Positions 1 through 64,000 of a stretch of 64,000 nt of DNA are shown here, one piece after another. Origin of the DNA: Desulfobacca acetoxidans DSM 11109 (GTDB lineage: Bacteria; Desulfobacterota; Desulfobaccia; Desulfobaccales; Desulfobaccaceae); assembly GCF_000195295.1 (NCBI RefSeq), contig NC_015388.1:1922001-1986000 (forward strand), in the 5' to 3' direction. Position 1 is the first letter of the stretch, and every line of letters begins with the position of its first letter. The notes below the pieces were generated by a model. It was not told the DNA's origin. It did not search any database and saw nothing but the letters and a program-made list of their open reading frames with translations. A program made the translations under genes and the position numbers.

Positions 1-1
1 A

Positions 2-811
2 AAATATATTATTAATGCCGAACTATTGCTTTTGACCGGTATGCATATCGGCGGTTCCACTGAAGGTTTTGAGATAGGTGGTTTGGACAATCCGGTCATT
101 AAAGATCCCATTAGCGATGTTCCATATATTCCAGGATCCTCTTTGAAAGGAAAGATGCGTTCTCTTTTAGAATGGGCCTATGGATTAGTTACCATTAAGC
201 AAAATGAGAAAACCAGTCTTTGGGAAGGAGAGCTTTGCTCGGACGCTGAAAAAGATCTGGCCATAGTCTTTGGCGTGCCGGCAGAAGAACATCCAAAAGC
301 CTCGCTACCCCCAGGTCCCACCAGGCTGACAGTCCGGGATGCCTATCCAAAAGGTTTTGAGGCAGGCTCGGACACCGTGGGTGAACAGGTGACCAAATGG
401 GAAAGAGACATGGGGGAAGGAATCTACACGGAAATTAAATATGAAAACGCTATTGACCGACTAACCTCAGTAGCCAACCCACGTCCTATGGAAAGGGTGC
501 CGGCCGGCTCGCGGTTTGAGCTTCAGTTTATTTATGATGTTTATCAAAATAAGGATATTGCCCGTCTCAAGCTTCTCTTCGAAGGACTTAGATTATTAGA
601 AGATTCTGCTTTGGGAGGGGGAGGATCCCGCGGCAGCGGCAGGATAAAGGTAGAAAGTATTTCAGTTGGAGCGCGGGAGCGATCATATTATTTGGGGGAG
701 AAAACCCAAGATGAAAAGAAACTAACACTAGAATGTCCAAAAGATGGAGTTGGCTTGGAAGAGATCTTGAAAAATTTCTCGACGCATTTTCCTTCCGGCG
801 CAGGAGATTAA
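2..811 (+). CDS. csm3: Type III-A CRISPR RAMP protein Csm3 (5' end outside window)
   Basis: Backbone subunit of the Csm interference complex; in known systems Csm3 lines the crRNA and cuts target RNA every six nucleotides. The frame is open to the left edge (reading KYIINAELL before the first in-window TTG at 26), so a few N-terminal residues lie outside. Visible: HIGGS, then IGGLDNPVIKDP, whose Asp (codon 86-88) matches the catalytic Asp of Csm3, then PYIPGSSLKGKMRSLLE and a C-terminal glycine-rich loop GGGGSRGSGRIKV. The IGG-D-NPVIKDP signature favours Csm3 over Cmr4. The csm4 start follows the stop by one base, so this is one operon; cas10 and csm2 are expected further left. Confidence 0.95.
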   Translation, partial: KYIINAELLLLTGMHIGGSTEGFEIGGLDNPVIKDPISDVPYIPGSSLKGKMRSLLEWAYGLVTIKQNEKTSLWEGELCSDAEKDLAIVFGVPAEEHPKASLPPGPTRLTVRDAYPKGFEAGSDTVGEQVTKWERDMGEGIYTEIKYENAIDRLTSVANPRPMERVPAGSRFELQFIYDVYQNKDIARLKLLFEGLRLLEDSALGGGGSRGSGRIKVESISVGARERSYYLGEKTQDEKKLTLECPKDGVGLEEILKNFSTHFPSGAGD

Positions 812-812
812 C

Positions 813-1850
813 ATGCCAACGTACGAAGTATGCCTCTGGCCTCGAAGCAGTTTTGAATTTGTGCCTCGGGCTGAGACCCTGTTTGGCGCCATCTGCTGGA
901 CCATTCGTAGCTTCTGGGGGGAAAATAAGTTAACCGATATCCTGGCGGAATTTTCCCGAAAACCACCCTTCCTCCTGAGTAGCTCCTTCCCTTGCCAACG
1001 TCTGCGCTCTGGAAAAATTATCCACTACCTGCCTCGCCCTATTCTGCGGCCTTTGTCTCTGAACGATATCGTTGGCTGTTGCACTGAGGCTAAACCGGAT
1101 CATAAAGGATTGAGTTATGACTCTCCCGGACAAAGCGCCTTTACCTGGATTATGGAACAATACAAACAATGCAGAAAAATAGCATTCATCACTTCCGCGG
1201 CTCTGGATTTATTCTCCTCTGCCTCCGATGAACTTCCACTTTTTAAGGCCTTTCTTGAAGGTCAGCTCCAGGAACCGAAATGGCGATCGAATCAAGGGAT
1301 GGCTAAGACAAAGATTGATCGGCTGGGGCAGGCAACCAGCGGGGCAGGAAACCTATTTTTCCAGGAAGAACAGTTCCTCTCCCAAGGGTGGGGCCTATAT
1401 TTTTTGGTGCGGACTGATCATTGGAGTGATTTGATTTACCCAGTTTTCCGTTTTTTGGAGGACAGCGGCATCGGCCGCAATGCCCATACCGGCCGAAATC
1501 AATTTCGCCTGGAATGGACCGCAGAACCAGATTGGCTTCCTTCCGGGAAAGGTCCACGATTTATTTGTTTATCTCCTTATTGTCAGAATATTGGTGATGA
1601 TATTGATTGGGACGCTTCGACGTATGGGGTGAAATCATTTCAAGGTGCGGTGGAAAGCCGGGAGGAATTTGCCGGCAGCCCCGTTTGGAAAAGGAGATTT
1701 CTCATGGTCCAGGAAGGGTCTTGCTTAATAGCGAGTCAAGTTAAGGACTACTATGGATGCCTGGTGCCCAGTTCAGAAATCAAGGGCAAGACGGTCTACA
1801 CCTATGCTATAACCTGGCCTTTACATCTAGACATGCCAAAGGAGGATTAG
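813..1850 (+). CDS. csm4: Type III-A CRISPR RAMP protein Csm4
   Basis: 345-residue RAMP that in known Csm complexes holds the 5' handle of the crRNA and contacts Cas10. It begins MPTYEVCLWPRSSFEF and carries the family's N-terminal TLFGAICWTIRSFWG segment, a mid-protein RNQF/GRN region (residues about 215-235) and a C-terminal RAMP half ending in KGKTVYTYAITWP. It starts one base after csm3 stops and is followed five bases later by csm5, the normal csm3-csm4-csm5 order. Sequence divergence is typical of Csm4, so the call rests on the N-terminal motif plus position. Confidence 0.9.
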   Translation: MPTYEVCLWPRSSFEFVPRAETLFGAICWTIRSFWGENKLTDILAEFSRKPPFLLSSSFPCQRLRSGKIIHYLPRPILRPLSLNDIVGCCTEAKPDHKGLSYDSPGQSAFTWIMEQYKQCRKIAFITSAALDLFSSASDELPLFKAFLEGQLQEPKWRSNQGMAKTKIDRLGQATSGAGNLFFQEEQFLSQGWGLYFLVRTDHWSDLIYPVFRFLEDSGIGRNAHTGRNQFRLEWTAEPDWLPSGKGPRFICLSPYCQNIGDDIDWDASTYGVKSFQGAVESREEFAGSPVWKRRFLMVQEGSCLIASQVKDYYGCLVPSSEIKGKTVYTYAITWPLHLDMPKED

Positions 1851-1855
1851 TCCCC

Positions 1856-3571
1856 ATGTCTGATCAAAACACCACTGCCATGATCAATATTTTAACACCA
1901 GTACATATCGGGACCGGCGAAAAATATAGCGGCTTGGATTATCTTATCGATGAAAAATTAAATCAGCTTTTTCGTCTCCCCACGGAAGGCGTGATAAACG
2001 CCCTCGGTAGAAATTGGACAATCTATACAGAATGGTTAGATCAAAAATTTAAAGAGATCGAATCTAAAATTGTAGGGCTTGATTTCAAAAAGAAAAGCAA
2101 AATCGAGCGAACTGAGCTTGCCAAAATCAATTTAGAAATATTCTGTCAAACCAAAGGAATCGATAAAGATATTTTTTTTTCACGCAGTTTATACAAGCTT
2201 CCATGTTCCAAGAATCTAGGGACCGATAAAGATATCAGTGAATTCCCTAAACAGGCGCATTTGGCTTATATGCCTGGCAGTGAAATCAAAGGAGCCATCA
2301 GGACAGCGTTATTGTATAGCCTCTTGAAACATGACAGTAATATAGCTATCTACGAATGGTTAAAAACAACAATTAGAAACCTTCCTAATATTAAAATCAA
2401 GATCAAAAAAGTAGAAAAAAAATGTCAAAACATTATTAAATCCGAAGGGAATAATTCAAGTCCCAATAAAAAAGAGAAAGGAATATTAGTCAAGGAATTA
2501 GGAAAAATAGAAGACGAACTTCAGAAAAGACTACTTCGCACCAAATTATTTGGCGGCTCCGATCAGGCTCATTTTGATATTCTGAAATTCCTCCAGGTCG
2601 GCGACGGAATCCCTTTCACTCCTGCCGATTTCCTGTGTATATGTCCTGTAGAACCCATTAATACCAGCAAAAAATTCGTTAACTGGCAGGAATTTTTAGT
2701 TCCTGGCAAATCAATACCTCTCTCTAAAATAGAATTAAATTCTCATAAATCAAGAATTCAAGATTATTTGGATAAACATCATTTTTCTAAATTACAGCAA
2801 TCTTATCTATCAGAAGGAAGATTGACCCAAATACTACAGGCATGTTATGAATTTAATAAGGCTCTTCTTGAAGAAGAGATTGCTTTTTACGGGAAACCTC
2901 ATATACAAAAACAAACACCCAAAGTTATTGATAGGCTAAAAAACTTACAAGAAACAAATACACCTACCTCCCCGCTTCTCCGTCTCGGCATGGGGCAGGG
3001 CTATCTGAGCGTCACAATTAATCTGCTTTTTAAGCAGAAAGAATTTGAGCTCTATGACAAAGTTTTAATCCACGCAACGCAAAACGTCAGTTACGACTCT
3101 GAACATGGCGGCCCCCTACCTAAAACCCGCCGGCTTGTTGAATATAACGGTGAAATTTGGCCACCTGGCTGGATACAATTGCAGATGGTAGAAAAAAAAA
3201 CGGATATATTTGCTTTGCCAAAATCTTGGTCTCCTCTAAGTTTTGGGGATCTTAGTGAGGCGCCAGTTGCCAAGGGGGTGAATACCGCCGAAAAAGAACC
3301 AGAGCAATCAGGAGAATTAGCCCCGGCAAAACCTGAATTGCGGCCGGAGTACGTCATTTTACTAAACCAGGCACAGAGAGTCGACTGCGTGCCCCAAGAA
3401 TTTGGGGGGATAATGCAGAAATGGCAGGGTTTGACTGAATGCGGAGAAAAAAGGGCTCTTGCTCAGGTGCTTCTGAAGAAATTGGAGCCATTGAAATTAA
3501 AAAAGAGAGATAAATTATTCGACTATAAAACACTTTTACAGCAATTTATTTCCGAGGAAAGCAAATCATGA
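1856..3571 (+). CDS. csm5: Type III-A CRISPR RAMP protein Csm5, unusually long
   Basis: Csm5 caps the 3' end of the crRNA and helps its maturation. The ATG at 1856 was chosen because a GGAGG lies just upstream, overlapping the csm4 end, and because the protein then opens with the expected RAMP strand (NILTPVHIGTGEKYSGLDYLID). A further open frame upstream to 1757 only overlaps csm4. YMPGSEIKGAIRTALLYSLL (about residues 140-160) is the glycine-rich RAMP loop. At 571 residues it is longer than most Csm5 proteins as I know them: a lysine-rich, probably coiled segment follows residue 175, and about 90 extra residues after a proline/glutamate-rich linker end the protein. The region is clearly AT-rich compared with the primase gene downstream. 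Confidence 0.88.
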   Translation: MSDQNTTAMINILTPVHIGTGEKYSGLDYLIDEKLNQLFRLPTEGVINALGRNWTIYTEWLDQKFKEIESKIVGLDFKKKSKIERTELAKINLEIFCQTKGIDKDIFFSRSLYKLPCSKNLGTDKDISEFPKQAHLAYMPGSEIKGAIRTALLYSLLKHDSNIAIYEWLKTTIRNLPNIKIKIKKVEKKCQNIIKSEGNNSSPNKKEKGILVKELGKIEDELQKRLLRTKLFGGSDQAHFDILKFLQVGDGIPFTPADFLCICPVEPINTSKKFVNWQEFLVPGKSIPLSKIELNSHKSRIQDYLDKHHFSKLQQSYLSEGRLTQILQACYEFNKALLEEEIAFYGKPHIQKQTPKVIDRLKNLQETNTPTSPLLRLGMGQGYLSVTINLLFKQKEFELYDKVLIHATQNVSYDSEHGGPLPKTRRLVEYNGEIWPPGWIQLQMVEKKTDIFALPKSWSPLSFGDLSEAPVAKGVNTAEKEPEQSGELAPAKPELRPEYVILLNQAQRVDCVPQEFGGIMQKWQGLTECGEKRALAQVLLKKLEPLKLKKRDKLFDYKTLLQQFISEESKS

Positions 3572-4665
3572 AGGTATTTATTTGCCCCACCGGAACTTCT
3601 ATCCTTACTGTAAAAGGGATAGGTTTTTCTGATATCGAGCACCGGCCCGGAAGCGAATACGCAAAGTATGAGAAAACCCGGAAATTATTAAAACACCAAC
3701 TCGAATCACACAAGGCCCATCAGAATGCACAAAAAAATCTTGACGAAGTTTCGGCTGAATTCAAAAGCCTAGTAAAAATGGGGGCGGATAAGTCTGATAT
3801 CGTCTATTTATTACATTCCGATACTGTAGACGGCCGCTTTTCGGCTGAAATCAATCGAGATCTCCTGGAAGATTATATCGCCTGCCACACTGAATTAAAA
3901 ATCATCCCCGATCTTCAGGCAGTGGATGAAACCCGTTTTCGAAAAAATGGCTTAAAGAATTTTGTCGATAATATCTTTCAATTGATCAATAAACATCAAG
4001 GGAATCAAATTATTCTGAATGCAACAGCTGGCTATAAAGTTTTGGTTCCCTATTTGACTATCCTGGGAATGGTTCACAATTTGCCGGTAAAATACATCTT
4101 CGAAAAATCAGATACCGTTTTCACTCTTTCAGGTATTCCTTTGGACCTTGACTATGATCTTCTTCTCCCGGTTTTCCCTAAGCTCAGGCGCATAGAAACG
4201 GAAACCGCAATAGGTCTTGCCGATTGGCAGTCGGATATTGATTATACCGATACCCGGTATGACTGGTTGATTGAAATAGAGGCTGGACAGGTAACCATGA
4301 GTAGTCTTGGCCTGATGTTTTATGAAAAATTAAAGGTTGATTGGGGGGAAGAATTTGAACTATGCCCCAAAAAGCCAGAAGAGAAAAAAATCCACTTAAA
4401 AAAAGGCGATGAGGATCCACCGGTAGTCAAGTTAGCCAACCGTCTGGTTAAATCTCCGTATGTTTGTGAAATCTTAAATACCTTGCCTTTTAACCCAAAA
4501 CAGCAGGACCCTATCCTTGAATGCCGGGATGACGGAATTTTGCATCTAGTCTTGACTTATACCGCCGAGGGGTTGGGTTTGGCAGTTCAAACTACCGGCA
4601 GGAACGCCACTGAAACACAAAAGATTGGCCGCCGCCTGGTCAAGAAATTTTTTCAAAGAATATAA
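3568..4665 (+). CDS. CARF-domain effector (APE2256-type) with RelE-like C-terminal domain
   Basis: Predicted cyclic-oligoadenylate-triggered effector. Residues 1-200 look like a CARF domain: MKVFICPTGTSILT at the N terminus, and N151-A-T-A-G-Y-K157 followed by VPYLTILGM, the ligand-pocket motif of the APE2256 family. Residues about 275-365 (KLANRLVKSPYVCEILNTL through VQTTGRNATETQKIG) resemble a RelE-fold ribosome-dependent RNase. A CARF-RelE architecture is known from the mRNA interferase Cami1; the assignment here is by motif and layout, not by alignment. It overlaps csm5 by ATGA and so is translated with the complex. Alternative: a CARF ring nuclease with an unrelated tail. Confidence 0.75.
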   Translation: MKVFICPTGTSILTVKGIGFSDIEHRPGSEYAKYEKTRKLLKHQLESHKAHQNAQKNLDEVSAEFKSLVKMGADKSDIVYLLHSDTVDGRFSAEINRDLLEDYIACHTELKIIPDLQAVDETRFRKNGLKNFVDNIFQLINKHQGNQIILNATAGYKVLVPYLTILGMVHNLPVKYIFEKSDTVFTLSGIPLDLDYDLLLPVFPKLRRIETETAIGLADWQSDIDYTDTRYDWLIEIEAGQVTMSSLGLMFYEKLKVDWGEEFELCPKKPEEKKIHLKKGDEDPPVVKLANRLVKSPYVCEILNTLPFNPKQQDPILECRDDGILHLVLTYTAEGLGLAVQTTGRNATETQKIGRRLVKKFFQRI

Positions 4666-4726
4666 TAAGAAAAACAAACCGACTCGGTAACCGTCACTAT
4701 ATATATATTTTGCTCAGTGGAACCCC

Positions 4727-5017
4727 TTGGACCTGAAAGCTCAACTCCAAGCCAAACGTCGCCAAATCCTGGCCCTGGCTGCCAAACACGGCACCTCGAA
4801 CCTCCGTCTCTTCGGCTCCATGGCCCGGGGTGGAGCCGGCCCAAAGAGCGATGTGGATATCTTTATCAACTTGGAATCCCGCCGCAGCCTCCTGAATCAG
4901 ATCATCCTTGGCCAGGATCTGGAAGACCTTTTGGGCTGTAAAGTCGACGTCGTTACCGAGGCTGCCTTGCACTAGTATATCAGAGAAAAAATCTTACAGG
5001 AGGCCGCGCCACTGTGA
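4727..5017 (+). pseudogene. MNT-type nucleotidyltransferase antitoxin, cut by an in-frame TAG
   Basis: Minimal nucleotidyltransferase of the MntA type, which in HEPN/MNT pairs AMPylates a HepT toxin. TTG at 4727 is the only plausible start. G30-S31-x-A-R-G followed by D42-V-D44 is the intact nucleotidyltransferase motif. Translation stops at TAG 4973-4975 directly after ALH; the same frame continues YIREKILQEAAPL to TGA 5015-5017, exactly the tail such proteins normally have after a Trp. One G-to-A change (TGG to TAG) therefore explains the truncation. No HEPN partner follows: from GTG 5014 only 29 codons are open and they do not look like HepT. Probably an orphan relic, perhaps still partly functional. 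Confidence 0.7.
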
Positions 5018-5284
5018 AGGATTTTTCCTGGGTTGAGAAGCCGGAGCACCAGGAAATTGCAGCCATTCTAACCGCGACCGGGGTTGCTTGGCATCAACCG
5101 TAATATCAAATAGTTTTAGCCCGCTTTATTCATGATATTTTGAAAAAGATAGCTAACTCATTTTAATGCCATAGATTAACAGGCTTACCTGAAATACAGA
5201 CTGTTTTTTTTGCACAGGCTGGAAAGCCTGTGCCACCGGGTATATGGGATTTTGATGAATTATCCGGGTTAGGAACGTAGAGCT
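4976..5284. other. Non-coding gap with decayed DNA and one palindrome
   Basis: Holds the read-through tail of the MNT gene, an unrecognised 29-codon frame (5014-5103) and the palindrome at 5212-5233. No promoter for csx20 stands out. Confidence 0.6.
5212..5233. repeat. REP-like palindrome, CACAGGCT family
   Basis: GCACAGGCT and AGCCTGTGC form perfect 9-base arms round GGAA. Relatives lie at 6965, 15130, 24852, 41785, 44108 and 59865. Confidence 0.75.
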
Positions 5285-5674
5285 ATGCCCGCCCTCTTCC
5301 TCCTCTTCAACCACCGCTTCACCGCCGCCCAAAAGGTCGCAGCCCGGGAGCAGCTCGGCGTCGAGCGAATCTCTGTCCTTCCCGCTGAACTCCAGCCTAT
5401 CTGGGGCCAGATTCCTCCTGACCTCCCGGAGCTGGCCAACTGTCTTGAACCGGTCCGGTCCTGGCTGGCCGGGCAGGCAACCCCCGGCGACTACGTCCTC
5501 ATCCAGGGGGACTTCGGCGCCACCTACCTGATGGTCCGCTTTGCTCTGGAGCACGGTCTCATCCCCGTCTACGCCACCACCAGCCGCCAGGCCCTCGAGG
5601 AACATCTCCCCGACGGGACTGTCAAACTGCTGCATTATTTCCAGCACCAGATGTTTCGGAGATACGGAGGGTGA
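5285..5674 (+). CDS. csx20: Csx20-family protein, probable ring nuclease
   Basis: 129-residue small Rossmann-like protein. Features recalled for Csx20: N-terminal LFNHRFTAAQKVAAREQLG, ELQPIWGQIPPDL, the central VLIQGDFGATYLMVRFAL (about residues 75-92), VYATTSRQA and a C-terminal HYFQHQMFRRYG. Csx20 is proposed to degrade cyclic oligoadenylate and switch off CARF effectors. It sits three bases before the CARF-HEPN gene, so effector and off-switch would be co-translated. No SD is obvious before its ATG. Function is inferred from family and context. Confidence 0.75.
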   Translation: MPALFLLFNHRFTAAQKVAAREQLGVERISVLPAELQPIWGQIPPDLPELANCLEPVRSWLAGQATPGDYVLIQGDFGATYLMVRFALEHGLIPVYATTSRQALEEHLPDGTVKLLHYFQHQMFRRYGG

Positions 5675-5677
5675 ATC

Positions 5678-6955
5678 ATGGCCAAACTTTATCTCTCTTT
5701 CCTGGGCACCACCAATTATCACCCTTGCACCTATACTTTTGCAGCTTGTGAAACACCTGGAGTGCGCTTTGTGCAGGAGGCCACCATAAAATCCTTCTGC
5801 GCCAACTGGACCCCACAGGATCGCATCCTGATCTTTACCACCGCCGAAGCCAATCAGAAAAACTGGCTGGATAACGGCCACACGGATTCAAGCGGCGCCG
5901 TTATCCCGCAGGCAGGTTTGCAATCCCGGCTTCAGAGGCTGTCACTCGCACCTTCGTTTAAAGATATTGCTATTCCCGAAGGTAAAAGTCAGGAGGAAAT
6001 CTGGCAGATTTTCCAGATAATAATCGAGCAATTGCGAGATGGCGACGAAGTGGTTTTCGACATTACCCATGGTTTCCGCTCCATCCCTCTTCTGGCCATT
6101 GTCGTCTTATCTTATGCCCGCGTTATGAAAAAAATTGCCATCCAGGGAATCTATTACGGTGCTTTTGAAGCCAAGCAAGGGGACACCGCGCCTATCTTTG
6201 ACCTGACCGAATTTGATGTCCTGCTGGAGTGGACGACTGCCTTGGATCGCTTTATCAAAGCCGGAGATGCAACCCTTGCCTGTGAGTTGGCTGCAGACGA
6301 AGTCAGAAAGAGAAGAAGGGAAATCAAAAGGCCGGATCAAATACTGCAAGCATTTCAAAAAGTCACCGCACAATTAAATAATTTCAGTCTGTCTCTCGCA
6401 ACCTGCCGCGGGTTGAAAATAAGCCCGATAGTTTCAGAACTGAAAGACACACTGCAAAGATGCGTCGGCCTGCCTGGAAAGCGTCCCTATATAAATCTGT
6501 TAGAAAAAGTGCAGCATGAATTGGCTGCTTTCCCCGGGGATCATGTCCGAGATGGCTTGGCAGCGGCGCAATGGTGTGCGGATCATAATCTGATCCAGCA
6601 GGGGTTTACTATCCTCCAAGAAACCCTAATCAGTTATTTTACCTTACATGTCCTCAAGGATGACCTGGTTACACCAACCTCTCGGCATTTGATGAATCAA
6701 TCAATTCATATCCTGCGTGAAAACCTCCCAGAGGAAGAATGGGCCGAACCGGCTAGAAGCAACCGTCAGAAAGTTGCTGCGATTATTGCAGCCATTCAAA
6801 GTTACCCGGCAATAGTAAAAAAACTTCGTGATCTGGGCAATGACCGCAATGACATCAACCACGCCGGCTATACGGCCAGTCCTATGGGTGCCGAAAGGTT
6901 CGCCACCAAGCTAAGAGATTATATCAACACCTTTCAGGAATTTTTTGGCAGGTGA
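5678..6955 (+). CDS. CARF-HEPN RNase, TM1812/Csx2-type (Csm6/Csx1-like)
   Basis: 425-residue ancillary RNase of type III CRISPR. N-terminal CARF domain: KLYLSFLGTTNYHPCTYTF, then D128-I-T-H131-G-F-R-S-I-P, the hallmark of this family. Residues about 230-425 are helical and end in a HEPN domain with R390-N-D-I-N-H395, a canonical R-x4-H active site. In known members cyclic oligoadenylate made by Cas10 activates indiscriminate RNA cleavage. The start is fixed by GGAGG overlapping the csx20 end. With the CARF-RelE-like gene this gives the locus two different signalling outputs plus a candidate ring nuclease. Confidence 0.9.
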   Translation: MAKLYLSFLGTTNYHPCTYTFAACETPGVRFVQEATIKSFCANWTPQDRILIFTTAEANQKNWLDNGHTDSSGAVIPQAGLQSRLQRLSLAPSFKDIAIPEGKSQEEIWQIFQIIIEQLRDGDEVVFDITHGFRSIPLLAIVVLSYARVMKKIAIQGIYYGAFEAKQGDTAPIFDLTEFDVLLEWTTALDRFIKAGDATLACELAADEVRKRRREIKRPDQILQAFQKVTAQLNNFSLSLATCRGLKISPIVSELKDTLQRCVGLPGKRPYINLLEKVQHELAAFPGDHVRDGLAAAQWCADHNLIQQGFTILQETLISYFTLHVLKDDLVTPTSRHLMNQSIHILRENLPEEEWAEPARSNRQKVAAIIAAIQSYPAIVKKLRDLGNDRNDINHAGYTASPMGAERFATKLRDYINTFQEFFGR

Positions 6956-6964
6956 GTTTATTTC

Positions 6965-6990
6965 AGGCACAGACCTGGAGGTCTGTGCCT
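6965..6990. repeat. Perfect palindrome upstream of the RAYT gene
   Basis: AGGCACAGACCT and AGGTCTGTGCCT form 12-base perfect arms with a GG loop, ten bases after the CARF-HEPN stop. It may serve as terminator stem or as RAYT substrate. Confidence 0.85.
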
Positions 6991-7027
6991 ACCGTTGGTT
7001 GAGCTGCCAGGGAAGGAACCATTCATT

Positions 7028-7540
7028 ATGCCCAAAGATAAATCAGCAGCTGACTTTTTCCCGAAGGTAACATCTTTCACCGCAACTCGGCGCAAACTGC
7101 CCCATTGGCAAAATCCCGGCAGTGTCTATTTCATCACCTGGCGGTGTAAAAACCCCCAGGAACTTTCCAATGCCGAACGAACCATCACCTTGGAATCTAT
7201 CCGGTTCTGGGACCGACAACACTGGCTGCTCTTCGCCGCCGTCATCATGCCTGACCACGTCCACCTCCTGGCTCAACCCCTTCCAACCCTCCAGGATGAA
7301 TACATCAACCTGGGAAAAATCATCAAGAGCGTCAAAACATATAGCTCCCGCAGCATAAATCAGCTTCGCGGCCAGCCAGGCCCCATATGGCAGCCGGAAC
7401 GCTATGATAGAATTGTCAGGAATGACGCCGAATTCTTAGAAAAATGGCAATATATCCGAAATAATCCCATAAAGGCAGGCCTCGCCGTCCACCCCGAAGA
7501 CTACCCCTGGCTCTATGAATCAATCAACCCCATCTGGTAG
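7028..7540 (+). CDS. REP-associated tyrosine transposase (RAYT, Y1/HUH type)
   Basis: Single-strand DNA transposase-like enzyme that handles REP palindromes. ATG 7028 was chosen over the upstream TTG 6995 because GGAAGGA precedes it. P75-D-H77-V-H79-L-L is the HUH metal motif and K-W-Q-Y142-I-R-N-N-P carries the catalytic tyrosine; the protein ends shortly after HPEDYPWLYESI, so it looks intact at 170 residues. Perfect palindromes lie 38 bases before its start and directly on its stop codon, as expected for a RAYT with its cognate REPs. It interrupts the CRISPR operon and so may be a later insertion. Confidence 0.9.
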   Translation: MPKDKSAADFFPKVTSFTATRRKLPHWQNPGSVYFITWRCKNPQELSNAERTITLESIRFWDRQHWLLFAAVIMPDHVHLLAQPLPTLQDEYINLGKIIKSVKTYSSRSINQLRGQPGPIWQPERYDRIVRNDAEFLEKWQYIRNNPIKAGLAVHPEDYPWLYESINPIW

Positions 7541-7561
7541 GACCGACCTCCAGGTCGGTCC
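7540..7561. repeat. Perfect palindrome on the RAYT stop codon
   Basis: GGACCGACCT and AGGTCGGTCC, loop CC. The first G is the last base of the TAG stop. Same layout as 6965-6990 (ACCT/AGGT core) but a different outer sequence. Confidence 0.85.
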
Positions 7562-7699
7562 ATAAATAAATTGACTGATATAAATGAACCACATACAATA
7601 TTTTTATGCTAAAACCTGACCTTATTAACACCGGACATGCCAATACCCGCCACCCCCCCCTTCCCGGCGCCCCTATGTCTTTAAATAAGAGGAACTCCC

Positions 7700-7948
7700 A
7701 TGCCCTCCTCCCTCAATGACTATTTAAATAAACTAACCCCCCAGGAAAAAGCCGAACTGGAAACCTTCGCCGCCTTCCTCATCGCCCGGCGGGGTTTAAG
7801 GTCATCGGCAATCCTTGCCGACGAGATTCCATCGGCGGAACTTATGGCTCTGGCGATGCAATCCTCCAGTTTTGACTGGTTGGCCGATGCCGACGAAGAT
7901 ATCTACGGCCCCACCGACGGGGGGGAGGCTACATGGCTCCGGGAGTGA
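7700..7948 (+). CDS. Putative antitoxin of a PemK/MazF-type pair
   Basis: 82-residue acidic protein (MPSSLNDYLNKLTPQEKAELETF) with a helical N-terminal half and an acidic tail (DADEDIYGPTDGGEA). AAGAGGA precedes the ATG. It overlaps the downstream PemK-like toxin by 16 bases, the usual antitoxin-first arrangement. I do not recognise a precise family; the helix-rich LNKLTPQEKAELETFAAFL stretch resembles small antitoxins of the DUF2281 kind. The call rests mainly on position and size. Confidence 0.6.
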   Translation: MPSSLNDYLNKLTPQEKAELETFAAFLIARRGLRSSAILADEIPSAELMALAMQSSSFDWLADADEDIYGPTDGGEATWLRE

Positions 7949-8337
7949 TCCGACGAGGCAGCATTGTTCTGGTCAAATACCCATTATGCCGATCAGGAGA
8001 TCGGCTCTACCATTTTACTGATCTTTCCGCCCAGAAACTGCGCCCGGCCCTGATCCTGACCCCTGATTCCCTTTTGCGAAAACTGGATGAAGCCGTCTTT
8101 CTTTTTATCTCGTCCGTCATCCCTGATGTTGTGCTTCCCAGCGATTATATCTTGACCACCGATCATCCCTCTTTCCCCGCTACCGGCCTCAAACGTTCGT
8201 CAGTTTTCCGAGCCCACAAAATCATCACGCTCCACAAAACTATGGCAGCCCGCAGCCTCGGTGACGCCGATGAAATCCTGATGCGGCAGATCACCCATTG
8301 CCTCGCCAGGGCCTTAGGAATGCAACGCCATGAATGA
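7933..8337 (+). CDS. PemK/MazF-family toxin
   Basis: 134-residue endoribonuclease-type toxin. IRRGSIVLVKYP at the N terminus, KLRPALILTPD in the middle and the T-G-L-K-R-S-S-V-F-R-A-H-K stretch near residue 100 match the SH3-like PemK fold, where the Arg-Pro and Thr/Ser positions form the RNase site. A GGGGGAGG motif inside the antitoxin end precedes the ATG. Its TGA lies eight bases inside the primase gene (ATGAATGA), so toxin and primase are probably co-translated, which is unusual for a TA pair. Confidence 0.8.
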   Translation: MAPGVIRRGSIVLVKYPLCRSGDRLYHFTDLSAQKLRPALILTPDSLLRKLDEAVFLFISSVIPDVVLPSDYILTTDHPSFPATGLKRSSVFRAHKIITLHKTMAARSLGDADEILMRQITHCLARALGMQRHE

Positions 8338-10225
8338 TACCCTGCTGGAACAGGTTAATGCCGCCCTCACCTCTGGCCGACCCGACCAGGCCCAATCCCT
8401 GGCCCTCTCCCGGGATACCCGGGACCTCCGCGACCCCGCTCTCCACCTGGTCTGGGCTGATCTCCTCGAGGAGCTGGGTCTCATCGATGAAGTTGTCAAG
8501 GAACTCCACCTGGCCCTCCGGGACAACCCCGACAACCCGGCCCTCTATCCCCGCCTGGCCGACATCTACCAGGACCTGGGCCGGGCCGACCGCGCCGCCC
8601 ACGTCTGGGCCAACCGGGTGAAACGGGCGCCCGAGGACGTGGAGGCCTACCGCCAGTGGGGCGAGCTCCTGCGGGAGCAGGGGGACCCCGAGCGCGCCCG
8701 CCAGGTCTTTCAGCAGGGCCTCGCTGCTACTCAGGACCCGTCCTTCAACGCCTTATTGCGGGACCTGGACGGCCGAGAACAGGAACCCCTCCCCGAAGAG
8801 GGCCTCCAGGCTGGCCCCCAACTCCTCCCCGGCCGTCACCATCTCGTCGCCTTCACCGCCCTCTTTGCCGGTCGGGAAGGCGTCTACGCCCGCCAGTGGG
8901 CCAGCCCTACCGGCGAAACCGGCTACACCCCGGTACAGGAGCCCCTCACCCTCAAGGTGGCCGAGAACCATATCCTGGGCAACTACACCATCGGCGTCTA
9001 TCCCGTCCGCCTGGACAACACTGTCAACTTCCTGGCCCTGGACTTCGACCTGGCCAAGTTCGCCGTCCGCAAGGCCATCACCAGCCAGCGGGCCTGGCAG
9101 ACCCTGATGGACCGCCTCCATCAGGCCGCCTGCCGCCTCGTGGACCTGGCCGCGGCCCACGACCTGCCCGTGTATCTGGAAGATTCCGGCTTCAAGGGCC
9201 GGCACGCCTGGATTTTTCCGGATACCCCCATCCCGGCCGGGATTGCCAAAAAATGCGGCGACCTGCTCCTGGCCGGGATACAACCTCTGCCGGCGGAAGT
9301 CACCGTGGAGGTCTTCCCCAAACAGACCTCGGTCAAAAAAGGCGGCTTGGGCAACCTTATTAAACTCCCCCTGGGCTTCCACAAACGCACCGGCCGGCGG
9401 GCCGTCTTCCTGCACCCTGACGGCCGGCCCCTGGAGGACCAGTTGGAACTGCTCCAGAGCGTGGCCAAGGCCCCCCGCCGGGCCGTCTACGCCCTTATCC
9501 AGCGCCTCCAGGCTGGCGCCGCTCCCGCCTCCGGGCCGGAACCGGCGGCGGCTGCCGGGAAGCTTGATGCCGAGCCTCCCTGGGAAACCGCCCCTTCTCC
9601 GGCGCCCCTGCCCGGAGTTCCGGAGATCTATCATCTGGACCAGGACACTCAGTTCCAGTATCTCCTGAGCAGATGCCCGGTCCTCAAGGCCCTGGCCGAT
9701 AAGGTCAACCAGACCTCCATGCTCACCAAGGACGAGACCCTGGTCCTGATCCATACCGTCGGCCATTTGGAAAACGGCCCCGCCGCGGTCAACGAACTGT
9801 TTCAGCGCTGCCTCAATGCCGATCCGACCCTGTTCCTGAAATCCCGCCTCCGGGGCCACCCCATGAGCTGCCCCAAGATCCGCGCCCGCATCCCGGACAT
9901 CACCGCCGCCGTGGCCTGCAACTGCGCCTTTGACCTGGCCGTCAACCTCTACCCCACGCCCATCATCCACCTCCACGGCCTCAAGCCCGGCGCTGCCGCC
10001 CCCACCGGCCTTACCCTGGACTCGCTGCAATTCCAGCACCTGCTCCAGGAATACGTCAAACTCCGCCAACAACTCCGGGAAACCCAGCTTCTGCTGACCC
10101 GCTACGAACAGCAATTATCAGATTTCTTCACGGCCGCGGGGGTTGAAACCGTTAACACGCCCCTGGGGACCCTCTGCCGTAAGATCGACTCGGCTGGCAA
10201 GACCGCCTTTATACTGGAAATCTAG
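8330..10225 (+). CDS. TPR-primase fusion, CRISPR-associated primase-polymerase (CAPP)
   Basis: 631 residues. Residues 1-165 contain TPR-like helical repeats ([44 protein letters not shown]). Residues about 170-400 are an archaeo-eukaryotic primase domain: motif I L-D238-F-D240, motif II S286-G-F-K-G-R-H292-A-W-I-F, motif III K345-L-P-L-G-F-H351. After a proline/alanine linker, a C-terminal domain has spaced cysteines (C449, C494, C514, C530, C532) that could bind Zn or an Fe-S cluster. CAPP proteins are known near cas1-cas2 and are implicated in spacer adaptation, and this one lies upstream of both. The gene is strongly GC- and C-rich, unlike csm3-csm5, which suggests separate acquisition. 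Overlap with the toxin gene suggests coupled translation. Confidence 0.88.
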
Positions 10226-10227
10226 AA

Positions 10228-10350
10228 CGAGAGCCGTGAGCCGGGAGCCGTGAGCCGGGAGCCGAGAGCCGGGAGCCGTGAGCCGAGAGCCGAGAGCCGG
10301 GAGCCGTGAGCCGAGAGCCGAGAGCCGTGAGCCGAGAGCCGAGAGCCGTA
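10228..10350. repeat. Word-like degenerate tandem repeat (GAGCCGTGAGCCG)
   Basis: About a dozen imperfect units of GAGCCGTGAGCCG/GAGAGCCG directly after the primase stop. Inverted relative to the copies at 10746, 10900 and 12056. Confidence 0.85.
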
Positions 10351-10354
10351 AAAG

Positions 10355-10735
10355 ATGATAATAGAAAATTCCAAACCACATCGGAAACTTGACGCCTGGC
10401 GGAAAGCCATGCAGTTAGTTGAAAATATTTATCGAGTTACAGAGGCCTTCCCTGCCGGAGAGAAATTCGGCCTGACCGCTCAAATCCGCCGGGCTGCTGT
10501 CTCTGTGCCATCCAACATCGCGGAAGGCGCGGCGGACCGCACTGTCCAGCAATTTTATAACTATCTTTCGAACTGCATCGGCTCGCTCAATGAATTGGAC
10601 ACCCAACTCGAAATTGCCTTTCGCTTAAGGTATCTAACAGAAAAGGATTTCATTGAAATAAATGCCTTGCTGGATGACTGCCTGGCAGTTACCTTCGGCC
10701 TGAAAAAACACCTTGCCAAGAGAGCCAGGGGATAA
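10355..10735 (+). CDS. Four-helix bundle protein (23S rRNA intervening-sequence/Avd-like)
   Basis: 126 residues: [49 protein letters not shown], then a long helix with [20 protein letters not shown]. This is the S23/IVS four-helix bundle family, whose role is unclear. In rRNA genes members sit inside intervening sequences; related Avd proteins help diversity-generating reverse transcriptases. No reverse transcriptase is present here. It is bracketed by inverted word-like repeats and its 3' part is duplicated at 10797-10892, signs of a small mobile or recombination-prone unit inserted between the primase and cas1. Confidence 0.85.
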
Positions 10736-10745
10736 CATTAGTCAC

Positions 10746-10794
10746 CGCGGCTCACGGCTCACGGCTTACGGCTCACGGCTCACGGCTCACGTCC
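10746..10794. repeat. Word-like repeat (CGGCTCACGGCT)
   Basis: Four to five units of CGGCTCACGG/CGGCTTACGG, the reverse complement of the 10228-10350 units, so the four-helix gene lies between inverted arms. Confidence 0.85.
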
Positions 10795-10796
10795 CT

Positions 10797-10892
10797 AAGG
10801 ATTTCATTGAAATAAATGCCTTGCTGGATGACTGCCTGGCAGTTACCTTCGGCCTGAAAAAACACCTTGCCAAGAGAGCCAGGGGATAACAT
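10797..10892 (+). pseudogene. Duplicated 3' fragment of the four-helix bundle gene
   Basis: Repeats 10643-10738 at an offset of 154 bases, including the gene's last 31 codons and its TAA. No start codon or RBS, so it is a non-coding fragment from a tandem duplication. Confidence 0.85.
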
Positions 10893-10899
10893 TAGTCAC

Positions 10900-10996
10900 C
10901 GCGGCTCACGGCTTACGGCTTACGGCTCACGGCTCACGGCTTATGGCTCACGGCTTACGGCTCACGGCTCACGGCTCACGGCTTACGGCTCACGTC
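10900..10996. repeat. Word-like repeat running into the cas1 start
   Basis: About nine units of CGGCTCACGG/CGGCTTACGG ending in CACGTCC immediately before the cas1 ATG; no Shine-Dalgarno sequence is left. Confidence 0.85.
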
Positions 10997-10997
10997 C

Positions 10998-12047
10998 ATG
11001 TCCATACTTTATCTCACCGATCAAGGCGCCACGCTTACCAAAAAGGGCAACCGCCTGGTCATTGAAAAAAAAGGGAATCTTGTCCATTGGGTGCACGCCT
11101 TCAAGGTGGAGCAGGTCGTGGTCATGGGGCAGGTCCAGCTTTCTCCCGGCGCCATCGCCTTTCTGTTGCAGGAAGGCATCGATACGGTTTTTCTGTCATA
11201 CTATGGCAAATACCGCGGCCGTCTTATCTCGGAGTTTGGCAAGAATATCGAACTACGGCGCCGACAGTTTCAGAAGCTGGACGATCCCGGCATTCGGTTG
11301 GCCCTGGCCCGGTCCTATGTCAAGGGCAAGCTCAATAATTGCCGGATTTTTCTGCGCCGTCAGAATCAGGGATTGAATCAGGCCGACCTGACCAATACCA
11401 TCCATCAGCTCCGCCGCTTGGCCAACCAAGCGGATGCCTGCGACAGCATCGAGAGCCTCATGGGCATGGAAGGGGCCGGGGCGGCCAGCTACTTCGGATG
11501 CTTTCAGCACCTTTTCCGGGTGGATGACATCACCTTTTCGGGCCGCAACCGCCGCCCGCCGCAGGACCCGGTGAACGTGCTGTTAAGTCTGGGGTATACG
11601 CTCCTGGCCAACGTGGTGCAGACCCAGGTGCATGTAGCCGGTCTAGATCCCTACCTGGGCTGCCTGCATAGTGTGGAATATGGCCGGCCGTCTTTAGTGT
11701 TGGACCTCATGGAGGAATTTCGCCCTGTCCTGGTGGATGCCGTGGTGGTGCAGGTGGTCAACAAACGGATTATTCGGTCCACCGATTTCTACCGCCCTGA
11801 AGACCGGGAGCCGGCGGCTTTTGATTTTGCCGAAACCGAGTCCCGCCGGGAGAACTACCCCATTCTCCTGGTCCATACCGGTATGAAAAAATTTATCACC
11901 CATTTTGAGGCCCGCCTACAACAAAAAGTCCTCTACCTGCCATCCGGCCGGCGCCTGACCTACCGGCAGATCTGCCTGGAACAGGTGCGCGCCCTGGTCC
12001 GCTTCCTTAACGACGGCTCTGCTTATCTCCCTTTCTCGTACCGCTGA
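10998..12047 (+). CDS. cas1: CRISPR adaptation integrase Cas1
   Basis: 349-residue spacer integrase. Start MSILYLTDQGATLTKKGNRLVI and the N-terminal beta domain are typical. The metal site is visible: E158 in GMEGAGAASYF, H224 in LHSVEYGRPSLVLDLMEEFRP, and the D236/E239 cluster. Length is normal and there is no reverse-transcriptase fusion. The ATG follows directly on word-like repeats with no SD, so expression may depend on read-through or leaderless-like initiation. Cas2 is 189 bases downstream and the primase is upstream; the three probably form the adaptation module. Confidence 0.97.
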   Translation: MSILYLTDQGATLTKKGNRLVIEKKGNLVHWVHAFKVEQVVVMGQVQLSPGAIAFLLQEGIDTVFLSYYGKYRGRLISEFGKNIELRRRQFQKLDDPGIRLALARSYVKGKLNNCRIFLRRQNQGLNQADLTNTIHQLRRLANQADACDSIESLMGMEGAGAASYFGCFQHLFRVDDITFSGRNRRPPQDPVNVLLSLGYTLLANVVQTQVHVAGLDPYLGCLHSVEYGRPSLVLDLMEEFRPVLVDAVVVQVVNKRIIRSTDFYRPEDREPAAFDFAETESRRENYPILLVHTGMKKFITHFEARLQQKVLYLPSGRRLTYRQICLEQVRALVRFLNDGSAYLPFSYR

Positions 12048-12055
12048 TTCTTCGC

Positions 12056-12180
12056 TCCCGGCTCCCGGCTCACGCCCAAAGGCTCCCGGCTCACGCCCAA
12101 AGGCTCCCGGCTCACGTCCAACGGCTCACGGCTCATGTCCAACGGCTCACGGCTCACGGCTCACGTTCAACGGCTCACGA
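12056..12180. repeat. Word-like repeat between cas1 and cas2
   Basis: Units of GGCTCCCGGCTCACGCCCAA and GGCTCACGTCCAAC. With the block at 10900-10996 it sandwiches cas1 in direct repeats, a substrate for deletion or duplication of cas1. Confidence 0.85.
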
Positions 12181-12189
12181 AAAAAAGTA

Positions 12190-12218
12190 TTGACAAAAAT
12201 GCCAAACTGCCCCATGCT
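12190..12218 (+). promoter_or_regulatory. Weak candidate promoter for cas2
   Basis: TTGACA at 12190-12195, 17-base spacer, CATGCT at 12213-12218. The -10 match is poor. Confidence 0.25.
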
Positions 12219-12236
12219 GTTACTAGCTTAGGTCTA

Positions 12237-12512
12237 ATGTTTATAACCATCTCCTATGATATTACCGACAACCGCCGCCGCCAGCGTTTGGCCAAGATGC
12301 TGAGCAATTACGGCCACCGGGTGCAGAAAAGCGTTTTTGAATGCCGTCTAGACGACCGGCAGTATTTAAAATTGAAGAAGGGCATCGAGGAGATCATAGA
12401 CTGGGATGATGACAGCGTGCGGTATTATTTTCTCTGCCAACATTGCACGGACAACATCGAAATCAGCGGTTGGGGTGTGGTCCGGGATGATGAAGACGTG
12501 ATCGTGGTGTAA
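12237..12512 (+). CDS. cas2: CRISPR adaptation protein Cas2
   Basis: 91 residues starting MFITISYDITDNRRRQRLAKML; YDI with the conserved Asp after the first strand, then GHRVQKSVFECRLDDRQY, is the normal Cas2 core. The ATG at 12237 was chosen because the longer frame from 12135 only adds translated word-like repeat. Cas2 dimers bridge Cas1 during spacer integration. It is the last cas gene before the array leader. Confidence 0.95.
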   Translation: MFITISYDITDNRRRQRLAKMLSNYGHRVQKSVFECRLDDRQYLKLKKGIEEIIDWDDDSVRYYFLCQHCTDNIEISGWGVVRDDEDVIVV

Positions 12513-12753
12513 TCACGCAGCCAATTTTCACAATTGCACGTTTGCACGCATCTCCGGGGTTTTTCCTGAAATCGTCTAAGGTGTTGAAATTATTCAGTGT
12601 GGCAAAAAAGATACATTAAATGATAACTCTACGGATTAATTGGCAAATCTGGATATTTCACAAGATGCTCAAGCTGTGGCGGGGGGTATGCGGCCTAGAT
12701 ACGTGTTTTTGGCCTTTATTTTCCAACAAAACCAGCCCGCTGGAGGGGGTGCT
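12513..12753 (+). promoter_or_regulatory. CRISPR leader region
   Basis: 241 bases without a credible gene between cas2 and the first repeat; a short open frame from 12640 runs into the repeats and is not real. The repeat's 3' end (AAGGGATTGCGAC) resembles the usual GGGATTGAAAC end, so transcription should run left to right with the leader here. No convincing -10/-35 pair was found. Confidence 0.7.
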
Positions 12754-13816
12754 CTCAGAAACATTGACCTGATTAGAAGGGATTGCGACCAACGCCTCCA
12801 TGGCCTCGGCCACGCTGTTGATCAGCCCTCAGAAACATTGACCTGATTAGAAGGGATTGCGACTAAACACAAACATCTATGCCTTTTACTCGCCTGGTTG
12901 GCTCAGAAACATTGACCTGATTAGAAGGGATTGCGACCTTATGAAGAGTCTCCCTGATGGCCGCCGGGTCGAGCCTTCTCAGAAACATTGACCTGATTAG
13001 AAGGGATTGCGACTTAGGCAGGATAGTAAACTCTGGAGCATTGTTCTCAGAAACATTGACCTGATTAGAAGGGATTGCGACTTTTCCTCAACGCAAATTA
13101 CCGCAGGGAGAGCAATTCTCAGAAACATTGACCTGATTAGAAGGGATTGCGACTGTTCTCCAAGAATCTTTCTTTTATCAAGATAAAAGACTCAGAAACA
13201 TTGACCTGATTAGAAGGGATTGCGACGTTTTTTCATTTTCTTTGTTCTTTGCTCCGGCCCGGGATCACTCAGAAACATTGACCTGATTAGAAGGGATTGC
13301 GACGCTAAAGCGGTCGCCGGAGACGTGGTAGAGCTACACTCAGAAACATTGACCTGATTAGAAGGGATTGCGACATCAGGCTCTGCACTTTTACAATTTC
13401 TCATTTTATTCTCAGAAACATTGACCTGATTAGAAGGGATTGCGACATAGTTGCTATCATCTATTAACGTTACTTTCATTTTCCCTCAGAAACATTGACC
13501 TGATTAGAAGGGATTGCGACTCATATCCCCAACTAAGAGATTTTTGATGCCCGTAAATCTCAGAAACATTGACCTGATTAGAAGGGATTGCGACGTAATA
13601 GTTGCCAACTTTTCCATTTGTTTCTCCTTTCACTCAGAAACATTGACCTGATTAGAAGGGATTGCGACATTATCCATACGTATTTGTAGTCATTATAATC
13701 CTTCTCTCAGAAACATTGACCTGATTAGAAGGGATTGCGACCTTCTGGCTCTCACTTTGCACTCATTTTCGAGTAGCAAGCTCAGAAACATTGACCTGAT
13801 TAGAAGGGATTGCGAC
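12754..13816 (+). CRISPR. CRISPR array, 15 repeats and 14 spacers
   Basis: The 36-base repeat starts CTCAGAAACATTGACC and ends AAGGGATTGCGAC; all 15 copies read the same. Repeat starts: 12754, 12828, 12902, 12978, 13046, 13118, 13191, 13268, 13339, 13411, 13485, 13559, 13633, 13706, 13781. Spacers are 32-41 bases, mostly 36-38. Expected crRNA 5' handle: ATTGCGAC. Several spacers (9, 10, 12, 13) are reverse complements of stretches with an ATG, number 12 with an SD as well. A 22-base piece of the last repeat recurs at 14267 with the flanking DNA. Confidence 0.99.
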
Positions 13817-13837
13817 GATAAAGCCAGGTACGAGTAG

Positions 13838-14253
13838 CGAGGACTGAGGACTGAGTAAAATACAACGCTTCGAAGATTTGATTGCTTGGCAGAAGGCTCG
13901 GGAGCTGGCGAAGGCGGTGTACCTGGTTGCCACTAAGGGAGAATTGTCTCGGGATTTTGGGTTTCGGGATCAGATCAGGCGGTCGGCCGTATCAGTCATG
14001 GCCAATTTGGCGGAAGGGTTTGAACGGGGCCGACGGACCGAATTCCATCAGTTTATTTCCATTGCCAAATCCTCTTGCGCCGAATTACGGTCGCATCTCT
14101 ATCTCGCCCTTGATATTGGCTATCTTGATCAAGAAACATTTACCCGGCTGCATGCCATGACCGAGGAACTCTCCCGCATTTTAGGAGGTCTCCGGGCGTC
14201 CGTGGAGAAGCAGAAGGGTTGAGGAAGCTTCACCACTCAGTCCTCGGCCCTCG
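13838..14253. repeat. Inverted repeats flanking the second four-helix gene
   Basis: CGAGGACTGAGGACTGAGT at 13838-13856 is matched, inverted and with two mismatches, by 14235-14253. They bracket the four-helix gene as the GAGCCG-type repeats bracket the first one. Confidence 0.8.
13878..14222 (+). CDS. Four-helix bundle protein, second copy
   Basis: 114 residues from TTG 13878 (IAWQKARELAKAVYLVATK, DQIRRSAVSVMANLAEGFERG, SSCAELRSHLYLALDIGYL). Same IVS/Avd-like family as the gene at 10355 but clearly diverged. Conserved-looking residues QRFEDL precede the TTG in frame, with only CTG or ATA available as starts, so initiation may be non-standard. The gene begins 61 bases after the last CRISPR repeat and has its own inverted repeats. 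Confidence 0.75.
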   Translation: MIAWQKARELAKAVYLVATKGELSRDFGFRDQIRRSAVSVMANLAEGFERGRRTEFHQFISIAKSSCAELRSHLYLALDIGYLDQETFTRLHAMTEELSRILGGLRASVEKQKG

Positions 14254-14266
14254 TTACTGCCCTTGG

Positions 14267-14537
14267 CCTGATTAGAAGGGATTGCGACGATAAAGCCAGG
14301 TACGAGTAGCGAGGACTGAGGACTGAGTAAAATACAACGCTTCGAAGATTTGATTGCTTGGCAGAAGGCTCGGGAGCTGGCGAAGGGGGTGTACCTGGTT
14401 GCCACGAAGGGGGAATTGTCTCGGGATTTTGGGTTTCGGGATCAGATCAGGCGGTCGGCCGTATCAGTCATGGCCAATTTGGCGGAAGGGTTTGAACGGG
14501 GCCGACGGACCGAATTCCATCAGTTTATTTCCATTGC
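14267..14537 (+). pseudogene. Duplicated, truncated four-helix gene with CRISPR repeat fragment
   Basis: Near-identical copy of 13795-14065 at an offset of 472 bases. It begins with the last 22 bases of the CRISPR repeat, keeps the spacer-side flank and the first part of the four-helix gene, then breaks off after ATTGC. The downstream frame ends at a stop near 14553. A few substitutions (for example AAGGCG to AAGGGG) show some age. Confidence 0.88.
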
Positions 14538-14550
14538 TGAAGATCTACAC

Positions 14551-14588
14551 TGAAAACTGACCCCCAATCGCCATTGAAATTGACCCCC
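14551..14588. mobile_element. IS21-like terminus remnant
   Basis: TGAAAACTGACCCCC (14551-14565) and TGAAATTGACCCCC (14575-14588) are direct repeats 24 bases apart, like the multiple terminal repeats of IS21-family elements. No transposase frame survives. It abuts the break in the duplicated four-helix gene, so insertion probably caused it. Confidence 0.6.
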
Positions 14589-15536
14589 TCAGAGATAAAC
14601 CGATGCCAGCTTACGGCGTCGGAGGTTCTATGAAAAAAATTACTTCATCCTTGACTTAATCAGCCACTTTTTTGTCATAAGATATCCAGCAACGTTTTCC
14701 CTCAAGGTGGCCGCTTTGGATTGTATTCACTAGCCGAAATGATTGGAATGCGCATCCGCCGGTAATTATAATTGTCGCTCATCACCCTCCCCATAGCACT
14801 GCAACCCCGACAGACTTATCCATAGAGGGAAATCTGGTATTCGTCCCCAGCAACTGAGATATTGCATTTCTCTTTTGTCAGAAGAGACCGCTTGTGGTAA
14901 CATCTGCCTTGTATTCCGGTTCATTTTCAGTAATTAGAGTTTCGAGTTTCAAGTTCCGAGATTAAAATAAAAGGGAATATATTTCCGGGTTATCCAATAG
15001 TTGCAGATATCATGATCCCCTTTTTAAACTCGCAACTCTTATGAAGCTTTTCATAAGTAATTGTAATTACATACAAGTTCACATGTTCTCAAGAACACAA
15101 CGAAGCATGAAAGAATAATTGGTGGCATAGGCCTCCTGGCCTGTGCATCAGCGTGCCGGCTGCAAAGCCTGCACCACCTTCTTTCATACAAGTCCACATG
15201 TTCTGCCGAACACAACGAAGCATGAAAACAGAAGCGTGGCGGCTGCTCCCAATAATGCTTTTGCTGTTCACCGCCCACTGTTTTCATATATATTTTCTCA
15301 TCGACCATGTTAAACAGAAGCGGCGGCCATGGGCCGCTCGATCCCATTATCGATAATTTATTCGCAATTTTCTCATAGGGCGGGCCGCGCCCGCCGTCTT
15401 TAAAAGCACTGTTTTCATGCAGATCAGTCGCAAACCATGAAAATTATACCGGTGGCACCGGCATCCAGCCGGTGCGGTGGCTATTTCCCATGTAGTAAGC
15501 TGAATCTGCCAGTTGTTAACTTTATTCGGAGGAGTT
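14560..15536. other. Long non-coding region of scars and repeats
   Basis: No credible gene. Contains the IS21-like end, a decayed GGGGCGAA-type repeat (about 14821-14875), a word-like repeat (14937-14960, GTTTCGAGTTTCAAGTTCCG), a short AT-rich palindrome near 15040-15055, the composite repeat at 15079-15418 and a GC palindrome (about 15443-15479, CCGGTGGCACCGGC). Confidence 0.75.
15079..15418 (+). repeat. Composite palindromic repeat, copy 1
   Basis: About 340 bases, homologous along its length to 41740-42065 in the same orientation. Modules in order: ACATGTTCTC..GAACACAACGAAGCATGAAA, a CCTGTGCAT/GCCTGCACCACC palindrome, a second copy of the first module, GGCGGCTGCTC, AACAGAAGCGGCGGCCATGG, CCCATTATCGATAAT, and GGGCGGGCCGCGCCCGCC. 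Confidence 0.85.
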
Positions 15537-17567
15537 ATGCGTAATATCAACAGCCTAACACCTGTTTTTTGTCCACGCAGTGTCGCGGTCATCGGCGCCT
15601 CTACGGTGGCGGGCAAACTCGGCCATGATATTCTCTATAACCTGATTCATGCCGGTTTTCCCGGGCCTATCTATCCTATCAATCCCAAGGCCGACCAGGT
15701 CCTGGGGCTGGCAGCCTATAAACAGATCGGCGACGCACCCAGCTCCCCGGACCTGGCCGTTATTGTCATCCCGGCCCGCGCCGTCGCCGGGGCTATAGAA
15801 CAGTGCGGTCAGGCCGGGGTCAAAGGTGCCATTGTCATCACCGGTGGTTTTGCCGAAGCCGGGGAGGAGGGGGAAAAACTTCAGGAGGAGTTGGCCCAAG
15901 CCGCCAGGCGTCATAACGTCCGGGTCATTGGCCCCAACTGCCAGGGTATCAACAACCCGCACCATAACCTCTGCGCTTCCTGGCCGCTGTTGACCACCAG
16001 GGGCGCCATGGCCTTTATCTCCCAGAGCGGTACTGTGGGGGCGGCCTTGATGGATTGGGCTTCCCAGGAACTACTGGGCGTCAGCGTCTTCGTCAGCCTG
16101 GGCAACCGGGCCGATATCGATGAGGCCGACGCCATTCAGTATTTTAATCAGGATCCCCATACCAAGGTCATTGCCTTGTATATCGAAGGAGTAAAACGGC
16201 CCGTCTATTTTCTGGATGCCTTGGCCGAGGCTACCAAACCGGTGGTCATCCTCAAGGCTGGCCGCACCAAACAAGGCCGTCTGGCGGCTGAATCCCATAC
16301 CAAGTCTCTGGCCGGTCAAGACGCAGTCTATGACGCCATCTTCCGCAAGTACAAGGTGCACCGGGCCGAGACGATTGAAGAGCTATACGACTTTGCCAAG
16401 GGTCTGGCCTATCTTTCCAAACCCCGTGGCCGTCGGCTGCTCAATATCACCAGCTCCGGGGGGGCTGCTATCCTGGCCATTGATGCGGCGGAAAGGTTAG
16501 GCTTCCAACTGCCGCCGCCTTCGCCCGTCCTCCAGGCGAAGCTCAGGGAGATAGTGCCGCCGCACTGTGCCGTGGGTAATCCCGTGGACCTCACCGGCGA
16601 TGTCATGAGCGATCCGGGCCTCTATGCCAAGGTCATCGACGCTTCCCGGGTGGAATATGACAACCTCGTAGTTATCTTTGGCGATCCGGTTCCTGGCGCC
16701 CACCAGATCGTTACCCCAAACGCTCAGGAACTGGTGATTTTTTTAGGCGGGGCCGAGGTGGAACGTCAGGAGGTCCCGCTCATACATCGGCGAGGTATTC
16801 CCGTCTTTCCGACGCCGGAACGGGGTCTGGGAGCCCTGCATCAGTTTTTCCGCTTTGAGCCAATGCCAACCGTGGGACCGATTGAGCCTTCTGCCATTCA
16901 GGAACTAAGCCTGGTTCCGCCGAGTGAAGCTGCCGCCCTCTTGGCCAAACACGGAATTCCGGTGGCCGCCTGTCCCTTGGCCACCACTGCCGATGAGGCC
17001 GTAACCCTGGCGGCACAGTTCGACAGCCCGGTGGCCTTGAAAATCTGGTCTCCTGACCTGCCCCACAAAACCGATGTGGGCGGAGTGCGTCTCAATCTCA
17101 CCACCGAGGACGAGATCCGCTCGGAGTGTCAAGACTTGGTCAAAACCGCCCTTACCCATGTTCCCTGGGCTCGCATCGACGGCGTCACCGTCTCGCCCAT
17201 GGCCAAACCGGGAGGGATGGAGGTTATTTTAGGTATCCTGACCGATCCCCAATACGGCTCCACCCTGATGTTCGGTTTGGGGGGCGTCTTCACCGAGATC
17301 TACCGGGATGTACAGTTCTGCCTGCTGCCGGCGGCGGATGAGGAACTCTGGGAGTTGATCCGCTCAATTAAAGGCTATCCCTTGCTGGCGGGTGCCCGGG
17401 GATTTCCCCCTTTGGACCAGGAGGCCTTGTTGCTGACCATGAAGGCCCTCGCCCGGGTGGCTACCTCGAATCCCCAGTTGGACCAGATCGAGCTCAACCC
17501 GCTCCTGGTCTATGAACGAGGCGTTTTCGCCGTAGATGCAAGGATGTACAGCCGGGTGAGTAGTTGA
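15537..17567 (+). CDS. Acetate-CoA ligase (ADP-forming), fused alpha-beta
   Basis: Converts acyl-CoA, ADP and phosphate to acid, CoA and ATP (or the reverse). 676 residues from ATG 15537, preceded by CGGAGGAG. Residues 1-450 are the CoA-binding/ligase-CoA half (SVAVIGAS, FISQSGTVGAALMDW, and H254 in ESHTKSLAGQDAVYD, matching the phosphorylated His loop). Residues about 460-676 are the ATP-grasp beta half (LAKHGIPVAACPLA, ALKIWSPDLPHKTDVGGVRLNL, MFGLGGVFTEIYRDV). A paralogue lies at 45297. Exact acyl substrate cannot be read from sequence. Confidence 0.9.
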   Translation: MRNINSLTPVFCPRSVAVIGASTVAGKLGHDILYNLIHAGFPGPIYPINPKADQVLGLAAYKQIGDAPSSPDLAVIVIPARAVAGAIEQCGQAGVKGAIVITGGFAEAGEEGEKLQEELAQAARRHNVRVIGPNCQGINNPHHNLCASWPLLTTRGAMAFISQSGTVGAALMDWASQELLGVSVFVSLGNRADIDEADAIQYFNQDPHTKVIALYIEGVKRPVYFLDALAEATKPVVILKAGRTKQGRLAAESHTKSLAGQDAVYDAIFRKYKVHRAETIEELYDFAKGLAYLSKPRGRRLLNITSSGGAAILAIDAAERLGFQLPPPSPVLQAKLREIVPPHCAVGNPVDLTGDVMSDPGLYAKVIDASRVEYDNLVVIFGDPVPGAHQIVTPNAQELVIFLGGAEVERQEVPLIHRRGIPVFPTPERGLGALHQFFRFEPMPTVGPIEPSAIQELSLVPPSEAAALLAKHGIPVAACPLATTADEAVTLAAQFDSPVALKIWSPDLPHKTDVGGVRLNLTTEDEIRSECQDLVKTALTHVPWARIDGVTVSPMAKPGGMEVILGILTDPQYGSTLMFGLGGVFTEIYRDVQFCLLPAADEELWELIRSIKGYPLLAGARGFPPLDQEALLLTMKALARVATSNPQLDQIELNPLLVYERGVFAVDARMYSRVSS

Positions 17568-17610
17568 TGCGGGTGTTCAGCCTTGGAACCGAAGCCGAAG
17601 GTAGCTCGAA

Positions 17611-20265
17611 ATGGCCGAAAAATATACTAAAGCCCGTTTTTGGAAGTGTGCCCTTCAGGTGAATTCTGCTATGTATATCAATTACCGGGGTGATGCTCAT
17701 GGAATGACTGAAGATGAGTACAATCGCGAACTCTTAAGAGTATGTCGTGAAGAAGAAATCTCTATCATTGGATTAGCCGACCATGGCAATGTGGATGCCG
17801 TCGATGCCATCCGTGAATTAATGGCCCAGGAAGGAATCGTTGTCTTCCCCGGTTTTGAAATTGCTTCTACTGAAAAAGCTCATTTTGTCTGCCTTTTTCC
17901 CGAGACAACATCCAAAGACCAGTTGACCCGCTATTTGGGAGCCTTAGGGTTGACCAATCCAGCCGCCGGGATTTGGCCTTCGAATCTGGGCGGCAATGAT
18001 CTGTTCTCCAAAGTTAATGAGTTAGGCGGAATTGCCTATGCCGCCCATTGTATCGATGACAATGGCGTACTTTTTCGAAAGCTTCAACATGTCTGGCGAA
18101 ACCCTCTGCTTAAGGCCGCGCAAATACCGGGAGCTCTGGATGATCTAAAAAATGAAGAGGAAAACGGCTATCGCCAAATACTGCTCAATAGAAATCCGGA
18201 CTATCGAAGGGAGCGGCCGATTGCCATTATCAATGCCAAGGACGTGGCACGCCCTGAGGATCTCCGCAACCCTAAAGCTTCGTGCCTTATAAAAATGACC
18301 AGGCCATGTTTTGCGTCATTCAAGCAGGCCTTTCTGGATCCGGAGTCACGAGTAAGACTGAACTCTGATGTTCCAGAAAAATATTACTCCCGCATCGAAT
18401 CGGTGAAGTCTACCGGAGGCTATCTGGATGGCCTGGAAATCGATTTCTCCGAGCATCTCAACGCAGTGATTGGTGGAAGAGGTACGGGTAAATCGACTCT
18501 GCTGGAATGTATCCGCTATGCCTTGGAACTCCGACCTCTCGCTAAGAACGCCCAGAAACAACATGATGAAATCATCCGTGAAAATCTGGGAAAAGAGAAG
18601 GGGCGTATAGAACTGACAATCCGATCGTCGGCCATGCATGGCAAACGTTTTTTGATTTCCCGCCGCTATGGGGAAAGCGCCACGGTCAGAGACGAGTTCG
18701 GCAATCCCTCGGCGTTTTCTCCTGCAGATGTGCTGCCCCGTATAGAAATTTACGGACAGAACGAGATTTATGAGATTGCTCAGAACCCTCAGGGGCGGCT
18801 TAGACTTCTCAACCGGTTTTTGGATATTGACAACCGGCAGTTGGATCAGCGCCTTGAAGAGATCGCTAGGAAGTTGAAAGACAACCGGAAAGCCATCCTA
18901 CAGGAACAAGAGAATCTGGCGCAAGTGGAGGATGAAGTCTCTCGTTTGCCAAAGTTGCAGGAGCAAGTGGAACAGTTTAAAAAGCTGCGGTTGGACGAGA
19001 AATTGAAGATTATTCCCCTGCTTGAGAGTGAAAAACGTCTGTCTGGACGTGTCAGCGAAGAGATCGAGAACTTGGAGACCGCTTTTATCGGGGTCGAAAA
19101 TAACCTTCCGGATACAATATTTCTTAGTGATAACACGCTCAAAGGTCTTCCCCATGAATCAGCTTTACAATCTATGCGGACTTTTCTCGATGAACTGACA
19201 AGAGATGTTCGAGGGTTTGTCCAGCAAACCCAGGAGAAGATCGCTGCATCAAAGGATAAGATACTTGGATTGCAAGAAACCCTTGCAGCTTCCATCAGGG
19301 TCGAAGAGGAGGCCCTCGAGAAGGCCTTTAGAGAGATACCTTCCTACGAGGGACGCAGTGGACCAGAGATCGGTATGCAATATCATACATTACTTAAAGA
19401 TATCGAGCGGATTCGACCGAAAGAGGTCCTGCTTGCCAGTCATAACGAAGTTAAAACCGAGTTGTCTAGAATGAGGAGAGCTTTCCTTAGTGAATTATCA
19501 GAGGCCCGAGCGCAAAGGTCTGCCCAATTACAGAGAGCCTTGAAAAAGGTGAATCGGAGACTAACCGGCAAGCTCAGGTTAACCGTTTCCCCTGAGGCGG
19601 ATCGAGGACCTCTGATGGAATTTCTAAATGCATGCGGACTTGAGGGGGTCGGTCTCAAACGCCTAGCCTGGATTGAGGCGGCAGAAGATTTCTCTCCCCT
19701 AAAACTGGCCGAAATGATTCGCAATGGGGTAGGTACGCTAAAGCAGCCCAACTGGGGAATCACTCAATCTGTTGCCGAGGCCCTCGTAAAATTGCCCCTC
19801 GCAAAATTAATGGAAATCGAGGAGCTTGAACTGCCCGATACAATATCCATCGAGTTGAACGTGTCACCCGCGGGAAAGGAGAACTATCGTCCTTTAGATA
19901 AGCTTTCCACCGGGCAGCAGTGTACCGCCATCTTACACATTCTCCTTTTGGAAAATCTGGATCCTCTCATTATGGACCAACCTGAAGACAACCTGGACAA
20001 TGCATTTATAGCAGATAGAATTGTTGCCGAACTGCGGTCGGCAAAGATTGCCCGGCAATTCCTGTTCGCTACCCACAATGCGAACATCCCGGTGTTTGGT
20101 GATGCAGAGTGGATTGGGGTTTTTCAGGTTGTTGACGGACATAGCGAGATACCGGAAGAGCTGCAGGGAGCGATTGATCTTCCCGAGATTCAACAGAAGG
20201 CGGCGGAGATTTTGGAGGGAGGTAAAAGCGCCTTCATCCAACGGAAGGAGAAATATGGCTTCTGA
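17611..20265 (+). CDS. PHP phosphoesterase-ABC ATPase fusion (TrlF-like), probable defence protein
   Basis: 884 residues. N-terminal PHP-type domain (residues about 28-230: YRGDAHGMTEDEY, GLADHGNVDAVDAIR, GFEIASTEKAHFVCLF, AAHCIDD). Then a SMC/ABC-type ATPase split by a coiled coil: Walker A G288-G-R-G-T-G-K294-S, coiled segment about 400-650, signature L765-S-T-G-Q-Q, Walker B L-I-M-D789-Q-P-E792-D-N-L-D. ARFWKCALQVN near the start supports ATG 17611. Such PHP-ABC fusions are found in anti-phage and conflict modules; the architecture resembles proteins annotated as TrlF family. The next gene starts 12 bases on and is probably its partner. Confidence 0.8.
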   Translation: MAEKYTKARFWKCALQVNSAMYINYRGDAHGMTEDEYNRELLRVCREEEISIIGLADHGNVDAVDAIRELMAQEGIVVFPGFEIASTEKAHFVCLFPETTSKDQLTRYLGALGLTNPAAGIWPSNLGGNDLFSKVNELGGIAYAAHCIDDNGVLFRKLQHVWRNPLLKAAQIPGALDDLKNEEENGYRQILLNRNPDYRRERPIAIINAKDVARPEDLRNPKASCLIKMTRPCFASFKQAFLDPESRVRLNSDVPEKYYSRIESVKSTGGYLDGLEIDFSEHLNAVIGGRGTGKSTLLECIRYALELRPLAKNAQKQHDEIIRENLGKEKGRIELTIRSSAMHGKRFLISRRYGESATVRDEFGNPSAFSPADVLPRIEIYGQNEIYEIAQNPQGRLRLLNRFLDIDNRQLDQRLEEIARKLKDNRKAILQEQENLAQVEDEVSRLPKLQEQVEQFKKLRLDEKLKIIPLLESEKRLSGRVSEEIENLETAFIGVENNLPDTIFLSDNTLKGLPHESALQSMRTFLDELTRDVRGFVQQTQEKIAASKDKILGLQETLAASIRVEEEALEKAFREIPSYEGRSGPEIGMQYHTLLKDIERIRPKEVLLASHNEVKTELSRMRRAFLSELSEARAQRSAQLQRALKKVNRRLTGKLRLTVSPEADRGPLMEFLNACGLEGVGLKRLAWIEAAEDFSPLKLAEMIRNGVGTLKQPNWGITQSVAEALVKLPLAKLMEIEELELPDTISIELNVSPAGKENYRPLDKLSTGQQCTAILHILLLENLDPLIMDQPEDNLDNAFIADRIVAELRSAKIARQFLFATHNANIPVFGDAEWIGVFQVVDGHSEIPEELQGAIDLPEIQQKAAEILEGGKSAFIQRKEKYGF

Positions 20266-20277
20266 TAGAGGTGAAGC

Positions 20278-21540
20278 ATGTTAAAAGCAGAGCTTTTAGA
20301 GATTATCGCCAACGGGGAGAACTCGGGAGTAGAGTTCAAACGCGATGACTGCCGCCCCGAGCAGTTGGCTAAGGAAATTGTAGCCATGGCAAATCTCCGG
20401 GGTGGCATGATACTACTCGGTGTTGAAGATGACGGGACAATCAGCGGCATCCAGCGTCGCAACCTTGAGGTATGGGTTATGGATACTGTCTTTGCTGCTA
20501 AAGTCCATCCGATGATCATCCCTTTCTATGAAGAAGTTGCACTGGAGGAAGGGAAAAGGGTTGCAATTGTATCATTCCCTCTGGGAACGACAAAGCCTTA
20601 TGTTCTTCGCCACAACAATAGGGAAGAGATTTACATTAGGGTCGGCAGCACCTCACGACCGGCTACCAGAGAACAGCAGGCCAGGCTTTTTGCCAGCGGC
20701 GGGATTCTGCATCCGGAACTGCTGCCGGTTGCCGGCACTTCTTTCAAGTCGTTGGACCTGGAACGGCTGCGAGATTATTTTATCAACGTCATCCATGACC
20801 TCGATGTCCCAAAGTCAGATGGTGCCTGGATTCAGCGTCTGATTGCCCTTGGATTTATGGTGGAGGTCCTGGAATCTACCCCGGTTTGCACGATCGCGGG
20901 ATTGCTTCTCTTCGGTGTTTCTCCACGGCGGTTTTTGCGGCAGTCCGGCATCCGCGTCCTGGTTTTTGAAGGGAATGACAAGACCTATCGTGCTCTTCTT
21001 GACAGAGTTCTTGACGGGCCTCTAGTGGGGCTATGGCATATTAATGAAGGCGGAGAGAGGATGTTGACCGATACTGGTTTCGGCCTTATTGATCGATTTG
21101 CAGAGATCGTCCATCCTTTCGTTTCAGAAGAGAGCGACATTATTAATGAGAATTTCAGACGAGAACGGCGTTGGCTCTATCCATTGGAGGCAATGCGCGA
21201 GGCGTGCATTAACGCCTTGGCACATCGGGACTGGACCAGATCAGTGGATATCGAGGTGGGCTGTTATTCGGACCGCATGGAATTCATCAGCCCCGGCGCC
21301 TTACAGAATACTATGACGGTGGAAAAAATGATCGCTGGCCAGCGCTCACCAAGAAATCCCTTGATTGTTGAGGTGCTGCGAGATTATGGTTATGTTGAGG
21401 CGCGGGGCATGGGAGTGCGTACCAAGATCATCCCTTTGATGAGGCAGCAAAATCGAGTTGAGCCGATCTTTGAGGCAACGGATGATTATCTCAAAACGAT
21501 TCTGCCGCGCAGAAAAACTTGCATTTATGGCATGCCTTGA
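20278..21540 (+). CDS. AlbA_2/Schlafen-type DNA-binding protein with C-terminal HATPase
   Basis: 420 residues. N-terminal AlbA_2 domain (EFKRDDCRPEQLAKEIVAMAN, GGMILLGVEDDGTISGI, EIYIRVGSTSRPATREQ). C-terminal GHKL-type ATPase (EAMREACINALAHRDW with the N-box, FISPGALQNTM, GYVEARGMGVRTKI). The layout is that of COG2865-type ATP-binding regulators often annotated as transcriptional regulator or RecG-like. Short spacing from the PHP-ATPase gene and GAGGTGAAGC before the ATG suggest a two-gene operon in which this protein senses or regulates the ATPase; that role is inference. Confidence 0.8.
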   Translation: MLKAELLEIIANGENSGVEFKRDDCRPEQLAKEIVAMANLRGGMILLGVEDDGTISGIQRRNLEVWVMDTVFAAKVHPMIIPFYEEVALEEGKRVAIVSFPLGTTKPYVLRHNNREEIYIRVGSTSRPATREQQARLFASGGILHPELLPVAGTSFKSLDLERLRDYFINVIHDLDVPKSDGAWIQRLIALGFMVEVLESTPVCTIAGLLLFGVSPRRFLRQSGIRVLVFEGNDKTYRALLDRVLDGPLVGLWHINEGGERMLTDTGFGLIDRFAEIVHPFVSEESDIINENFRRERRWLYPLEAMREACINALAHRDWTRSVDIEVGCYSDRMEFISPGALQNTMTVEKMIAGQRSPRNPLIVEVLRDYGYVEARGMGVRTKIIPLMRQQNRVEPIFEATDDYLKTILPRRKTCIYGMP

Positions 21541-21640
21541 CTTCTTTCTCAAATCAATTCCGTGAATCAATTAACTTGCCCCACAATCAAAATTAAGCGA
21601 AAATATACCGTTAATTTACTGAGCGGGAGCACAACGTAGC

Positions 21641-24139
21641 ATGGAGACGCGCTACAATCCGGCGGTTATCGAAGCTAAATGGCAGCAGTATTGGGAAGAG
21701 CAGGATCTTTTCCGGGTGACTGAGCTGTCCGATAAATCGAAATATTATGTCTTGGAGATGTTTCCCTATCCCTCCGGGCGGATTCATATGGGCCACGTGC
21801 GCAATTATACCATCGGCGACGTGGTGGCCCGTTACAAACATATGCAAGGATTCAATATCCTGCATCCCATGGGCTGGGACGCCTTCGGCATGCCGGCGGA
21901 GAACGCCGCCCTGGCCCACGGTGTGCACCCGGCCGCCTGGACCTATGAGAACATCGACTACATGCGGCGGCAACTCAAGTCCCTGGGTTACAGCTACGAT
22001 TGGAGTCGGGAATTGGCCACCTGCGACCCCGACTACTATCGTTGGGAGCAGTCGGTCTTTATTGAGATGTTCCGGCGCGGCCTGGCTTATAAAAAGTTGT
22101 CGCCGGTGAACTGGTGTGACCACTGCCAGACGGTGTTGGCCAATGAACAGGTGGAGGATGGCGCCTGCTGGCGCTGTCACCAGCCGGTGGCCCTAAGGGA
22201 GCTGGAACAGTGGTTTTTTAAGATAACGGACTATGTCGAAGAATTGTTGGAGTACTGCGACCGTCTGCCCGGATGGCCGGAACGCGTCCTGACTATGCAG
22301 CGTAATTGGATCGGCAAGTCCCATGGCGCCCAGATTGAGTTTGCCATAGAGAGCCTGGATGGGGTGATCACGGTCTTTACCACCAGGCCGGACACCCTTT
22401 TTGGCGCTACGTTCATGAGCCTGGCCCCGGAGCACCCTTTGGCCCCCAGGCTTGCCCAGGGAACCCGCCAGGAACAGGCCGTCCAGGAATTTATCCAAAT
22501 CTGGAAACAGCGGGATCGGAGCAAAGGGGTAGTGGATGAGTTGGTGAAGGAAGGCGTCTTTACCGGCCGCTACTGCCTCAACCCGGTAACCGGCTGGCGG
22601 ATGCCTATCTATGTGGCTAATTTTGTCCTTATGGAATACGGTTCCGGCGCGGTCATGGCGGTGCCGGCCCATGACCAGCGGGACTTTGAGTTTGCCCGAA
22701 AGTACGATCTTCCCCTGGTGGTGGTGATTCAACCGTCCGACCATACCCTGATAGCCGAAAATATGGCGGCCGCCTATGAGGATCCGGGGGTGTTGGTCAA
22801 TTCCAAACAGTTTGACGGCCTGGCCAGCGAGACGGCCAAGGATGCCATTACCGCCCACCTCGAAACCTTGGGATTGGGTCGACGCTCTATTCACTACCGG
22901 TTGAAGGATTGGGGGATTTCCCGACAACGATACTGGGGTGCTCCCATACCGATTATTTACTGCGAACGTTGTGGAATGCAAACCGTCCCGGAATCAGACC
23001 TGCCGATCCGGCTGCCGCTGGACGTGGAGATTTCCGGGGAAGGCGGCTCGCCCCTGGCCAGATTAGACTCTTTTGCCAAGACTATCTGTCCGGTCTGTGG
23101 GGGGCCGGCCCGACGGGAAGTGGATACCATGGATACCTTTGTGGAATCCTCTTGGTATTTTCTGCGCTACGCCTGTCCTGATTATCAGGAGGGGATTCTG
23201 GACCGGCCCCGGGTAAACTATTGGATGGCGGTGGACCAATACATCGGTGGTATCGAACACGCAGTCCTACACCTGCTCTATGCCCGGTTCTTCACCAAAG
23301 TGCTGCGGGACCTGGGTTATATCCAGGTGGATGAACCTTTCACCCGTTTGCTGACCCAGGGGATGGTGCTCATGGATGGCGCCAAGATGTCCAAATCCAA
23401 GGGCAATGTAGTGGATCCGAATGAATTGATCGGGACCTATGGCGCTGATACTACGAGACTTTTCTGCCTGTTTGCCGCGCCGCCCGAAAAAGATCTGGAA
23501 TGGTCGGACCAGGGGGTGGCCGGGGCCTTCCGATTTCTCAATCGAATCTGGAGCCTGGTGAAGGAATTGCTTGAATCCTTAAAATCGGCGCCCCCTTGGC
23601 GCGGAACCGGCGCCGAACTGTCGCCTGAACTGCGGCGGCTGCGCCAGAAGGTGCATCAGACCATCCATCGGGCCACCAGCGATATTGAAGCGCGTTTCCA
23701 CTTCAATACTGCTATTGCCGCCCTCATGGAGTTGGTTAATGATCTCTATAAAGCCCGTGAGGAACCGGCGACTGATCCCTCCTCCAACCATCTGGCCGCC
23801 TCCGTCTGGCGGGAGGCGATTGAGGTCTTGATACTCATTCTCAGCCCCATGGCGCCGCATCTGGCCGAAGAATTGTGGCATCATCTGGGCCACCCGACTT
23901 CGGTCTATCACGAACCCTGGCCCCAGGCCGAGGCCGCAGCCATGGCGGCCGACGCTAGATTGGTGGTTATCCAGGTGAACGGCAAGCTCCGCAGCAAGAT
24001 TGAAGTGGCGGCCGCCGCCAGCGACGAAGAGATCAAGCGCCTGGCCCTAACGGATACTCGTATCCAGGAATTGCTGGCCGGCCAGCAGGTTAAAAAGGTG
24101 GTAGTGGCCCGTCGGAAACTGGTCAATATTGTCGTCTAA
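21641..24139 (+). CDS. leuS: Leucyl-tRNA synthetase
   Basis: Charges tRNA-Leu. 832 residues, class I synthetase. The HIGH motif is H49-M-G-H52 within [21 protein letters not shown] is K582-M-S-K-S586 within [15 protein letters not shown]. The CP1 editing domain carries [12 protein letters not shown], and zinc-type cysteines (CDHCQTV, CERCGMQ, CPVCGG) are present. The C terminus is the usual LeuRS-specific domain ([13 protein letters not shown]). Complete and typical. lptE and holA follow on the same strand, a common Gram-negative order. Confidence 0.98.
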
Positions 24140-24240
24140 CAGCCGCTGATATCAATACAACTAGACTGACGGCGAAAGACGCGACGCTTTTAAGCCCGGT
24201 ACTTTTTAGTCCTCCGCATTCAGGACTCAATTGAGGTTGT

Positions 24241-24792
24241 ATGCAAGACAGTAATCAATTCAGACGTGGTGTAAGTCGGAGACGGTTGACGTTTCTCATG
24301 GTGTGCCTGTTAGGGTTAACGTCGGCTTGCGGTTATCAGGTGGTGGGATCGGCGCCGGCGGGGGCGGACCGGCCGCAAGCCACCATAGCTATTCCGCCCT
24401 TTGAAAATCGTTCCATGGAGGTCGGCCTGGAAACCATCTTTGCCAATGATCTCCTGCGGGCATTTGGGGACGGGGGCTCCGTCCGGGCCAAACCGGGGGA
24501 TGAGGGTGCAGATTATCTCCTCCTAGGAACCATTAAAAAGCTGGAGCATTCTTCAACCGCCTACCTCGACATCGACCGGTCCCTCGTCCGTCGGGTGACC
24601 GTCACCGTGGAGATAACTCTAAAGGACTTCAGACAGAATAAGGTGATCTGGAAGAGCACCGAGATGATCAAGGCGGACTATGTCGCAGAAAATTATTACT
24701 CCATCGGTGAGGCCAATCGGACCCAGGGCATCCGGCAGGCCTCAGCCCGGTTGGCCCAGCGGGTCTACGACAAGATTAACGTCCTGCTCTAA
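24241..24792 (+). CDS. lptE: LPS-assembly lipoprotein LptE
   Basis: 183 residues. N-terminal signal with C30 in LLGLTSACGYQV, a lipobox followed by the CGYQ sequence common in LptE. The body (IAIPPFENRSMEVGLE, DYLLLGTIKKLEH, RRVTVTVEITLKDF) matches the LptE fold. It plugs the LptD barrel in the outer membrane. Its place between leuS and holA is conserved in many Gram-negatives and supports the call. Confidence 0.9.
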   Translation: MQDSNQFRRGVSRRRLTFLMVCLLGLTSACGYQVVGSAPAGADRPQATIAIPPFENRSMEVGLETIFANDLLRAFGDGGSVRAKPGDEGADYLLLGTIKKLEHSSTAYLDIDRSLVRRVTVTVEITLKDFRQNKVIWKSTEMIKADYVAENYYSIGEANRTQGIRQASARLAQRVYDKINVLL

Positions 24793-24851
24793 TAGTCATT
24801 CATTGCAATTCTTTAAAAAGCACTACAAGCCATGAAAATCATTTCCTGGCA

Positions 24852-24872
24852 GCACAGGCTTTTTGGTCTGTG
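24852..24872. repeat. Imperfect CACAGGCT-family palindrome
   Basis: GCACAGGCTTTTTGGTCTGTGC, imperfect arms, in the lptE-holA gap and preceded by CATGAAAATCAT, a short string also at about 15438 and 61520. Confidence 0.6.
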
Positions 24873-24922
24873 CAGGTGTTTTTTTCCCATTTAATCGGTA
24901 ATGCCGTACTGCGACCATATTC

Positions 24923-25954
24923 ATGTCCCATATCCTGCTTGAACGTCACTTAAAAATCTCGGCCCTCAAACCGGTTTATCTGTTCTATGGGGAAGAGGAG
25001 TTTCTCGTCCGACGGGCGTTGACGCGCCTGGAGGATTGGCTGGCCCAAAAAGAGGATTTGGCGGCCAGAACCAGCCTGGAAGCAGGGGAAATCAGTCTCT
25101 TAGAAGCATTAACGGAGGCGAGGTCTCCCCAGCTCTGGGGTGGTCGGCAGTTGGTAATTATCTGGCGTATGGAGCGCTACAAGGCCAAGGAGTTGGCCGC
25201 CCTGGAGAGCTATCTGGCAAACCCGGCCTCCCAAACCTGCCTGGTCTTGGTAGCCATAGGACTCAAGAGTAAGGACGTGCAGACGCACCGCATCTGGCGG
25301 CGCCTCCAGGAGCAGGATGCGGCTTTGGGGTTTTTCCGACTGCGCGAGAATGAATTACCCGGATGGCTGCAGAAGGAAGCCAGGCAGTTGGGAAAAATGC
25401 TGAGTCCGGATGCGGCGCGGCAACTCATCGAGGCAGTCGGCTTTAATCTGCTTGATCTGCATCAGGAACTGGAAAAACTAGTTTTGTATGTCGGGAAAGA
25501 GCAGACGATTACGGCCGAAGCTGTCGCCCAGCTCAGCAGCCATGGCCGCACCCATTCGATCTTCGAGTTGGTTGATGCCTTAGGTCAGAGCCGGCCGGAT
25601 AAGGCCCTCAAGGTTTTGAACCGGCTCCTGGAATTGGGAGAGCCGCCAGCTATTATCCTGGTCATGTTGGCCCGACAGGTCCGTCTTCTGATGCGGACGC
25701 GCGAGGCGTTGAGACGGGGGCTGGGATCGAAGGAACTTGCCCAAACATTGGAGCTGCCCGGTATCGTGGCGGAAAAGCTGCAAAGGCAGGCCGGTGGCTT
25801 CCGGTTGGCACAACTCCAGGATCATCTCATCCGCCTGCACGAAGCGGATTTAGGTTTTAAAACCGGAATGGCTCCCCCCCACCTGCTCTTGGAAAAGGTT
25901 ATCTTGGAATTGTGCCCTCTGCCGGCTCTTAGGCATCCGAAGAGAGGGCATTAA
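24923..25954 (+). CDS. holA: DNA polymerase III subunit delta
   Basis: Clamp-loader subunit that opens the beta clamp. 343 residues: KPVYLFYGEEEFLVRRAL at the N terminus, LESYLANPASQTCLVLVA, FNLLDLHQELEKLVLYVG and the C-terminal collar with RPDKALKVLNRLLELGEPP and MLARQVRLLMRTRE. Typical length and order. Its 3' end overlaps the convergent rpsT gene by 26 bases. Confidence 0.95.
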   Translation: MSHILLERHLKISALKPVYLFYGEEEFLVRRALTRLEDWLAQKEDLAARTSLEAGEISLLEALTEARSPQLWGGRQLVIIWRMERYKAKELAALESYLANPASQTCLVLVAIGLKSKDVQTHRIWRRLQEQDAALGFFRLRENELPGWLQKEARQLGKMLSPDAARQLIEAVGFNLLDLHQELEKLVLYVGKEQTITAEAVAQLSSHGRTHSIFELVDALGQSRPDKALKVLNRLLELGEPPAIILVMLARQVRLLMRTREALRRGLGSKELAQTLELPGIVAEKLQRQAGGFRLAQLQDHLIRLHEADLGFKTGMAPPHLLLEKVILELCPLPALRHPKRGH

Positions 25955-26201
25955 TGTGGCGGGTCAGCCGGGAGATTTTGCGAGCTGCGGTTTTCCAATG
26001 CATGGTGCCCTGGGCGGCAACCCGTTGGATTACCGGTGCTGCCTTCTGTAAGGCAGCCTGAGCCTGCTCTGGCTGGTTTTGCGAGACGGCCGTCCGAACA
26101 GCCTTAACTAAATTCTTGACCCGGGTTTTACGGCTTAGATTGCGGATTCGCCGGACCTTGCTCTGTCGGTCGCGTTTCATTACTGAACGGTGTTTGGTCA
26201 A
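25929..26201 (-). CDS. rpsT: 30S ribosomal protein S20
   Basis: 90 residues, Lys/Arg-rich three-helix protein binding 16S rRNA. TTG at 26201 was chosen over the internal ATG (26180) because AAGGGAGGA lies eight bases upstream and the protein then reads MTKHRSVMKRDRQSKVRRIRN, matching the usual MANHKSALKR start. A TTG start fits the known weak, regulated initiation of S20. Convergent with holA, overlapping it by 26 bases. Confidence 0.93.
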   Translation of the reverse strand: MTKHRSVMKRDRQSKVRRIRNLSRKTRVKNLVKAVRTAVSQNQPEQAQAALQKAAPVIQRVAAQGTMHWKTAARKISRLTRHINALSSDA

Positions 26202-26339
26202 CTACTAATCCTCCCTTGAAATTATCCCAAGTACTCAGGGCTTAACCTGTAACTTAAAAATTATGCAATATTGTCAGGATGATAAGCTGAAATGATCAGG
26301 TTCAACCTCTTTCAGACTATTCATTTTACTTATTTTGTC

Positions 26340-27137
26340 TCATCTGTCAAGGTCATCTTGCAGGGTCTGCCGTAATTGCCTTCCGAGGTGCTCAAACTCT
26401 GGCGTTTTTGGAAGATATTCCAGCAACTTATCCAGATAACCCTTTTCCCTGGCGATACCTTGACTGACAGGATAATTCAGGTCATACAGCCAACTACACA
26501 ACATCAGCTTGAAGTCATTCACCCACGTCAGATGCTGGTAATTCACCGATTGCCGGGCCTGCACCTTTTCCAGAATAGCCGGGGTATAATTGTCCGGATC
26601 GGGTTTAAGTTCCAGATTGACCACTTTATTATAGGGTATTCGGGGATCAAAATGCGCCAGCATAACCGCAAAGATGTCGAGTTTGTCAGCGTCGCGGACA
26701 ATCTGAGTAAGCAGTCTAACTTTAACTGGTAGCTGGTTGGGTAAAAAACGCCGGTTGTGCAGGGCAATGGCTCCCAGGATAAGGTGTTGACTCTGGGGTG
26801 GAAACCCGGCCAATACGCCATGCTGCTTCATGGTCCGGACGCCTTCAGTGGCGTGGTTAACCGAAACCTTGTCATTGTAAGTTTTATAACGGGCATACTG
26901 TGGAAACCGGCCGATATCGTGGAAGAGGGCCGCCAGGTGCGCCATTTCCTGCAAGACCGGCGTGAGATCCAGGTTTTTAGTAATCTGGCGGGCAAAGCCG
27001 AGCACCCGAAGTGTATGGTTGATTTTTATCCGGATATTGGCCGTATCAAAATCGCTTCCCTGAAGATATCCCTGAGTAAAGTCCAGGAACCAGCGCTCAT
27101 AAGTCCGAAAATCATATCCTGCAGGTAAATCATGCAT
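26340..27137 (-). CDS. HD-domain metal-dependent phosphohydrolase
   Basis: 265 residues. H41 in KINHTLRV, H73-D74 in ALFHDIGRFPQY and a later Asp in VRDADKLDIFAVML make a complete HD metal site. The substrate is unknown; such stand-alone HD proteins often act on nucleotides. The start overlaps the LysR gene end by eight bases, so the two are co-transcribed. Confidence 0.85.
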   Translation of the reverse strand: MHDLPAGYDFRTYERWFLDFTQGYLQGSDFDTANIRIKINHTLRVLGFARQITKNLDLTPVLQEMAHLAALFHDIGRFPQYARYKTYNDKVSVNHATEGVRTMKQHGVLAGFPPQSQHLILGAIALHNRRFLPNQLPVKVRLLTQIVRDADKLDIFAVMLAHFDPRIPYNKVVNLELKPDPDNYTPAILEKVQARQSVNYQHLTWVNDFKLMLCSWLYDLNYPVSQGIAREKGYLDKLLEYLPKTPEFEHLGRQLRQTLQDDLDR

Positions 27138-28056
27138 TAATCAGATCCGGGTCCGGCAACGGTTTCCCGCTCTCAAGCCGTAAAAACTCCTCAAATGTCT
27201 GATAGATAGGCGGCAGTTGGTGGTGCTGTCGCTGGACCAGATAGATAGGCCGCCGCATTTCGACTCCTCGGATTTTTACTGCCGTGAGCGCCCCGTAATC
27301 AATATCCGCCGCCACCGCCAACCGGGAGAGGATGCCGATACCTACCCTGGCCTTGATACTCTGACGTACCGCTTCGGTGTTAGGCATCTGCGCCGCAACC
27401 TTGAGCCTGGCATACTCGAACCCGTGGGCCGCCAGGATCTGTTGTGCCGCCATCTGCGTCCCGGAGCCGCGTTCCCGAATAATAAACGGCTGCTCATAGA
27501 GCTCCGGAAGTTCCACTTCGCCCTTTACCGAAAAAGGATGTTCCGGAAAGACGGTCAAAGTCAGTTCGTCGGGGCACAGCACCTCGTAGTTCAGATGTTT
27601 TACCGGAGATTTTAATCCTACCAGACCCAATCCGAATTCGCCCTTGATCACGGCGTCGGCGATCGCAGCGGTATTGGCAATTTTCAAGGTGATCTGGACC
27701 GCCGGATGGTTGGCCTTGAAGGCGCCGATAGCTTTCGGCAGCAGGTAGCTCCCTGGAATAGTGCTCGCTCCGATAACCAGCTTCCCCAGCAGTTCCCCGC
27801 GATAATCGGCCAGGGCTTGACGCGCCTCTTCCCGCAGACGCAGCATCTTGCCAGCGTAGCGTTGCAGAATCTCTCCTGCCGGAGTCAACCGTACTTCCCG
27901 CCCTTGCCGGTCCACCAACTTTTCTCCAACTATCTCCTCAAGAGCGCGAATGTGTTCGCTCACCGTAGGCTGTGATAGCAAGAGCGATTCTGCCGCCAGG
28001 GTGAAGCTCTTAAGCTCCACCACCTTGCAGAAAATTTCGAGACGATGTAAATCCAT
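27130..28056 (-). CDS. LysR-family transcriptional regulator
   Basis: 308 residues. N-terminal winged helix (MDLHRLEIFCKVVELKSFT, LLLSQPTVSEHIRALEE), linker helix, then a periplasmic-binding-protein-like effector domain (KLVIGASTIPGSYLLPKAI, GEFGLGLVG, ERGSGTQMAAQQIL). The close resemblance is to CysB-like LysR proteins; inducer and targets are not visible. It is followed by the HD hydrolase. Confidence 0.93.
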   Translation of the reverse strand: MDLHRLEIFCKVVELKSFTLAAESLLLSQPTVSEHIRALEEIVGEKLVDRQGREVRLTPAGEILQRYAGKMLRLREEARQALADYRGELLGKLVIGASTIPGSYLLPKAIGAFKANHPAVQITLKIANTAAIADAVIKGEFGLGLVGLKSPVKHLNYEVLCPDELTLTVFPEHPFSVKGEVELPELYEQPFIIRERGSGTQMAAQQILAAHGFEYARLKVAAQMPNTEAVRQSIKARVGIGILSRLAVAADIDYGALTAVKIRGVEMRRPIYLVQRQHHQLPPIYQTFEEFLRLESGKPLPDPDLINA

Positions 28057-28136
28057 ATAACCAGGTTTTAAAACAGGGGATAAAGAAGAGGGGTGAGGGA
28101 CTAGGAGATAAGCCTTTCCCTCTTCCCTTTCTTAGC

Positions 28137-28658
28137 TTAAACCACCTGCACGCCAAAGAGTCTCGCCATCCTTTTAAGCGCCCACTCATGATCACCAGGA
28201 TCGAAGTCAGCTACCCCGTCCCGATAAACCACCACCCGATAACCCCGAAGATCCAAGTCGCGCGCCGTTTCCATGATACAGATAGAGGTGCAGACGCCCA
28301 CTAAATGCACCTCGTTAATCTGTTGGCGCTGCAGGATTTTCTCCAAATCGGTGTTGAGCATTCCGCTTAGCTGTTTCTTGGTCACCCGGACATCACTGGG
28401 AACGGCTTTAATCTCCCCAATGAGTTCTGCCCCCCAGGTGTTTTGGACCGCATGGGGTGGAAAGCGGCTAAACTCAGGATCGTTCGGATCATGGGCGTCA
28501 GTCAGCAGGACAATCAAGGCCCCTTGCAGCCGCATTTCCTGCATCTTGGCGGCCACAAAGGGAATAATGGCCCGTCCCGTCCCTCCCACATAGAGAGAAC
28601 CGGCCGGATTCAAAAAATCGTTGATCATGTCAATTATAATTAGGGCTTGGGCAGGCAT
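28137..28658 (-). CDS. Isochorismatase-family cysteine hydrolase (nicotinamidase-like)
   Basis: 173 residues from ATG 28658, preceded by AGAGGAATAATTGAG; an upstream in-frame start at 28709 lacks a good site. ALIIIDMINDFL gives the catalytic Asp, the KKQLSG region the Lys, and GVCTSICIMETARDLDLRGY the nucleophilic Cys of the isochorismatase/nicotinamidase triad. Substrate not determinable; nicotinamide is a reasonable guess and would fit NAD salvage alongside the sirtuin at 44276. Confidence 0.88.
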   Translation of the reverse strand: MPAQALIIIDMINDFLNPAGSLYVGGTGRAIIPFVAAKMQEMRLQGALIVLLTDAHDPNDPEFSRFPPHAVQNTWGAELIGEIKAVPSDVRVTKKQLSGMLNTDLEKILQRQQINEVHLVGVCTSICIMETARDLDLRGYRVVVYRDGVADFDPGDHEWALKRMARLFGVQVV

Positions 28659-28996
28659 CTCAATTATTCCTCTGGCACTTTCGAATTTATTATAGATTAC
28701 CTCCGCCAAATTGCAAGGACAGGTGAGTCAGAGCGGATTTACGATCAGGGGAAGGCTCATTGAGAAACATGAAACGCCGGTGCAGCCGCTCATGCAGCTT
28801 TTTTAGGCGTTAAGGAAAAAATGGGGAACAGGAGTCCACGACTGTTTTTGTCAAAGGTGTTGGCCAGGCACAATTTAACCTTATCTATCAGTAAATTAAG
28901 AATGCAAAACTTGACATCTTAGTTGCATAGATTAATAAGAGCACTTATATTAATGATGACAAAGTGCCGCTCCGCGGTTGAACTGAAGGAGTACTA
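28659..28996. other. Divergent intergenic region upstream of lon
   Basis: No gene. Contains the lon promoter candidate and an inverted pair GCACTT..AAGTGC (28941-28967) just before the lon RBS. Confidence 0.6.
28911..28938 (+). promoter_or_regulatory. Candidate promoter for lon
   Basis: TTGACA at 28911-28916, 16-base spacer, TAATAA at 28933-28938. No CIRCE or clear heat-shock sigma box seen. Confidence 0.4.
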
Positions 28997-31447
28997 ATGC
29001 CTGAAAAATTTAAACAGGGTATGCCGGACCCAGAAGAAGACGAATCTCCGGAAATAAATATTCCCGAGGAATTGCCGCTGTTGGCAGTTCGGGATATCGT
29101 GGTCTTTCCCAACATGATCCTGCCCCTTTTTGTCGGTCGGGAATCCTCTGTTCTGGCCATTGAAGCTGCGTTGGCCCAAGACAGATTAATTTTTCTCGTG
29201 ACTCAACGCGATCCGGATATCGATGATCCGGAGCCGGCTGACATCTATCAGGTCGGCACGGTTTGCCTGATCATGCGGATGCTCAAGCTTCCCGATGGTC
29301 GGCTGAAAATCCTGGTGCAGGGGTTAACCAAGGCTTTGATCAAGTCCTTTCTGCAAGAAAAGCCTTTTATGAAAGCCACCCAGGAGCAGATCACCGAACA
29401 GATAATGGAGGAAATCTCCATCGAAGCAGAAGCCCTGATGCGCAACGCTCGTGAGATGACCGAAAAGATTCTGTCTTTGAAGGGCATTCTGTCACCGGAG
29501 ATGAGCTCTATTCTGGAATCGATTGATGAACCTGGACGTTTGGCCAATCTGATCGCTTCCAACCTGCATCTTAAAATAGAAGAAGCGCAAGAGATTCTTG
29601 AACAGCGTGAGCCCATTCACCGGCTCATCCGCATTAATGATTATCTCAGGCGGGAACTGGAAGTCTCCACGATGCAGGCCAAGATTCAATCCGAGGCCAA
29701 GGAGGAGATCGACCGGAGCCAACGGGAATATTTTCTTCGGGAGCAACTGCGCGCCATCAAAAAGGAGTTGGGCGACTTCGAGGAGCGGCCCGATGAGATT
29801 GAGGAATATCAGCAGAAGATTACCAAGGCCCGCATGCCCAGGGGCGTGGAAGAGGAGGCGGTAAGGCAGCTCACCCGCCTGGAGCAGATGCATCCTGACG
29901 CCGCTGAAGCCACCATGGTGCGGACCTACCTCGATTGGCTCGTGGAAGTCCCCTGGAGCAGGAACACTCGGGACAAACTGGAATTAAAAGAGGCCAAGAC
30001 CGTTTTAGACGCCGACCACTATGATCTAGAGAAAGTCAAAGACCGCATCCTGGAATACCTGAGTGTCCGCAAGTTGAACAAGAAGATGAAAGGCCCCATT
30101 CTCTGTTTCGTGGGTCCGCCGGGAGTAGGCAAAACCTCTCTGGGCAGGTCTATTGCCCGGGCCATGGGCCGGAAATTCACCCGCATCTCTTTGGGCGGCA
30201 TCCGGGATGAAGCTGAAATACGCGGTCACCGGCGGACGTACATCGGCGCTCTCCCCGGCCGGATCATTCAGGGGCTGAAGAACGCCGGGGTCAACAATCC
30301 GGTCTTTATGATGGATGAGATCGATAAAATCGGCCAGGATTTTCGGGGCGATCCGGCCGCCGCCCTGTTGGAGGTCCTGGATCCGGAACAGAATTTTGCC
30401 TTCAGCGACCACTATCTTAATGTTCCGTTTGATCTGTCCAAGGTCATGTTTATCCTTACCGCTAATCTGGTAGATCCTATACCCTCGGCGCTGTTGGATC
30501 GGATGGAGATCATCCGGCTGGCCGGCTATACCGAAGAGGAAAAGCTGGAAATAGCCAAAAAATTTCTCCTCCCCCGACAGTTGCAGGAGAATGGCCTCAA
30601 CCCGACCGAACTGACTATTACTCCCAACTCCTTGCGGGAACTCATCAGTCACTACACTCAAGAAGCGGGCTTACGCAATCTCGAACGTGAGATCGGCAGT
30701 CTCTGCCGCAAAGTCGCACGCCGCATCGCCGAAGCTGAGAAAGGCCCCTTTACGATCAGTCGGGGTAATCTCCACCGGTATTTAGGGCCGCCCCGCTATC
30801 TTCCGGAGGCAGAGCAGGAAAAGGACGAAATTGGGGTAGCCACCGGATTGGCCTGGACTGAATTCGGCGGCGAGCTATTATTTGTCGAAGCCAGTCTTAT
30901 GAAGGGTAAGGGCCAGTTGACTCTCACCGGCCATCTCGGTGAAGTCATGAAGGAATCGGCCCAGGCGGCGTTAAGCTATGCCCGCGCCCGATCACAGTTA
31001 TTTAATCTCTCCGAGGATTTTTACGAAAAGTTGGATGTCCACCTGCATGTTCCGGCCGGAGCTATTCCCAAAGACGGTCCCTCGGCTGGGGTTACTATGG
31101 CGACCGCCCTCATTTCAACCCTGACCCAGATACCGGTGCGCAAAGACGTGGCCATGACCGGCGAGATCACCCTGCGGGGCAAAGTCCTGCCGATCGGCGG
31201 CTTGAAGGAAAAAGCCCTGGCGGCGCTGCGGGCCCGTATCAAACAAATCATCATTCCGGAGGCCAATAGGAAGGATCTGACTGAAATTCCCAAGCATATT
31301 AAACGCCGGCTCAAGTTTATCCTGGTGCAGAATATGGACGAAGTGCTTCAGGTAGCTTTGACCCGTCTGCCGACCCGGGAAGAGACCAAAAAATCCTCCT
31401 CCCGGGCGCGATCGACTACCAGGCCCATAGCTTCGCGGCCTTCATAA
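28997..31447 (+). CDS. lon: ATP-dependent protease Lon
   Basis: 816 residues; GAAGGAG precedes the ATG. N-terminal LON substrate domain ([23 protein letters not shown]), coiled middle, AAA+ module with Walker A G373-P-P-G-V-G-K379-T and Walker [10 protein letters not shown], then the protease domain with catalytic S696 in KDGPSAGVT and K739 in [10 protein letters not shown], the expected 43-residue separation. The C-terminal tail is short and Ser/Arg-rich. Degrades misfolded and regulatory proteins in the cytoplasm. Confidence 0.98.
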
Positions 31448-31460
31448 GAGAGAGTAACCT

Positions 31461-31521
31461 TGGATTCTTCGCTGCGGCCAGAATAACAATGCCTGTCATT
31501 CTGAGCCGCAGGCGAAGGATC
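31461..31521. repeat. Inverted repeat with TTCGCTGCGGC/GCCGCAGGCGAA arms
   Basis: GATTCTTCGCTGCGG..CAGAATAACA is followed, inverted, by TGTCATTCTGAGCCGCAGGCGAAGGATC. The string CATTCTGAG..GAAGGATCT is a widespread dispersed bacterial repeat. It may act as a terminator stem after lon. Confidence 0.75.
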
Positions 31522-31526
31522 TATCC

Positions 31527-32822
31527 TTGCAAATCAACACCTTTGACCTTTATTCACCGACCTTGAATCAACAAATCTGGCTGAAATGGACCGCTCTGGC
31601 TCTTCTTTTAGGGTGTTATAGTTTCTTCGCTCTGGCGGAAACCTCCCTTTTCTCTTTAAGTCCTCTGGCCCGGATCAAACTTAAGAGCAAACATCCCCAG
31701 ATTGGGGGAGTGATTGAACGCCTCCTGTCCCGCTCGCAGAGGCTGCTGACCACCATTATTATCGGTAATGAAGCGGCCGTAATTGTGGCTACCGTTCTGG
31801 CTACCTCATTATCTCTGAATATCTGGGGTGATAAGGGTAAATGGGTAGCGATGGGGTTGATGGCTCCCGCCCTGCTCTTGTTCGGCGAAATCATTCCCAA
31901 ATCCCTTGCCTTGCGCCATCCGGAATTCTGGGCGCGGTTGATTGCCCGTCCTCTGACCCTGGTAATGCCACTCTTCACCCCGGTTCGGGTAGTACTGCTT
32001 ACTCTCAGCCGGTCGCTGATGTCCTTCTTTGGGTTAAAACCTGCTCCCCCATCACATCTGGTCCGGGAAGACGACTTCCTCCGGATGGTCGAAGATAGCC
32101 ATAAAGTCGGCCTGATCGCTCCAATGGAGCGGGAACTGATCGTCAACCTGATGAGTTTGGGCGAAACCACTGTCGGACAGATCATGGTACCCCGACCGGA
32201 TATCTTTTATCTGCCCTTGAGCATGAAATTAGCGGAGCTGATCAAGGCCGTCAAACAGGCGCGTTTTTCCCGCGTACCAATATATGGCAATGATCCCGAG
32301 GATATAGTGGGCATCCTGCATGCCAAAGACCTGCTGAGCTTTGCACCCGAGGCCCCGGTCGACCAGGTCAGTTTAAAAAAACTTTTGCGGCCGGCCTATT
32401 ATGTGCCTGAAAATAAACGGGCTTTTGATCTCTTGGGTGAATTGCAGACCCGGAAGATCCGTTTGGCTCTGGTGGTGGACGAATACGGCAGTCTGATCGG
32501 ATTGGTGTCTGTAGAGGACATCCTGGAGGAACTTTTTGGAGAATTTGAGGAAGAATTCCAGCAGGCCGGTAAACTCCTGGAACAGTTGGCGCCCGGGGTC
32601 TACCTGATCAAGAGCAGGATGCCGTTGGACGATCTGAACCAGATTCTGGGTCTGACTCTGCCCATGGAAGAGTTTGACACCTTAGGAGGATTTGTCTTTA
32701 ATCTCTTCGGCGAACTGCCCCATGAAGGCGACGCCATCGTTCATGACGGGATGAAGTTTGAAGTACTGCGCATGAAAGGTACCAGGATTTTGGAGCTCCT
32801 GCTTTCCCTGGAAACGTCATGA
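31527..32822 (+). CDS. CNNM/CBS/CorC-HlyC membrane protein 1
   Basis: 431 residues from TTG 31527. N-terminal CNNM transmembrane domain (about 20-170, with ALAETSLFSLSPLARIKL and GEIIPKSLALRHP), a CBS pair (MVPRPDIFYLPLS, FSRVPIYGNDPEDIVGILHAKDLL, ALVVDEYGSLIGLVSVEDILEEL) and a C-terminal CorC_HlyC domain. Family members are linked to Mg/Co homeostasis. No strong SD before the TTG. It overlaps the second copy by four bases (ATGA). Confidence 0.92.
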   Translation: MQINTFDLYSPTLNQQIWLKWTALALLLGCYSFFALAETSLFSLSPLARIKLKSKHPQIGGVIERLLSRSQRLLTTIIIGNEAAVIVATVLATSLSLNIWGDKGKWVAMGLMAPALLLFGEIIPKSLALRHPEFWARLIARPLTLVMPLFTPVRVVLLTLSRSLMSFFGLKPAPPSHLVREDDFLRMVEDSHKVGLIAPMERELIVNLMSLGETTVGQIMVPRPDIFYLPLSMKLAELIKAVKQARFSRVPIYGNDPEDIVGILHAKDLLSFAPEAPVDQVSLKKLLRPAYYVPENKRAFDLLGELQTRKIRLALVVDEYGSLIGLVSVEDILEELFGEFEEEFQQAGKLLEQLAPGVYLIKSRMPLDDLNQILGLTLPMEEFDTLGGFVFNLFGELPHEGDAIVHDGMKFEVLRMKGTRILELLLSLETS

Positions 32823-34072
32823 TCATCTTACTGTACGTTACTATATTCCTCCTATTGCTCTTTCTGGAGGGTTTTTTCACCAGTTCCGAAATCGCTCTGG
32901 TCTCGGCTAATCACCGTCAATTGCAGCATCTGGCCGAAAATGGTCAACGCCAGGCCATCCTGGCCCAGAAACTGCTGCGGGCGCCGGAAAGACTCTTTGC
33001 CACCACCCTGTTAGGCTCTAATCTAGCGGAAACCGCCAATACCGTCCTCGTATCGGCTCTGTTGATTGATATATACGGTCGGACAGGAGAAGCAGCGGCG
33101 ATGCTGACCCTGCCCCCCATAATACTGTTGTTTGCTGAGATCCTGCCCAAATCCATTGCTCGCCTACGACCTACCCGGATGGCGCAGAAGGTTAGTTTCT
33201 TCGTCTGGCTGGCCTCAATCCTGCTGGCGCCGATTACCTGGTTCTTTGCCTCCTTCAGTCGACTGGTACTACTGCTCACCGGTGCCCGGAGCACCAGTCT
33301 GGCCCCCTTTGTCACCCGTGAAGAACTTAAGATGGTGGTCAAAGCCAGCGGGGCCGAAGTCGATCTTGATACCGAAGAGAGAACTATTATCCACCGGATC
33401 CTCTATTTTAGCCAGACAACGGTCAAAGAGGTCATGATCCCGTTGATCGAAGTCCTGGCAATACCGGAAACCTATCTGATTTCCCAGGCCCTGGAAGAAT
33501 TCCGTCGGGGCCGATTCTCCCGGTTGCCGGTCTATCGTCACCGCATCGACAATATTATCGGCATCTTGCATAGCTTCGATCTGCTGGGCGCAGAAAACCC
33601 TGCTTTCGGGATAAAAAAGCTGATCCGCCCGGCGCGTTTCGTCCCCGTGACAAAAAGAGCCGACCGCTTGCTGGTGGAGATGCAGCAGGAAGGTATTCAC
33701 CTGGTAATCGTGGTAGATGAATATGGGGGTGCCGTAGGCATCGTTGCCCTGGAAGACCTGCTCGAAGAGGTCGTAGGCGACATTGCCGACGAATTTGACC
33801 AGGAAATAAGCCCCTTCCAAAAACTCCGGGACGGCGCCTATCTGATTAACGCCCGCATGGAGATAGAAGCCGTCAACGAAAATCTGGGGTTGAATCTGCC
33901 GCTGGGGAATTATCACACCCTGGGTGGTTTTCTGATCAAGCAGGTAGGAGACATCCCTCGCACCGGGGAGAGAATCCGCTACCGTAATCTGCTTTTCATC
34001 ATTCGCCTAGCTGACCTGCGGGCTATTAAAGAGGTGGAGGTACATGTCGAAGCATCGAAAACAGCCAACTGA
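32819..34072 (+). CDS. CNNM/CBS/CorC-HlyC membrane protein 2
   Basis: 417 residues, same domain order as the gene before it (ASEIAL-type CNNM helix [33 protein letters not shown] pair with [25 protein letters not shown] and [25 protein letters not shown], CorC_HlyC tail). The tandem overlapping pair suggests a heteromeric transporter or ion-homeostasis complex. The 3' end overlaps larC by 29 bases. Confidence 0.92.
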
Positions 34073-35222
34073 CCGCATCCTTTATTTTGATTGTTTCTCA
34101 GGTCTTAGCGGCGATATGACGCTGGGGGCCTTTATTGACCTCGGACTCGAGCCGGAGAAGCTCTGGGAGGGTCTTCAGCAGTTAAAGCTGTCCGGTTATA
34201 CTGCCCACTGCCATAAGGTTGCCAAACATCATCTTTCCGGAACCAAGGTCAGTTTTCAGATTACCGAGTCGCAACCCCACCGCACCTATCAGGATATAGT
34301 CGGGTTGATTGCCAAAGCGGCGCTGCCTCAAGAAGTTAAGGAACTCAGCTTAAGAATGTTCCAACTATTGGCCCAGGCCGAGGCTCAGGTACATCAACAG
34401 CCACTGACGCAGGTTCATTTTCACGAAATCGGCGCGGTCGATTCTATTTTGGATCTGGTGGGGACGGCCTTCGCGTATCATGCTTTGGGAATAACCCAGG
34501 TTTATGCCTCAGCTCTTCCCTGCGGTCAGGGTCTGGTTCGATGTGCCCATGGTCTGCTGCCCAACCCGGCGCCAGCCACCGTCCTGCTGCTCGAAGGCGC
34601 CCCGATGTATGGCGTGGACATACAGGCCGAGTTGGTGACGCCTACTGGCGCCGCCATTCTTAAAGGCCTGAACGCCAACTTCCAACCTCTACCTCCGATC
34701 GTTTTGGAAAAAGTGGGCTACGGTGCCGGAGACCGGGATCTGGCGACCCAGCCCAACCTGTTGCGTCTTATGCAAGGACGCCTCGCCGCCGCCGCAGCCT
34801 CCTCGGAGCGGGTTCTGGTGCTGGAAACCCATCTGGATGACATGATCCCCGAATGGTATGAACATCTGATGGCCACACTCTTCCAACTCGGAGCCTTGGA
34901 CGTAGCCTATACGCCGCTGCAAATGAAAAAAAACCGTCCTGGCGTCGGACTTACGGTCATAGCTCCCTTAGAGACCCGGCAAGTTATGCTGGAGACCCTG
35001 TTTGATGAGTCTACTACCTTGGGAGTGAGAGTCTCGGAAATAGAACGGGTGACGGTGAAACGGTGGTTGGAGACTATCGACACCCCTTATGGACCCCTGC
35101 GAGTAAAGGTAGCCGACATCGGCGGCCGCCGCCGATTGTTGCCGGAATATGAGGCCTGCCGGGAACTGGCGAGGCAACACCACCTGCCACTGCTGGAGGT
35201 GTATCGCCTGATTCCGATGTGA
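34044..35222 (+). CDS. larC: Nickel-pincer cofactor synthesis protein LarC
   Basis: 392 residues. ILYFDCFSGLSGDMTLGAFIDLGL at the N terminus and HFHEIGAVDSILDLVGTAFA are LarC hallmarks; VLVLETHLDDMIPEWYEHLM and QMKKNRPGVGLTVIAP come from the C-terminal half. LarC inserts nickel into the pyridinium bisthiocarboxylate mononucleotide cofactor of lactate racemase-type enzymes. GGTGGAGGT precedes the ATG. Both parts of LarC sit in one unbroken frame here (no programmed frameshift, unlike some LarCs). LarA, LarB and LarE are not in the window. Confidence 0.93.
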   Translation: MSKHRKQPTDRILYFDCFSGLSGDMTLGAFIDLGLEPEKLWEGLQQLKLSGYTAHCHKVAKHHLSGTKVSFQITESQPHRTYQDIVGLIAKAALPQEVKELSLRMFQLLAQAEAQVHQQPLTQVHFHEIGAVDSILDLVGTAFAYHALGITQVYASALPCGQGLVRCAHGLLPNPAPATVLLLEGAPMYGVDIQAELVTPTGAAILKGLNANFQPLPPIVLEKVGYGAGDRDLATQPNLLRLMQGRLAAAAASSERVLVLETHLDDMIPEWYEHLMATLFQLGALDVAYTPLQMKKNRPGVGLTVIAPLETRQVMLETLFDESTTLGVRVSEIERVTVKRWLETIDTPYGPLRVKVADIGGRRRLLPEYEACRELARQHHLPLLEVYRLIPM

Positions 35223-35627
35223 TTCTCATTCTACCAAAAGCAGCTACAAGCTATGGGGAAAACGCTATTATTTTCTTATTGGCCAGGAACCGGGAACGGT
35301 CTTAAAAAAACCTTGACAGCAGAGTGTAATGTAGTATATGAATTTTCGTAATGGAGTTTTGTAAAACTCTCTGAAGTCACAGAAGTATTTAAAATATTTT
35401 AAAAATCAGCCATGAAGGCCTGCTTTTCTCAAGAAGGGTCTTCGTGGTTTTTTTTGTGCAAAAATTTAAGAAATATTTCACAGTAAGGCGACAAAGCGAC
35501 TTGCAGGAAGAAAAAAACGTTGTTCCGAGGACTGTACGGCCATCCATACAGCCTTGTCTTCTCAACAAATGCAGGGCTGTTTGCCAAAATATACGTCTGT
35601 CTATTGGAGGGATAAAGGAGAACAGAG
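35223..35627 (+). other. Non-coding gap with probable leader of the TonB receptor
   Basis: No gene. After the promoter candidate comes a 290-base leader with a small hairpin (GAGTTTTGTAAAACTC near 35354) and an imperfect stem GAAGGCC..GGGTCTTC ending in a T run at 35449-35456, which could attenuate transcription. No known riboswitch recognised. Confidence 0.5.
35313..35340 (+). promoter_or_regulatory. Candidate promoter for the TonB receptor operon
   Basis: TTGACA at 35313-35318, 16-base spacer, TATATG at 35335-35340, about 290 bases before the GTG start. Confidence 0.4.
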
Positions 35628-37778
35628 GTGAAGAGAAAATGGTTTGGAACGTGGGGAGTCCTGATTCTTCTGCTTCTGCTTTTGGTGCAGCCGGTTCCGG
35701 GGGAGGAAGCCGGCGAAATAAAGCCGGAATCCGAGGTGAAGGAAGAGGCCGCTGCCAAGGTTGAGGAGGAGGCAAAATTACCCCAGATTGAGGTCTTGGC
35801 CCATAAGGAAAAGGCGGCCACCAGTACCGTGGTCACCAAAGAGGATATCAGCATCGGCCCTTATATGAACCTGCCGGGCTATCTCGAGGAACAGTCCGGG
35901 GTAGATATGAGCCGCCGGTCCTTCTTGGGGGTGCGCAGCCACCAGTTGTCCCTGCGGGGATTTGATGAATCCCGCTACCAGGTCTATCTCAACGGCCGCA
36001 CCTTTAAAGGGGCCGGGGTTAAGGGCGGCTTCTATGTGGATTGGTCCACCCTTACGCCCCAGGACCTGGAGCGGCTGGAGATTATCCGCGGCGGCCTGTC
36101 GGCGGAATACGGCAATACCCTGGGCGGGGTCATCACCATCAACACCCAACGGGGTAGCAAGGAACCCAAGATTTACCTCGATTCTTATTGGGGCAGTTGG
36201 GATACCCAGAATTACCGACTGCTTCATACCGGCAGCAAAGGGCCGGTAGAATACGTTATCGGCATCAGTTATGGCAACACCGAGGGCTATCTCAGGAACA
36301 ACTTTGTCCATGATCGGGTCAACTTCAACACCAGTTTGACCTATAACACCCCCTTTGATCTGAGTCTTACCGGTGCCGTGCGCTACATATCACAGAAAAA
36401 CGGCTGGATCGTCTACAACCGGCCCGATTCCCCGTACTACAACCCCGATTATCCGCAGAGCGACTCGGACGGTCTCTACGGCCCGCCGGTCACCTACAGC
36501 GGCAATCCTCAAAACGGTTTTACCTTTGGCGACAACAGCTACTCCTATACCCAGCGGTGGGAGTGGGATTTCGAGGCGAAACAGAAGTTCTGGACTGGGG
36601 ATGCCACCTTCCGTCTCTTCTATTTCCAGGCGACCCGCAACGACTTCTGGTATGCCATGAACAACCCGAGCCTGTTGATCGGCCAACGCGGTAGTTGGGA
36701 TGAAGACAGTTGGGGCTGGAATTTTAAAATCCGCCAGCAGCCCGGGAAGGTCCGCCTGGGCTTCGGTCTGGAGGGCAATTATTTCGGCTACGGCGGCACC
36801 GACTATAGTGATTTAAACGCAGCTTATTATGCCACCCTGCCCACTGCCAGCTCCGGGCCGAGAGATGCTCAGAAACTGCATGGTGGTTTTGTCGATGCGG
36901 CGATGCCCTTCTGGAAATACTTTGAGCTGTATCTGGGGCTGCGGTACGACAACTATGACGCCGCTCCTACAGTCGGCGCCACCGGGAATATTGTTCCCAC
37001 CCTGCGGGCAGATGCCCTGAGCCCCAAAAGCACTCTGACCATCCGGCCTACCGACACCACCGAGGGCTATCTGTCGGTCAACTTCAGCACCCGCTTTCCC
37101 ACCTTGCCGGAATCATACTGGTTCAGTGCCGGCTATCAACCCGCGAATCGAATGGGCTACCTGTCGCCGGAGTTCGGTATGCAGTACGAGGCCGGTATAC
37201 TCCAGCAGTTGCCCTGGTCCGCGTCGTTGCGGCTCAGAACCTATTACTATGATATGAATAATTACATCCGCACCGTTTTCGGTTACCGGCCCAGCCGGGT
37301 GGTGTATAACATCGACCTGGCAAAGCTCCGGGGGGTAGAGCTCGAAGGACTCCTGCCGCTGCCCTACAACCTGACCGCCTTTGCCAACTATACCTGGCAG
37401 CAGACCAGCACCAGCCCGGATCCCCTCGACGCCGACGTCCGGGAGTTGGTTGATCTGCCGGATCATAAGGTTAACTTGGGGATGCGCTACCGCGCATCGA
37501 ATGAGGCCGAAGCCAAGGTCTACCTGCGGATAGTTTCTCATACCTACCAGCCCCAGCTAACTATAAAAAATCAAACCATCACCGGCATTTCCTATCTGCC
37601 TTTGAAAGGTTTTGCCACCCTCAATCTCGAAGGCCGCTATCCGGTGATGCAATACCAGGGCTATAAAGGGTTTCTTTATTTCGGCGTCGACAACCTGTTC
37701 AGCAATCATTATGAGGAAAGCTACGGGTATCCCATGCCAACCGCAACGGTCTACGGCGGTATCCAGCTGCGCTACTGA
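35628..37778 (+). CDS. TonB-dependent outer-membrane receptor
   Basis: 716 residues from GTG 35628 (GGAGAACAGAG upstream). Signal peptide WGVLILLLLLLVQPVPGEE, an acidic linker, a plug domain (QIEVLAHKEKAATSTVVTKEDI, LRGFDESRYQVYLNG, LERLEIIRGGLSAEYGNTLGGVITINTQ) and a 22-strand-type barrel ending in YGGIQLRY with an aromatic C terminus. Barrel strands are Tyr/Trp-rich. Ligand not readable. The genes that follow (exported tetrapyrrole-methylase-like protein, DUF4198) and larC before it hint at a metal or tetrapyrrole ligand. Confidence 0.93.
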   Translation: MKRKWFGTWGVLILLLLLLVQPVPGEEAGEIKPESEVKEEAAAKVEEEAKLPQIEVLAHKEKAATSTVVTKEDISIGPYMNLPGYLEEQSGVDMSRRSFLGVRSHQLSLRGFDESRYQVYLNGRTFKGAGVKGGFYVDWSTLTPQDLERLEIIRGGLSAEYGNTLGGVITINTQRGSKEPKIYLDSYWGSWDTQNYRLLHTGSKGPVEYVIGISYGNTEGYLRNNFVHDRVNFNTSLTYNTPFDLSLTGAVRYISQKNGWIVYNRPDSPYYNPDYPQSDSDGLYGPPVTYSGNPQNGFTFGDNSYSYTQRWEWDFEAKQKFWTGDATFRLFYFQATRNDFWYAMNNPSLLIGQRGSWDEDSWGWNFKIRQQPGKVRLGFGLEGNYFGYGGTDYSDLNAAYYATLPTASSGPRDAQKLHGGFVDAAMPFWKYFELYLGLRYDNYDAAPTVGATGNIVPTLRADALSPKSTLTIRPTDTTEGYLSVNFSTRFPTLPESYWFSAGYQPANRMGYLSPEFGMQYEAGILQQLPWSASLRLRTYYYDMNNYIRTVFGYRPSRVVYNIDLAKLRGVELEGLLPLPYNLTAFANYTWQQTSTSPDPLDADVRELVDLPDHKVNLGMRYRASNEAEAKVYLRIVSHTYQPQLTIKNQTITGISYLPLKGFATLNLEGRYPVMQYQGYKGFLYFGVDNLFSNHYEESYGYPMPTATVYGGIQLRY

Positions 37779-37836
37779 GACAGGGGATTGGTTGGCGGAC
37801 TATCTCAAAAATCTTTGATTAATAATCGGACCACTC

Positions 37837-37865
37837 GGGGCGCGGTGCGCCGCGCCCCTTTTTTT
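37837..37865 (+). terminator. Rho-independent terminator
   Basis: GGGGCGCGG (37837-37845), loop TGCG, CCGCGCCCC (37850-37858), then seven T. Closes the TonB receptor transcript, so the genes after it need read-through or their own promoter. Confidence 0.9.
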
Positions 37866-37892
37866 CATTATACCTGAATGAGAGGTCAACGC

Positions 37893-38504
37893 ATGATCAT
37901 CAAACCTTTTAAACGGGAATCTCTGCTGCCGCTGCCGGTTGCCTTCATCTCCACTATCAGCGCCGACGGGGTCCGAAATATCGCCCCGTATTCCTGTATC
38001 ATGCCAGTGCTGCGCCCCCTGGACCTGATCTGCCTGGCCTCAGCCTGGAAGCGGGATACCCTGAACAACATCCGTGCTACCGGGGAATTCGTCGTCAATC
38101 TGGCAGGGGCCGATCTGGCCGACAAAGTAATCCCCACCGCCCGTTTCAGCCCTCCCGAGGCGGATGAATTTATCCTGGCCGGTCTGTCGGCCAAACCATC
38201 GGTAGAAATTAAGGCCCCAGGGATCGAGGGCTGCTATGCCTGGATGGAGTGCCGGCTCTGGAAACTCTATGAGGAATCGCAATTTGTCCTGATTGTCGGG
38301 CAGGTAGTACACTGCGAGGTCGCCGATGCCGCCTGCCTGCCGGATGGTTCGATCAATCTGGAGACGGCCCGGCCCTTGATGATCACCGGCAGCAACCAGG
38401 GCATGAAGTTCTGCACCGCTTTTGATATCCACCGTTTTGAGCCATTCGGCGCCATGTTCCCGAATGGCAAAGATCCCCTGGCTGCCAAGTATACCGAAGA
38501 ATAA
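37893..38504 (+). CDS. Flavin reductase-like (flavoredoxin-type) protein
   Basis: 203 residues from ATG 37893, preceded by GAGAGGTCAACGC; an ATG at 37878 is possible but has no [26 protein letters not shown] is the FMN-binding start of the flavin-reductase domain, followed by [19 protein letters not shown]. The C-terminal part has [13 protein letters not shown]. Such proteins reduce flavin or act as flavin electron carriers in anaerobes. It may supply electrons to the neighbouring cluster, but this is inference from position. A paralogue lies at 43015. Confidence 0.88.
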
Positions 38505-38541
38505 AGCTGCGTATTTATTTGTTTGCGAAGGAGAATGATAC

Positions 38542-39429
38542 ATGTCGAAGCAAAAACTCAAGTTGGCGGCGATGATAGCCATCTTCCTCGTTGCCTGCGG
38601 CGCGATGCCGGGTTTGGCCGCTTCAGTAAGTCCCGGCAAATTCTATCTGGTCAGTACCGGCCCCGGCGACCCCAAGTACCTCACCCTTCAAGCTATTGAA
38701 GTCATCCAGAAGGCTGATCTGGTATTGTCCCACCCGGAGTCGGCAAAAAAACTGGCAAAGTACCTACAAGGCAAAAAGGTGGAAGACCCCTGGAAGGATC
38801 TTTGGATGCACCAGGGCAAAATCTGGATGAAGGACCTGCATACCTATAAACCTGAAGAACGCTCGGCGGTCATCGCCGAGAAGTCCCGCCAACGGGATGA
38901 ATATGTCAAAAATCTCAAAGTTATGCTCGCTCAGGGGAAGAACATCGTCCTGCTTGACGGTGGCGACCCCACGGTCTACAGCCGGGGTTTCTGGCTGCTC
39001 GAGGGATTAAGCGATGACCAGTTCGAGATTGTCCCCGGTGTCGGCGCCATGACCGCTTCTTTTGCGGCCCTCAAGCGCGCCAGCACCGGTGCCGGAGCCC
39101 GGTTTGTGGCCCAGACCACCCCCTATGCCTTTTTTGGCAAGCAGGACCGCGACGACCTGGCCCGTGACCTCTCCCGCTATCCCGGAACACTGGTTTTCTA
39201 CATGGGTATCTCAGAACTGGGCAATCTGGTAGAAACCTTAAAGAAATATAATCCACCGGATCTGCCCATCGGCGTGGTCTACTACGCCGGCTATCCGGAA
39301 AAAGAAAAAGTTGTCAAGGGGACCCTGAGTGATATTATGGCCAAGTTGGCGGATGAAAAAGAAAGATGGCTGGGGATGATTGTTGTCGGGCGGTGCCTGA
39401 GCGGTCCGCATTTTGTCCTGTCGGAATAA
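38542..39429 (+). CDS. Tetrapyrrole methylase-fold protein with export signal
   Basis: 295 residues. After a signal sequence (KLKLAAMIAIFLVACGAMPGLAA) comes a CobA/CbiF-like SAM methyltransferase fold: KFYLVSTG40-P-G-D43-P-KYLTLQAIEVIQKADLVL, then GG141-D142-PTVYSRG and FEIVPGVGAMTASFAAL. The signal has a possible lipobox (LVAC19) or a peptidase I site after GLAA, so the protein would be a periplasmic lipoprotein or periplasmic. SAM is cytoplasmic, so an exported methylase is unexpected; it may bind a tetrapyrrole or metal instead of methylating. AAGGAG precedes the ATG. DUF4198 follows. Confidence 0.82.
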   Translation: MSKQKLKLAAMIAIFLVACGAMPGLAASVSPGKFYLVSTGPGDPKYLTLQAIEVIQKADLVLSHPESAKKLAKYLQGKKVEDPWKDLWMHQGKIWMKDLHTYKPEERSAVIAEKSRQRDEYVKNLKVMLAQGKNIVLLDGGDPTVYSRGFWLLEGLSDDQFEIVPGVGAMTASFAALKRASTGAGARFVAQTTPYAFFGKQDRDDLARDLSRYPGTLVFYMGISELGNLVETLKKYNPPDLPIGVVYYAGYPEKEKVVKGTLSDIMAKLADEKERWLGMIVVGRCLSGPHFVLSE

Positions 39430-39460
39430 CCACCACAAAAAATCGTAACAGTTCACCCTG

Positions 39461-39480
39461 TTCTTGAAACTTGAAACTCA
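39461..39480. repeat. Word-like repeat, CTTGAAACTTGAAACTC type
   Basis: Related to 14937-14960 and 54078-54103. Confidence 0.5.
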
Positions 39481-39500
39481 ATACCAAAGTGAGGTAAGCT

Positions 39501-40262
39501 ATGAAAAGGTCGTTAATTCTTTTTTCCCTGGCCCTCGTCTTGGCCCTGCCCGTCCCGGCGCAAGCCCATTTTTTCTGGCTGATGCCTGACCAGACCACGG
39601 TTGAGATCGGTAAACCCCTCCAGGTGGAGGTCGGTTTCGGACATAAATTTCCTAAAGACGAAGAGATCAAAGCCGAACGTCTCCAATCCGTCAAGGTCAT
39701 AGGTCCTGACGGCAAAGAGCTGCCGTTGACCAAAATCTCTACAGTCCGCTATGAATTCGTCCCCCCGGCGGCGGGTTTTTACCTGGTTTCGGCCCAGATG
39801 AAGCCAGGATTTGTCTGCCGCACTCCCCAGGGGATGAAAATGCAGACAAAGAAAGAACTTCCCGATGCCGAATTCTGCTTCCATTTTGACATGGCCTGTA
39901 AAACACTGGTTGATGTCGGCAAACAATCCCAAGGCTACCACCAGAGCGCCAAGAGCGTCCTCGAGGTGATGCCGCTGCAAGCCCCCAACACCTTGAAAGC
40001 CGGGGGAGAGTTTCCCGTGAAAGTCCTCTTTCAAGGCAAGCCCTTGCCTGGAGCCGAAATAACGGTAACCCACACCCAGTGGCCCGATCCCAAAAAACAA
40101 TTTGCAGTGGTGGGGAAGACCGATGCTCAAGGTGAGTTCCGCCTGAAATTGGATAAACCCGGCCGCTGGCTGGTTATCGCCGGTCATAAAACACCCTATC
40201 CCGATAAAACAGAGTGCGATGAGAATATGTATCGGGCCAGTCTCAGTTTTGAGGTAAAATAA
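39501..40262 (+). CDS. DUF4198 periplasmic protein
   Basis: 253 residues. Clear signal peptide (MKRSLILFSLALVLALPVPAQA) with cleavage expected before H23, so the mature protein starts HFFWLMPDQ. The rest is two beta-sandwich-like parts (VEVGFGHKFP; PVKVLFQGKPLPGAEITVTHT) as in DUF4198, a family often found beside nickel and cobalt uptake genes. An N-terminal His plus internal His (FGHKF, FCFHF, THT) could bind metal. GAGGTAAGCT precedes the ATG. The APC permease starts four bases after its stop. Confidence 0.85.
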   Translation: MKRSLILFSLALVLALPVPAQAHFFWLMPDQTTVEIGKPLQVEVGFGHKFPKDEEIKAERLQSVKVIGPDGKELPLTKISTVRYEFVPPAAGFYLVSAQMKPGFVCRTPQGMKMQTKKELPDAEFCFHFDMACKTLVDVGKQSQGYHQSAKSVLEVMPLQAPNTLKAGGEFPVKVLFQGKPLPGAEITVTHTQWPDPKKQFAVVGKTDAQGEFRLKLDKPGRWLVIAGHKTPYPDKTECDENMYRASLSFEVK

Positions 40263-40265
40263 GGC

Positions 40266-41672
40266 ATGAGCGGCATCGGGCAGACAAATGCCAACGATAC
40301 CACCGTGGTTCAGGGCCGGCTGGAAAAGATCGGCCTGCCCTCGGCCACTATCCTGGTCGTGGCGAATATGGTGGGGACAGGTATCTTCACCACCTCCGGA
40401 TTTATTATTAAGGATTTGCAGAATCCCTGGGCCATGCTGAGCTGCTGGGTCTTGGGGGGGCTGTTTGCCCTGGCCGGGGCCCTGTGCTACGGAGAACTCG
40501 GATCCCGCTATCCTCGGGCGGGTGGGGAGTATGTCTTTTTACGGGAGAGCTTTGGCGAGCTGGCCGGCTTCCTCTCGGGGTGGATCTCCCTGCTGGTGGG
40601 CTTCTCCGCCCCGATTGCCGCTGCCTCGATGGCCTTTGCGGCGTACTTCCTGGCGGGCCTGAACGGCGGCCCCACCTCGGAATATATCTGGACCATCCGG
40701 GGGATAAAGGTTTTGACCTTTTCACCGCTTACTTTGATTGCCTCCGCAGTTATCCTGGCCTTCACCCTGATCCACCGCCATAGCCTGTCACTCGGCAGCC
40801 GCGTACAGAACGTCTTGACGTTGTTTAAGATCAGTCTCATTTTCGGATTTGTCATCCTGGGACTCTTCTGGGGTCGGGGTTCGCTGGAGCACTTCGGCCA
40901 ACCCCCGGATGTCCGCATATTCTTTTCCGGCGAATTTGCTATCTCCCTGATCTTTATCTCCTTCGCCTACAGCGGCTGGAATGCGGCGGCCTACATAGGC
41001 GGCGAGATCTCCCGGCCGGCCCATAACATTCCCCGGGCCCTTATCATCGGCACCCTCCTGGTCGCCATCCTCTACTTCTTTCTCAATGTTACCTTCCTCT
41101 ACGGACTTCCCCCTCATGAGATGAGCGGGGTTTTGGAGGTGGGAGAAAAAGCCGCCCTGGCTCTCTTCGGCCACCGGGTCAGCCAGATTTTTTCTGCGGC
41201 CATTGCCTTGAGCCTTCTGTCCCTGATCAGCGCCATGATGCTGACCGGTCCCCGAGTCTATTTAGCCATGGCTCAAGATGGCCTGTTTTTTCCCAGCATC
41301 GGCAGACTTGGCACCCGGCGCCAGACCCCCGGCAACGCCATCGCCCTGCAGGCCACCCTGGCAATCATCCTGGTGCTGACGGCCTCGTTCGAACACCTCC
41401 TGCTTTTCATCGGCTTTACCCTATCCGTCTTTGCCATGTTGACCGTCGGCGGCTTGATGGTTCTCAGGCATCGGCAGCCGAGAAAAGACCTGCCGTATCA
41501 AACACTAGGCTATCCTCTCACCGCCGTTGTCTTTATTCTTGGCAATATCTGGATCATCCTTTTTACCATCTTCAGCAGACCCATGGCCGCCCTCACCGGC
41601 CTCGGCGCCGTACTGGCGGGACTTGCAGTCTATGCCTTTTTTAAATGGCGGCGGTCACCGGTGACTGTCTAA
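40266..41672 (+). CDS. APC-family amino acid permease
   Basis: 468 residues with about 12 membrane segments. GLPSATILVVANMVGTGIFTTSG is the APC signature of helix 1; GALCYGELGSRYPRAGGEYVFLRESFGELAGFLSGW follows. Substrate unknown, probably an amino acid or polyamine. It starts four bases after the DUF4198 gene, so it is the last gene of that operon; a link to metal uptake, for instance import of a metal chelator such as histidine, is speculation. Confidence 0.92.
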   Translation: MSGIGQTNANDTTVVQGRLEKIGLPSATILVVANMVGTGIFTTSGFIIKDLQNPWAMLSCWVLGGLFALAGALCYGELGSRYPRAGGEYVFLRESFGELAGFLSGWISLLVGFSAPIAAASMAFAAYFLAGLNGGPTSEYIWTIRGIKVLTFSPLTLIASAVILAFTLIHRHSLSLGSRVQNVLTLFKISLIFGFVILGLFWGRGSLEHFGQPPDVRIFFSGEFAISLIFISFAYSGWNAAAYIGGEISRPAHNIPRALIIGTLLVAILYFFLNVTFLYGLPPHEMSGVLEVGEKAALALFGHRVSQIFSAAIALSLLSLISAMMLTGPRVYLAMAQDGLFFPSIGRLGTRRQTPGNAIALQATLAIILVLTASFEHLLLFIGFTLSVFAMLTVGGLMVLRHRQPRKDLPYQTLGYPLTAVVFILGNIWIILFTIFSRPMAALTGLGAVLAGLAVYAFFKWRRSPVTV

Positions 41673-42161
41673 GGGAATCAAATCTGTATAAATTCTGAAA
41701 AAAACCCGCCATTAAGTATAGAGCGATGGTCAAAGGTTCTCATGTTCTCAGAAACACAACGAAATATGAAAAAATGACGGTTGGCCTGTGCATCAGCCTG
41801 CAGGCTGGAAAGCCTGCACCACCTTCTTCCATATAAATTGGCATGTTCTGCTGATCACAACCAAACATGGAATCAGAACCGTGGCGGCTGCTCACAATAG
41901 TGCTTTTTCTGCTCACCACCCGCTTTTTTCATATAAATTTTTTCTCATCGACCATGTTAAACAAAAAACGGCGGCCATGGGCCGCCCTATCCCATTATCG
42001 ATAATCTATCGGCAATTTACTCATAGGGCGGGCCGCGCCCGCCGTTTTTAAGAGCACTGTTTTTATAAAAGTTCTGACCGATTGAGGGTGGCTATCGTAG
42101 GGGCGGATCCGAGACCATCACTGTAGTGGCGAACCTGGTGTTTGCCCCTCGGTGTTCGCCA
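41673..42161. other. Non-coding region of repeats
   Basis: No gene. Holds copy 2 of the composite repeat and a GGGGCGAA-type repeat cluster (42096-42164). Confidence 0.8.
41740..42065 (+). repeat. Composite palindromic repeat, copy 2
   Basis: Same module order and orientation as 15079-15418, with small indels. The central palindrome reads CCTGCAGGCTGGAAAGCCTGCA here, and the GGGCGGGCCGCGCCCGCC end is unchanged. Confidence 0.85.
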
Positions 42162-42164
42162 TCA
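42096..42164. repeat. GTAGGGGCGAA-type repeat cluster
   Basis: CGTAGGGGCGGATC, then GTAGTGGCGAACC..GTTTGCCCC and GTGTTCGCC: at least two decayed units, running up to the YkgJ-type gene. Confidence 0.7.
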
Positions 42165-42872
42165 TTTACGGGCTTGACCCGTCCGGAATACCTGCCCTCC
42201 CAACAACCATGCTTCTGCCAAATCCGGTTGGGAAAAGTAGTCCTGGAGAGCCTGGGACAGGTCCAGGGGGCCGGTCTGGTATCCGAGCGTACGGCAGCCA
42301 TCAATAAGACCCCGGCTCAAAGAGAGAAAAATACTGTGGCGGTGCCGATAAAACTCTACCCGGTTGACTTTGGGATCGGTCAATTCCTGTCGGCAGGCGG
42401 CCGCATCCAAAGAGTGCATTGCCCGGCACATCAGCGGCCGCACCTCGTAGACCGAACAATTGTCATCGAGCAGGAGAGGGCAGGGGAGTTCACGGCGTCT
42501 GGCGGCAACCTGTATCTTGGTCATGCCAGCTCGCTTGTCCAGGGATTGAGCGGCCAGTTCGAGGAGATTGGATAGATATGCTGGAGAACACCGCTGGGCG
42601 AGATGACCGCCCAACAGAATGGCCTCCGGGGGGGTCAGTTCGACCTGATTATGACAGCAGCAAGAACAGCCGGGTTGGCAGGCAAGCTGCCGTGGCAAGG
42701 AGGTATTGGCCTCCACCGCCTCAATGAAAAAATCGCCCCACTCAAAGGCAGTCCGGGCAATCTCGTAAATCCGGTCAACAGATGCCTCCTCTTCGAAGAG
42801 GCCGATCACTATTTGAGCGAAGCTGTGCGCCAGTTCTTGATCAAGAAAATGATCCTGAGCGCCCCGGAACAT
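42162..42872 (-). CDS. YkgJ-type cysteine cluster protein
   Basis: 236 residues. ACQPGCSCCCHNQVELTPPEAILL is the CxxxCxCCC-like start of the Zn/Fe-chelating domain, completed by LPCPLLLDDNCSVYEVRPLMCRAMHSLD and a further Cys. Function is not established for the family; a metal site formed by eight or so Cys is expected. It is a single gene with repeats on both sides. The AT-poor gene has no clear SD before MFRGAQ. Confidence 0.85.
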   Translation of the reverse strand: MFRGAQDHFLDQELAHSFAQIVIGLFEEEASVDRIYEIARTAFEWGDFFIEAVEANTSLPRQLACQPGCSCCCHNQVELTPPEAILLGGHLAQRCSPAYLSNLLELAAQSLDKRAGMTKIQVAARRRELPCPLLLDDNCSVYEVRPLMCRAMHSLDAAACRQELTDPKVNRVEFYRHRHSIFLSLSRGLIDGCRTLGYQTGPLDLSQALQDYFSQPDLAEAWLLGGQVFRTGQARK

Positions 42873-42970
42873 GAGCGTCGCTCCCTTGCCAGTGGTTCGG
42901 AATTCAGAACCCGCAGCTCAAAACTAAATTAGCCGGTACCCTAACAATTCGATCTTAAGCAGAGCTTCTA

Positions 42971-43000
42971 TCCGTAGGGGCGAACCCGGTGTTCGCCCTC
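42971..43000. repeat. GTAGGGGCGAA-type palindrome
   Basis: TCCGTAGGGGCGAACCCGG followed by TGTTCGCCCTC. GGGGCGAAC and GTTCGCCCT are the arms. Confidence 0.8.
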
Positions 43001-43014
43001 AGGCCTGTTTCCCT

Positions 43015-43587
43015 CTACTTCATCAGGTCCTTACCGATGGCAAAGGCCGGAGCCAGGAAGGGGCCGATGCTGTAGTAGCTCATGCTGTCCATGGCGAAGC
43101 TGAAAGGTTTAATCTTCGTAATATCGGGAATGCCTTTATCTGTCAGACAATCCTCCTCCACTTTAATGTCCTGAATCTCACCGACAAATAGGGTATGGAG
43201 ACCGATCTCCACAATGTGGGTCACCTTGCACTCCAAAACCATGGGGAATTCCTTGACAAACGGGGCATCAACCACCTCGCTGGCCACCGGCGTCAGTCCG
43301 GCGACGGCGAACTTATCGACGTCCCGACCGGAGGCGAGGCCGGCGTAATCGGCTTCCTTGACCCGTGATTCCGGGGGAATACTAATAGTGAAGGCCTGCC
43401 GGGCCTTGAGATTGCCGTAGGTATAGGTGGCCTGCCTCAGGCAGATCGTAACGCTGGGTGGTTTGGAACAGCAGATGCCGCCCCAGGCTACCGCACAAAT
43501 ATTGGGCTTCTTGTTGTCATCATAGGTTCCGACGATAAAAACCGGCATCGGATACAGGAAGGTCCTAGCGCCAATGGATTTTTTCAT
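43015..43587 (-). CDS. Flavin reductase family protein (flavoredoxin-like)
   Basis: 190 residues. PMPVFIVGTYDDNKKPNICAVAWGGICCSKPPSVTICLR is typical of the short flavin-reductase/flavoredoxin proteins of sulfate reducers, with FTISIPPESRVKEADYAG and HTLFVGEIQDIKVEED later. FMN-binding electron carrier or reductase. It is more like flavoredoxin than the paralogue at 37893. Starts with AGGCTATCT upstream, a weak SD. Confidence 0.9.
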   Translation of the reverse strand: MKKSIGARTFLYPMPVFIVGTYDDNKKPNICAVAWGGICCSKPPSVTICLRQATYTYGNLKARQAFTISIPPESRVKEADYAGLASGRDVDKFAVAGLTPVASEVVDAPFVKEFPMVLECKVTHIVEIGLHTLFVGEIQDIKVEEDCLTDKGIPDITKIKPFSFAMDSMSYYSIGPFLAPAFAIGKDLMK

Positions 43588-43631
43588 AGATAGCCTCCAA
43601 GCATATAGGTTAAATGGGGTGCTGTTATGTA

Positions 43632-44066
43632 CTAAGGTTTTTCTAAGACCTCTCGGAAGTATTGCAGTTCGCGCTGAAAAGCCTGCTTCTCCTGCAGCAG
43701 CAGACGGCCCTGATCATCTTTCTGCAACTGTCGGGCGTTCAGTTTATCCAGGGCGGCCAGGTAGGCAACACATTCCTCACTATAGGCCTTGGCCTTGTCC
43801 AACCATGTTTTCCTGTCGGTGGCGGACAGGTGCGAGTCTTGTTTGATTTTGACCAAAGAGGCGGTATTGCTCCGTAACTCCTTGATATTTGCTTTAAGTT
43901 CCTCTACGGCCTGATGCCAATCCGCCGTTTGGGGGGGAGTCGTCCGGCTGTTTTCGCTTTGACCGGCATCGGCATCTAGTGTGCCTCCAACCGAAAGAAA
44001 ACACAAGATAAAAAACCAAAAAATGACCTGCCGTATTCTATCGAGTATCCAAAATGTAATGTCCAT
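43632..44066 (-). CDS. Small membrane or exported coiled-coil protein, unknown
   Basis: 144 residues. One N-terminal hydrophobic segment (IRQVIFWFFILCFLSVGG), possibly a signal anchor, then a charged helical region (WHQAVEELKANIKELRSNTASLVKIKQD, EECVAYLAALDKLNARQLQKDD) likely to form a coiled coil. Not recognised. Ends 45 bases before the flavin reductase start, so they may be one transcript. Confidence 0.7.
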   Translation of the reverse strand: MDITFWILDRIRQVIFWFFILCFLSVGGTLDADAGQSENSRTTPPQTADWHQAVEELKANIKELRSNTASLVKIKQDSHLSATDRKTWLDKAKAYSEECVAYLAALDKLNARQLQKDDQGRLLLQEKQAFQRELQYFREVLEKP

Positions 44067-44105
44067 GACCTGTCAGCCACTCACCAACCACAGTAATCAT
44101 TTATC

Positions 44106-44160
44106 AGTAGCAGAGGTTTTCTAACCTGTGCAGTAACTTTTCAGCTGTCTAAGAGGTTAA
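44106..44160. repeat. AGAGGTT/AACCT hairpins
   Basis: GCAGAGGTTTTCTAACCTGTGC and AGAGGTTAAAAACCTCGATTTTT. The second could terminate a plus-strand transcript. Confidence 0.6.
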
Positions 44161-44275
44161 AAACCTCGATTTTTCGATAATTGCCCTTACCTGTGGGTTA
44201 CCCGTGAACCATTAGAATTGGCGCCGGAGCATTCGAGAAGGCGGGATGCACTCTGTTTCCCCGCCCCCCAACACT

Positions 44276-45007
44276 TTATTCCCCTTGCAGCAACTGCGGC
44301 AGCAGTTCGCCCGCCTTGCCCTGCCAGGAGAAGTCATACAGATCAGATTGAGGAGTGGGTTCCAGGTTGATCTCGACCACCAGGGCGCCGCGATGTTTGG
44401 CGACGGCCCCCATTGAGGCGGCAGGCTGTACCAATCCGGAGGTGCCGATGACGAGCAGCATCTCGCAGGTGTGCAGGGCGGCATATGCCTGGTCCAGAAC
44501 CACCGGATCCAGCATCTCGCCGAACCAAACCACGTGGGGCCGCAGCAGCCTGCCGCAGGCGTCGCATTTTGGCAAAGGCGGCAGGTCCGTCCGGCGGTCT
44601 TCCAAAATCAAGCCGCAGCCGGTACAGCGCAGATACCAGATGTTGCCGTGAAGTTCGATAATACGCCGGCTGCCGGCCATTTGATGCAGGCCGTCAATAT
44701 TTTGGGTAATGACAGTGAAGTTGGGGAGCCGCCGTTCCAACTCGGCCAGGGTTGTATGGGCCGGGTTAGGCCGCACCGGCCCCAGCAGCCGGCGCCGCCA
44801 TTGATAGAATTCCCATACCAGGCGGGGATCGCGTCCAAAGGCTTCGGGAGTGGCCAGATCTACGGCCCGGTAATGCTGCCAGAGGCCATCCTGCCCTCGG
44901 AACGTCGGCACGCCGGATTCGGCCGAAATGCCGGCCCCGGTCAGAGCCACTGCATGCTGACTGCCAAACAGCTTGGTTTTAAGGAGTTCGATATCTGTTT
45001 CGGTCAA
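44276..45007 (-). CDS. cobB: NAD-dependent protein deacylase, sirtuin (CobB-like)
   Basis: 243 residues. ALTGAGISAESGVPTFRGQDGLW (NAD site), ITQNIDGLHQMAG with the catalytic His after the NID motif, four zinc cysteines in CTGCGLILE..KCDACGRLLRPHVVWFGE, and MLLVIGTSGLVQPAAS. Removes acetyl or acyl groups from lysine, for example on acyl-CoA synthetases; two ADP-forming acyl-CoA synthetases occur here, one of them upstream on the same strand. Confidence 0.93.
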   Translation of the reverse strand: MTETDIELLKTKLFGSQHAVALTGAGISAESGVPTFRGQDGLWQHYRAVDLATPEAFGRDPRLVWEFYQWRRRLLGPVRPNPAHTTLAELERRLPNFTVITQNIDGLHQMAGSRRIIELHGNIWYLRCTGCGLILEDRRTDLPPLPKCDACGRLLRPHVVWFGEMLDPVVLDQAYAALHTCEMLLVIGTSGLVQPAASMGAVAKHRGALVVEINLEPTPQSDLYDFSWQGKAGELLPQLLQGE

Positions 45008-45038
45008 CGGTCCCCTCTCCCTCAGACATGGATTCTAT

Positions 45039-45067
45039 CTGTAGGGGCGAATCTTGTATTCGCCCCA
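45039..45067. repeat. GTAGGGGCGAA-type palindrome
   Basis: CTGTAGGGGCGAATCTTG followed by TATTCGCCCCA. It lies between the sirtuin and the small Cys-rich gene. Confidence 0.8.
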
Positions 45068-45075
45068 GACAACTT

Positions 45076-45285
45076 TCAGCAATTTTTGGCCTGCCGTTGC
45101 TCCTGGCAGCGTCTTTTGGCCTCTTTGCGACAGAGCTCCCAGATGACACACCCCTGGCGGAATTTGCAGTAGGCGCAAGGGTCGGTGCAGGCCTGGCAGT
45201 TGTCCAGACACTCCTGACAATAGTAATAACCCATTTTCTGGCAGTGAATGTGCGCCTCCCGGTCAGGGTGAAAACGGCAAAACAT
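45076..45285 (-). CDS. Small cysteine-rich protein, unknown
   Basis: 69 residues from ATG 45285, preceded by AGAGGATTATCGT. A longer frame starts at 45339 but overlaps the synthetase gene. Begins MFCRFHPDREAHIHCQKMGYYYC and has about ten Cys and three His (CQECLDNCQACTDPCAYCKFRQGC), suggesting zinc or Fe-S binding, B-box-like at the start. Twelve bases after the synthetase gene, so probably co-expressed. Confidence 0.75.
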   Translation of the reverse strand: MFCRFHPDREAHIHCQKMGYYYCQECLDNCQACTDPCAYCKFRQGCVIWELCRKEAKRRCQEQRQAKNC

Positions 45286-45296
45286 ACGATAATCCT

Positions 45297-47369
45297 CTAA
45301 TTCTGGCGCCAAACCAGGCGGGCGTCTACGGCCCAGCACCCCTCCGGAGTTGCCATGAGGGGATTGATGTCCAGCTCTCGGAGGGTCGGATGGGCCACCG
45401 CCAGATTGGAGAGATGGACCAGGGTTTGGGCCAATTCATCTATCGCCGCCGGCGGCGCTCCCCGATAACCGGTCAGCAGTGGATAAGACCGCAGTGAAGC
45501 CAACATCTCACGCGCCTGGGCCAGGTTAACCGGCGCCAGGGTCTTGACCACATCTCCCCACAGTTCGGTATGGACGCCGCCATAGCCGGCGACGATGACC
45601 GGGCCAAAAGTGGAGTCGGCTTTGATCCCTAAGAGGAGCTCGCGACCGGATAGTTGTTTTTGCACCAAGATGCCCACCGGGCCGGAAAAGGGGAGGGCAC
45701 TCAGATATTGCAGCCGCTCAAAGCCCGCCCGAACCGCCTCCTCGGTCATCAGGTTCAAGATGACTCCGCCGCGGTCGGATTTATGGAGCCATTCCGGAGC
45801 AATAATCTTCAATACCACCGGATAGCCGGAAGAAGCCGCTGCGGCCGCAGCCTCTTCCGGGGTATGGGTTAATCGGCCGGAAACAACGGGAATCTGATAG
45901 GCGGCCAGAAATTCCAATGCCGCCTGACCCAACAGGAGTGGTTCCGTGGGAGCCGGGGGGTTGGTCTTGGCAACCAGACGCCAGCTTTCCGTCGGCCGCT
46001 TTAGCGCCTGATAGCGGCGATAGAGTTGACCCAAAGCATGAGCTGCCTGCTCTACCGAAAAATAGCCGGCAACGCCCGGAACCGGGTCTAAATTGCGGCG
46101 GACAACTTCCCGGCCATCGCCGTACAGCGAAACTACCAGGGGTTTATTAAATCTTTCCAGATGGAGATCGGCAAAGAAAGCGGGCGATGCAATGATATTG
46201 CTGTGCAAAGGGGAGCTCAATGCCGGTAACATGCAAATGATGCCGTCGATGTTCGGATCAGCCAAAAAGCCGGACAGGGTTTGCTGGGCAAGTTTAAGAT
46301 AGTCGCCGGTCAGCATCCCGATGGGCCAGAGATCGACCGGGTTGTGGAGAATGTGCCAGTACGGGCCCTGTGGCTGCACGATGTTGCGGATGTTCTCCGG
46401 CAGGGGGCCGGAGACCAGATCTTCCCGACTGAGGGCGTCGAGGGCGATGATCCCCAGGGCGCCGCTTGGGGTGGCGATGCCGATACGCCGACCACGTAAG
46501 AGGGGAAGCTTACGGAAAGCCTGCAGGGTATCTTGCAGATCAAGGGCGCTGTGTACCCGACTAAGGCCTGCCCTGGCCACCGCAGCGCTAAATATCTGAT
46601 CCTCTCCCACCATGGAACCGGTATGAGAGAGAGCCGCCTGCGCCCCGGAGGCGCTGACGCCGGTTTTAAAGATAACCACGGGTTTGCTGCGGTTTATGCG
46701 GTCGGCGGTCTCCAGAAAACGGCGCCCTTGGATGAGACCCTCTATGTGCAGCGCGATAATCCGGGTTTGAGGATCTTGTTCCAGATATTCCAGGACCTCC
46801 ACAAACCCGAGGTCAGCCGCGTTGCCGATATCCACCGCCTTCCCCAGGGGGCCGAGGAAGGATTCCGAACCGACTTGCAGCGCCCCGCTCTGGGCCACCA
46901 GGGAGACCGGCGCCGGGTCCGGACTGCGGGGCAGGTCCACAAACGCCGTAGTAAAGCCATTGAAGGCATTCATCACGCCCATGGTGTTTGGCCCGATAAT
47001 GCGAGCCTGGCAATGCCGGGCGGCAGTTACTAGTGCCTCCTGCAGCCGTTTTCCCTCGCGGTCGGCGTCAGCGAACCCCTGGGTAATGATTATCAACCAG
47101 CGGATGCCTTTGGCAAAACACTCCTCCGCTACCGGCAAAACGCGGTCCCGGCCGACAGCAATGACGGCCAGGTCCGGAACCTCGGGGATATCGGCAAGAC
47201 GCTGATAAACTTTCTGTCCCAGAATTTCTCCGGCATGTGGATGGACTACGTATACGGCCCCCCGGTAGCCGAAGCGCTGCAGCATCTCCAGACCATTATA
47301 GGCCCCGACGCCGGTCTGGCGAGAGACGCCGATGAGAACTACGGCTTTGGGATCGAAGACTTCTTGCAT
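45297..47369 (-). CDS. Acyl-CoA synthetase (ADP-forming), fused alpha-beta, second copy
   Basis: 690 residues. CoA-binding half (PKAVVLIGVSRQTGVGAYNG, GPNTMGVMNAF, AQSGALQVG), the His loop AALSHTGSMVGEDQIF, then an ATP-grasp half (FLAAYQIPVVSGRLTHTPEEA, VLKIIAPEWLHKSDRGGVILNL, VAGYGGVHTELWGDV). Same family as 15537, but divergent, so a different acyl substrate is likely. The RNB nuclease gene lies 24 bases upstream on the same strand. Confidence 0.9.
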   Translation of the reverse strand: MQEVFDPKAVVLIGVSRQTGVGAYNGLEMLQRFGYRGAVYVVHPHAGEILGQKVYQRLADIPEVPDLAVIAVGRDRVLPVAEECFAKGIRWLIIITQGFADADREGKRLQEALVTAARHCQARIIGPNTMGVMNAFNGFTTAFVDLPRSPDPAPVSLVAQSGALQVGSESFLGPLGKAVDIGNAADLGFVEVLEYLEQDPQTRIIALHIEGLIQGRRFLETADRINRSKPVVIFKTGVSASGAQAALSHTGSMVGEDQIFSAAVARAGLSRVHSALDLQDTLQAFRKLPLLRGRRIGIATPSGALGIIALDALSREDLVSGPLPENIRNIVQPQGPYWHILHNPVDLWPIGMLTGDYLKLAQQTLSGFLADPNIDGIICMLPALSSPLHSNIIASPAFFADLHLERFNKPLVVSLYGDGREVVRRNLDPVPGVAGYFSVEQAAHALGQLYRRYQALKRPTESWRLVAKTNPPAPTEPLLLGQAALEFLAAYQIPVVSGRLTHTPEEAAAAAASSGYPVVLKIIAPEWLHKSDRGGVILNLMTEEAVRAGFERLQYLSALPFSGPVGILVQKQLSGRELLLGIKADSTFGPVIVAGYGGVHTELWGDVVKTLAPVNLAQAREMLASLRSYPLLTGYRGAPPAAIDELAQTLVHLSNLAVAHPTLRELDINPLMATPEGCWAVDARLVWRQN

Positions 47370-47393
47370 AACCCGTTCTTCCTTATTGCTGCT

Positions 47394-49385
47394 TTAAGCC
47401 AGACTGACTTTTAAAACATCCTCCTGGGGAACGACCCGATCAATCCGGGCAAAAATAGTCTCACCGGGTTGAAACTGATGACCGGAAGGAGCAGGCATCT
47501 CGGATTCCAGCAAGATATCGAGAAAGAGCAGCCGATAACGATTAGGGTGTTTCTCCAGAATCAGGGCGGAAAACTTCTGGCCGACGTGCTGGCTTAAGAA
47601 TTTTAAAAGCCAATAGCGCAGCCGCCGCGTCTTGAGCAGAGCCGCCCGACGCAGGGTGGGCTCCAGGAGAGTAAGCAGCCCTTCCAGTGCTTCCCGAGTA
47701 TAAGGGGTCGGTTGATTGCACAAGGCCGCAAACAGTTGTCGGTGAATGATCAGATCCAGATAACGGCGGATAGGGGAGCTGATCGTGGTGTACACCGGCA
47801 ATCCCAGTCCCCAGTGGGGCTGGGGTTCCAGATCGAGGAGCACCCGGCTTAATCGGCGCCGGTTTTGCCAGAGTTGGAAGAGCGAACCGGTTTCCACCTT
47901 TTCAAGCTCTTCCCGAGGTGGCGCCTGGCTGCGGTAAAGGACGGGAACCTTGCGTTCCGCCAGATACTGGGCTCCCAGATAGTTGGCTAGAATCATGGCC
48001 TCGGAAACCAATTCATGACTGGGGGTCTCCGTGTCCTCAATTTCGACCCGCACTTCTCCCGAAGCATCTGTCAAAATAGTGACGTCCGGAAACTGCAACT
48101 GCACCCCTCCCTGGCTGAGACGGCGTTCCCGCAGGCAGGCAGTCAGCCGGTGTAAGGCGGCCAGCCTCTCGTTCTGGGCCAACAGGTAATCTACCTCATG
48201 ATAAGTGAAACGCTTGCTGACCTGTACCATGCTCAGAAGGATGGAATAATTCTGAATTTCACCCTCTGCCGTTAGATTCACGAGAAAACTGACGGCCCGC
48301 CGGGGATGTTGAGCCAACAGGCTCAGGGTGTTTTCCGATAAGGCCTCCGGCAGCATCGGGATGCGCCGATCCGGCAGGTAGAGGGACGTTCCCCGTTCCA
48401 GCGCCGCCTGATCCAGGGGGGTGCCTAAAGGAATGTAGGTAGAGACATCGGTGATGTGGATGCCCAACCGCCAGCCCTCCGGAATCTTTTCCAGACTGAG
48501 GGCGTCATCAAAATCACGGGTGCGTTCGCCATCAATGGTAAAAAGCTGCAGCCCGGTAAGATCAACCCGCCAGGGAGCAAAAGGATCCGGGTATGCGGTT
48601 TTCTGACAAAGGGCCAGGGCCGCCTCCTGAATTTCAGCGGGAAAATCCTGAGGTGTTTCATACCGATGGAGGTCAAGGTTCTCGTCCGGGCTGAAGACGC
48701 CTAACTTTACCAACAGTTTAAAAGGGGTATCGGGTTTAAAGAGTTTGGCTTCCTCCAGATAGGCCTTGCCCAACTCGTAATCCTCGTGGGTTGCACCGTG
48801 CACCGCCATATTTTGCAGCACGGTCAGGAGTCGTTCCCGCCAGTGGGGATCGGTGATGTTCCCACTTTCCCAGGCTGCTCTCAGCCATCCGGCGGCGGTT
48901 TTCAGCTCCTGGCGCCGTTCCTCTTCACGGCGGTGCTGTTCCTGCAATCCTTCCACTACTTCGGGCGGATGCGGGCTCCAAACATTACCCTTAAATTTAA
49001 AGTAGAACCGGTCTTCATACAAAGCTCGGCCCAAAGCCGCAATCTGGTCGGAGGTCACGCCATCACCATACCAGGTACGCGCCAGATCTGCAGCGCTTAA
49101 GCCCTCGGTTTCGTTTACCAGCAACTCCCAGAGTTCGAACAGGTTAATGTCTTGTTTCAGAGTCTCCCGTCGGGCGCCAACGGCTCTCAGGCGCTCGACT
49201 AATTCATGCCGGGAGAGACTGGCACCGGCTGACCAGGGTGCAGCATGGATTACTCGCTTGCGTGGCAGGTTAACTTCGCGGTTATGCTCGGTGACCACGT
49301 GCAATCGCTCCCCGCGGTCATCCGCGACAAAGGCACAGTATATTTTTCTCTCTTCAAAGAACTCAACGATCTGATAATTTTCCAT
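47394..49385 (-). CDS. RNB-domain exoribonuclease (RNase II/R-like)
   Basis: 663 residues. Central RNB domain starting near residue 270: LFTIDGERTRDFDDALSLEK holds the metal-binding Asp cluster, and TTISSPIRRYLDLIIHRQL is the conserved C-terminal helix. An S1-like end (FQPGETIFARIDRVVPQEDVLKVSL) closes the protein. The N-terminal ~250 residues are diverged (no clear cold-shock domains), unlike RNase R. 3'-5' RNA decay enzyme. Confidence 0.9.
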   Translation of the reverse strand: MENYQIVEFFEERKIYCAFVADDRGERLHVVTEHNREVNLPRKRVIHAAPWSAGASLSRHELVERLRAVGARRETLKQDINLFELWELLVNETEGLSAADLARTWYGDGVTSDQIAALGRALYEDRFYFKFKGNVWSPHPPEVVEGLQEQHRREEERRQELKTAAGWLRAAWESGNITDPHWRERLLTVLQNMAVHGATHEDYELGKAYLEEAKLFKPDTPFKLLVKLGVFSPDENLDLHRYETPQDFPAEIQEAALALCQKTAYPDPFAPWRVDLTGLQLFTIDGERTRDFDDALSLEKIPEGWRLGIHITDVSTYIPLGTPLDQAALERGTSLYLPDRRIPMLPEALSENTLSLLAQHPRRAVSFLVNLTAEGEIQNYSILLSMVQVSKRFTYHEVDYLLAQNERLAALHRLTACLRERRLSQGGVQLQFPDVTILTDASGEVRVEIEDTETPSHELVSEAMILANYLGAQYLAERKVPVLYRSQAPPREELEKVETGSLFQLWQNRRRLSRVLLDLEPQPHWGLGLPVYTTISSPIRRYLDLIIHRQLFAALCNQPTPYTREALEGLLTLLEPTLRRAALLKTRRLRYWLLKFLSQHVGQKFSALILEKHPNRYRLLFLDILLESEMPAPSGHQFQPGETIFARIDRVVPQEDVLKVSLA

Positions 49386-49552
49386 GGATCCCCACGACGG
49401 TCATATTTGCCAAATGTATCAAGAACACATTAAAAGTCAAGGGTTCCGCAGACATTCCCGGCTTTGTCATTGCAATCCCCCCTGCCCTTGATATAATCAG
49501 GTCATTACCTGACCGGCGGTCTGCTTTGCCGGGGATCCAAAGAGTGTGCAGA

Positions 49553-50299
49553 ATGAAACTGGCCCTGATCTCTGATGTCCACGCCAACCTCGAGGCCTTG
49601 GAGGCGGTGCTTCAGTCGATTGATGGCGAAGGAGTGGACCTCATCGTTCATCTGGGCGATCTGGTAGGCTACAATGCTAATCCCAATGAATGCATTGATC
49701 TCATCCGCCAGGAACAGATTCTCTGCGTCGCCGGCAACCACGACCGGGCGGTGATCGATATCAATCTGGCCCAGGATTTCAATATCATTGCCTACCAGTC
49801 GATTATCTGGTCCGGCGCCCAGTTGACTGCTGAAAATAGAATCTTTCTGCAAGAACTTCCTATTACCCGACTGATCGGGGATCGTTTTCTTGCCTGCCAT
49901 GGCACTCCGGTCAATCCGGACGCTTATATTTCCTATCTGTTTCAGGGCAAACGGGTCTTTAATATGCTCCGTCGGGAGCTGCAGCCAGTTGTAGTATGCC
50001 TCTTCGGTCATACCCACCGGCGGGCGGTATGGCGTCGGGATATCCGGGGCAAGATCGTTCAGCTCCCTATTTCCGAACAGAGAACCTATCTGACCAAAGA
50101 CAACCTCTACCTGATTAACCCCGGCAGCGTCGGCCAGCCTCGCAATCAAATCCCCCTGGCCTCGTATGCCGTCTTCGATACCGATGAATACTGGCTCCAT
50201 TTTAAACTGGTTCCTTATAACATCAGGTTTGCCCAAAAAAAAATCTTGGCCGCCAACCTGCCGCCATACCTGGCCGAACGACTGGCTTACGGAGTATGA
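49553..50299 (+). CDS. Calcineurin-like metallophosphoesterase
   Basis: 248 residues from ATG 49553; in-frame TTG 49526 is less likely. All metal motifs are there: LISDVHAN, HLGDLVGYNANPN, AGNHDRAV, FGHTHRRAVW, LINPGSVGQPRN. Similar to YfcE/diadenosine-phosphatase-like proteins; substrate unknown. Divergent from the RNB gene, sharing a 167-base promoter region. Confidence 0.92.
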   Translation: MKLALISDVHANLEALEAVLQSIDGEGVDLIVHLGDLVGYNANPNECIDLIRQEQILCVAGNHDRAVIDINLAQDFNIIAYQSIIWSGAQLTAENRIFLQELPITRLIGDRFLACHGTPVNPDAYISYLFQGKRVFNMLRRELQPVVVCLFGHTHRRAVWRRDIRGKIVQLPISEQRTYLTKDNLYLINPGSVGQPRNQIPLASYAVFDTDEYWLHFKLVPYNIRFAQKKILAANLPPYLAERLAYGV

Positions 50300-50339
50300 A
50301 GCAGCTTTGCCAACCTAAATATCGGGGAGGAGGTTCATC

Positions 50340-50912
50340 ATGCAGGGGTTTCGCAAAGAGAGCGTGTTGAAAGACGGCACCAAGGTGCTGCTGCGGCCTA
50401 TGGTCAGCGATGATCGGGATAAACTCCTGGATTTTTTCTCTCGGGTCTCCGAACAGGATCGCCAATTCTTGCGCAACGACGTCCGTGATCCCAAACTGAT
50501 CGACCATTGGGTGAATAATATCGATCTGAACAAGGTCTTTCCCCTGTTGGCGGAGGTAGAGGGCAAGATCGTCGGCGACGCCACATTGCATATGCGTAAA
50601 TCGGGCTGGAAGAGACATCTGGGAAATGTTCGCGTTGTGGTCGCCAAAGACTTTCAGCGCCGGGGTCTGGGTAGCCTGTTAATTAATGAGATCGCGGAAC
50701 TGGCAGGGGAATACGGCCTGGAAAAGCTGGTAGCGGAGATCTATTTCAATGCCCCCGGCGCCCTGAATGCCTTCAAACGGGCCGGGTTCGGGGTGAAGGC
50801 GGTTTTTGAAGACCTGGTGAAAGACCTCTATGGCCAGAACGCGGATATGATCGTTATGGTCTGCGACGTCGAGGCCCGCAAAGACCGACTCCGAGACAAG
50901 GCGCTGGCCTGA
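50340..50912 (+). CDS. GNAT-family N-acetyltransferase
   Basis: 190 residues, GGGGAGGAGG upstream of ATG. Motif A is VVVAKDFQRRGLGSLLINEIAELA, followed by AEIYFNAPGALNAFKRAGF. An N-terminal FRKESVLKDGTKVLLRPMVSDD resembles the acetyltransferase domain attached to some acyl-CoA synthetases, so lysine acylation is possible, opposing the sirtuin. Substrate unproved. Confidence 0.9.
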   Translation: MQGFRKESVLKDGTKVLLRPMVSDDRDKLLDFFSRVSEQDRQFLRNDVRDPKLIDHWVNNIDLNKVFPLLAEVEGKIVGDATLHMRKSGWKRHLGNVRVVVAKDFQRRGLGSLLINEIAELAGEYGLEKLVAEIYFNAPGALNAFKRAGFGVKAVFEDLVKDLYGQNADMIVMVCDVEARKDRLRDKALA

Positions 50913-50933
50913 TTATCTCCTGAAATTTCCCGC

Positions 50934-53159
50934 TTAACTCGCCTTTTTCCCTCTCCCCGGGCCGATGCGGTTCTTCAGATAGCCCAACAGGCCGGGGGTG
51001 GATGTGGCCTTGCTGCGGCGCTTGGTTTTGACGCCATCCGGGGAAGTATAGTAATAATGGTAGCGGTAATACTGATGATAGTAGTAATAGCCGTTGCGGT
51101 GGAGGGGGACGTCGTTGAGCACCGCACCCAGGATCGGGGCCTTGACCTCCTGCAGATCGTTTCGGGCTTCCTGAGCAGCCTTGCGCGGTACGGTCTCGGC
51201 CTTGATCACCAGCAGGACGCCTTCGGTCAGGGTTGCCAGAATAGCGGCGTCGGTGACCGATAGCAGGGGCGGTGAATCTATTACTATCTGGGCAAAGCGC
51301 TGCCGGGCCTGGGCTAGAAATTCCTGCATGCGGGCCGAGCCCAGAAGCTCCGAGGGGTTGGGCGGCAGCTTGCCGCAGGACGTCACCCAGAGATTCGGCA
51401 TCGCCGTCCGCTGCACCGGCAATTCCGCCACTTCACCGACCAGGTAGTTGGTCAGTCCCGGCTCCTTCTCCAGTTGAAAGGTCTGATGCTGGCTAGGACG
51501 GCGGAGGTCGGCGTCAAGCAGCAGGACGTCGCCCTTGGCATGCGCCATGACCGCGGCCAGGTTGGCGGCGATGAGGCTCTTGCCTTCCATCGGCTGGGCA
51601 CTGGTCACCAGAACGATCTGCGGGGCCTGGCCGGGAGTGGAAAAGAGGATGCTGGTGCGCAGCCCGCGAAAAGCCTCGGCCGCCAAAGTCTGTTTCTCCT
51701 GGTGCACGACCACCTCCGGCACTTCCTCGGGGGCGCCGCTAAACTCCAGGTGCGGAATCAGGGCCAGATTGGGGACCTCCAGCCAGGCCTCGATCTCCTC
51801 CGGGGTCTTGAGGGTGGTGTCCAGGCTTTCAAGCCCGAAAGCCGCGGCGCAGCCCAAAAAGGCCCCTAGAAACAGGGCCAGGGCCAGATTGCGGACCTTT
51901 TTCGGCTTTACCGGCTTATCCGGCACGGCGGCCGGATAGACAATATGAATATTGGTGGACGGGAGATTGCCGGTGGCGGTGGTCTCCTTCAAGCTCTTCA
52001 TCATATTTTCGTAGAGCGCCCGGTTGGTCTCCACATCCCGGAGCAGCACCCGGTATTGGATGGCTCGCTCCCCCAAATCCTGCGTGGCGTCTTTATGCGT
52101 CTCCATGGCCTGCTTCAGGTTTTCTTCCTGATTTTTTGCCATGTTATAGGCGTTTTTAATACTCTGTACGATATAACCGGTTTCGGCCGCGATCTTGCCG
52201 CGGGTGGCGGCGATTTCGTGCTGCAACTGGATCATCCGGGGATGTTTTTCGCCGAATTTCTTGCTGAGCTCCGAAATCTGGGCGATGGTTTTGGCTTCCT
52301 CCCCCTTGAGAGTCTGAATTAAGGGGTTATTGAGCACTTCCGGGATAGGACGGCCGGCGCTTACTTCCTGGAAACGGGTTTCGGCCTCCAGGCGCCGGGT
52401 TTGGGCGGCCACCAACTCGCGATTGAGCTGCTCCAGCTTCTGGGCGGTGATGGTCTCCTTATCTTCAAGAGCTACGATCCCCTGGTCTTTCTTATACTGG
52501 TTGAGTTTGCCCTCGGAGTCTTCCAACTTCCGGCGCGCCTCCACTAATTTCTGTTGTAGCCACTGCCCGGCCTCCTGGGAGGCGGCATAGCGCAGGTCCA
52601 GGGATTTTTCGATATAGGCCTGGGCCAGGGTGTTGACTACCCGCGCTGCCAACTCTTTGTCAGGACTGGAAAAGCTGACATCCACCAGCGAGCTGTTGCG
52701 GATCGGTTTTACTTCGATTTGGCTCTGAACGGCATTCACCAGATGTTCTTCGGCCTGGCGCTGCTGGGTTTTGTCGGCCTCGGGCGGCAGGTTCTCGAAG
52801 ATTTTGGCAAATTGCGGATGTTGGGCCAGATGCAGTTTGTCGGCTACTTTCTTGGCCAGGGCCAGGCTTTCGAGCAGCTTGTATTGGGTCTGATAAAACT
52901 CCTCGCTCTTCATCTGCGCTGCGGCGGCGTCGCGGGTATCAAAAATCTGCGGCTGCTGCCGTTCGATGAGAAGCTGCACCGTCGCCTGGTAGATAGGAGT
53001 GGCAGTAAAGGAATACAATGCCGTGGTCGCGACCAGTACCAGGAAGACACTGAGGACGACCCATCGCCGCCGGATGATGATGCGCAGGTAGTCATGCAGC
53101 GTTCGCCCCGGATGCGGGGCGGCTAGATATGTCTCGGAACTCACTAATTCATCAGCCAT
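50934..53159 (-). CDS. Exopolysaccharide co-polymerase with BY-kinase (Wzc-like)
   Basis: 741 residues. Wzz domain (HPGRTLHDYLRIIIRRRWVVLSVFLVLVATTALYSF), long coiled coil (about 180-400), second membrane segment (NLALALFLGAFLGCAAAFGLE), then a tyrosine autokinase: Walker A' VTSAQPMEGK527-S, Walker A/B-like LLLDADLRRPSQH, and a Tyr-rich tail (NGYYYYHQYYRYHYYY) for autophosphorylation. Controls chain length and export of an exopolysaccharide together with the Wza protein directly upstream (seven bases). Confidence 0.95.
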   Translation of the reverse strand: MADELVSSETYLAAPHPGRTLHDYLRIIIRRRWVVLSVFLVLVATTALYSFTATPIYQATVQLLIERQQPQIFDTRDAAAAQMKSEEFYQTQYKLLESLALAKKVADKLHLAQHPQFAKIFENLPPEADKTQQRQAEEHLVNAVQSQIEVKPIRNSSLVDVSFSSPDKELAARVVNTLAQAYIEKSLDLRYAASQEAGQWLQQKLVEARRKLEDSEGKLNQYKKDQGIVALEDKETITAQKLEQLNRELVAAQTRRLEAETRFQEVSAGRPIPEVLNNPLIQTLKGEEAKTIAQISELSKKFGEKHPRMIQLQHEIAATRGKIAAETGYIVQSIKNAYNMAKNQEENLKQAMETHKDATQDLGERAIQYRVLLRDVETNRALYENMMKSLKETTATGNLPSTNIHIVYPAAVPDKPVKPKKVRNLALALFLGAFLGCAAAFGLESLDTTLKTPEEIEAWLEVPNLALIPHLEFSGAPEEVPEVVVHQEKQTLAAEAFRGLRTSILFSTPGQAPQIVLVTSAQPMEGKSLIAANLAAVMAHAKGDVLLLDADLRRPSQHQTFQLEKEPGLTNYLVGEVAELPVQRTAMPNLWVTSCGKLPPNPSELLGSARMQEFLAQARQRFAQIVIDSPPLLSVTDAAILATLTEGVLLVIKAETVPRKAAQEARNDLQEVKAPILGAVLNDVPLHRNGYYYYHQYYRYHYYYTSPDGVKTKRRSKATSTPGLLGYLKNRIGPGRGKKAS

Positions 53160-53166
53160 ATGTCAC

Positions 53167-54027
53167 CTAAAACCATGCCTCAGGTACTACTATCGTGTCT
53201 CCGGGGCGGATGGGGTCGTCTAACTTGACGGCGATCTTTTCTTTCACCTGCCCATGCTCCCGGATGATATGGGTGCGTTTAGGGGCGGCTTTATCGGTAA
53301 AGCCTTCGGCCGTGGTTACCGCCTGCAGGATCGTTAAGCCTTCTTCATACGGATAGCGCCCCGGCTTTTTGACTTCGCCGGTAACAAAATAGACCAGAGC
53401 CGGCACATAGATCGTGTCACCGTTTTTGATCTCCACATTATGCCGCGGATCACCGGTCATGGCGCCGGTGAGAGAGACTACCAGCTTATCCTGCGGCTTG
53501 GCGTGCTCAGGCAGCAGCGGTTTCTCAGCCTTGGCCCCCTTTGGGGATCGGACAATAATGGCGGTGCCGATGGTGGCCGATTTCCCCCCGCTGCCACCAC
53601 TGGCCACCCCGCCAGCCAGGGAGATCGCTTCCACCACGGTAATATTTTTTGTCAAAGGGTACGTCCCCGGCCGGGCTACGTTCCCAACGACAAAAAACCT
53701 TTGGCTCTTATAGTCGGTGATGGTAATGGAAACATGGGGGTCAATGATATAGCCGTCGCCCAAACGTCGTTGCAATTCATTCTGGAGCTGCGACAGCGTC
53801 AGACCTTTGGTCTTGATATGGCCAATAAAAGGGAAGGAAATACTGCCGTCCAAACCGACCCGCAACTTTCGGGTCAGGTCATCATGGTCCCAGACCTTGA
53901 TCTCAATTTCGTCTTCCGGTCCCAGGACATAATTCTCCTGGGAGGCGGCTACCTCCCCCGTCATTCCTAAGCCGAGGGCCAACCACAAAACTGCTAAGAG
54001 ACCGGGCCAAAAAATTTTTACTCTCAT
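53167..54027 (-). CDS. Polysaccharide export outer-membrane protein (Wza-like)
   Basis: About 286 residues if ATG 54027 is used (AAGGATTATTTCTGCTG upstream); a longer frame to 54072 adds 15 residues. Signal LLAVLWLALGLGMTGEVAAS, then poly-export domain YVLGPEDEIEIKVWDHDDLTRKLRVGLDGSISFPFIGHI and two SLBB-like parts (FFVVGNVARPGTYPLTKN, YFVTGEVKKPGRYPYEEG). No lipobox is clear. Forms the export channel with the Wzc-type protein. Confidence 0.93.
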   Translation of the reverse strand: MRVKIFWPGLLAVLWLALGLGMTGEVAASQENYVLGPEDEIEIKVWDHDDLTRKLRVGLDGSISFPFIGHIKTKGLTLSQLQNELQRRLGDGYIIDPHVSITITDYKSQRFFVVGNVARPGTYPLTKNITVVEAISLAGGVASGGSGGKSATIGTAIIVRSPKGAKAEKPLLPEHAKPQDKLVVSLTGAMTGDPRHNVEIKNGDTIYVPALVYFVTGEVKKPGRYPYEEGLTILQAVTTAEGFTDKAAPKRTHIIREHGQVKEKIAVKLDDPIRPGDTIVVPEAWF

Positions 54028-54077
54028 CAGCAGAAATAATCCTTTCCAACTGAAGTAAATAGTGTCTCCCATCTTAA

Positions 54078-54103
54078 TCCCGAAACTTGAAACTCGGAAC
54101 TCG
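54078..54103. repeat. Word-like repeat CGAAACTTGAAACTCGGAAC
   Basis: Between the polymerase and Wza genes. Inverted relative to 14937-14960. Confidence 0.6.
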
Positions 54104-54105
54104 AT

Positions 54106-56172
54106 TTATCCCGGCGGCAGGAATTTCCGTAATTTAGGTTCCAACCCAACCGCTTGGTCCAAATGATATGCCGCCCGGTCCTGCAACTCCGCCGGAATCA
54201 GCCCGCTATAATACCGTTCGGCCCAATTCAAGGCCGTTCCGAGCCTAAGGTGAAGTAAGCCCGAAGCCGGGAAGAGGACGGTGGCCGCAGCATATTCTTT
54301 TAGGGCCTGTGGAAGATAAGGATTCGGCGCAGAGGCGGCGCGCCGCAGATAATATTCCGCCAATTGATAGCGGTACTGCCACTCGGCCGGGGCTCCGTGT
54401 ATCGCCTTTTTGAGAAGCACCTCGAGGTCGCCGAACGATCCACTTTCGCTTCCGGTCTGTTTTCCTAAAAAAACCGCTATTCTGCTATAATAGCGGCTAT
54501 TAGCAGGGTTGTCAAGCAAGGCCTGACGGTCATCCTCCGCACTCCTCGCCGCTACCGGCCGCCGCGTGGAATCAGGCTCGCTCGGAGCCGTGCTTTCGGC
54601 CCGCCACCAGTGCCAGGCCCAGACAGTAAGAGCGGATTGGCAGAGTAAAACGGCCAACAGAAGAATTACTAGCACCTTGGGGCGGCGCGCCAGAGCCGCC
54701 CTCGGGTAGGAAAAATACCCTAGCGGTTGGTGTTGCTGCAGCAGGAGATATATTACTGCCGCCAAGGCGGCATACGTCAAAGTAAAGGCTGTAATATGGA
54801 AAGGAAATTCTCCCAGGCCATGGAAGGCCCCGCCTGCCAGGGCTCCGAGACCGCCCAAACCCAGACTCCGCACATACTGATCGCGGCGCTGGCGCCACTT
54901 CCTGACCATCCGGAGGTAGAAAACCAACCAGGCGCCACCCACCAGGATAAAACCGACCGTTCCGCCTTCGGCCAGCAACTGCAGCCAATCGCTGTGAGCG
55001 TCCAGAAAACGCGCCTCTTTAAGCTCCACGGGCTGATATCGATAAAAGACCTCGCCAAAAGTTCCTAGCCCCGATCCCAACAATGGAAAATCCCGCCAGA
55101 GCGCCAAGGCCCCCTGATAGGCGGCATACCGCCCTTTATCGGTAAGATCCTGAAATCTTGCCAGATACGGCAGGCTGCCGAGAAACAGGCTATAGATCAA
55201 GGCCGCAGCCAGGAAAAAGCCGATCAGATAGAAATGTCCCCTTACTGCCTGTCGGCTCTGATGCAGCAGCCCCATGATCCCAAACCCGATTAACAGCGAG
55301 ATCATCCCGCCGCGCGAGCCGGTAAAAATCAAGGCCGTAGTGAGGATCAACACTACAAAGAGCCAGGCGTGGCGCTGTAGCCAGGGCTCCAGGTATTCGG
55401 ACCGGGACCACCGCTGCACCCGGGCCCATCCCCTCAGATTCTCCGGTGGTCGTGGACCCTCCTGGCGCTGGGCCAAGAACTGTCCGAAACCGAGCAGGAC
55501 GGCAAGCGTCAGATACGCCGCCAGATGATCACTGTTGATAAAGGTGCCGCACAGCCGGAAGCCGGTATAGGGATTCCGCCAACCCCAGATTGTGTTCTGG
55601 CGCAGTTGGCCAAAGCCATACAACGCCTCAAACAGGGCCACCCCTAAGATAAGCCAGAAGAATAATCGGAGCTGAGTGCGGCTGCGCCCGGTATAAACGA
55701 GCAGGTAGAATATGGTTGCCGCCGGCCAGAGTTTCAGCGCCTCCAGGCCGCTGGCATAGGGGTTGAGTGAAAAAGGCAGGGCATCGGCCAAGCCGTAGCC
55801 ATTCCCCAGAGACCGCAGCCGGAGTGCCGTCGGTGAAAAGTACTGCAAGACCTCTGCCGGCCAGGGATAAACGTGCAGGACAACCAGCCCGGCCATACCC
55901 AAAGCCGCCCACCAGAGCGGTGGCCGCGGCCAGTTCAGGGCGGCATAGGGAGTTGTCCAAAGGGTGTAGATTCCCTGGAGGAGTACAAAGGCGCTCAGCA
56001 GTCCGAGGCTGATACCGAGAGTATAGTAGGCCCAGGGATGGACCGCCCCATATGCCAGGGGTGCCAGGGCAGCCAGGACCGTCGCGCTTCCCCAGATAAG
56101 CCAGCTACCGCTGGCCAGAACTCGGCTCACGGGATTAAGTGCTCTGCTGATAGCGGTAGACTCGGACCTCAT
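54106..56172 (-). CDS. O-antigen ligase/polymerase-type membrane protein with TPR-like tail
   Basis: 688 residues. About 12 membrane helices, with the Wzy/WaaL-type segment around residues 195-300 (GTFINSDHLAAYLTL, ALIFTGSRGGMISLLIGFGIMGLL) and a periplasmic loop with HSDWLQLLAEGGTVGF. The C-terminal 150 residues are soluble and helical, TPR-like (WQYRYQLAEYYLRRAAS, LLHLRLGTALNWAERYY). Polymerises or ligates the exopolysaccharide repeat. Overlaps the upstream gene by 38 bases. Confidence 0.9.
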   Translation of the reverse strand: MRSESTAISRALNPVSRVLASGSWLIWGSATVLAALAPLAYGAVHPWAYYTLGISLGLLSAFVLLQGIYTLWTTPYAALNWPRPPLWWAALGMAGLVVLHVYPWPAEVLQYFSPTALRLRSLGNGYGLADALPFSLNPYASGLEALKLWPAATIFYLLVYTGRSRTQLRLFFWLILGVALFEALYGFGQLRQNTIWGWRNPYTGFRLCGTFINSDHLAAYLTLAVLLGFGQFLAQRQEGPRPPENLRGWARVQRWSRSEYLEPWLQRHAWLFVVLILTTALIFTGSRGGMISLLIGFGIMGLLHQSRQAVRGHFYLIGFFLAAALIYSLFLGSLPYLARFQDLTDKGRYAAYQGALALWRDFPLLGSGLGTFGEVFYRYQPVELKEARFLDAHSDWLQLLAEGGTVGFILVGGAWLVFYLRMVRKWRQRRDQYVRSLGLGGLGALAGGAFHGLGEFPFHITAFTLTYAALAAVIYLLLQQHQPLGYFSYPRAALARRPKVLVILLLAVLLCQSALTVWAWHWWRAESTAPSEPDSTRRPVAARSAEDDRQALLDNPANSRYYSRIAVFLGKQTGSESGSFGDLEVLLKKAIHGAPAEWQYRYQLAEYYLRRAASAPNPYLPQALKEYAAATVLFPASGLLHLRLGTALNWAERYYSGLIPAELQDRAAYHLDQAVGLEPKLRKFLPPG

Positions 56173-57691
56173 ACGGCCCTAAATTTTCTCGAATATCGCC
56201 CTGTAGGGTAACGGTCTTAATCGGCAGCCAGAAATCCTGGAGCCAGGCAACCTGAGGGGGAAAACCGGCCAACCGGAAACTGACGGGTTGGTCGAGGACG
56301 TTAACCAGAATGAGCAGCCGGTCGCCGTTCTTCTTTTTCCAGGCATAATGAACCGCCGGTCGCCCGCGGTAATCCGTCTGATAAGGTGGAAGCATTTCCA
56401 GGGTGAACGGACTGCGGGTGTTGGGAACCGCCAACCAGGCCTGCAGGTCCCGCAACTGTCCGACAATCCGGGTAAGTCCGGTCCAGGCTTCCGGCGAGGA
56501 CCGAGCCTCGGGATACGAGAAGTAAAAGACTCCGTGCGCCCCATGCACCAGTGCCAGATAAGTCAGGACCCGCATTTCCATATAGGTGGGACGCCGGGCC
56601 CAGCCATCTTTGACGTACCTACCTCCCCCGAAGGCCTGCACCACTGCCCAGAGGCGTTGCCGGGAAACGTGCTGCGCCGCCTCCTCTATGCAATCGGCCA
56701 TCCAGGTCAGGGGCATCGACGGCACCGGATAGGGATCCAGGAGAAAAACGTCGGCTCCCCGCCGATATTCTGCTACCATCTGCGGCCGCAACATGGCCAC
56801 CGCGGTTAACACGTCGGGACTGTCCTGGCGAAGCTGCTGTTTCAGGTTAACCAGTGACTCAGGGCTGATTGATCGGCCTTCAGGCTCATCTTCTATATAA
56901 AAACCCAATAAATCCGGTAGATTGCCCAGCTCCCGGCTCAAGTCCGGTTCGTAGCAGCGGAAATTGGGGAGAATCTTCAATCCAAAGCGCCGGACTGCCT
57001 CCGCCATCTGCCGCAGGTGCCCCGGCTCGGAGTTATAACTCTGTACCGCATTGAAGCCTGCCGCCTTCAACTCCGGCAGGTTTTCTAAGGTAGCCCCAAA
57101 GATACCCACCGGGAAAGTTTCCGGCCGACGGAAAGGGGTGTTACTCTCGGCAACCGGAGGCCGCACCCTCCTCAGCCGCGGAGCCCCGAAGGCCAACACT
57201 TCCGGATGGGGGTTGTCAAACACCAGGGTCGTGCGCCCCCGGCAGGCGCCGGAATTAATCCTCAACCACAGCGGCTGCACCCGCCTCCAGGAGAAATGTT
57301 GATTGCACACCCGGCGCTGGCCGAAAACCTCGACCTCCAGATAAACACCGTTGACAAAGTTTGGCCGGTAAGCCAAAAACTCGAGAAGATAATCGGTGTG
57401 CGGCCGGATGCCGGCCAACTCGGTGACTACGCGCCCCCCGCGATCTCCTCCCCCTATGAGGGCCAAAAACTTTCCCTGTTGGCCCTCCACTTGGCAGAGA
57501 TATACCTGGCTTGGGGAGGCCCCTGGCGTTGCCTTGACCTGGCGCCGCCAACTGCGAGGCATTCCACTGGCCGGGTCTACCGCCTCAAAACCCGGATTGC
57601 GGATCAGATTGGGGCATGTCCCTGCCCCCTGAACGGCCGTGGGCAGACAGAGCTGCCAGGCTGCCAGTATCCAAACAAACCATTTTATCAA
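56135..57691 (-). CDS. Exported glycoside-hydrolase-like protein in exopolysaccharide operon
   Basis: 518 residues. Signal peptide (WFVWILAAWQLCLPTAVQGAG), an N-terminal carbohydrate-binding-like beta sandwich (NLIRNPGFEAVDPASG, LRINSGACRGRTTLVFDNP), then a TIM-barrel domain (VGIFGATLENLPELKAAGFN, LLGFYIEDEPEGRSISPE, GADVFLLDPYP, GAHGVFYFSYPEARSS) and a C-terminal beta domain. E and D in the IEDEPE loop could be catalytic. It may trim or modify the nascent polysaccharide. No GH family assigned. Confidence 0.8.
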   Translation of the reverse strand: MIKWFVWILAAWQLCLPTAVQGAGTCPNLIRNPGFEAVDPASGMPRSWRRQVKATPGASPSQVYLCQVEGQQGKFLALIGGGDRGGRVVTELAGIRPHTDYLLEFLAYRPNFVNGVYLEVEVFGQRRVCNQHFSWRRVQPLWLRINSGACRGRTTLVFDNPHPEVLAFGAPRLRRVRPPVAESNTPFRRPETFPVGIFGATLENLPELKAAGFNAVQSYNSEPGHLRQMAEAVRRFGLKILPNFRCYEPDLSRELGNLPDLLGFYIEDEPEGRSISPESLVNLKQQLRQDSPDVLTAVAMLRPQMVAEYRRGADVFLLDPYPVPSMPLTWMADCIEEAAQHVSRQRLWAVVQAFGGGRYVKDGWARRPTYMEMRVLTYLALVHGAHGVFYFSYPEARSSPEAWTGLTRIVGQLRDLQAWLAVPNTRSPFTLEMLPPYQTDYRGRPAVHYAWKKKNGDRLLILVNVLDQPVSFRLAGFPPQVAWLQDFWLPIKTVTLQGDIRENLGPYEVRVYRYQQST

Positions 57692-57738
57692 GCGAATAGT
57701 AATAATGTGTGAAACGCCTGCAAATTATCAGCCGGTAG

Positions 57739-57764
57739 GGCGGGAAGGCGAAGCGCATCCCGCC
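57739..57764. repeat. GGCGGGA/TCCCGCC palindrome
   Basis: GGCGGGA (57739-57745) and TCCCGCC (57758-57764) round AGGCGAAGCGCA. A related but weaker copy is near 44239. Confidence 0.75.
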
Positions 57765-57795
57765 GTTAAGCCCGTGCGGTTGTCGTTTCTCAATA

Positions 57796-59235
57796 TCAGA
57801 AAGAAGACTGTAGACCAACCAACATCCGATGTTCGTTGTAAGTATAATTGCTGAGGTTGGAACTCCGATCAATATATTGATAATCCAACCGCGCCCGCAG
57901 CCAACTGGTGATTGGCCGGCTAATGCCGCCCCCGAAGGAAAAGATGTCATCCAATCGATTGATAAACTGTCCGGTTCCGGTATCGAAGATCGTACCGAGA
58001 TAATCGTTTCTGGTATAAGCAAACGCCAGATAGACTGCCGCCCGGATGAAGTGCCAATCATGGTTCCAGGAGGCATAGATGCCGGTATTCCGGTAGGCGT
58101 TGTTGTTGCCCAGGTCAATATCTTCCTGAATGGAGTGCTGTCCGGTTAAGGTAAAGGTGGTAAATCTGCTGTAGCGATACAGCGTCTGTAGACTCATGGC
58201 CCAGGAGTCAGGCGAATCATCCCGACCCACCACGTCCTGGTCAAATTTCTTCATAGTGTAACCGAATTTCACCGTACCGCTCAATTTGGCCGTCGGGTCC
58301 CAAGTCAGGCCGAGGAGAGGCGTATGGCTCATATTATCGCCCCGAGGCTCGTAAGGATACTCTCGGGAGGTAATGATATATTGCACCAGGGCGGCGGTTT
58401 TGGGCCAAAATTTATAGTACAGGGTCATCCCGCCGATATGTTCCCGGTATTCATTTCGACGATCCTGGATATCGGCGAAATCCAGACAGTCATACTCGTA
58501 GGAGCCTTGAAACTTCCACTTGTCGGCAAAGGCGTAGGTACCCGTAAAATAGGGGTTAATCCGGTCATAATTGCGCTTGCGGGAAGTACTGACGTTCCGC
58601 TCTTCGGTGGCCGACCGGTAGGTGTTGCCGAAGCGCAGCGATAGGTTGTTGCGGAAATTCACCACGGCGTCGGCATTGACGTTATGATCATAATGGCTCT
58701 GATCGCTGTTCTCCGAGTATATATAGTAATTGCCCAGATAGCCGACCGAGACCTTGTGGCGGCTTAATATCGGCAGTTCGAAGCGTATGCCGGGATTAAG
58801 GCAGTTGACAAAATCAGATTGTTTGTTATTGGAGGTCTGGTAGATGTTGCTGCGATAGATGCCGTCGTACTCAAAATACGGTGCGACAATCACCGGTCCC
58901 AGACGGTGGGCCTTCCATCCCCGGAGCAGGGTGTCATAGGCGGCCGGATAGCCATACGGCGCCATCACCCCGGTTATCGGCCCTACTTCAGACAATGTGC
59001 CATAGGGGCTGGGCGGCAGCAGACCGGGAAAATAACCCGGTTCCTCCGGCAAGAGCGGCGGCTTCTCCTCTTCTTCCTCGGGAAGCGCCACTTTTTCGGC
59101 CTCCTCCGCCGCCGTAGACGGCGGGGTTGCGGCCTTTTCTTTTTCCTGACCGAAGGCCGTCCCGATTAGCAAAACCATGAACATTAAGGTTACCAATCCA
59201 CCGAGCCCTGCCAAACTTCCCCGGCGGTTTTCCAT
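57796..59235 (-). CDS. Outer-membrane beta-barrel protein of exopolysaccharide operon
   Basis: 479 residues. Signal (LGGLVTLMFMVLLIGTAFGQ), an acidic, proline-rich linker (EEEEEKPPLLPEEPGYFPGLLPPSPYG), then alternating amphipathic strands rich in Tyr and Asn (VIVAPYFEYDGIYRSNIYQT, VSVGYLGNYYIYSENSDQ) to a terminal HRMLVGLQSSF. Matches the barrel family seen next to Wza in other EPS clusters (BBP2-like). Probably the terminal outer-membrane or secretin-independent exit component, exact role unknown. Confidence 0.85.
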   Translation of the reverse strand: MENRRGSLAGLGGLVTLMFMVLLIGTAFGQEKEKAATPPSTAAEEAEKVALPEEEEEKPPLLPEEPGYFPGLLPPSPYGTLSEVGPITGVMAPYGYPAAYDTLLRGWKAHRLGPVIVAPYFEYDGIYRSNIYQTSNNKQSDFVNCLNPGIRFELPILSRHKVSVGYLGNYYIYSENSDQSHYDHNVNADAVVNFRNNLSLRFGNTYRSATEERNVSTSRKRNYDRINPYFTGTYAFADKWKFQGSYEYDCLDFADIQDRRNEYREHIGGMTLYYKFWPKTAALVQYIITSREYPYEPRGDNMSHTPLLGLTWDPTAKLSGTVKFGYTMKKFDQDVVGRDDSPDSWAMSLQTLYRYSRFTTFTLTGQHSIQEDIDLGNNNAYRNTGIYASWNHDWHFIRAAVYLAFAYTRNDYLGTIFDTGTGQFINRLDDIFSFGGGISRPITSWLRARLDYQYIDRSSNLSNYTYNEHRMLVGLQSSF

Positions 59236-59269
59236 GATCGTCTCCCCCTTAATCTAAAGGCAACTGTGA

Positions 59270-59791
59270 TTACCGGGCCGGACTGACAGCTCCTCCGCCA
59301 CCACCGCCCAGGAAGGAAGGAGTGCCACTAGGAGGTGGCGGCGGTGGGGTTGGGGCTGAGTAAGTATAATCATCGGCCCCCGGATATCCCATGTTGGCCA
59401 GGGCCTGCCTGACTTCTGCTAATTTGGCGCCGGCCGCCATAGCCGCATTCGCAGCCTGCTCCATACCGATTCCGGCCTGTACCGCCGCCGCCATGAGATC
59501 TGCGGCGCCTACCCCGCGCTCCATGCAGGCCTTGAAGATCCTTGCCAAGTCAAGCTTGAGGGCTACCGCGGCTTTCACGATATCCTGATATTTAGCGCCA
59601 GCCTCTAAAGCCTGGGCGACAATCGCCTCGATTGTCATCCCAGTTCCCAAGGCGTTTTGGATGACCTGCTCCATCGGCAGACCGGCGGCGATATCCCCCG
59701 CCACCGTGGCGCTGGCTGGAACGCTCAGCAAAAGCAGGCTCAACAGTACGAGCAAAACCGCTGTTCTCCTCACAAGGTTTGACAACGCCAT
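59270..59791 (-). CDS. Small exported repeat protein with proline/glycine tail
   Basis: 173 residues from ATG 59791 (GAGAGGGGGATTTGG upstream); a longer frame to 59899 lacks an RBS. Signal peptide TAVLLVLLSLLLLSVPASA, followed by about four helical pseudo-repeats each with a GxxxEQ or xGAxxxxI pattern (AAGLPMEQVIQNALGTGM, AQALEAGAKYQDIVKAAV, MAAAVQAGIGMEQAANAA, AGAKLAEVRQALANMGY). The C terminus is PTPPPPPP then GGGGGG. Function unknown; first small exported gene of the EPS operon. Confidence 0.75.
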   Translation of the reverse strand: MALSNLVRRTAVLLVLLSLLLLSVPASATVAGDIAAGLPMEQVIQNALGTGMTIEAIVAQALEAGAKYQDIVKAAVALKLDLARIFKACMERGVGAADLMAAAVQAGIGMEQAANAAMAAGAKLAEVRQALANMGYPGADDYTYSAPTPPPPPPSGTPSFLGGGGGGAVSPAR

Positions 59792-59860
59792 AACCAAATC
59801 CCCCTCTCGATGCTCGATAATGGTTGTCATCAAAACACAGGTTCCCATGATCACAGTAAT

Positions 59861-59938
59861 ACATCGGTAGCACAGGTCTTCCAACCTGTGTAGTTTCAAG
59901 AATACATCGGTAGCACAGGTTTTCTCACCTGTGCAAAA
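59861..59938. repeat. Paired CACAGG palindromes
   Basis: CGGTAGCACAGGTCTTCCAACCTGTG and CGGTAGCACAGGTTTTCTCACCTGTGC, 22 bases apart; same family as 44108. Confidence 0.8.
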
Positions 59939-60044
59939 TTTATTTCCTTGCTATGGGTGCATCTTGGATGCGCTTTAAACAACCTAGGCCATTTTACAAA
60001 TGTATTCAGACTTAAGTCAAATGATATTTCTGCGATTCTGCGAT

Positions 60045-61478
60045 TCAATGCTGATTTTCCAACAAGGCCGCCAGACGCGGGGCCAGGGCTGAGTGTTGCC
60101 GCCGCAGCTTCCAATATTCTTCCCAGGCTGCCGCCTGTCGCCAGGAAAAGTGATAGGCCAGAGCCAGGTGGTAACGGATGTGAGTCTGCTCCGGCTGTTG
60201 TGCTACCGCCTGTTCCAAGAGAGGAATCGCTTCCTCCGGCCGCCCCAATTTTACTAGCAGTTTGCCGCGCTCCACGAGGGCCGGCAGATAATTCGGTCGC
60301 AGTGATAAGGCGTGACCAAAGGCCTCTTGGGCCTCTTCCCAACGCTGCTCAGTCAGGTATATCTGTCCCAGCCGCCACCACTTCTCGAGGGCTTGCGGGA
60401 AGTCATCCGGCACCTGCTGCAGGAATTCTTTGGCTGTTGCCAACTTACCGCCGCGGTAGGCCAACAGTCCGAGATGCAGCCAGGGCTCACGCATGTCCGG
60501 GGCCAATTCTTTGGCCCGATGATAGGCAGTCGCAGCCTCGGTCAACAGTCCGGATTCCTCCTGGGCGCGCCCCAGCCAGAAATAGGCCAAGGCATAGCCC
60601 GGCTCCCACTTTAAGGCCTTCTGGCAATCAAGAATCGCACCGATATTATCTTTTAAATGCTGTCGGGCCACGCCCCGTCCTAATGCTGCTTCGGGGAGGA
60701 CGGCCTCGTTCTTCAGGGCGGCGTCGAAGTGCTCCCCGGCTTTGCTCCAATCTTCCCTTAAACTGGCGGCTACGCCCTCCCAAAAGGCCTGATAGACTTC
60801 CGGAGGCAGAGGCGTCGGTGCAGTCGCAGTTATTGATGTTCCTGCTTCCCGGCGTTGAATTTTCTTAGGCAGGTCCTGACTGTTTAGGGCCAGACAGAGC
60901 CGCAGGTCGGCAAAATCATGATACATGCCTAAAAGCCGTCCATCTCCCGAAAATACAGGAGTCCCATCCATGATCTGGATATCCCCTGAGGTAATTTTGA
61001 GCAGCGTGATCCGGGGAGAGAGGGCCAAGACACCGGTTATCGTACCTTCTGTCAGGGAAGGGCCTTTTCCGGTCAAGACGGCTAAGCCAACCTTTAGCGG
61101 TGGACGCCACTTTCCTTGAGCAGGTTGCAGCGGGGACGACACGGCCAAACCTTCGACCTCCAACAGGCATAACCCCTGTAAAAAATCCTGCCAGAGTGGC
61201 GGTTTGCTAAGATGCAGGGTGCCGTCCGCCGTTTTAATGACGGCCAGCCCGTCAGCTCCTAGGATGCTGTTACTGCTGAGAACCAGACCATTTTCGAGAA
61301 TAACTCCCATTCCATGCCGTTGCGGCGTTCCTTCGGCATCCAGGCCTACCACGGTCACTGCCGCAGGCGCCGGAACAGCCGCCGGTGCCGGACACGCCCA
61401 GATAGTCGCGCCCCATAAGACCAGCAGCCACCGCGCCAGCCTTAATGAAAGATTTGACCGTTGCCTAAACCACGTCAT
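60045..61478 (-). CDS. Trypsin-fold pseudoprotease with TPR domain, exported
   Basis: 477 residues. Signal peptide (LLVLWGATIWACPAPAAV), then a chymotrypsin-like region (about 35-200: VTVVGLDAEGTPQRHGMGVILENGLVLSSNSILGADGLAVI, GDIQIMDGTPVFSGDGRLLGMYHDF). The catalytic His site reads SSNSILG and the GNSGGP-type Ser site reads MDGTPVF, so the protease is probably dead. Residues about 225-470 are seven TPRs (LPEAALGRGVARQHLKD, PGYALAYFWLGRAQEESGL, PNYLPALVERGKLLVKLG). A scaffold for the EPS machinery is likely. Confidence 0.8.
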   Translation of the reverse strand: MTWFRQRSNLSLRLARWLLVLWGATIWACPAPAAVPAPAAVTVVGLDAEGTPQRHGMGVILENGLVLSSNSILGADGLAVIKTADGTLHLSKPPLWQDFLQGLCLLEVEGLAVSSPLQPAQGKWRPPLKVGLAVLTGKGPSLTEGTITGVLALSPRITLLKITSGDIQIMDGTPVFSGDGRLLGMYHDFADLRLCLALNSQDLPKKIQRREAGTSITATAPTPLPPEVYQAFWEGVAASLREDWSKAGEHFDAALKNEAVLPEAALGRGVARQHLKDNIGAILDCQKALKWEPGYALAYFWLGRAQEESGLLTEAATAYHRAKELAPDMREPWLHLGLLAYRGGKLATAKEFLQQVPDDFPQALEKWWRLGQIYLTEQRWEEAQEAFGHALSLRPNYLPALVERGKLLVKLGRPEEAIPLLEQAVAQQPEQTHIRYHLALAYHFSWRQAAAWEEYWKLRRQHSALAPRLAALLENQH

Positions 61479-61604
61479 AATCTAATGAAATGCCATTCTT
61501 TTCAAAATCACCCACAAACGATGAAAATCATCTGCCGGTGGCATTGGGTTCTAATATGCCTAAGATAAATTTCTAGGTATAGCCGTCAGCAGGGGGCTTT
61601 TAGC

Positions 61605-62177
61605 TTAATACGGCTCCACCGCATCATCGTCTAATTCAACCGCCATGGATCGCTTGAATAGCTCTACGGTTATGACCAGGCGGCGCTTCCGATGTTTCAG
61701 CTCTTTGATAATGCCGACAATCCCCCGTAAAGGACCCTCAACCACCCGAACCTGCTTGCCGCGTTGTACAAACGCATGAGGTCCGCACGGGCGCAAACTC
61801 GCCAAAGACTGCCGGATAGATTCGATAACTTCCGGGCATACCGTGGCATAGCCGCCATTGCACCGCAAAATCCGAGCCACTCCAGGCAGCCGGACAATTT
61901 CGTGGTACACCACGGGCGTCAACTGCTCCCGGATAAAAAGATATCCCGGAAAGAGGGGAACATTGATCTGCAGCCGCCGATCGCACCGCCGGCTGGGTAC
62001 AGCAATCCAAGGCAGAAAGGTTTCCCGGCCGCTCCGCTTTAACCGCTGCTCGACCCGAAATTCGTGATGACAGGCCGTATACACTACATACCAGGAAGCC
62101 GTCCCATTTCCCGCCGCTCCCCACACGCCGGCCGGGTAGTACGTCTGCTGGTAATTCCCTAGGCTTTCTTGGTACAT
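61605..62177 (-). CDS. NusG-family transcription antiterminator (UpxY/RfaH/LoaP-like)
   Basis: 190 residues. NGN domain (SWYVVYTACHHEFRVEQRLKRSG, FPGYLFIREQ, LPGVARILRCNGGYATVCPEVIESIRQSL) and C-terminal KOW-type domain (FVQRGKQVRVVEGPLRGIVGIIKELKHRKRRLVITVELF). It is the first gene of the minus-strand exopolysaccharide operon; specialised NusG proteins of this sort keep RNA polymerase reading through long polysaccharide operons. The start carries a 27-residue extension before the NGN domain. Confidence 0.9.
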   Translation of the reverse strand: MYQESLGNYQQTYYPAGVWGAAGNGTASWYVVYTACHHEFRVEQRLKRSGRETFLPWIAVPSRRCDRRLQINVPLFPGYLFIREQLTPVVYHEIVRLPGVARILRCNGGYATVCPEVIESIRQSLASLRPCGPHAFVQRGKQVRVVEGPLRGIVGIIKELKHRKRRLVITVELFKRSMAVELDDDAVEPY

Positions 62178-62472
62178 ACCAATCCCCTACAAACTTTGCA
62201 GTTATAACAACTTACTTCATATCCTATCTATTATTTTAAAAGACTATTTAATTTATATTAATTGGATAATTTAAAGGCTTTTGCAAAATTCTTGTTATAG
62301 GGTTAGGGTAATACTTCAGCTATCTGAGAGAATAGATCAAGGAATGACGGAGGGTGCCCACCCAGCAGCACTACAGCACCGACAGGCCCATCCGTAGTGG
62401 CGAATCTTGTATTCGCCCCAAACAACTGAGGTGTTGCCTTTTTCTCAAAAAAACCATTTTATGTGGGAATCG
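62178..62472. other. AT-rich intergenic region upstream of the exopolysaccharide operon
   Basis: No gene. Bases 62200-62330 are strongly AT-rich and should hold the operon promoter and the antiterminator's loading site; no consensus promoter or ops element was certain. One palindrome at 62391-62424. Confidence 0.6.
62391..62424. repeat. GTAGTGGCGAA-type palindrome
   Basis: CCGTAGTGGCGAATCTTG followed by TATTCGCCCCAAAC. The following AACTGAGGTGTTGCC matches the flank of the decayed copy near 14850. Confidence 0.8.
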
Positions 62473-63999
62473 TTAGGAGGAGTGGCGTTCCTGGATTTTC
62501 TCGGAAGGGACGCTGCCGGCTTCGCCTTCGAAACGGTATCTGCCTGCCAGAAAAGCCTCGGCGTACCGATCTACCATGGCATCATCAGCCATGAGCATAT
62601 CCCGTTGGCGGGCGCAGCCCATAAGGCGGCCCAGGAGGTCAAGCTTCTCCTCCAGCAGTTCCCGAGGGTATTTCCACAGCCGCCCTACGACCAGATCGCC
62701 GGTTACTTCCACCTCAAAATCCAGTTTTTTTAGGACGGCGCCGAGAAACCGCACCCGCCGTCCCCGGCGTACTTCGTCGGCGGCGCCACCCTTAAAGCGG
62801 AAGGTGATATAGTTGTCATTGCGGGTGTCGCTGACATAGGCGTCGATGGTGGCGAAGTGGTAGCCCAGACGCGAGCTGAAGTTCACGTAGTTTCGAGAGA
62901 CGATGGCAAAGGTGCGGGACCAGAAGTCCGCATGTTCGGCCGGCGCCGCCGTCAAGGAGCGGGAAACTACGGAATAAAGGCCCTTGACATCGATGGGAAT
63001 AGGCCCGGCCCAGGAGATCTCCGGATGGCTGATGCCGCGCCACACGGCTTGCATGGGTATGGAGGTGATGGACTCCGGTGGAATGAACCTGGCATGGCGG
63101 CCGGTCTCGAGGCCTCCGCCAAGATCGATGATATGCAGGTTGAGAGGAATGGGCGTTTTGAGTCGGACTGATTGTATGTCATATTGGCTGGCCTGTTCCG
63201 CCAGCTTGAACATCTCGCTGATGCCCATCTGGTGGGCGAAGCGGGTGATATCGTGCAGAGTCTTGCAGGCGGCGGGCGTCAAGTCGCTTAACTTCGGATC
63301 TACCAGATTCAGGGGCGTAATCCAGCGCAGTACCCGGCGTAGCTTGGCGTAAATGGCGGTTTCGCTGACAGTGGCGGTTTTTTTGGCAGTTTCGGCCAGC
63401 AACTCCGGGATCTCGCCTTCATAGACGCGCAGGTGGGTGGCATCCAAAGTAATGATCTGGCCCGAACGGAGTGTTGTCGTTGCCTGGCCAGCGTCCACCA
63501 GGGTCGGGATCTTAAATTCGCGAGCCAGAATTGCCAGGTGGGAGGTGGCGCTGCCGATGTCGATGACCATGCCCCGGGCTTTATGAAGAATCATGCCGTA
63601 GCGGACGCTGGTATGTCTTGCCACCAGAATCGCCCCTTCCGGGAATTCACTTAGCTCCTGATCCTCGCCGATGACAAAAGCCGGTCCGCTGACCACCCCG
63701 AAACAGGCCACGGTGCCGTTGTCAATCAACACCGGATGACGCTCCTGCTCGAAAGCCGGAGAGGCTTCCTCCGGTTGCGAAGCCAAAACCTGTAACGGGC
63801 GGGTCTGCATCAGCACAATCGTTCCTGGCGGGTCAATGGCAAATTCAATGTCCTGCGGTTCCCCGAAATGGTCCTCCAATTGCAGTCCATAACGGCCAAT
63901 AGTCAGCAACTGTTCCTCGGTTAAGGCCGGTTGGGTCCTCTGGTCGCCGCTCACCGCCATAGTGGTCAAACCGGCGGCTCCCTCCAAGCCCGCTAAGAG
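62473..63999 (-). CDS. PEP-utilising enzyme, C-terminal part (5' end outside window)
   Basis: The frame is open to the right edge (about 508 codons visible, ending at TAG near 62475). Its start is a partial ATP-grasp/PEP-binding segment (LEDHFGEPQDIEFAIDPPGTIVLMQTRPLQVL, the end of a PEP/pyruvate-binding domain), then a swivelling domain with the phosphohistidine (IGSATSHLAILAREFKIPTLVDAG). Instead of the C-terminal PEP TIM barrel of PpsA, about 280 residues of unclear fold follow (MGISEMFKLAEQASQYD, HIIDLGGGLETGRHARF). Likely a PpsA-related phosphotransferase; substrate unknown. Confidence 0.85.
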   Translation of the reverse strand, partial: LLAGLEGAAGLTTMAVSGDQRTQPALTEEQLLTIGRYGLQLEDHFGEPQDIEFAIDPPGTIVLMQTRPLQVLASQPEEASPAFEQERHPVLIDNGTVACFGVVSGPAFVIGEDQELSEFPEGAILVARHTSVRYGMILHKARGMVIDIGSATSHLAILAREFKIPTLVDAGQATTTLRSGQIITLDATHLRVYEGEIPELLAETAKKTATVSETAIYAKLRRVLRWITPLNLVDPKLSDLTPAACKTLHDITRFAHQMGISEMFKLAEQASQYDIQSVRLKTPIPLNLHIIDLGGGLETGRHARFIPPESITSIPMQAVWRGISHPEISWAGPIPIDVKGLYSVVSRSLTAAPAEHADFWSRTFAIVSRNYVNFSSRLGYHFATIDAYVSDTRNDNYITFRFKGGAADEVRRGRRVRFLGAVLKKLDFEVEVTGDLVVGRLWKYPRELLEEKLDLLGRLMGCARQRDMLMADDAMVDRYAEAFLAGRYRFEGEAGSVPSEKIQERHSS

Positions 64000-64000
64000 T

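Follow-up and report, generated by a model that had tools for sequence, protein, structure and literature searches.

Beyond NikR/NikMNQO and B12 riboswitches, little is known of how anaerobes gather nickel and cobalt, two metals required by their CO dehydrogenase, hydrogenases and corrinoid enzymes. Export of a tetrapyrrole-pathway fold has a parallel in CbiK-P, the periplasmic cobaltochelatase of Desulfovibrio, which also lies beside uptake genes; CbiK-P has a chelatase fold, whereas the protein considered here has a methylase fold. The genes nikK and nikL have been proposed as nickel-transport components in delta-proteobacteria (PMC545781), and a DUF4198 homologue is a secreted nickel binder (Kd 18 nM) that adjoins TonB receptors (PMC12537917). 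Among regulatory RNAs, the ANTAR dual-hairpin antiterminators carry hexaloops with A1 and G4, and their second hairpin excludes an intrinsic terminator (PMC3369931).

The cluster studied here lies in a window of 64,000 nucleotides from Desulfobacca acetoxidans DSM 11109. Probably, if by no means certainly, it takes up nickel or cobalt in a TonB-dependent way, with an exported fold handling the imported metal complex. This reading is built on the fold, the leader sequence, the one-clade family, the gene linkage and a shared RNA element; within it, we infer the periplasmic location, the identity of the metal, the ligand, the order of hand-over and the direction of control. As in the NikKMLQO nickel ECF transporter (Rodionov 2004), the DUF4198 neighbour is NikK-like with an N-terminal His, and NikL-like genes accompany related loci. 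In contrast to that transporter, the window lacks NikMQO and holds a TonB receptor, a methylase-fold protein and an APC permease instead, and the genome has a leader RNA in place of NikR.

Fold, predicted export and distribution of the methylase-like protein

The methylase motifs reported in the earlier note are present in the protein encoded at 38542-39429 on the plus strand (P0001, 295 aa), with GPGD at residues 40-43 and GGDPTVYSRG at residues 140-149. Residues 33-265 score 133.8 bits with Pfam family PF00590 (cut-off 27.8), covering profile positions 1-211 of 212, and this score together with the full-length fold places P0001 in the tetrapyrrole methylase superfamily, a fold that ordinarily serves to methylate precursors of B12 and sirohaem within the cell. 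The best structural matches of its model are CbiF, which is the closest (1cbf; Z 22.6, rmsd 2.7, 231 aligned, 24% identity, residues 25-291), and sirohydrochlorin-bound CysG. P0001 falls below the thresholds for both the SUMT equivalog (TIGR01469, 90 of 185) and the CbiF/CobM precorrin-4 methyltransferase (TIGR01465, 83.1 of 259.65). It shares with CbiF/CobM and SUMT (CobA/CysG C-terminal) the fold, the GxGxGD-like and GDP motifs and the cleft glycines; its family differs from them in being exported, in often having GPAG for GPGD, in a long extra helix at 104-130 and in the loss of the catalytic residues. For SUMT, these residues are Asp248 and Lys270 (CysG numbering); in the family, position 64 is S, P or H, and position 85 is K in only 30 of 89 sequences. 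The SAM-cleft positions are mostly kept (G40 100%, G141 98%, P143 97%, G166 100%, G250 98%), as are most contact positions other than T331, which is replaced by G or S. With these motifs largely retained, methyltransferase activity of P0001 is possible, judging from sequence.

The N-terminal signal sequence claimed for P0001 is likewise borne out by heuristic prediction. Residues 1-27 (38542-38622, plus strand) make up a leader that is basic and hydrophobic and ends in GLAA-S. A good Shine-Dalgarno, AGGAG, precedes the ATG at 38542 and none precedes the next in-frame ATG. Our heuristic, which is not a trained signal predictor, recognised a leader in 48 of 65 single-domain family members and in none of 23 cytoplasmic methylases from the same genomes; some of the 17 leader-negative members come from fragmentary or wrongly started ORFs. 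As far as its sequence indicates, P0001 is an exported protein, with a predicted location in the periplasm. The possible lipobox (LVAC19; Cys19 codon at 38596-38598, plus strand, within the signal sequence) fared less well. Of the 48 members in which a leader was recognised, only 6 have a lipobox; cleavage by signal peptidase I is therefore likelier, and lipoprotein status was rejected as a family trait.

The 3.28 Mb genome encodes five such paralogues, P0001 among them, and a TonB receptor adjoins every one. Because the four others also have a leader and a TonB neighbour, and because leaders are so unevenly divided between the family and the cytoplasmic methylases, the arrangement seen at P0001 is not a matter of chance. 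Across Desulfobacterota, the family comprises 83 non-redundant ORFs and occurs in 42 of 395 genomes. It forms one side of a tree branch (support 72/89), with 1 change against 19.5 in shuffles. One scan of genome contigs returned only sulfate-reducer-type relatives, and the top matches of a plasmid search were only ordinary cytoplasmic methylases. The system had been thought to be undescribed, in agreement with our literature search, which found, one irrelevant match aside, no paper pairing a tetrapyrrole-methylase fold with TonB uptake. The outcome is a defined family, predicted to be periplasmic, with a candidate binding cleft.

Partner proteins and gene linkage

Of the neighbours named in the earlier note, the TonB receptor, the flavin reductase, the DUF4198 protein with an N-terminal His and the permease are as described, each on the plus strand. 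The outer-membrane receptor (35628-37778) is identified as TonB-dependent by PF07715 (56.2 bits) and PF00593 (106 bits), and its resemblance to haem, siderophore and B12 receptors is no more than generic. Its nearest selenoprotein-type receptor families, those with a CU motif, score 242.9 bits, below the cut-off of 700, and the gene has no in-frame TGA, placing it outside the CU-type selenoproteins. In contrast, the partner receptors of several family members, including a PCPU receptor of a paralogue cluster in the same genome (L009 7141-9255), pass the PCPU or PUIUD cut-offs of the selenoprotein TonB receptors (NCBIfam NF049944-NF049947; deep-Sep 2025). Judged by these sequences, some partner receptors elsewhere are selenoproteins; partner receptors can now be named, some of them predicted selenoproteins whose reading frames would be split at TGA in annotation.

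The DUF4198 gene (39501-40262) encodes a NikK-like secreted protein and predicted metal binder, matching PF10670 with 166.5 bits against a cut-off of 34. Its first mature residue is His (codon 39567-39569, plus strand); in 15 DUF4198 neighbours, His23 is invariant and His48 nearly so. This protein (P0004) is similar to the solved NikK chain 9gcb (E-value 9.7e-5), and nickel binding may be assigned to it by analogy. The gene that follows encodes an APC-family (LAT-like) inner-membrane amino-acid permease (40266-41672); such permeases are not known as metal carriers. The flavin reductase-like protein (37893-38504) lacks a leader and is the product of an inserted gene, not a conserved member. It and larC had been counted as parts of the system; a phmmer search of all family loci did not bear this out for either, as only 3 of about 83 have the flavin reductase nearby and larC occurs in the window only.

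Linkage was scored among neighbours within 6 kb, comparing 76 family loci with 23 cytoplasmic methylases from the same genomes. A TonB plug lies near 64 of the family loci against 7 of the cytoplasmic methylases (Fisher p 2e-6). DUF4198 (41 of 76, p 9e-7), the APC permease (42 of 76, p 3e-7) and NikL-like proteins (24 of 76, p 7e-4) each accompany none of the 23 cytoplasmic methylases; DUF4198 is not nearby in about half of the family loci. ECF genes are near 8 of 76 against 2 of 23 (p = 1), and a link to CbiM by position alone was dropped as not significant. The linkage of exported methylase-fold proteins with TonB receptors and DUF4198, on which the earlier note depended, is conserved across many Desulfobacterota families.

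A leader RNA upstream of the cluster

Upstream of the receptor lie two small hairpins on the plus strand. The P1 hairpin (GGAGUUU-UGUA-AAACUCU, 35353-35370) has a loop that departs from the ..GAA consensus of the family. The conserved element that follows (35409-35455, invariant GCCAYGAAGGC) is a candidate conditional terminator, in which GCCAUGAAGGC (35409-35419) pairs with CUUCGUGG (35440-35447), followed by 8 U. About 118 such sites occur in 70 of 395 genomes; the reversed control pattern gave 1 site. Covariation is modest on a 12-row alignment, its score being reached by 6 of 500 shuffles, and we therefore relied on P1 statistics over 67 sites.

In the same genome, the leader RNA precedes four of the five exported-methylase clusters, and also a NikL-CbiQ-CbiO-DUF4198 operon, ExbB-ExbD-TonB, and a TonB-receptor/DUF4198/ExbBD operon. 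Across the phylum, 48 of the 67 examined sites are followed by a TonB receptor, ExbBD, CbiM, CbiQ, DUF4198 or NikL, and CbiM/NikL/CbiQO operons are among those preceded by it. The leader RNA marks a candidate nickel/cobalt regulon across Desulfobacterota.

Neither in the window nor at 23 related loci did any Rfam riboswitch reach its gathering score over the element, and a relaxed threshold gave chance-level matches only. Like the ANTAR antiterminators (Ramesh 2012), the leader has a pair of small hairpins whose loops are conserved, and the second of these would exclude an intrinsic terminator; unlike theirs, its loops are mostly 4-5 nt ending in GAA, with a linker of about 26-50 nt. In every aligned sequence the second loop, ACGAA, is 5 nt long, and P1 loops are mostly ANGAA or NGAA, at odds with the hexaloop consensus; on this count ANTAR control was set aside. 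A search for ANTAR proteins gave 0 matches in the genome, as it did in every control genome. The leader RNA is apparently undescribed.

Other modes of control were also set aside. GAGTTTTGTAAAACTC, considered as a protein operator upstream of the receptor, is the P1 hairpin itself, and its sequence is not common to the other clusters. No cobalamin riboswitch was found close to the clusters; just one turned up (L012 2424-2630, minus strand), at a distance from the methylase cluster and on the opposite strand. NikR_C has no match in the genome, whereas the control search matched in 5 genomes.

A possible uptake route and its alternatives

The role in metal uptake suggested in the earlier note gains support from the NikK identity of the DUF4198 protein and from the leader RNA common to these clusters and nickel/cobalt transport operons. 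The exported fold may act as a binder or a chelatase, as that note proposed, and its cargo may be a tetrapyrrole. In the proposed route, the receptor would bring a metal complex across the outer membrane, and in the periplasm the exported methylase-fold protein would receive and handle it, using the cleft where its cytoplasmic relatives bind SAM and tetrapyrrole. The NikK-like DUF4198 protein, with its N-terminal His, would then receive the metal, and the APC permease, or ECF CbiM/NikL/CbiQO encoded elsewhere, would move the metal or a metal-ligand complex inward. The leader RNA, with its conditional terminator, would switch the cluster along with nickel/cobalt ECF, ExbBD-TonB and other TonB-receptor operons. 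A bolder version, less likely than not, is that a tetrapyrrole-biosynthetic enzyme fold moved to the periplasm has become the binding protein of a nickel/cobalt (possibly metal-tetrapyrrole) salvage, with selenocysteine receptors in some lineages and a regulon run by an undescribed metal-responsive leader RNA in place of NikR.

The tetrapyrrole-binding nature of the fold, seen in its matches to CbiF and sirohydrochlorin-bound CysG, speaks for a somewhat unlikely alternative, in which a tetrapyrrole of nickel or cobalt (F430, cobamides, sirohydrochlorin-like compounds or fossil porphyrins) is imported, the exported fold is a true tetrapyrrole binder, and the metal is then released to DUF4198. 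In its favour, too, one genome has a CobN-type chelatase (1982 bits, cut-off 1468) downstream of the leader RNA, and two more have CobN-like ORFs so placed; however, DUF4198 binds free nickel, APC permeases are not known to carry tetrapyrroles, and Asp248 and Lys270 of SUMT are not kept. That the protein is instead a periplasmic methyltransferase truly using SAM or a related nucleoside seems improbable to us: no SAM supply to the periplasm is known, and the SUMT catalytic positions vary freely, although the SAM-contact positions are largely kept, an exported nucleoside hydrolase-FmdE fusion adjoins family members at L026 and L029, and an amino-acid permease is a neighbour.

It is highly improbable that the leader has no function and that the protein is a cytoplasmic methylase, arisen by duplication, whose gene is merely carried along with a TonB gene. 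The heuristic nature of the signal prediction and the leader-negative members would allow it, yet leaders persist across the family while varying in sequence, a Shine-Dalgarno stands only at the leader start, and there are five paralogues with conserved gene order. A rather unlikely reading is that the cluster imports some other metal or metallophore (iron, haem, or soft or toxic metals) and that its DUF4198 protein does not act on nickel. The generic similarities of the window receptor, the presence of DUF4198 on E. coli plasmids and the selenocysteine motifs of several partner receptors would fit this reading; against it, the leader RNA groups the clusters with CbiM and NikL operons.

The predicted exported protein and its gene neighbourhood

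The reading frame at 38542-39429 (P0001, plus strand) encodes 295 residues with both the GPGDP and GGDPTVYSRG motifs, and its PF00590 (tetrapyrrole methylase) match covers nearly the whole profile. The protein begins with a basic, hydrophobic leader (residues 1-27). The earlier note had raised a cytoplasmic start further downstream; the ATG at 38542 has a Shine-Dalgarno sequence in front of it, and the ATG inside the leader has none. As SUMT (uroporphyrinogen-III methyltransferase), CobM, CbiL, CbiE or others, P0001 falls below every NCBIfam cut-off. The neighbours are those described earlier: a TonB receptor (35628-37778), a flavin reductase (37893-38504), a DUF4198 protein whose first mature residue is His (39501-40262) and an APC permease (40266-41672). 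A second flavin-reductase-like gene lies just downstream of the cluster (43015-43587, minus strand).

The D. acetoxidans genome, a single contig of 3,282,536 bases with the window at 1922001-1986000, encodes 11 PF00590 proteins. Five of these have a leader (window; 1417439; 1428641, minus strand; 1814282; 67162), each beside a TonB receptor gene. An APC permease gene lies directly downstream of two (window, 1428641), and a DUF4198 gene accompanies two (window, 67162). Long blocks are common to all five, among them DPWK, GDP, YAGYPDKEK and VGRCL. About 11 kb, including an RND efflux gene, separate the near-identical paralogues at 1417439 (locus L012) and 1428641 (L010); APC and TonB-ExbBD genes lie next to one of the pair.

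When genome contigs were scanned with a four-sequence alignment, 21 loci came up; whole-genome searches placed the family in 21 of 99 relatives and, across the phylum, in 42 of 395 Desulfobacterota genomes. Among full-length domains, the family profile separates exported (at least 166 bits) from cytoplasmic proteins (at most 94 bits) cleanly. As controls, we used cytoplasmic methylases of the same genomes, with neighbourhoods fetched likewise, and counted genes within 6 kb of 76 family loci with enough flank and 23 controls. The linkage proposed earlier is borne out for TonB plug domains (64/76 versus 7/23) and DUF4198 (41/76 versus 0/23), and extends to APC permeases (42/76 versus 0/23) and NikL-like genes (24/76 versus 0/23).

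A simple leader test picked out 48 of the 65 single-domain members and none of the 23 controls. Since most family leaders end in an AxA-type site, cleavage by ordinary signal peptidase appears likelier; the lipoprotein suggested earlier finds a lipobox-like string in just six of the 48 leaders. A single branch (support 72/89) sets the exported proteins apart in a maximum-likelihood tree built from 110 domains, and the exported label requires 1 change versus 19.5 with shuffled labels, which favours a single origin with moderate support.

Fold, cleft and candidate metal

The AlphaFold model of P0001 (mean pLDDT 89.7) has CbiF as its best solved structural match (Z 22.6, rmsd 2.7, 231 residues), followed by CobM, CysG and NirE. 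In the 89 family domains compared, the cleft glycines and the GDP loop hardly vary (G40 100%, G141 98%, P143 97%, G166 100%, G250 98%). GPGD is equally often GPAG, Gly or Ser occupies the CysG Thr331 position, and the positions aligned to the SUMT catalytic residues Asp248 and Lys270 vary freely. This pattern of conservation argues that the cleft is retained, but not as SUMT.

A 2025 study showed DUF4198 to be a secreted protein that binds nickel with a Kd of 18 nM, has an N-terminal His and often lies beside TonB receptors (PMC12537917); nikK and nikL had been put forward in 2004 as additional periplasmic parts of the delta-proteobacterial nickel ECF transporter (PMC545781). The window DUF4198 protein matches the solved chain 9gcb, named NikK (E 9.7e-5). 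Among 15 DUF4198 proteins from these neighbourhoods, His23 (mature +1) never varies and His48 hardly does. Some clusters have an ECF substrate subunit nearby that is classed by score as the cobalt transporter CbiM (locus L033, 258 bits versus a cut-off of 173). We therefore consider nickel or cobalt, choosing neither; a system for their uptake is a moderately probable reading. NikR was not found in the D. acetoxidans genome.

The earlier observation of an exported methylase-fold protein in a TonB cluster is right, and so is the outline drawn from it, uptake of a metal. Its details are not: besides the lipoprotein, larC accompanies a family member in the window only, and flavin reductase lies near three family loci, so neither gene is counted here as part of the system.

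A leader RNA before receptor and transport genes

A leader RNA (35346-35460) lies in the window between larC and the receptor gene. Its block GCCATGAAGGC...CTTCGTGGTTTTTTTT at 35409-35455, where an invariant GCCAYGAAGGC sits within a candidate conditional terminator, also precedes receptors at 63739, 1415120 and 1812141. A search of the D. acetoxidans genome for GCCAYGAAGGC-N10-38-GTGGNTTTT gave six matches, and its reversed control none. Matches precede three exported-methylase clusters, the fourth (1812141) being one base off, as well as the NikL-CbiQ-CbiO-DUF4198 operon (1265236) and ExbB-ExbD-TonB (687610, minus strand). One more site precedes a TonB/receptor/DUF4198/ExbBD operon (2366037); a match at 1105577 (L178) has no obvious target downstream and may be chance. 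In locus coordinates, copies outside the window include L009 (6778), L011 (5624), L012 (7945), L177 (minus strand), L179 and L180.

Of the 395 Desulfobacterota genomes, 70 carry the pattern, at about 118 sites in all (reversed pattern, 1), and 48 of the 67 sites examined have a TonB receptor, ExbB, ExbD, CbiM, CbiQ, DUF4198 or NikL within 5.8 kb downstream. Elsewhere it precedes a NikA-like (SBP_bac_5) binding protein (L215), FecCD-type transporters (L226), DUF3842 (L260) and a CobN-type chelatase (L261 2106-5996, minus strand; also L249 and L264), which would fit metal release from, or insertion into, a tetrapyrrole.

Upstream, a TTGAC box is seen most often at a distance of about 90 nt. After it comes the first hairpin, P1, which occurs in 34 of 67 independent sites, versus 2.1% in dinucleotide shuffles and 4/67 in an equal downstream stretch (21/32 versus 1.5% in a smaller earlier set). 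Its loop ends in GAA and its stem nearly always differs (33 different stems in 34 cases); the window copy keeps the terminator and has UGUA in the P1 loop instead of GAA. The invariant GCCACGAAGGC is predicted to be able to fold as GCC-ACGAA-GGC, and the terminator GCCACGAAG/CUUCGUGGC would therefore be excluded. By pair counts, covariation in a small conserved alignment is only modest.

Mutually exclusive hairpin and terminator are the logic of ANTAR antiterminators (PMC3369931), although the leader differs from these in loop size and consensus. A search for an ANTAR protein gave no match, and its controls stayed silent too; Rfam 15 holds no match to the RNA. Action as a riboswitch and action through an RNA-binding protein appear equally plausible.

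Selenoprotein receptors and fused members

Many partner receptors elsewhere are split at one place by an in-frame TGA, in the context CPU-DYYWWARC or PUIUD. Read with selenocysteine, they pass NCBIfam models (PCPU 1140 versus a cut-off of 800; PUIUD 1269 versus 850). The PCPU-type receptor of D. acetoxidans (L009 7141-9255, genome 1812141-1814255) scores 1140 bits when read through its TGA; naive annotation would give two ORFs or a pseudogene. The genome encodes tRNA-Sec (80.5 bits) and SelB (384 bits). Some 15-20 nt past the TGA comes a hairpin whose tip carries GGU. Selenocysteine-containing TonB receptors are already known (NCBIfam and a 2025 paper); the literature searched yielded no description of a link to the exported methylase fold.

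Tandem methylase domains with leaders occur at L094 8458-10155 and L096 8536-10191 and, by profile, at L095 8573-10279 and L108 8206-9870; L147 and L150 are also double by profile. An Oxidored_molyb-like (sulfite-oxidase-fold) domain precedes the methylase fold at L100 8394-10196, L104 8107-10092, L107 8987-10822 and L109 9320-11083 (all four on the minus strand) and at L101 7240-9636; four of these five have a TonB receptor or an APC permease gene nearby, and fused members of both kinds are mostly found beside such genes. The fused forms would speak for a modular binding role of the methylase fold. Beside exported methylase-fold genes, a nucleoside hydrolase (PF01156)-FmdE (PF02663) fusion with a leader-like N-terminus occurs at L026 2208-3707 and L029 9757-11256.
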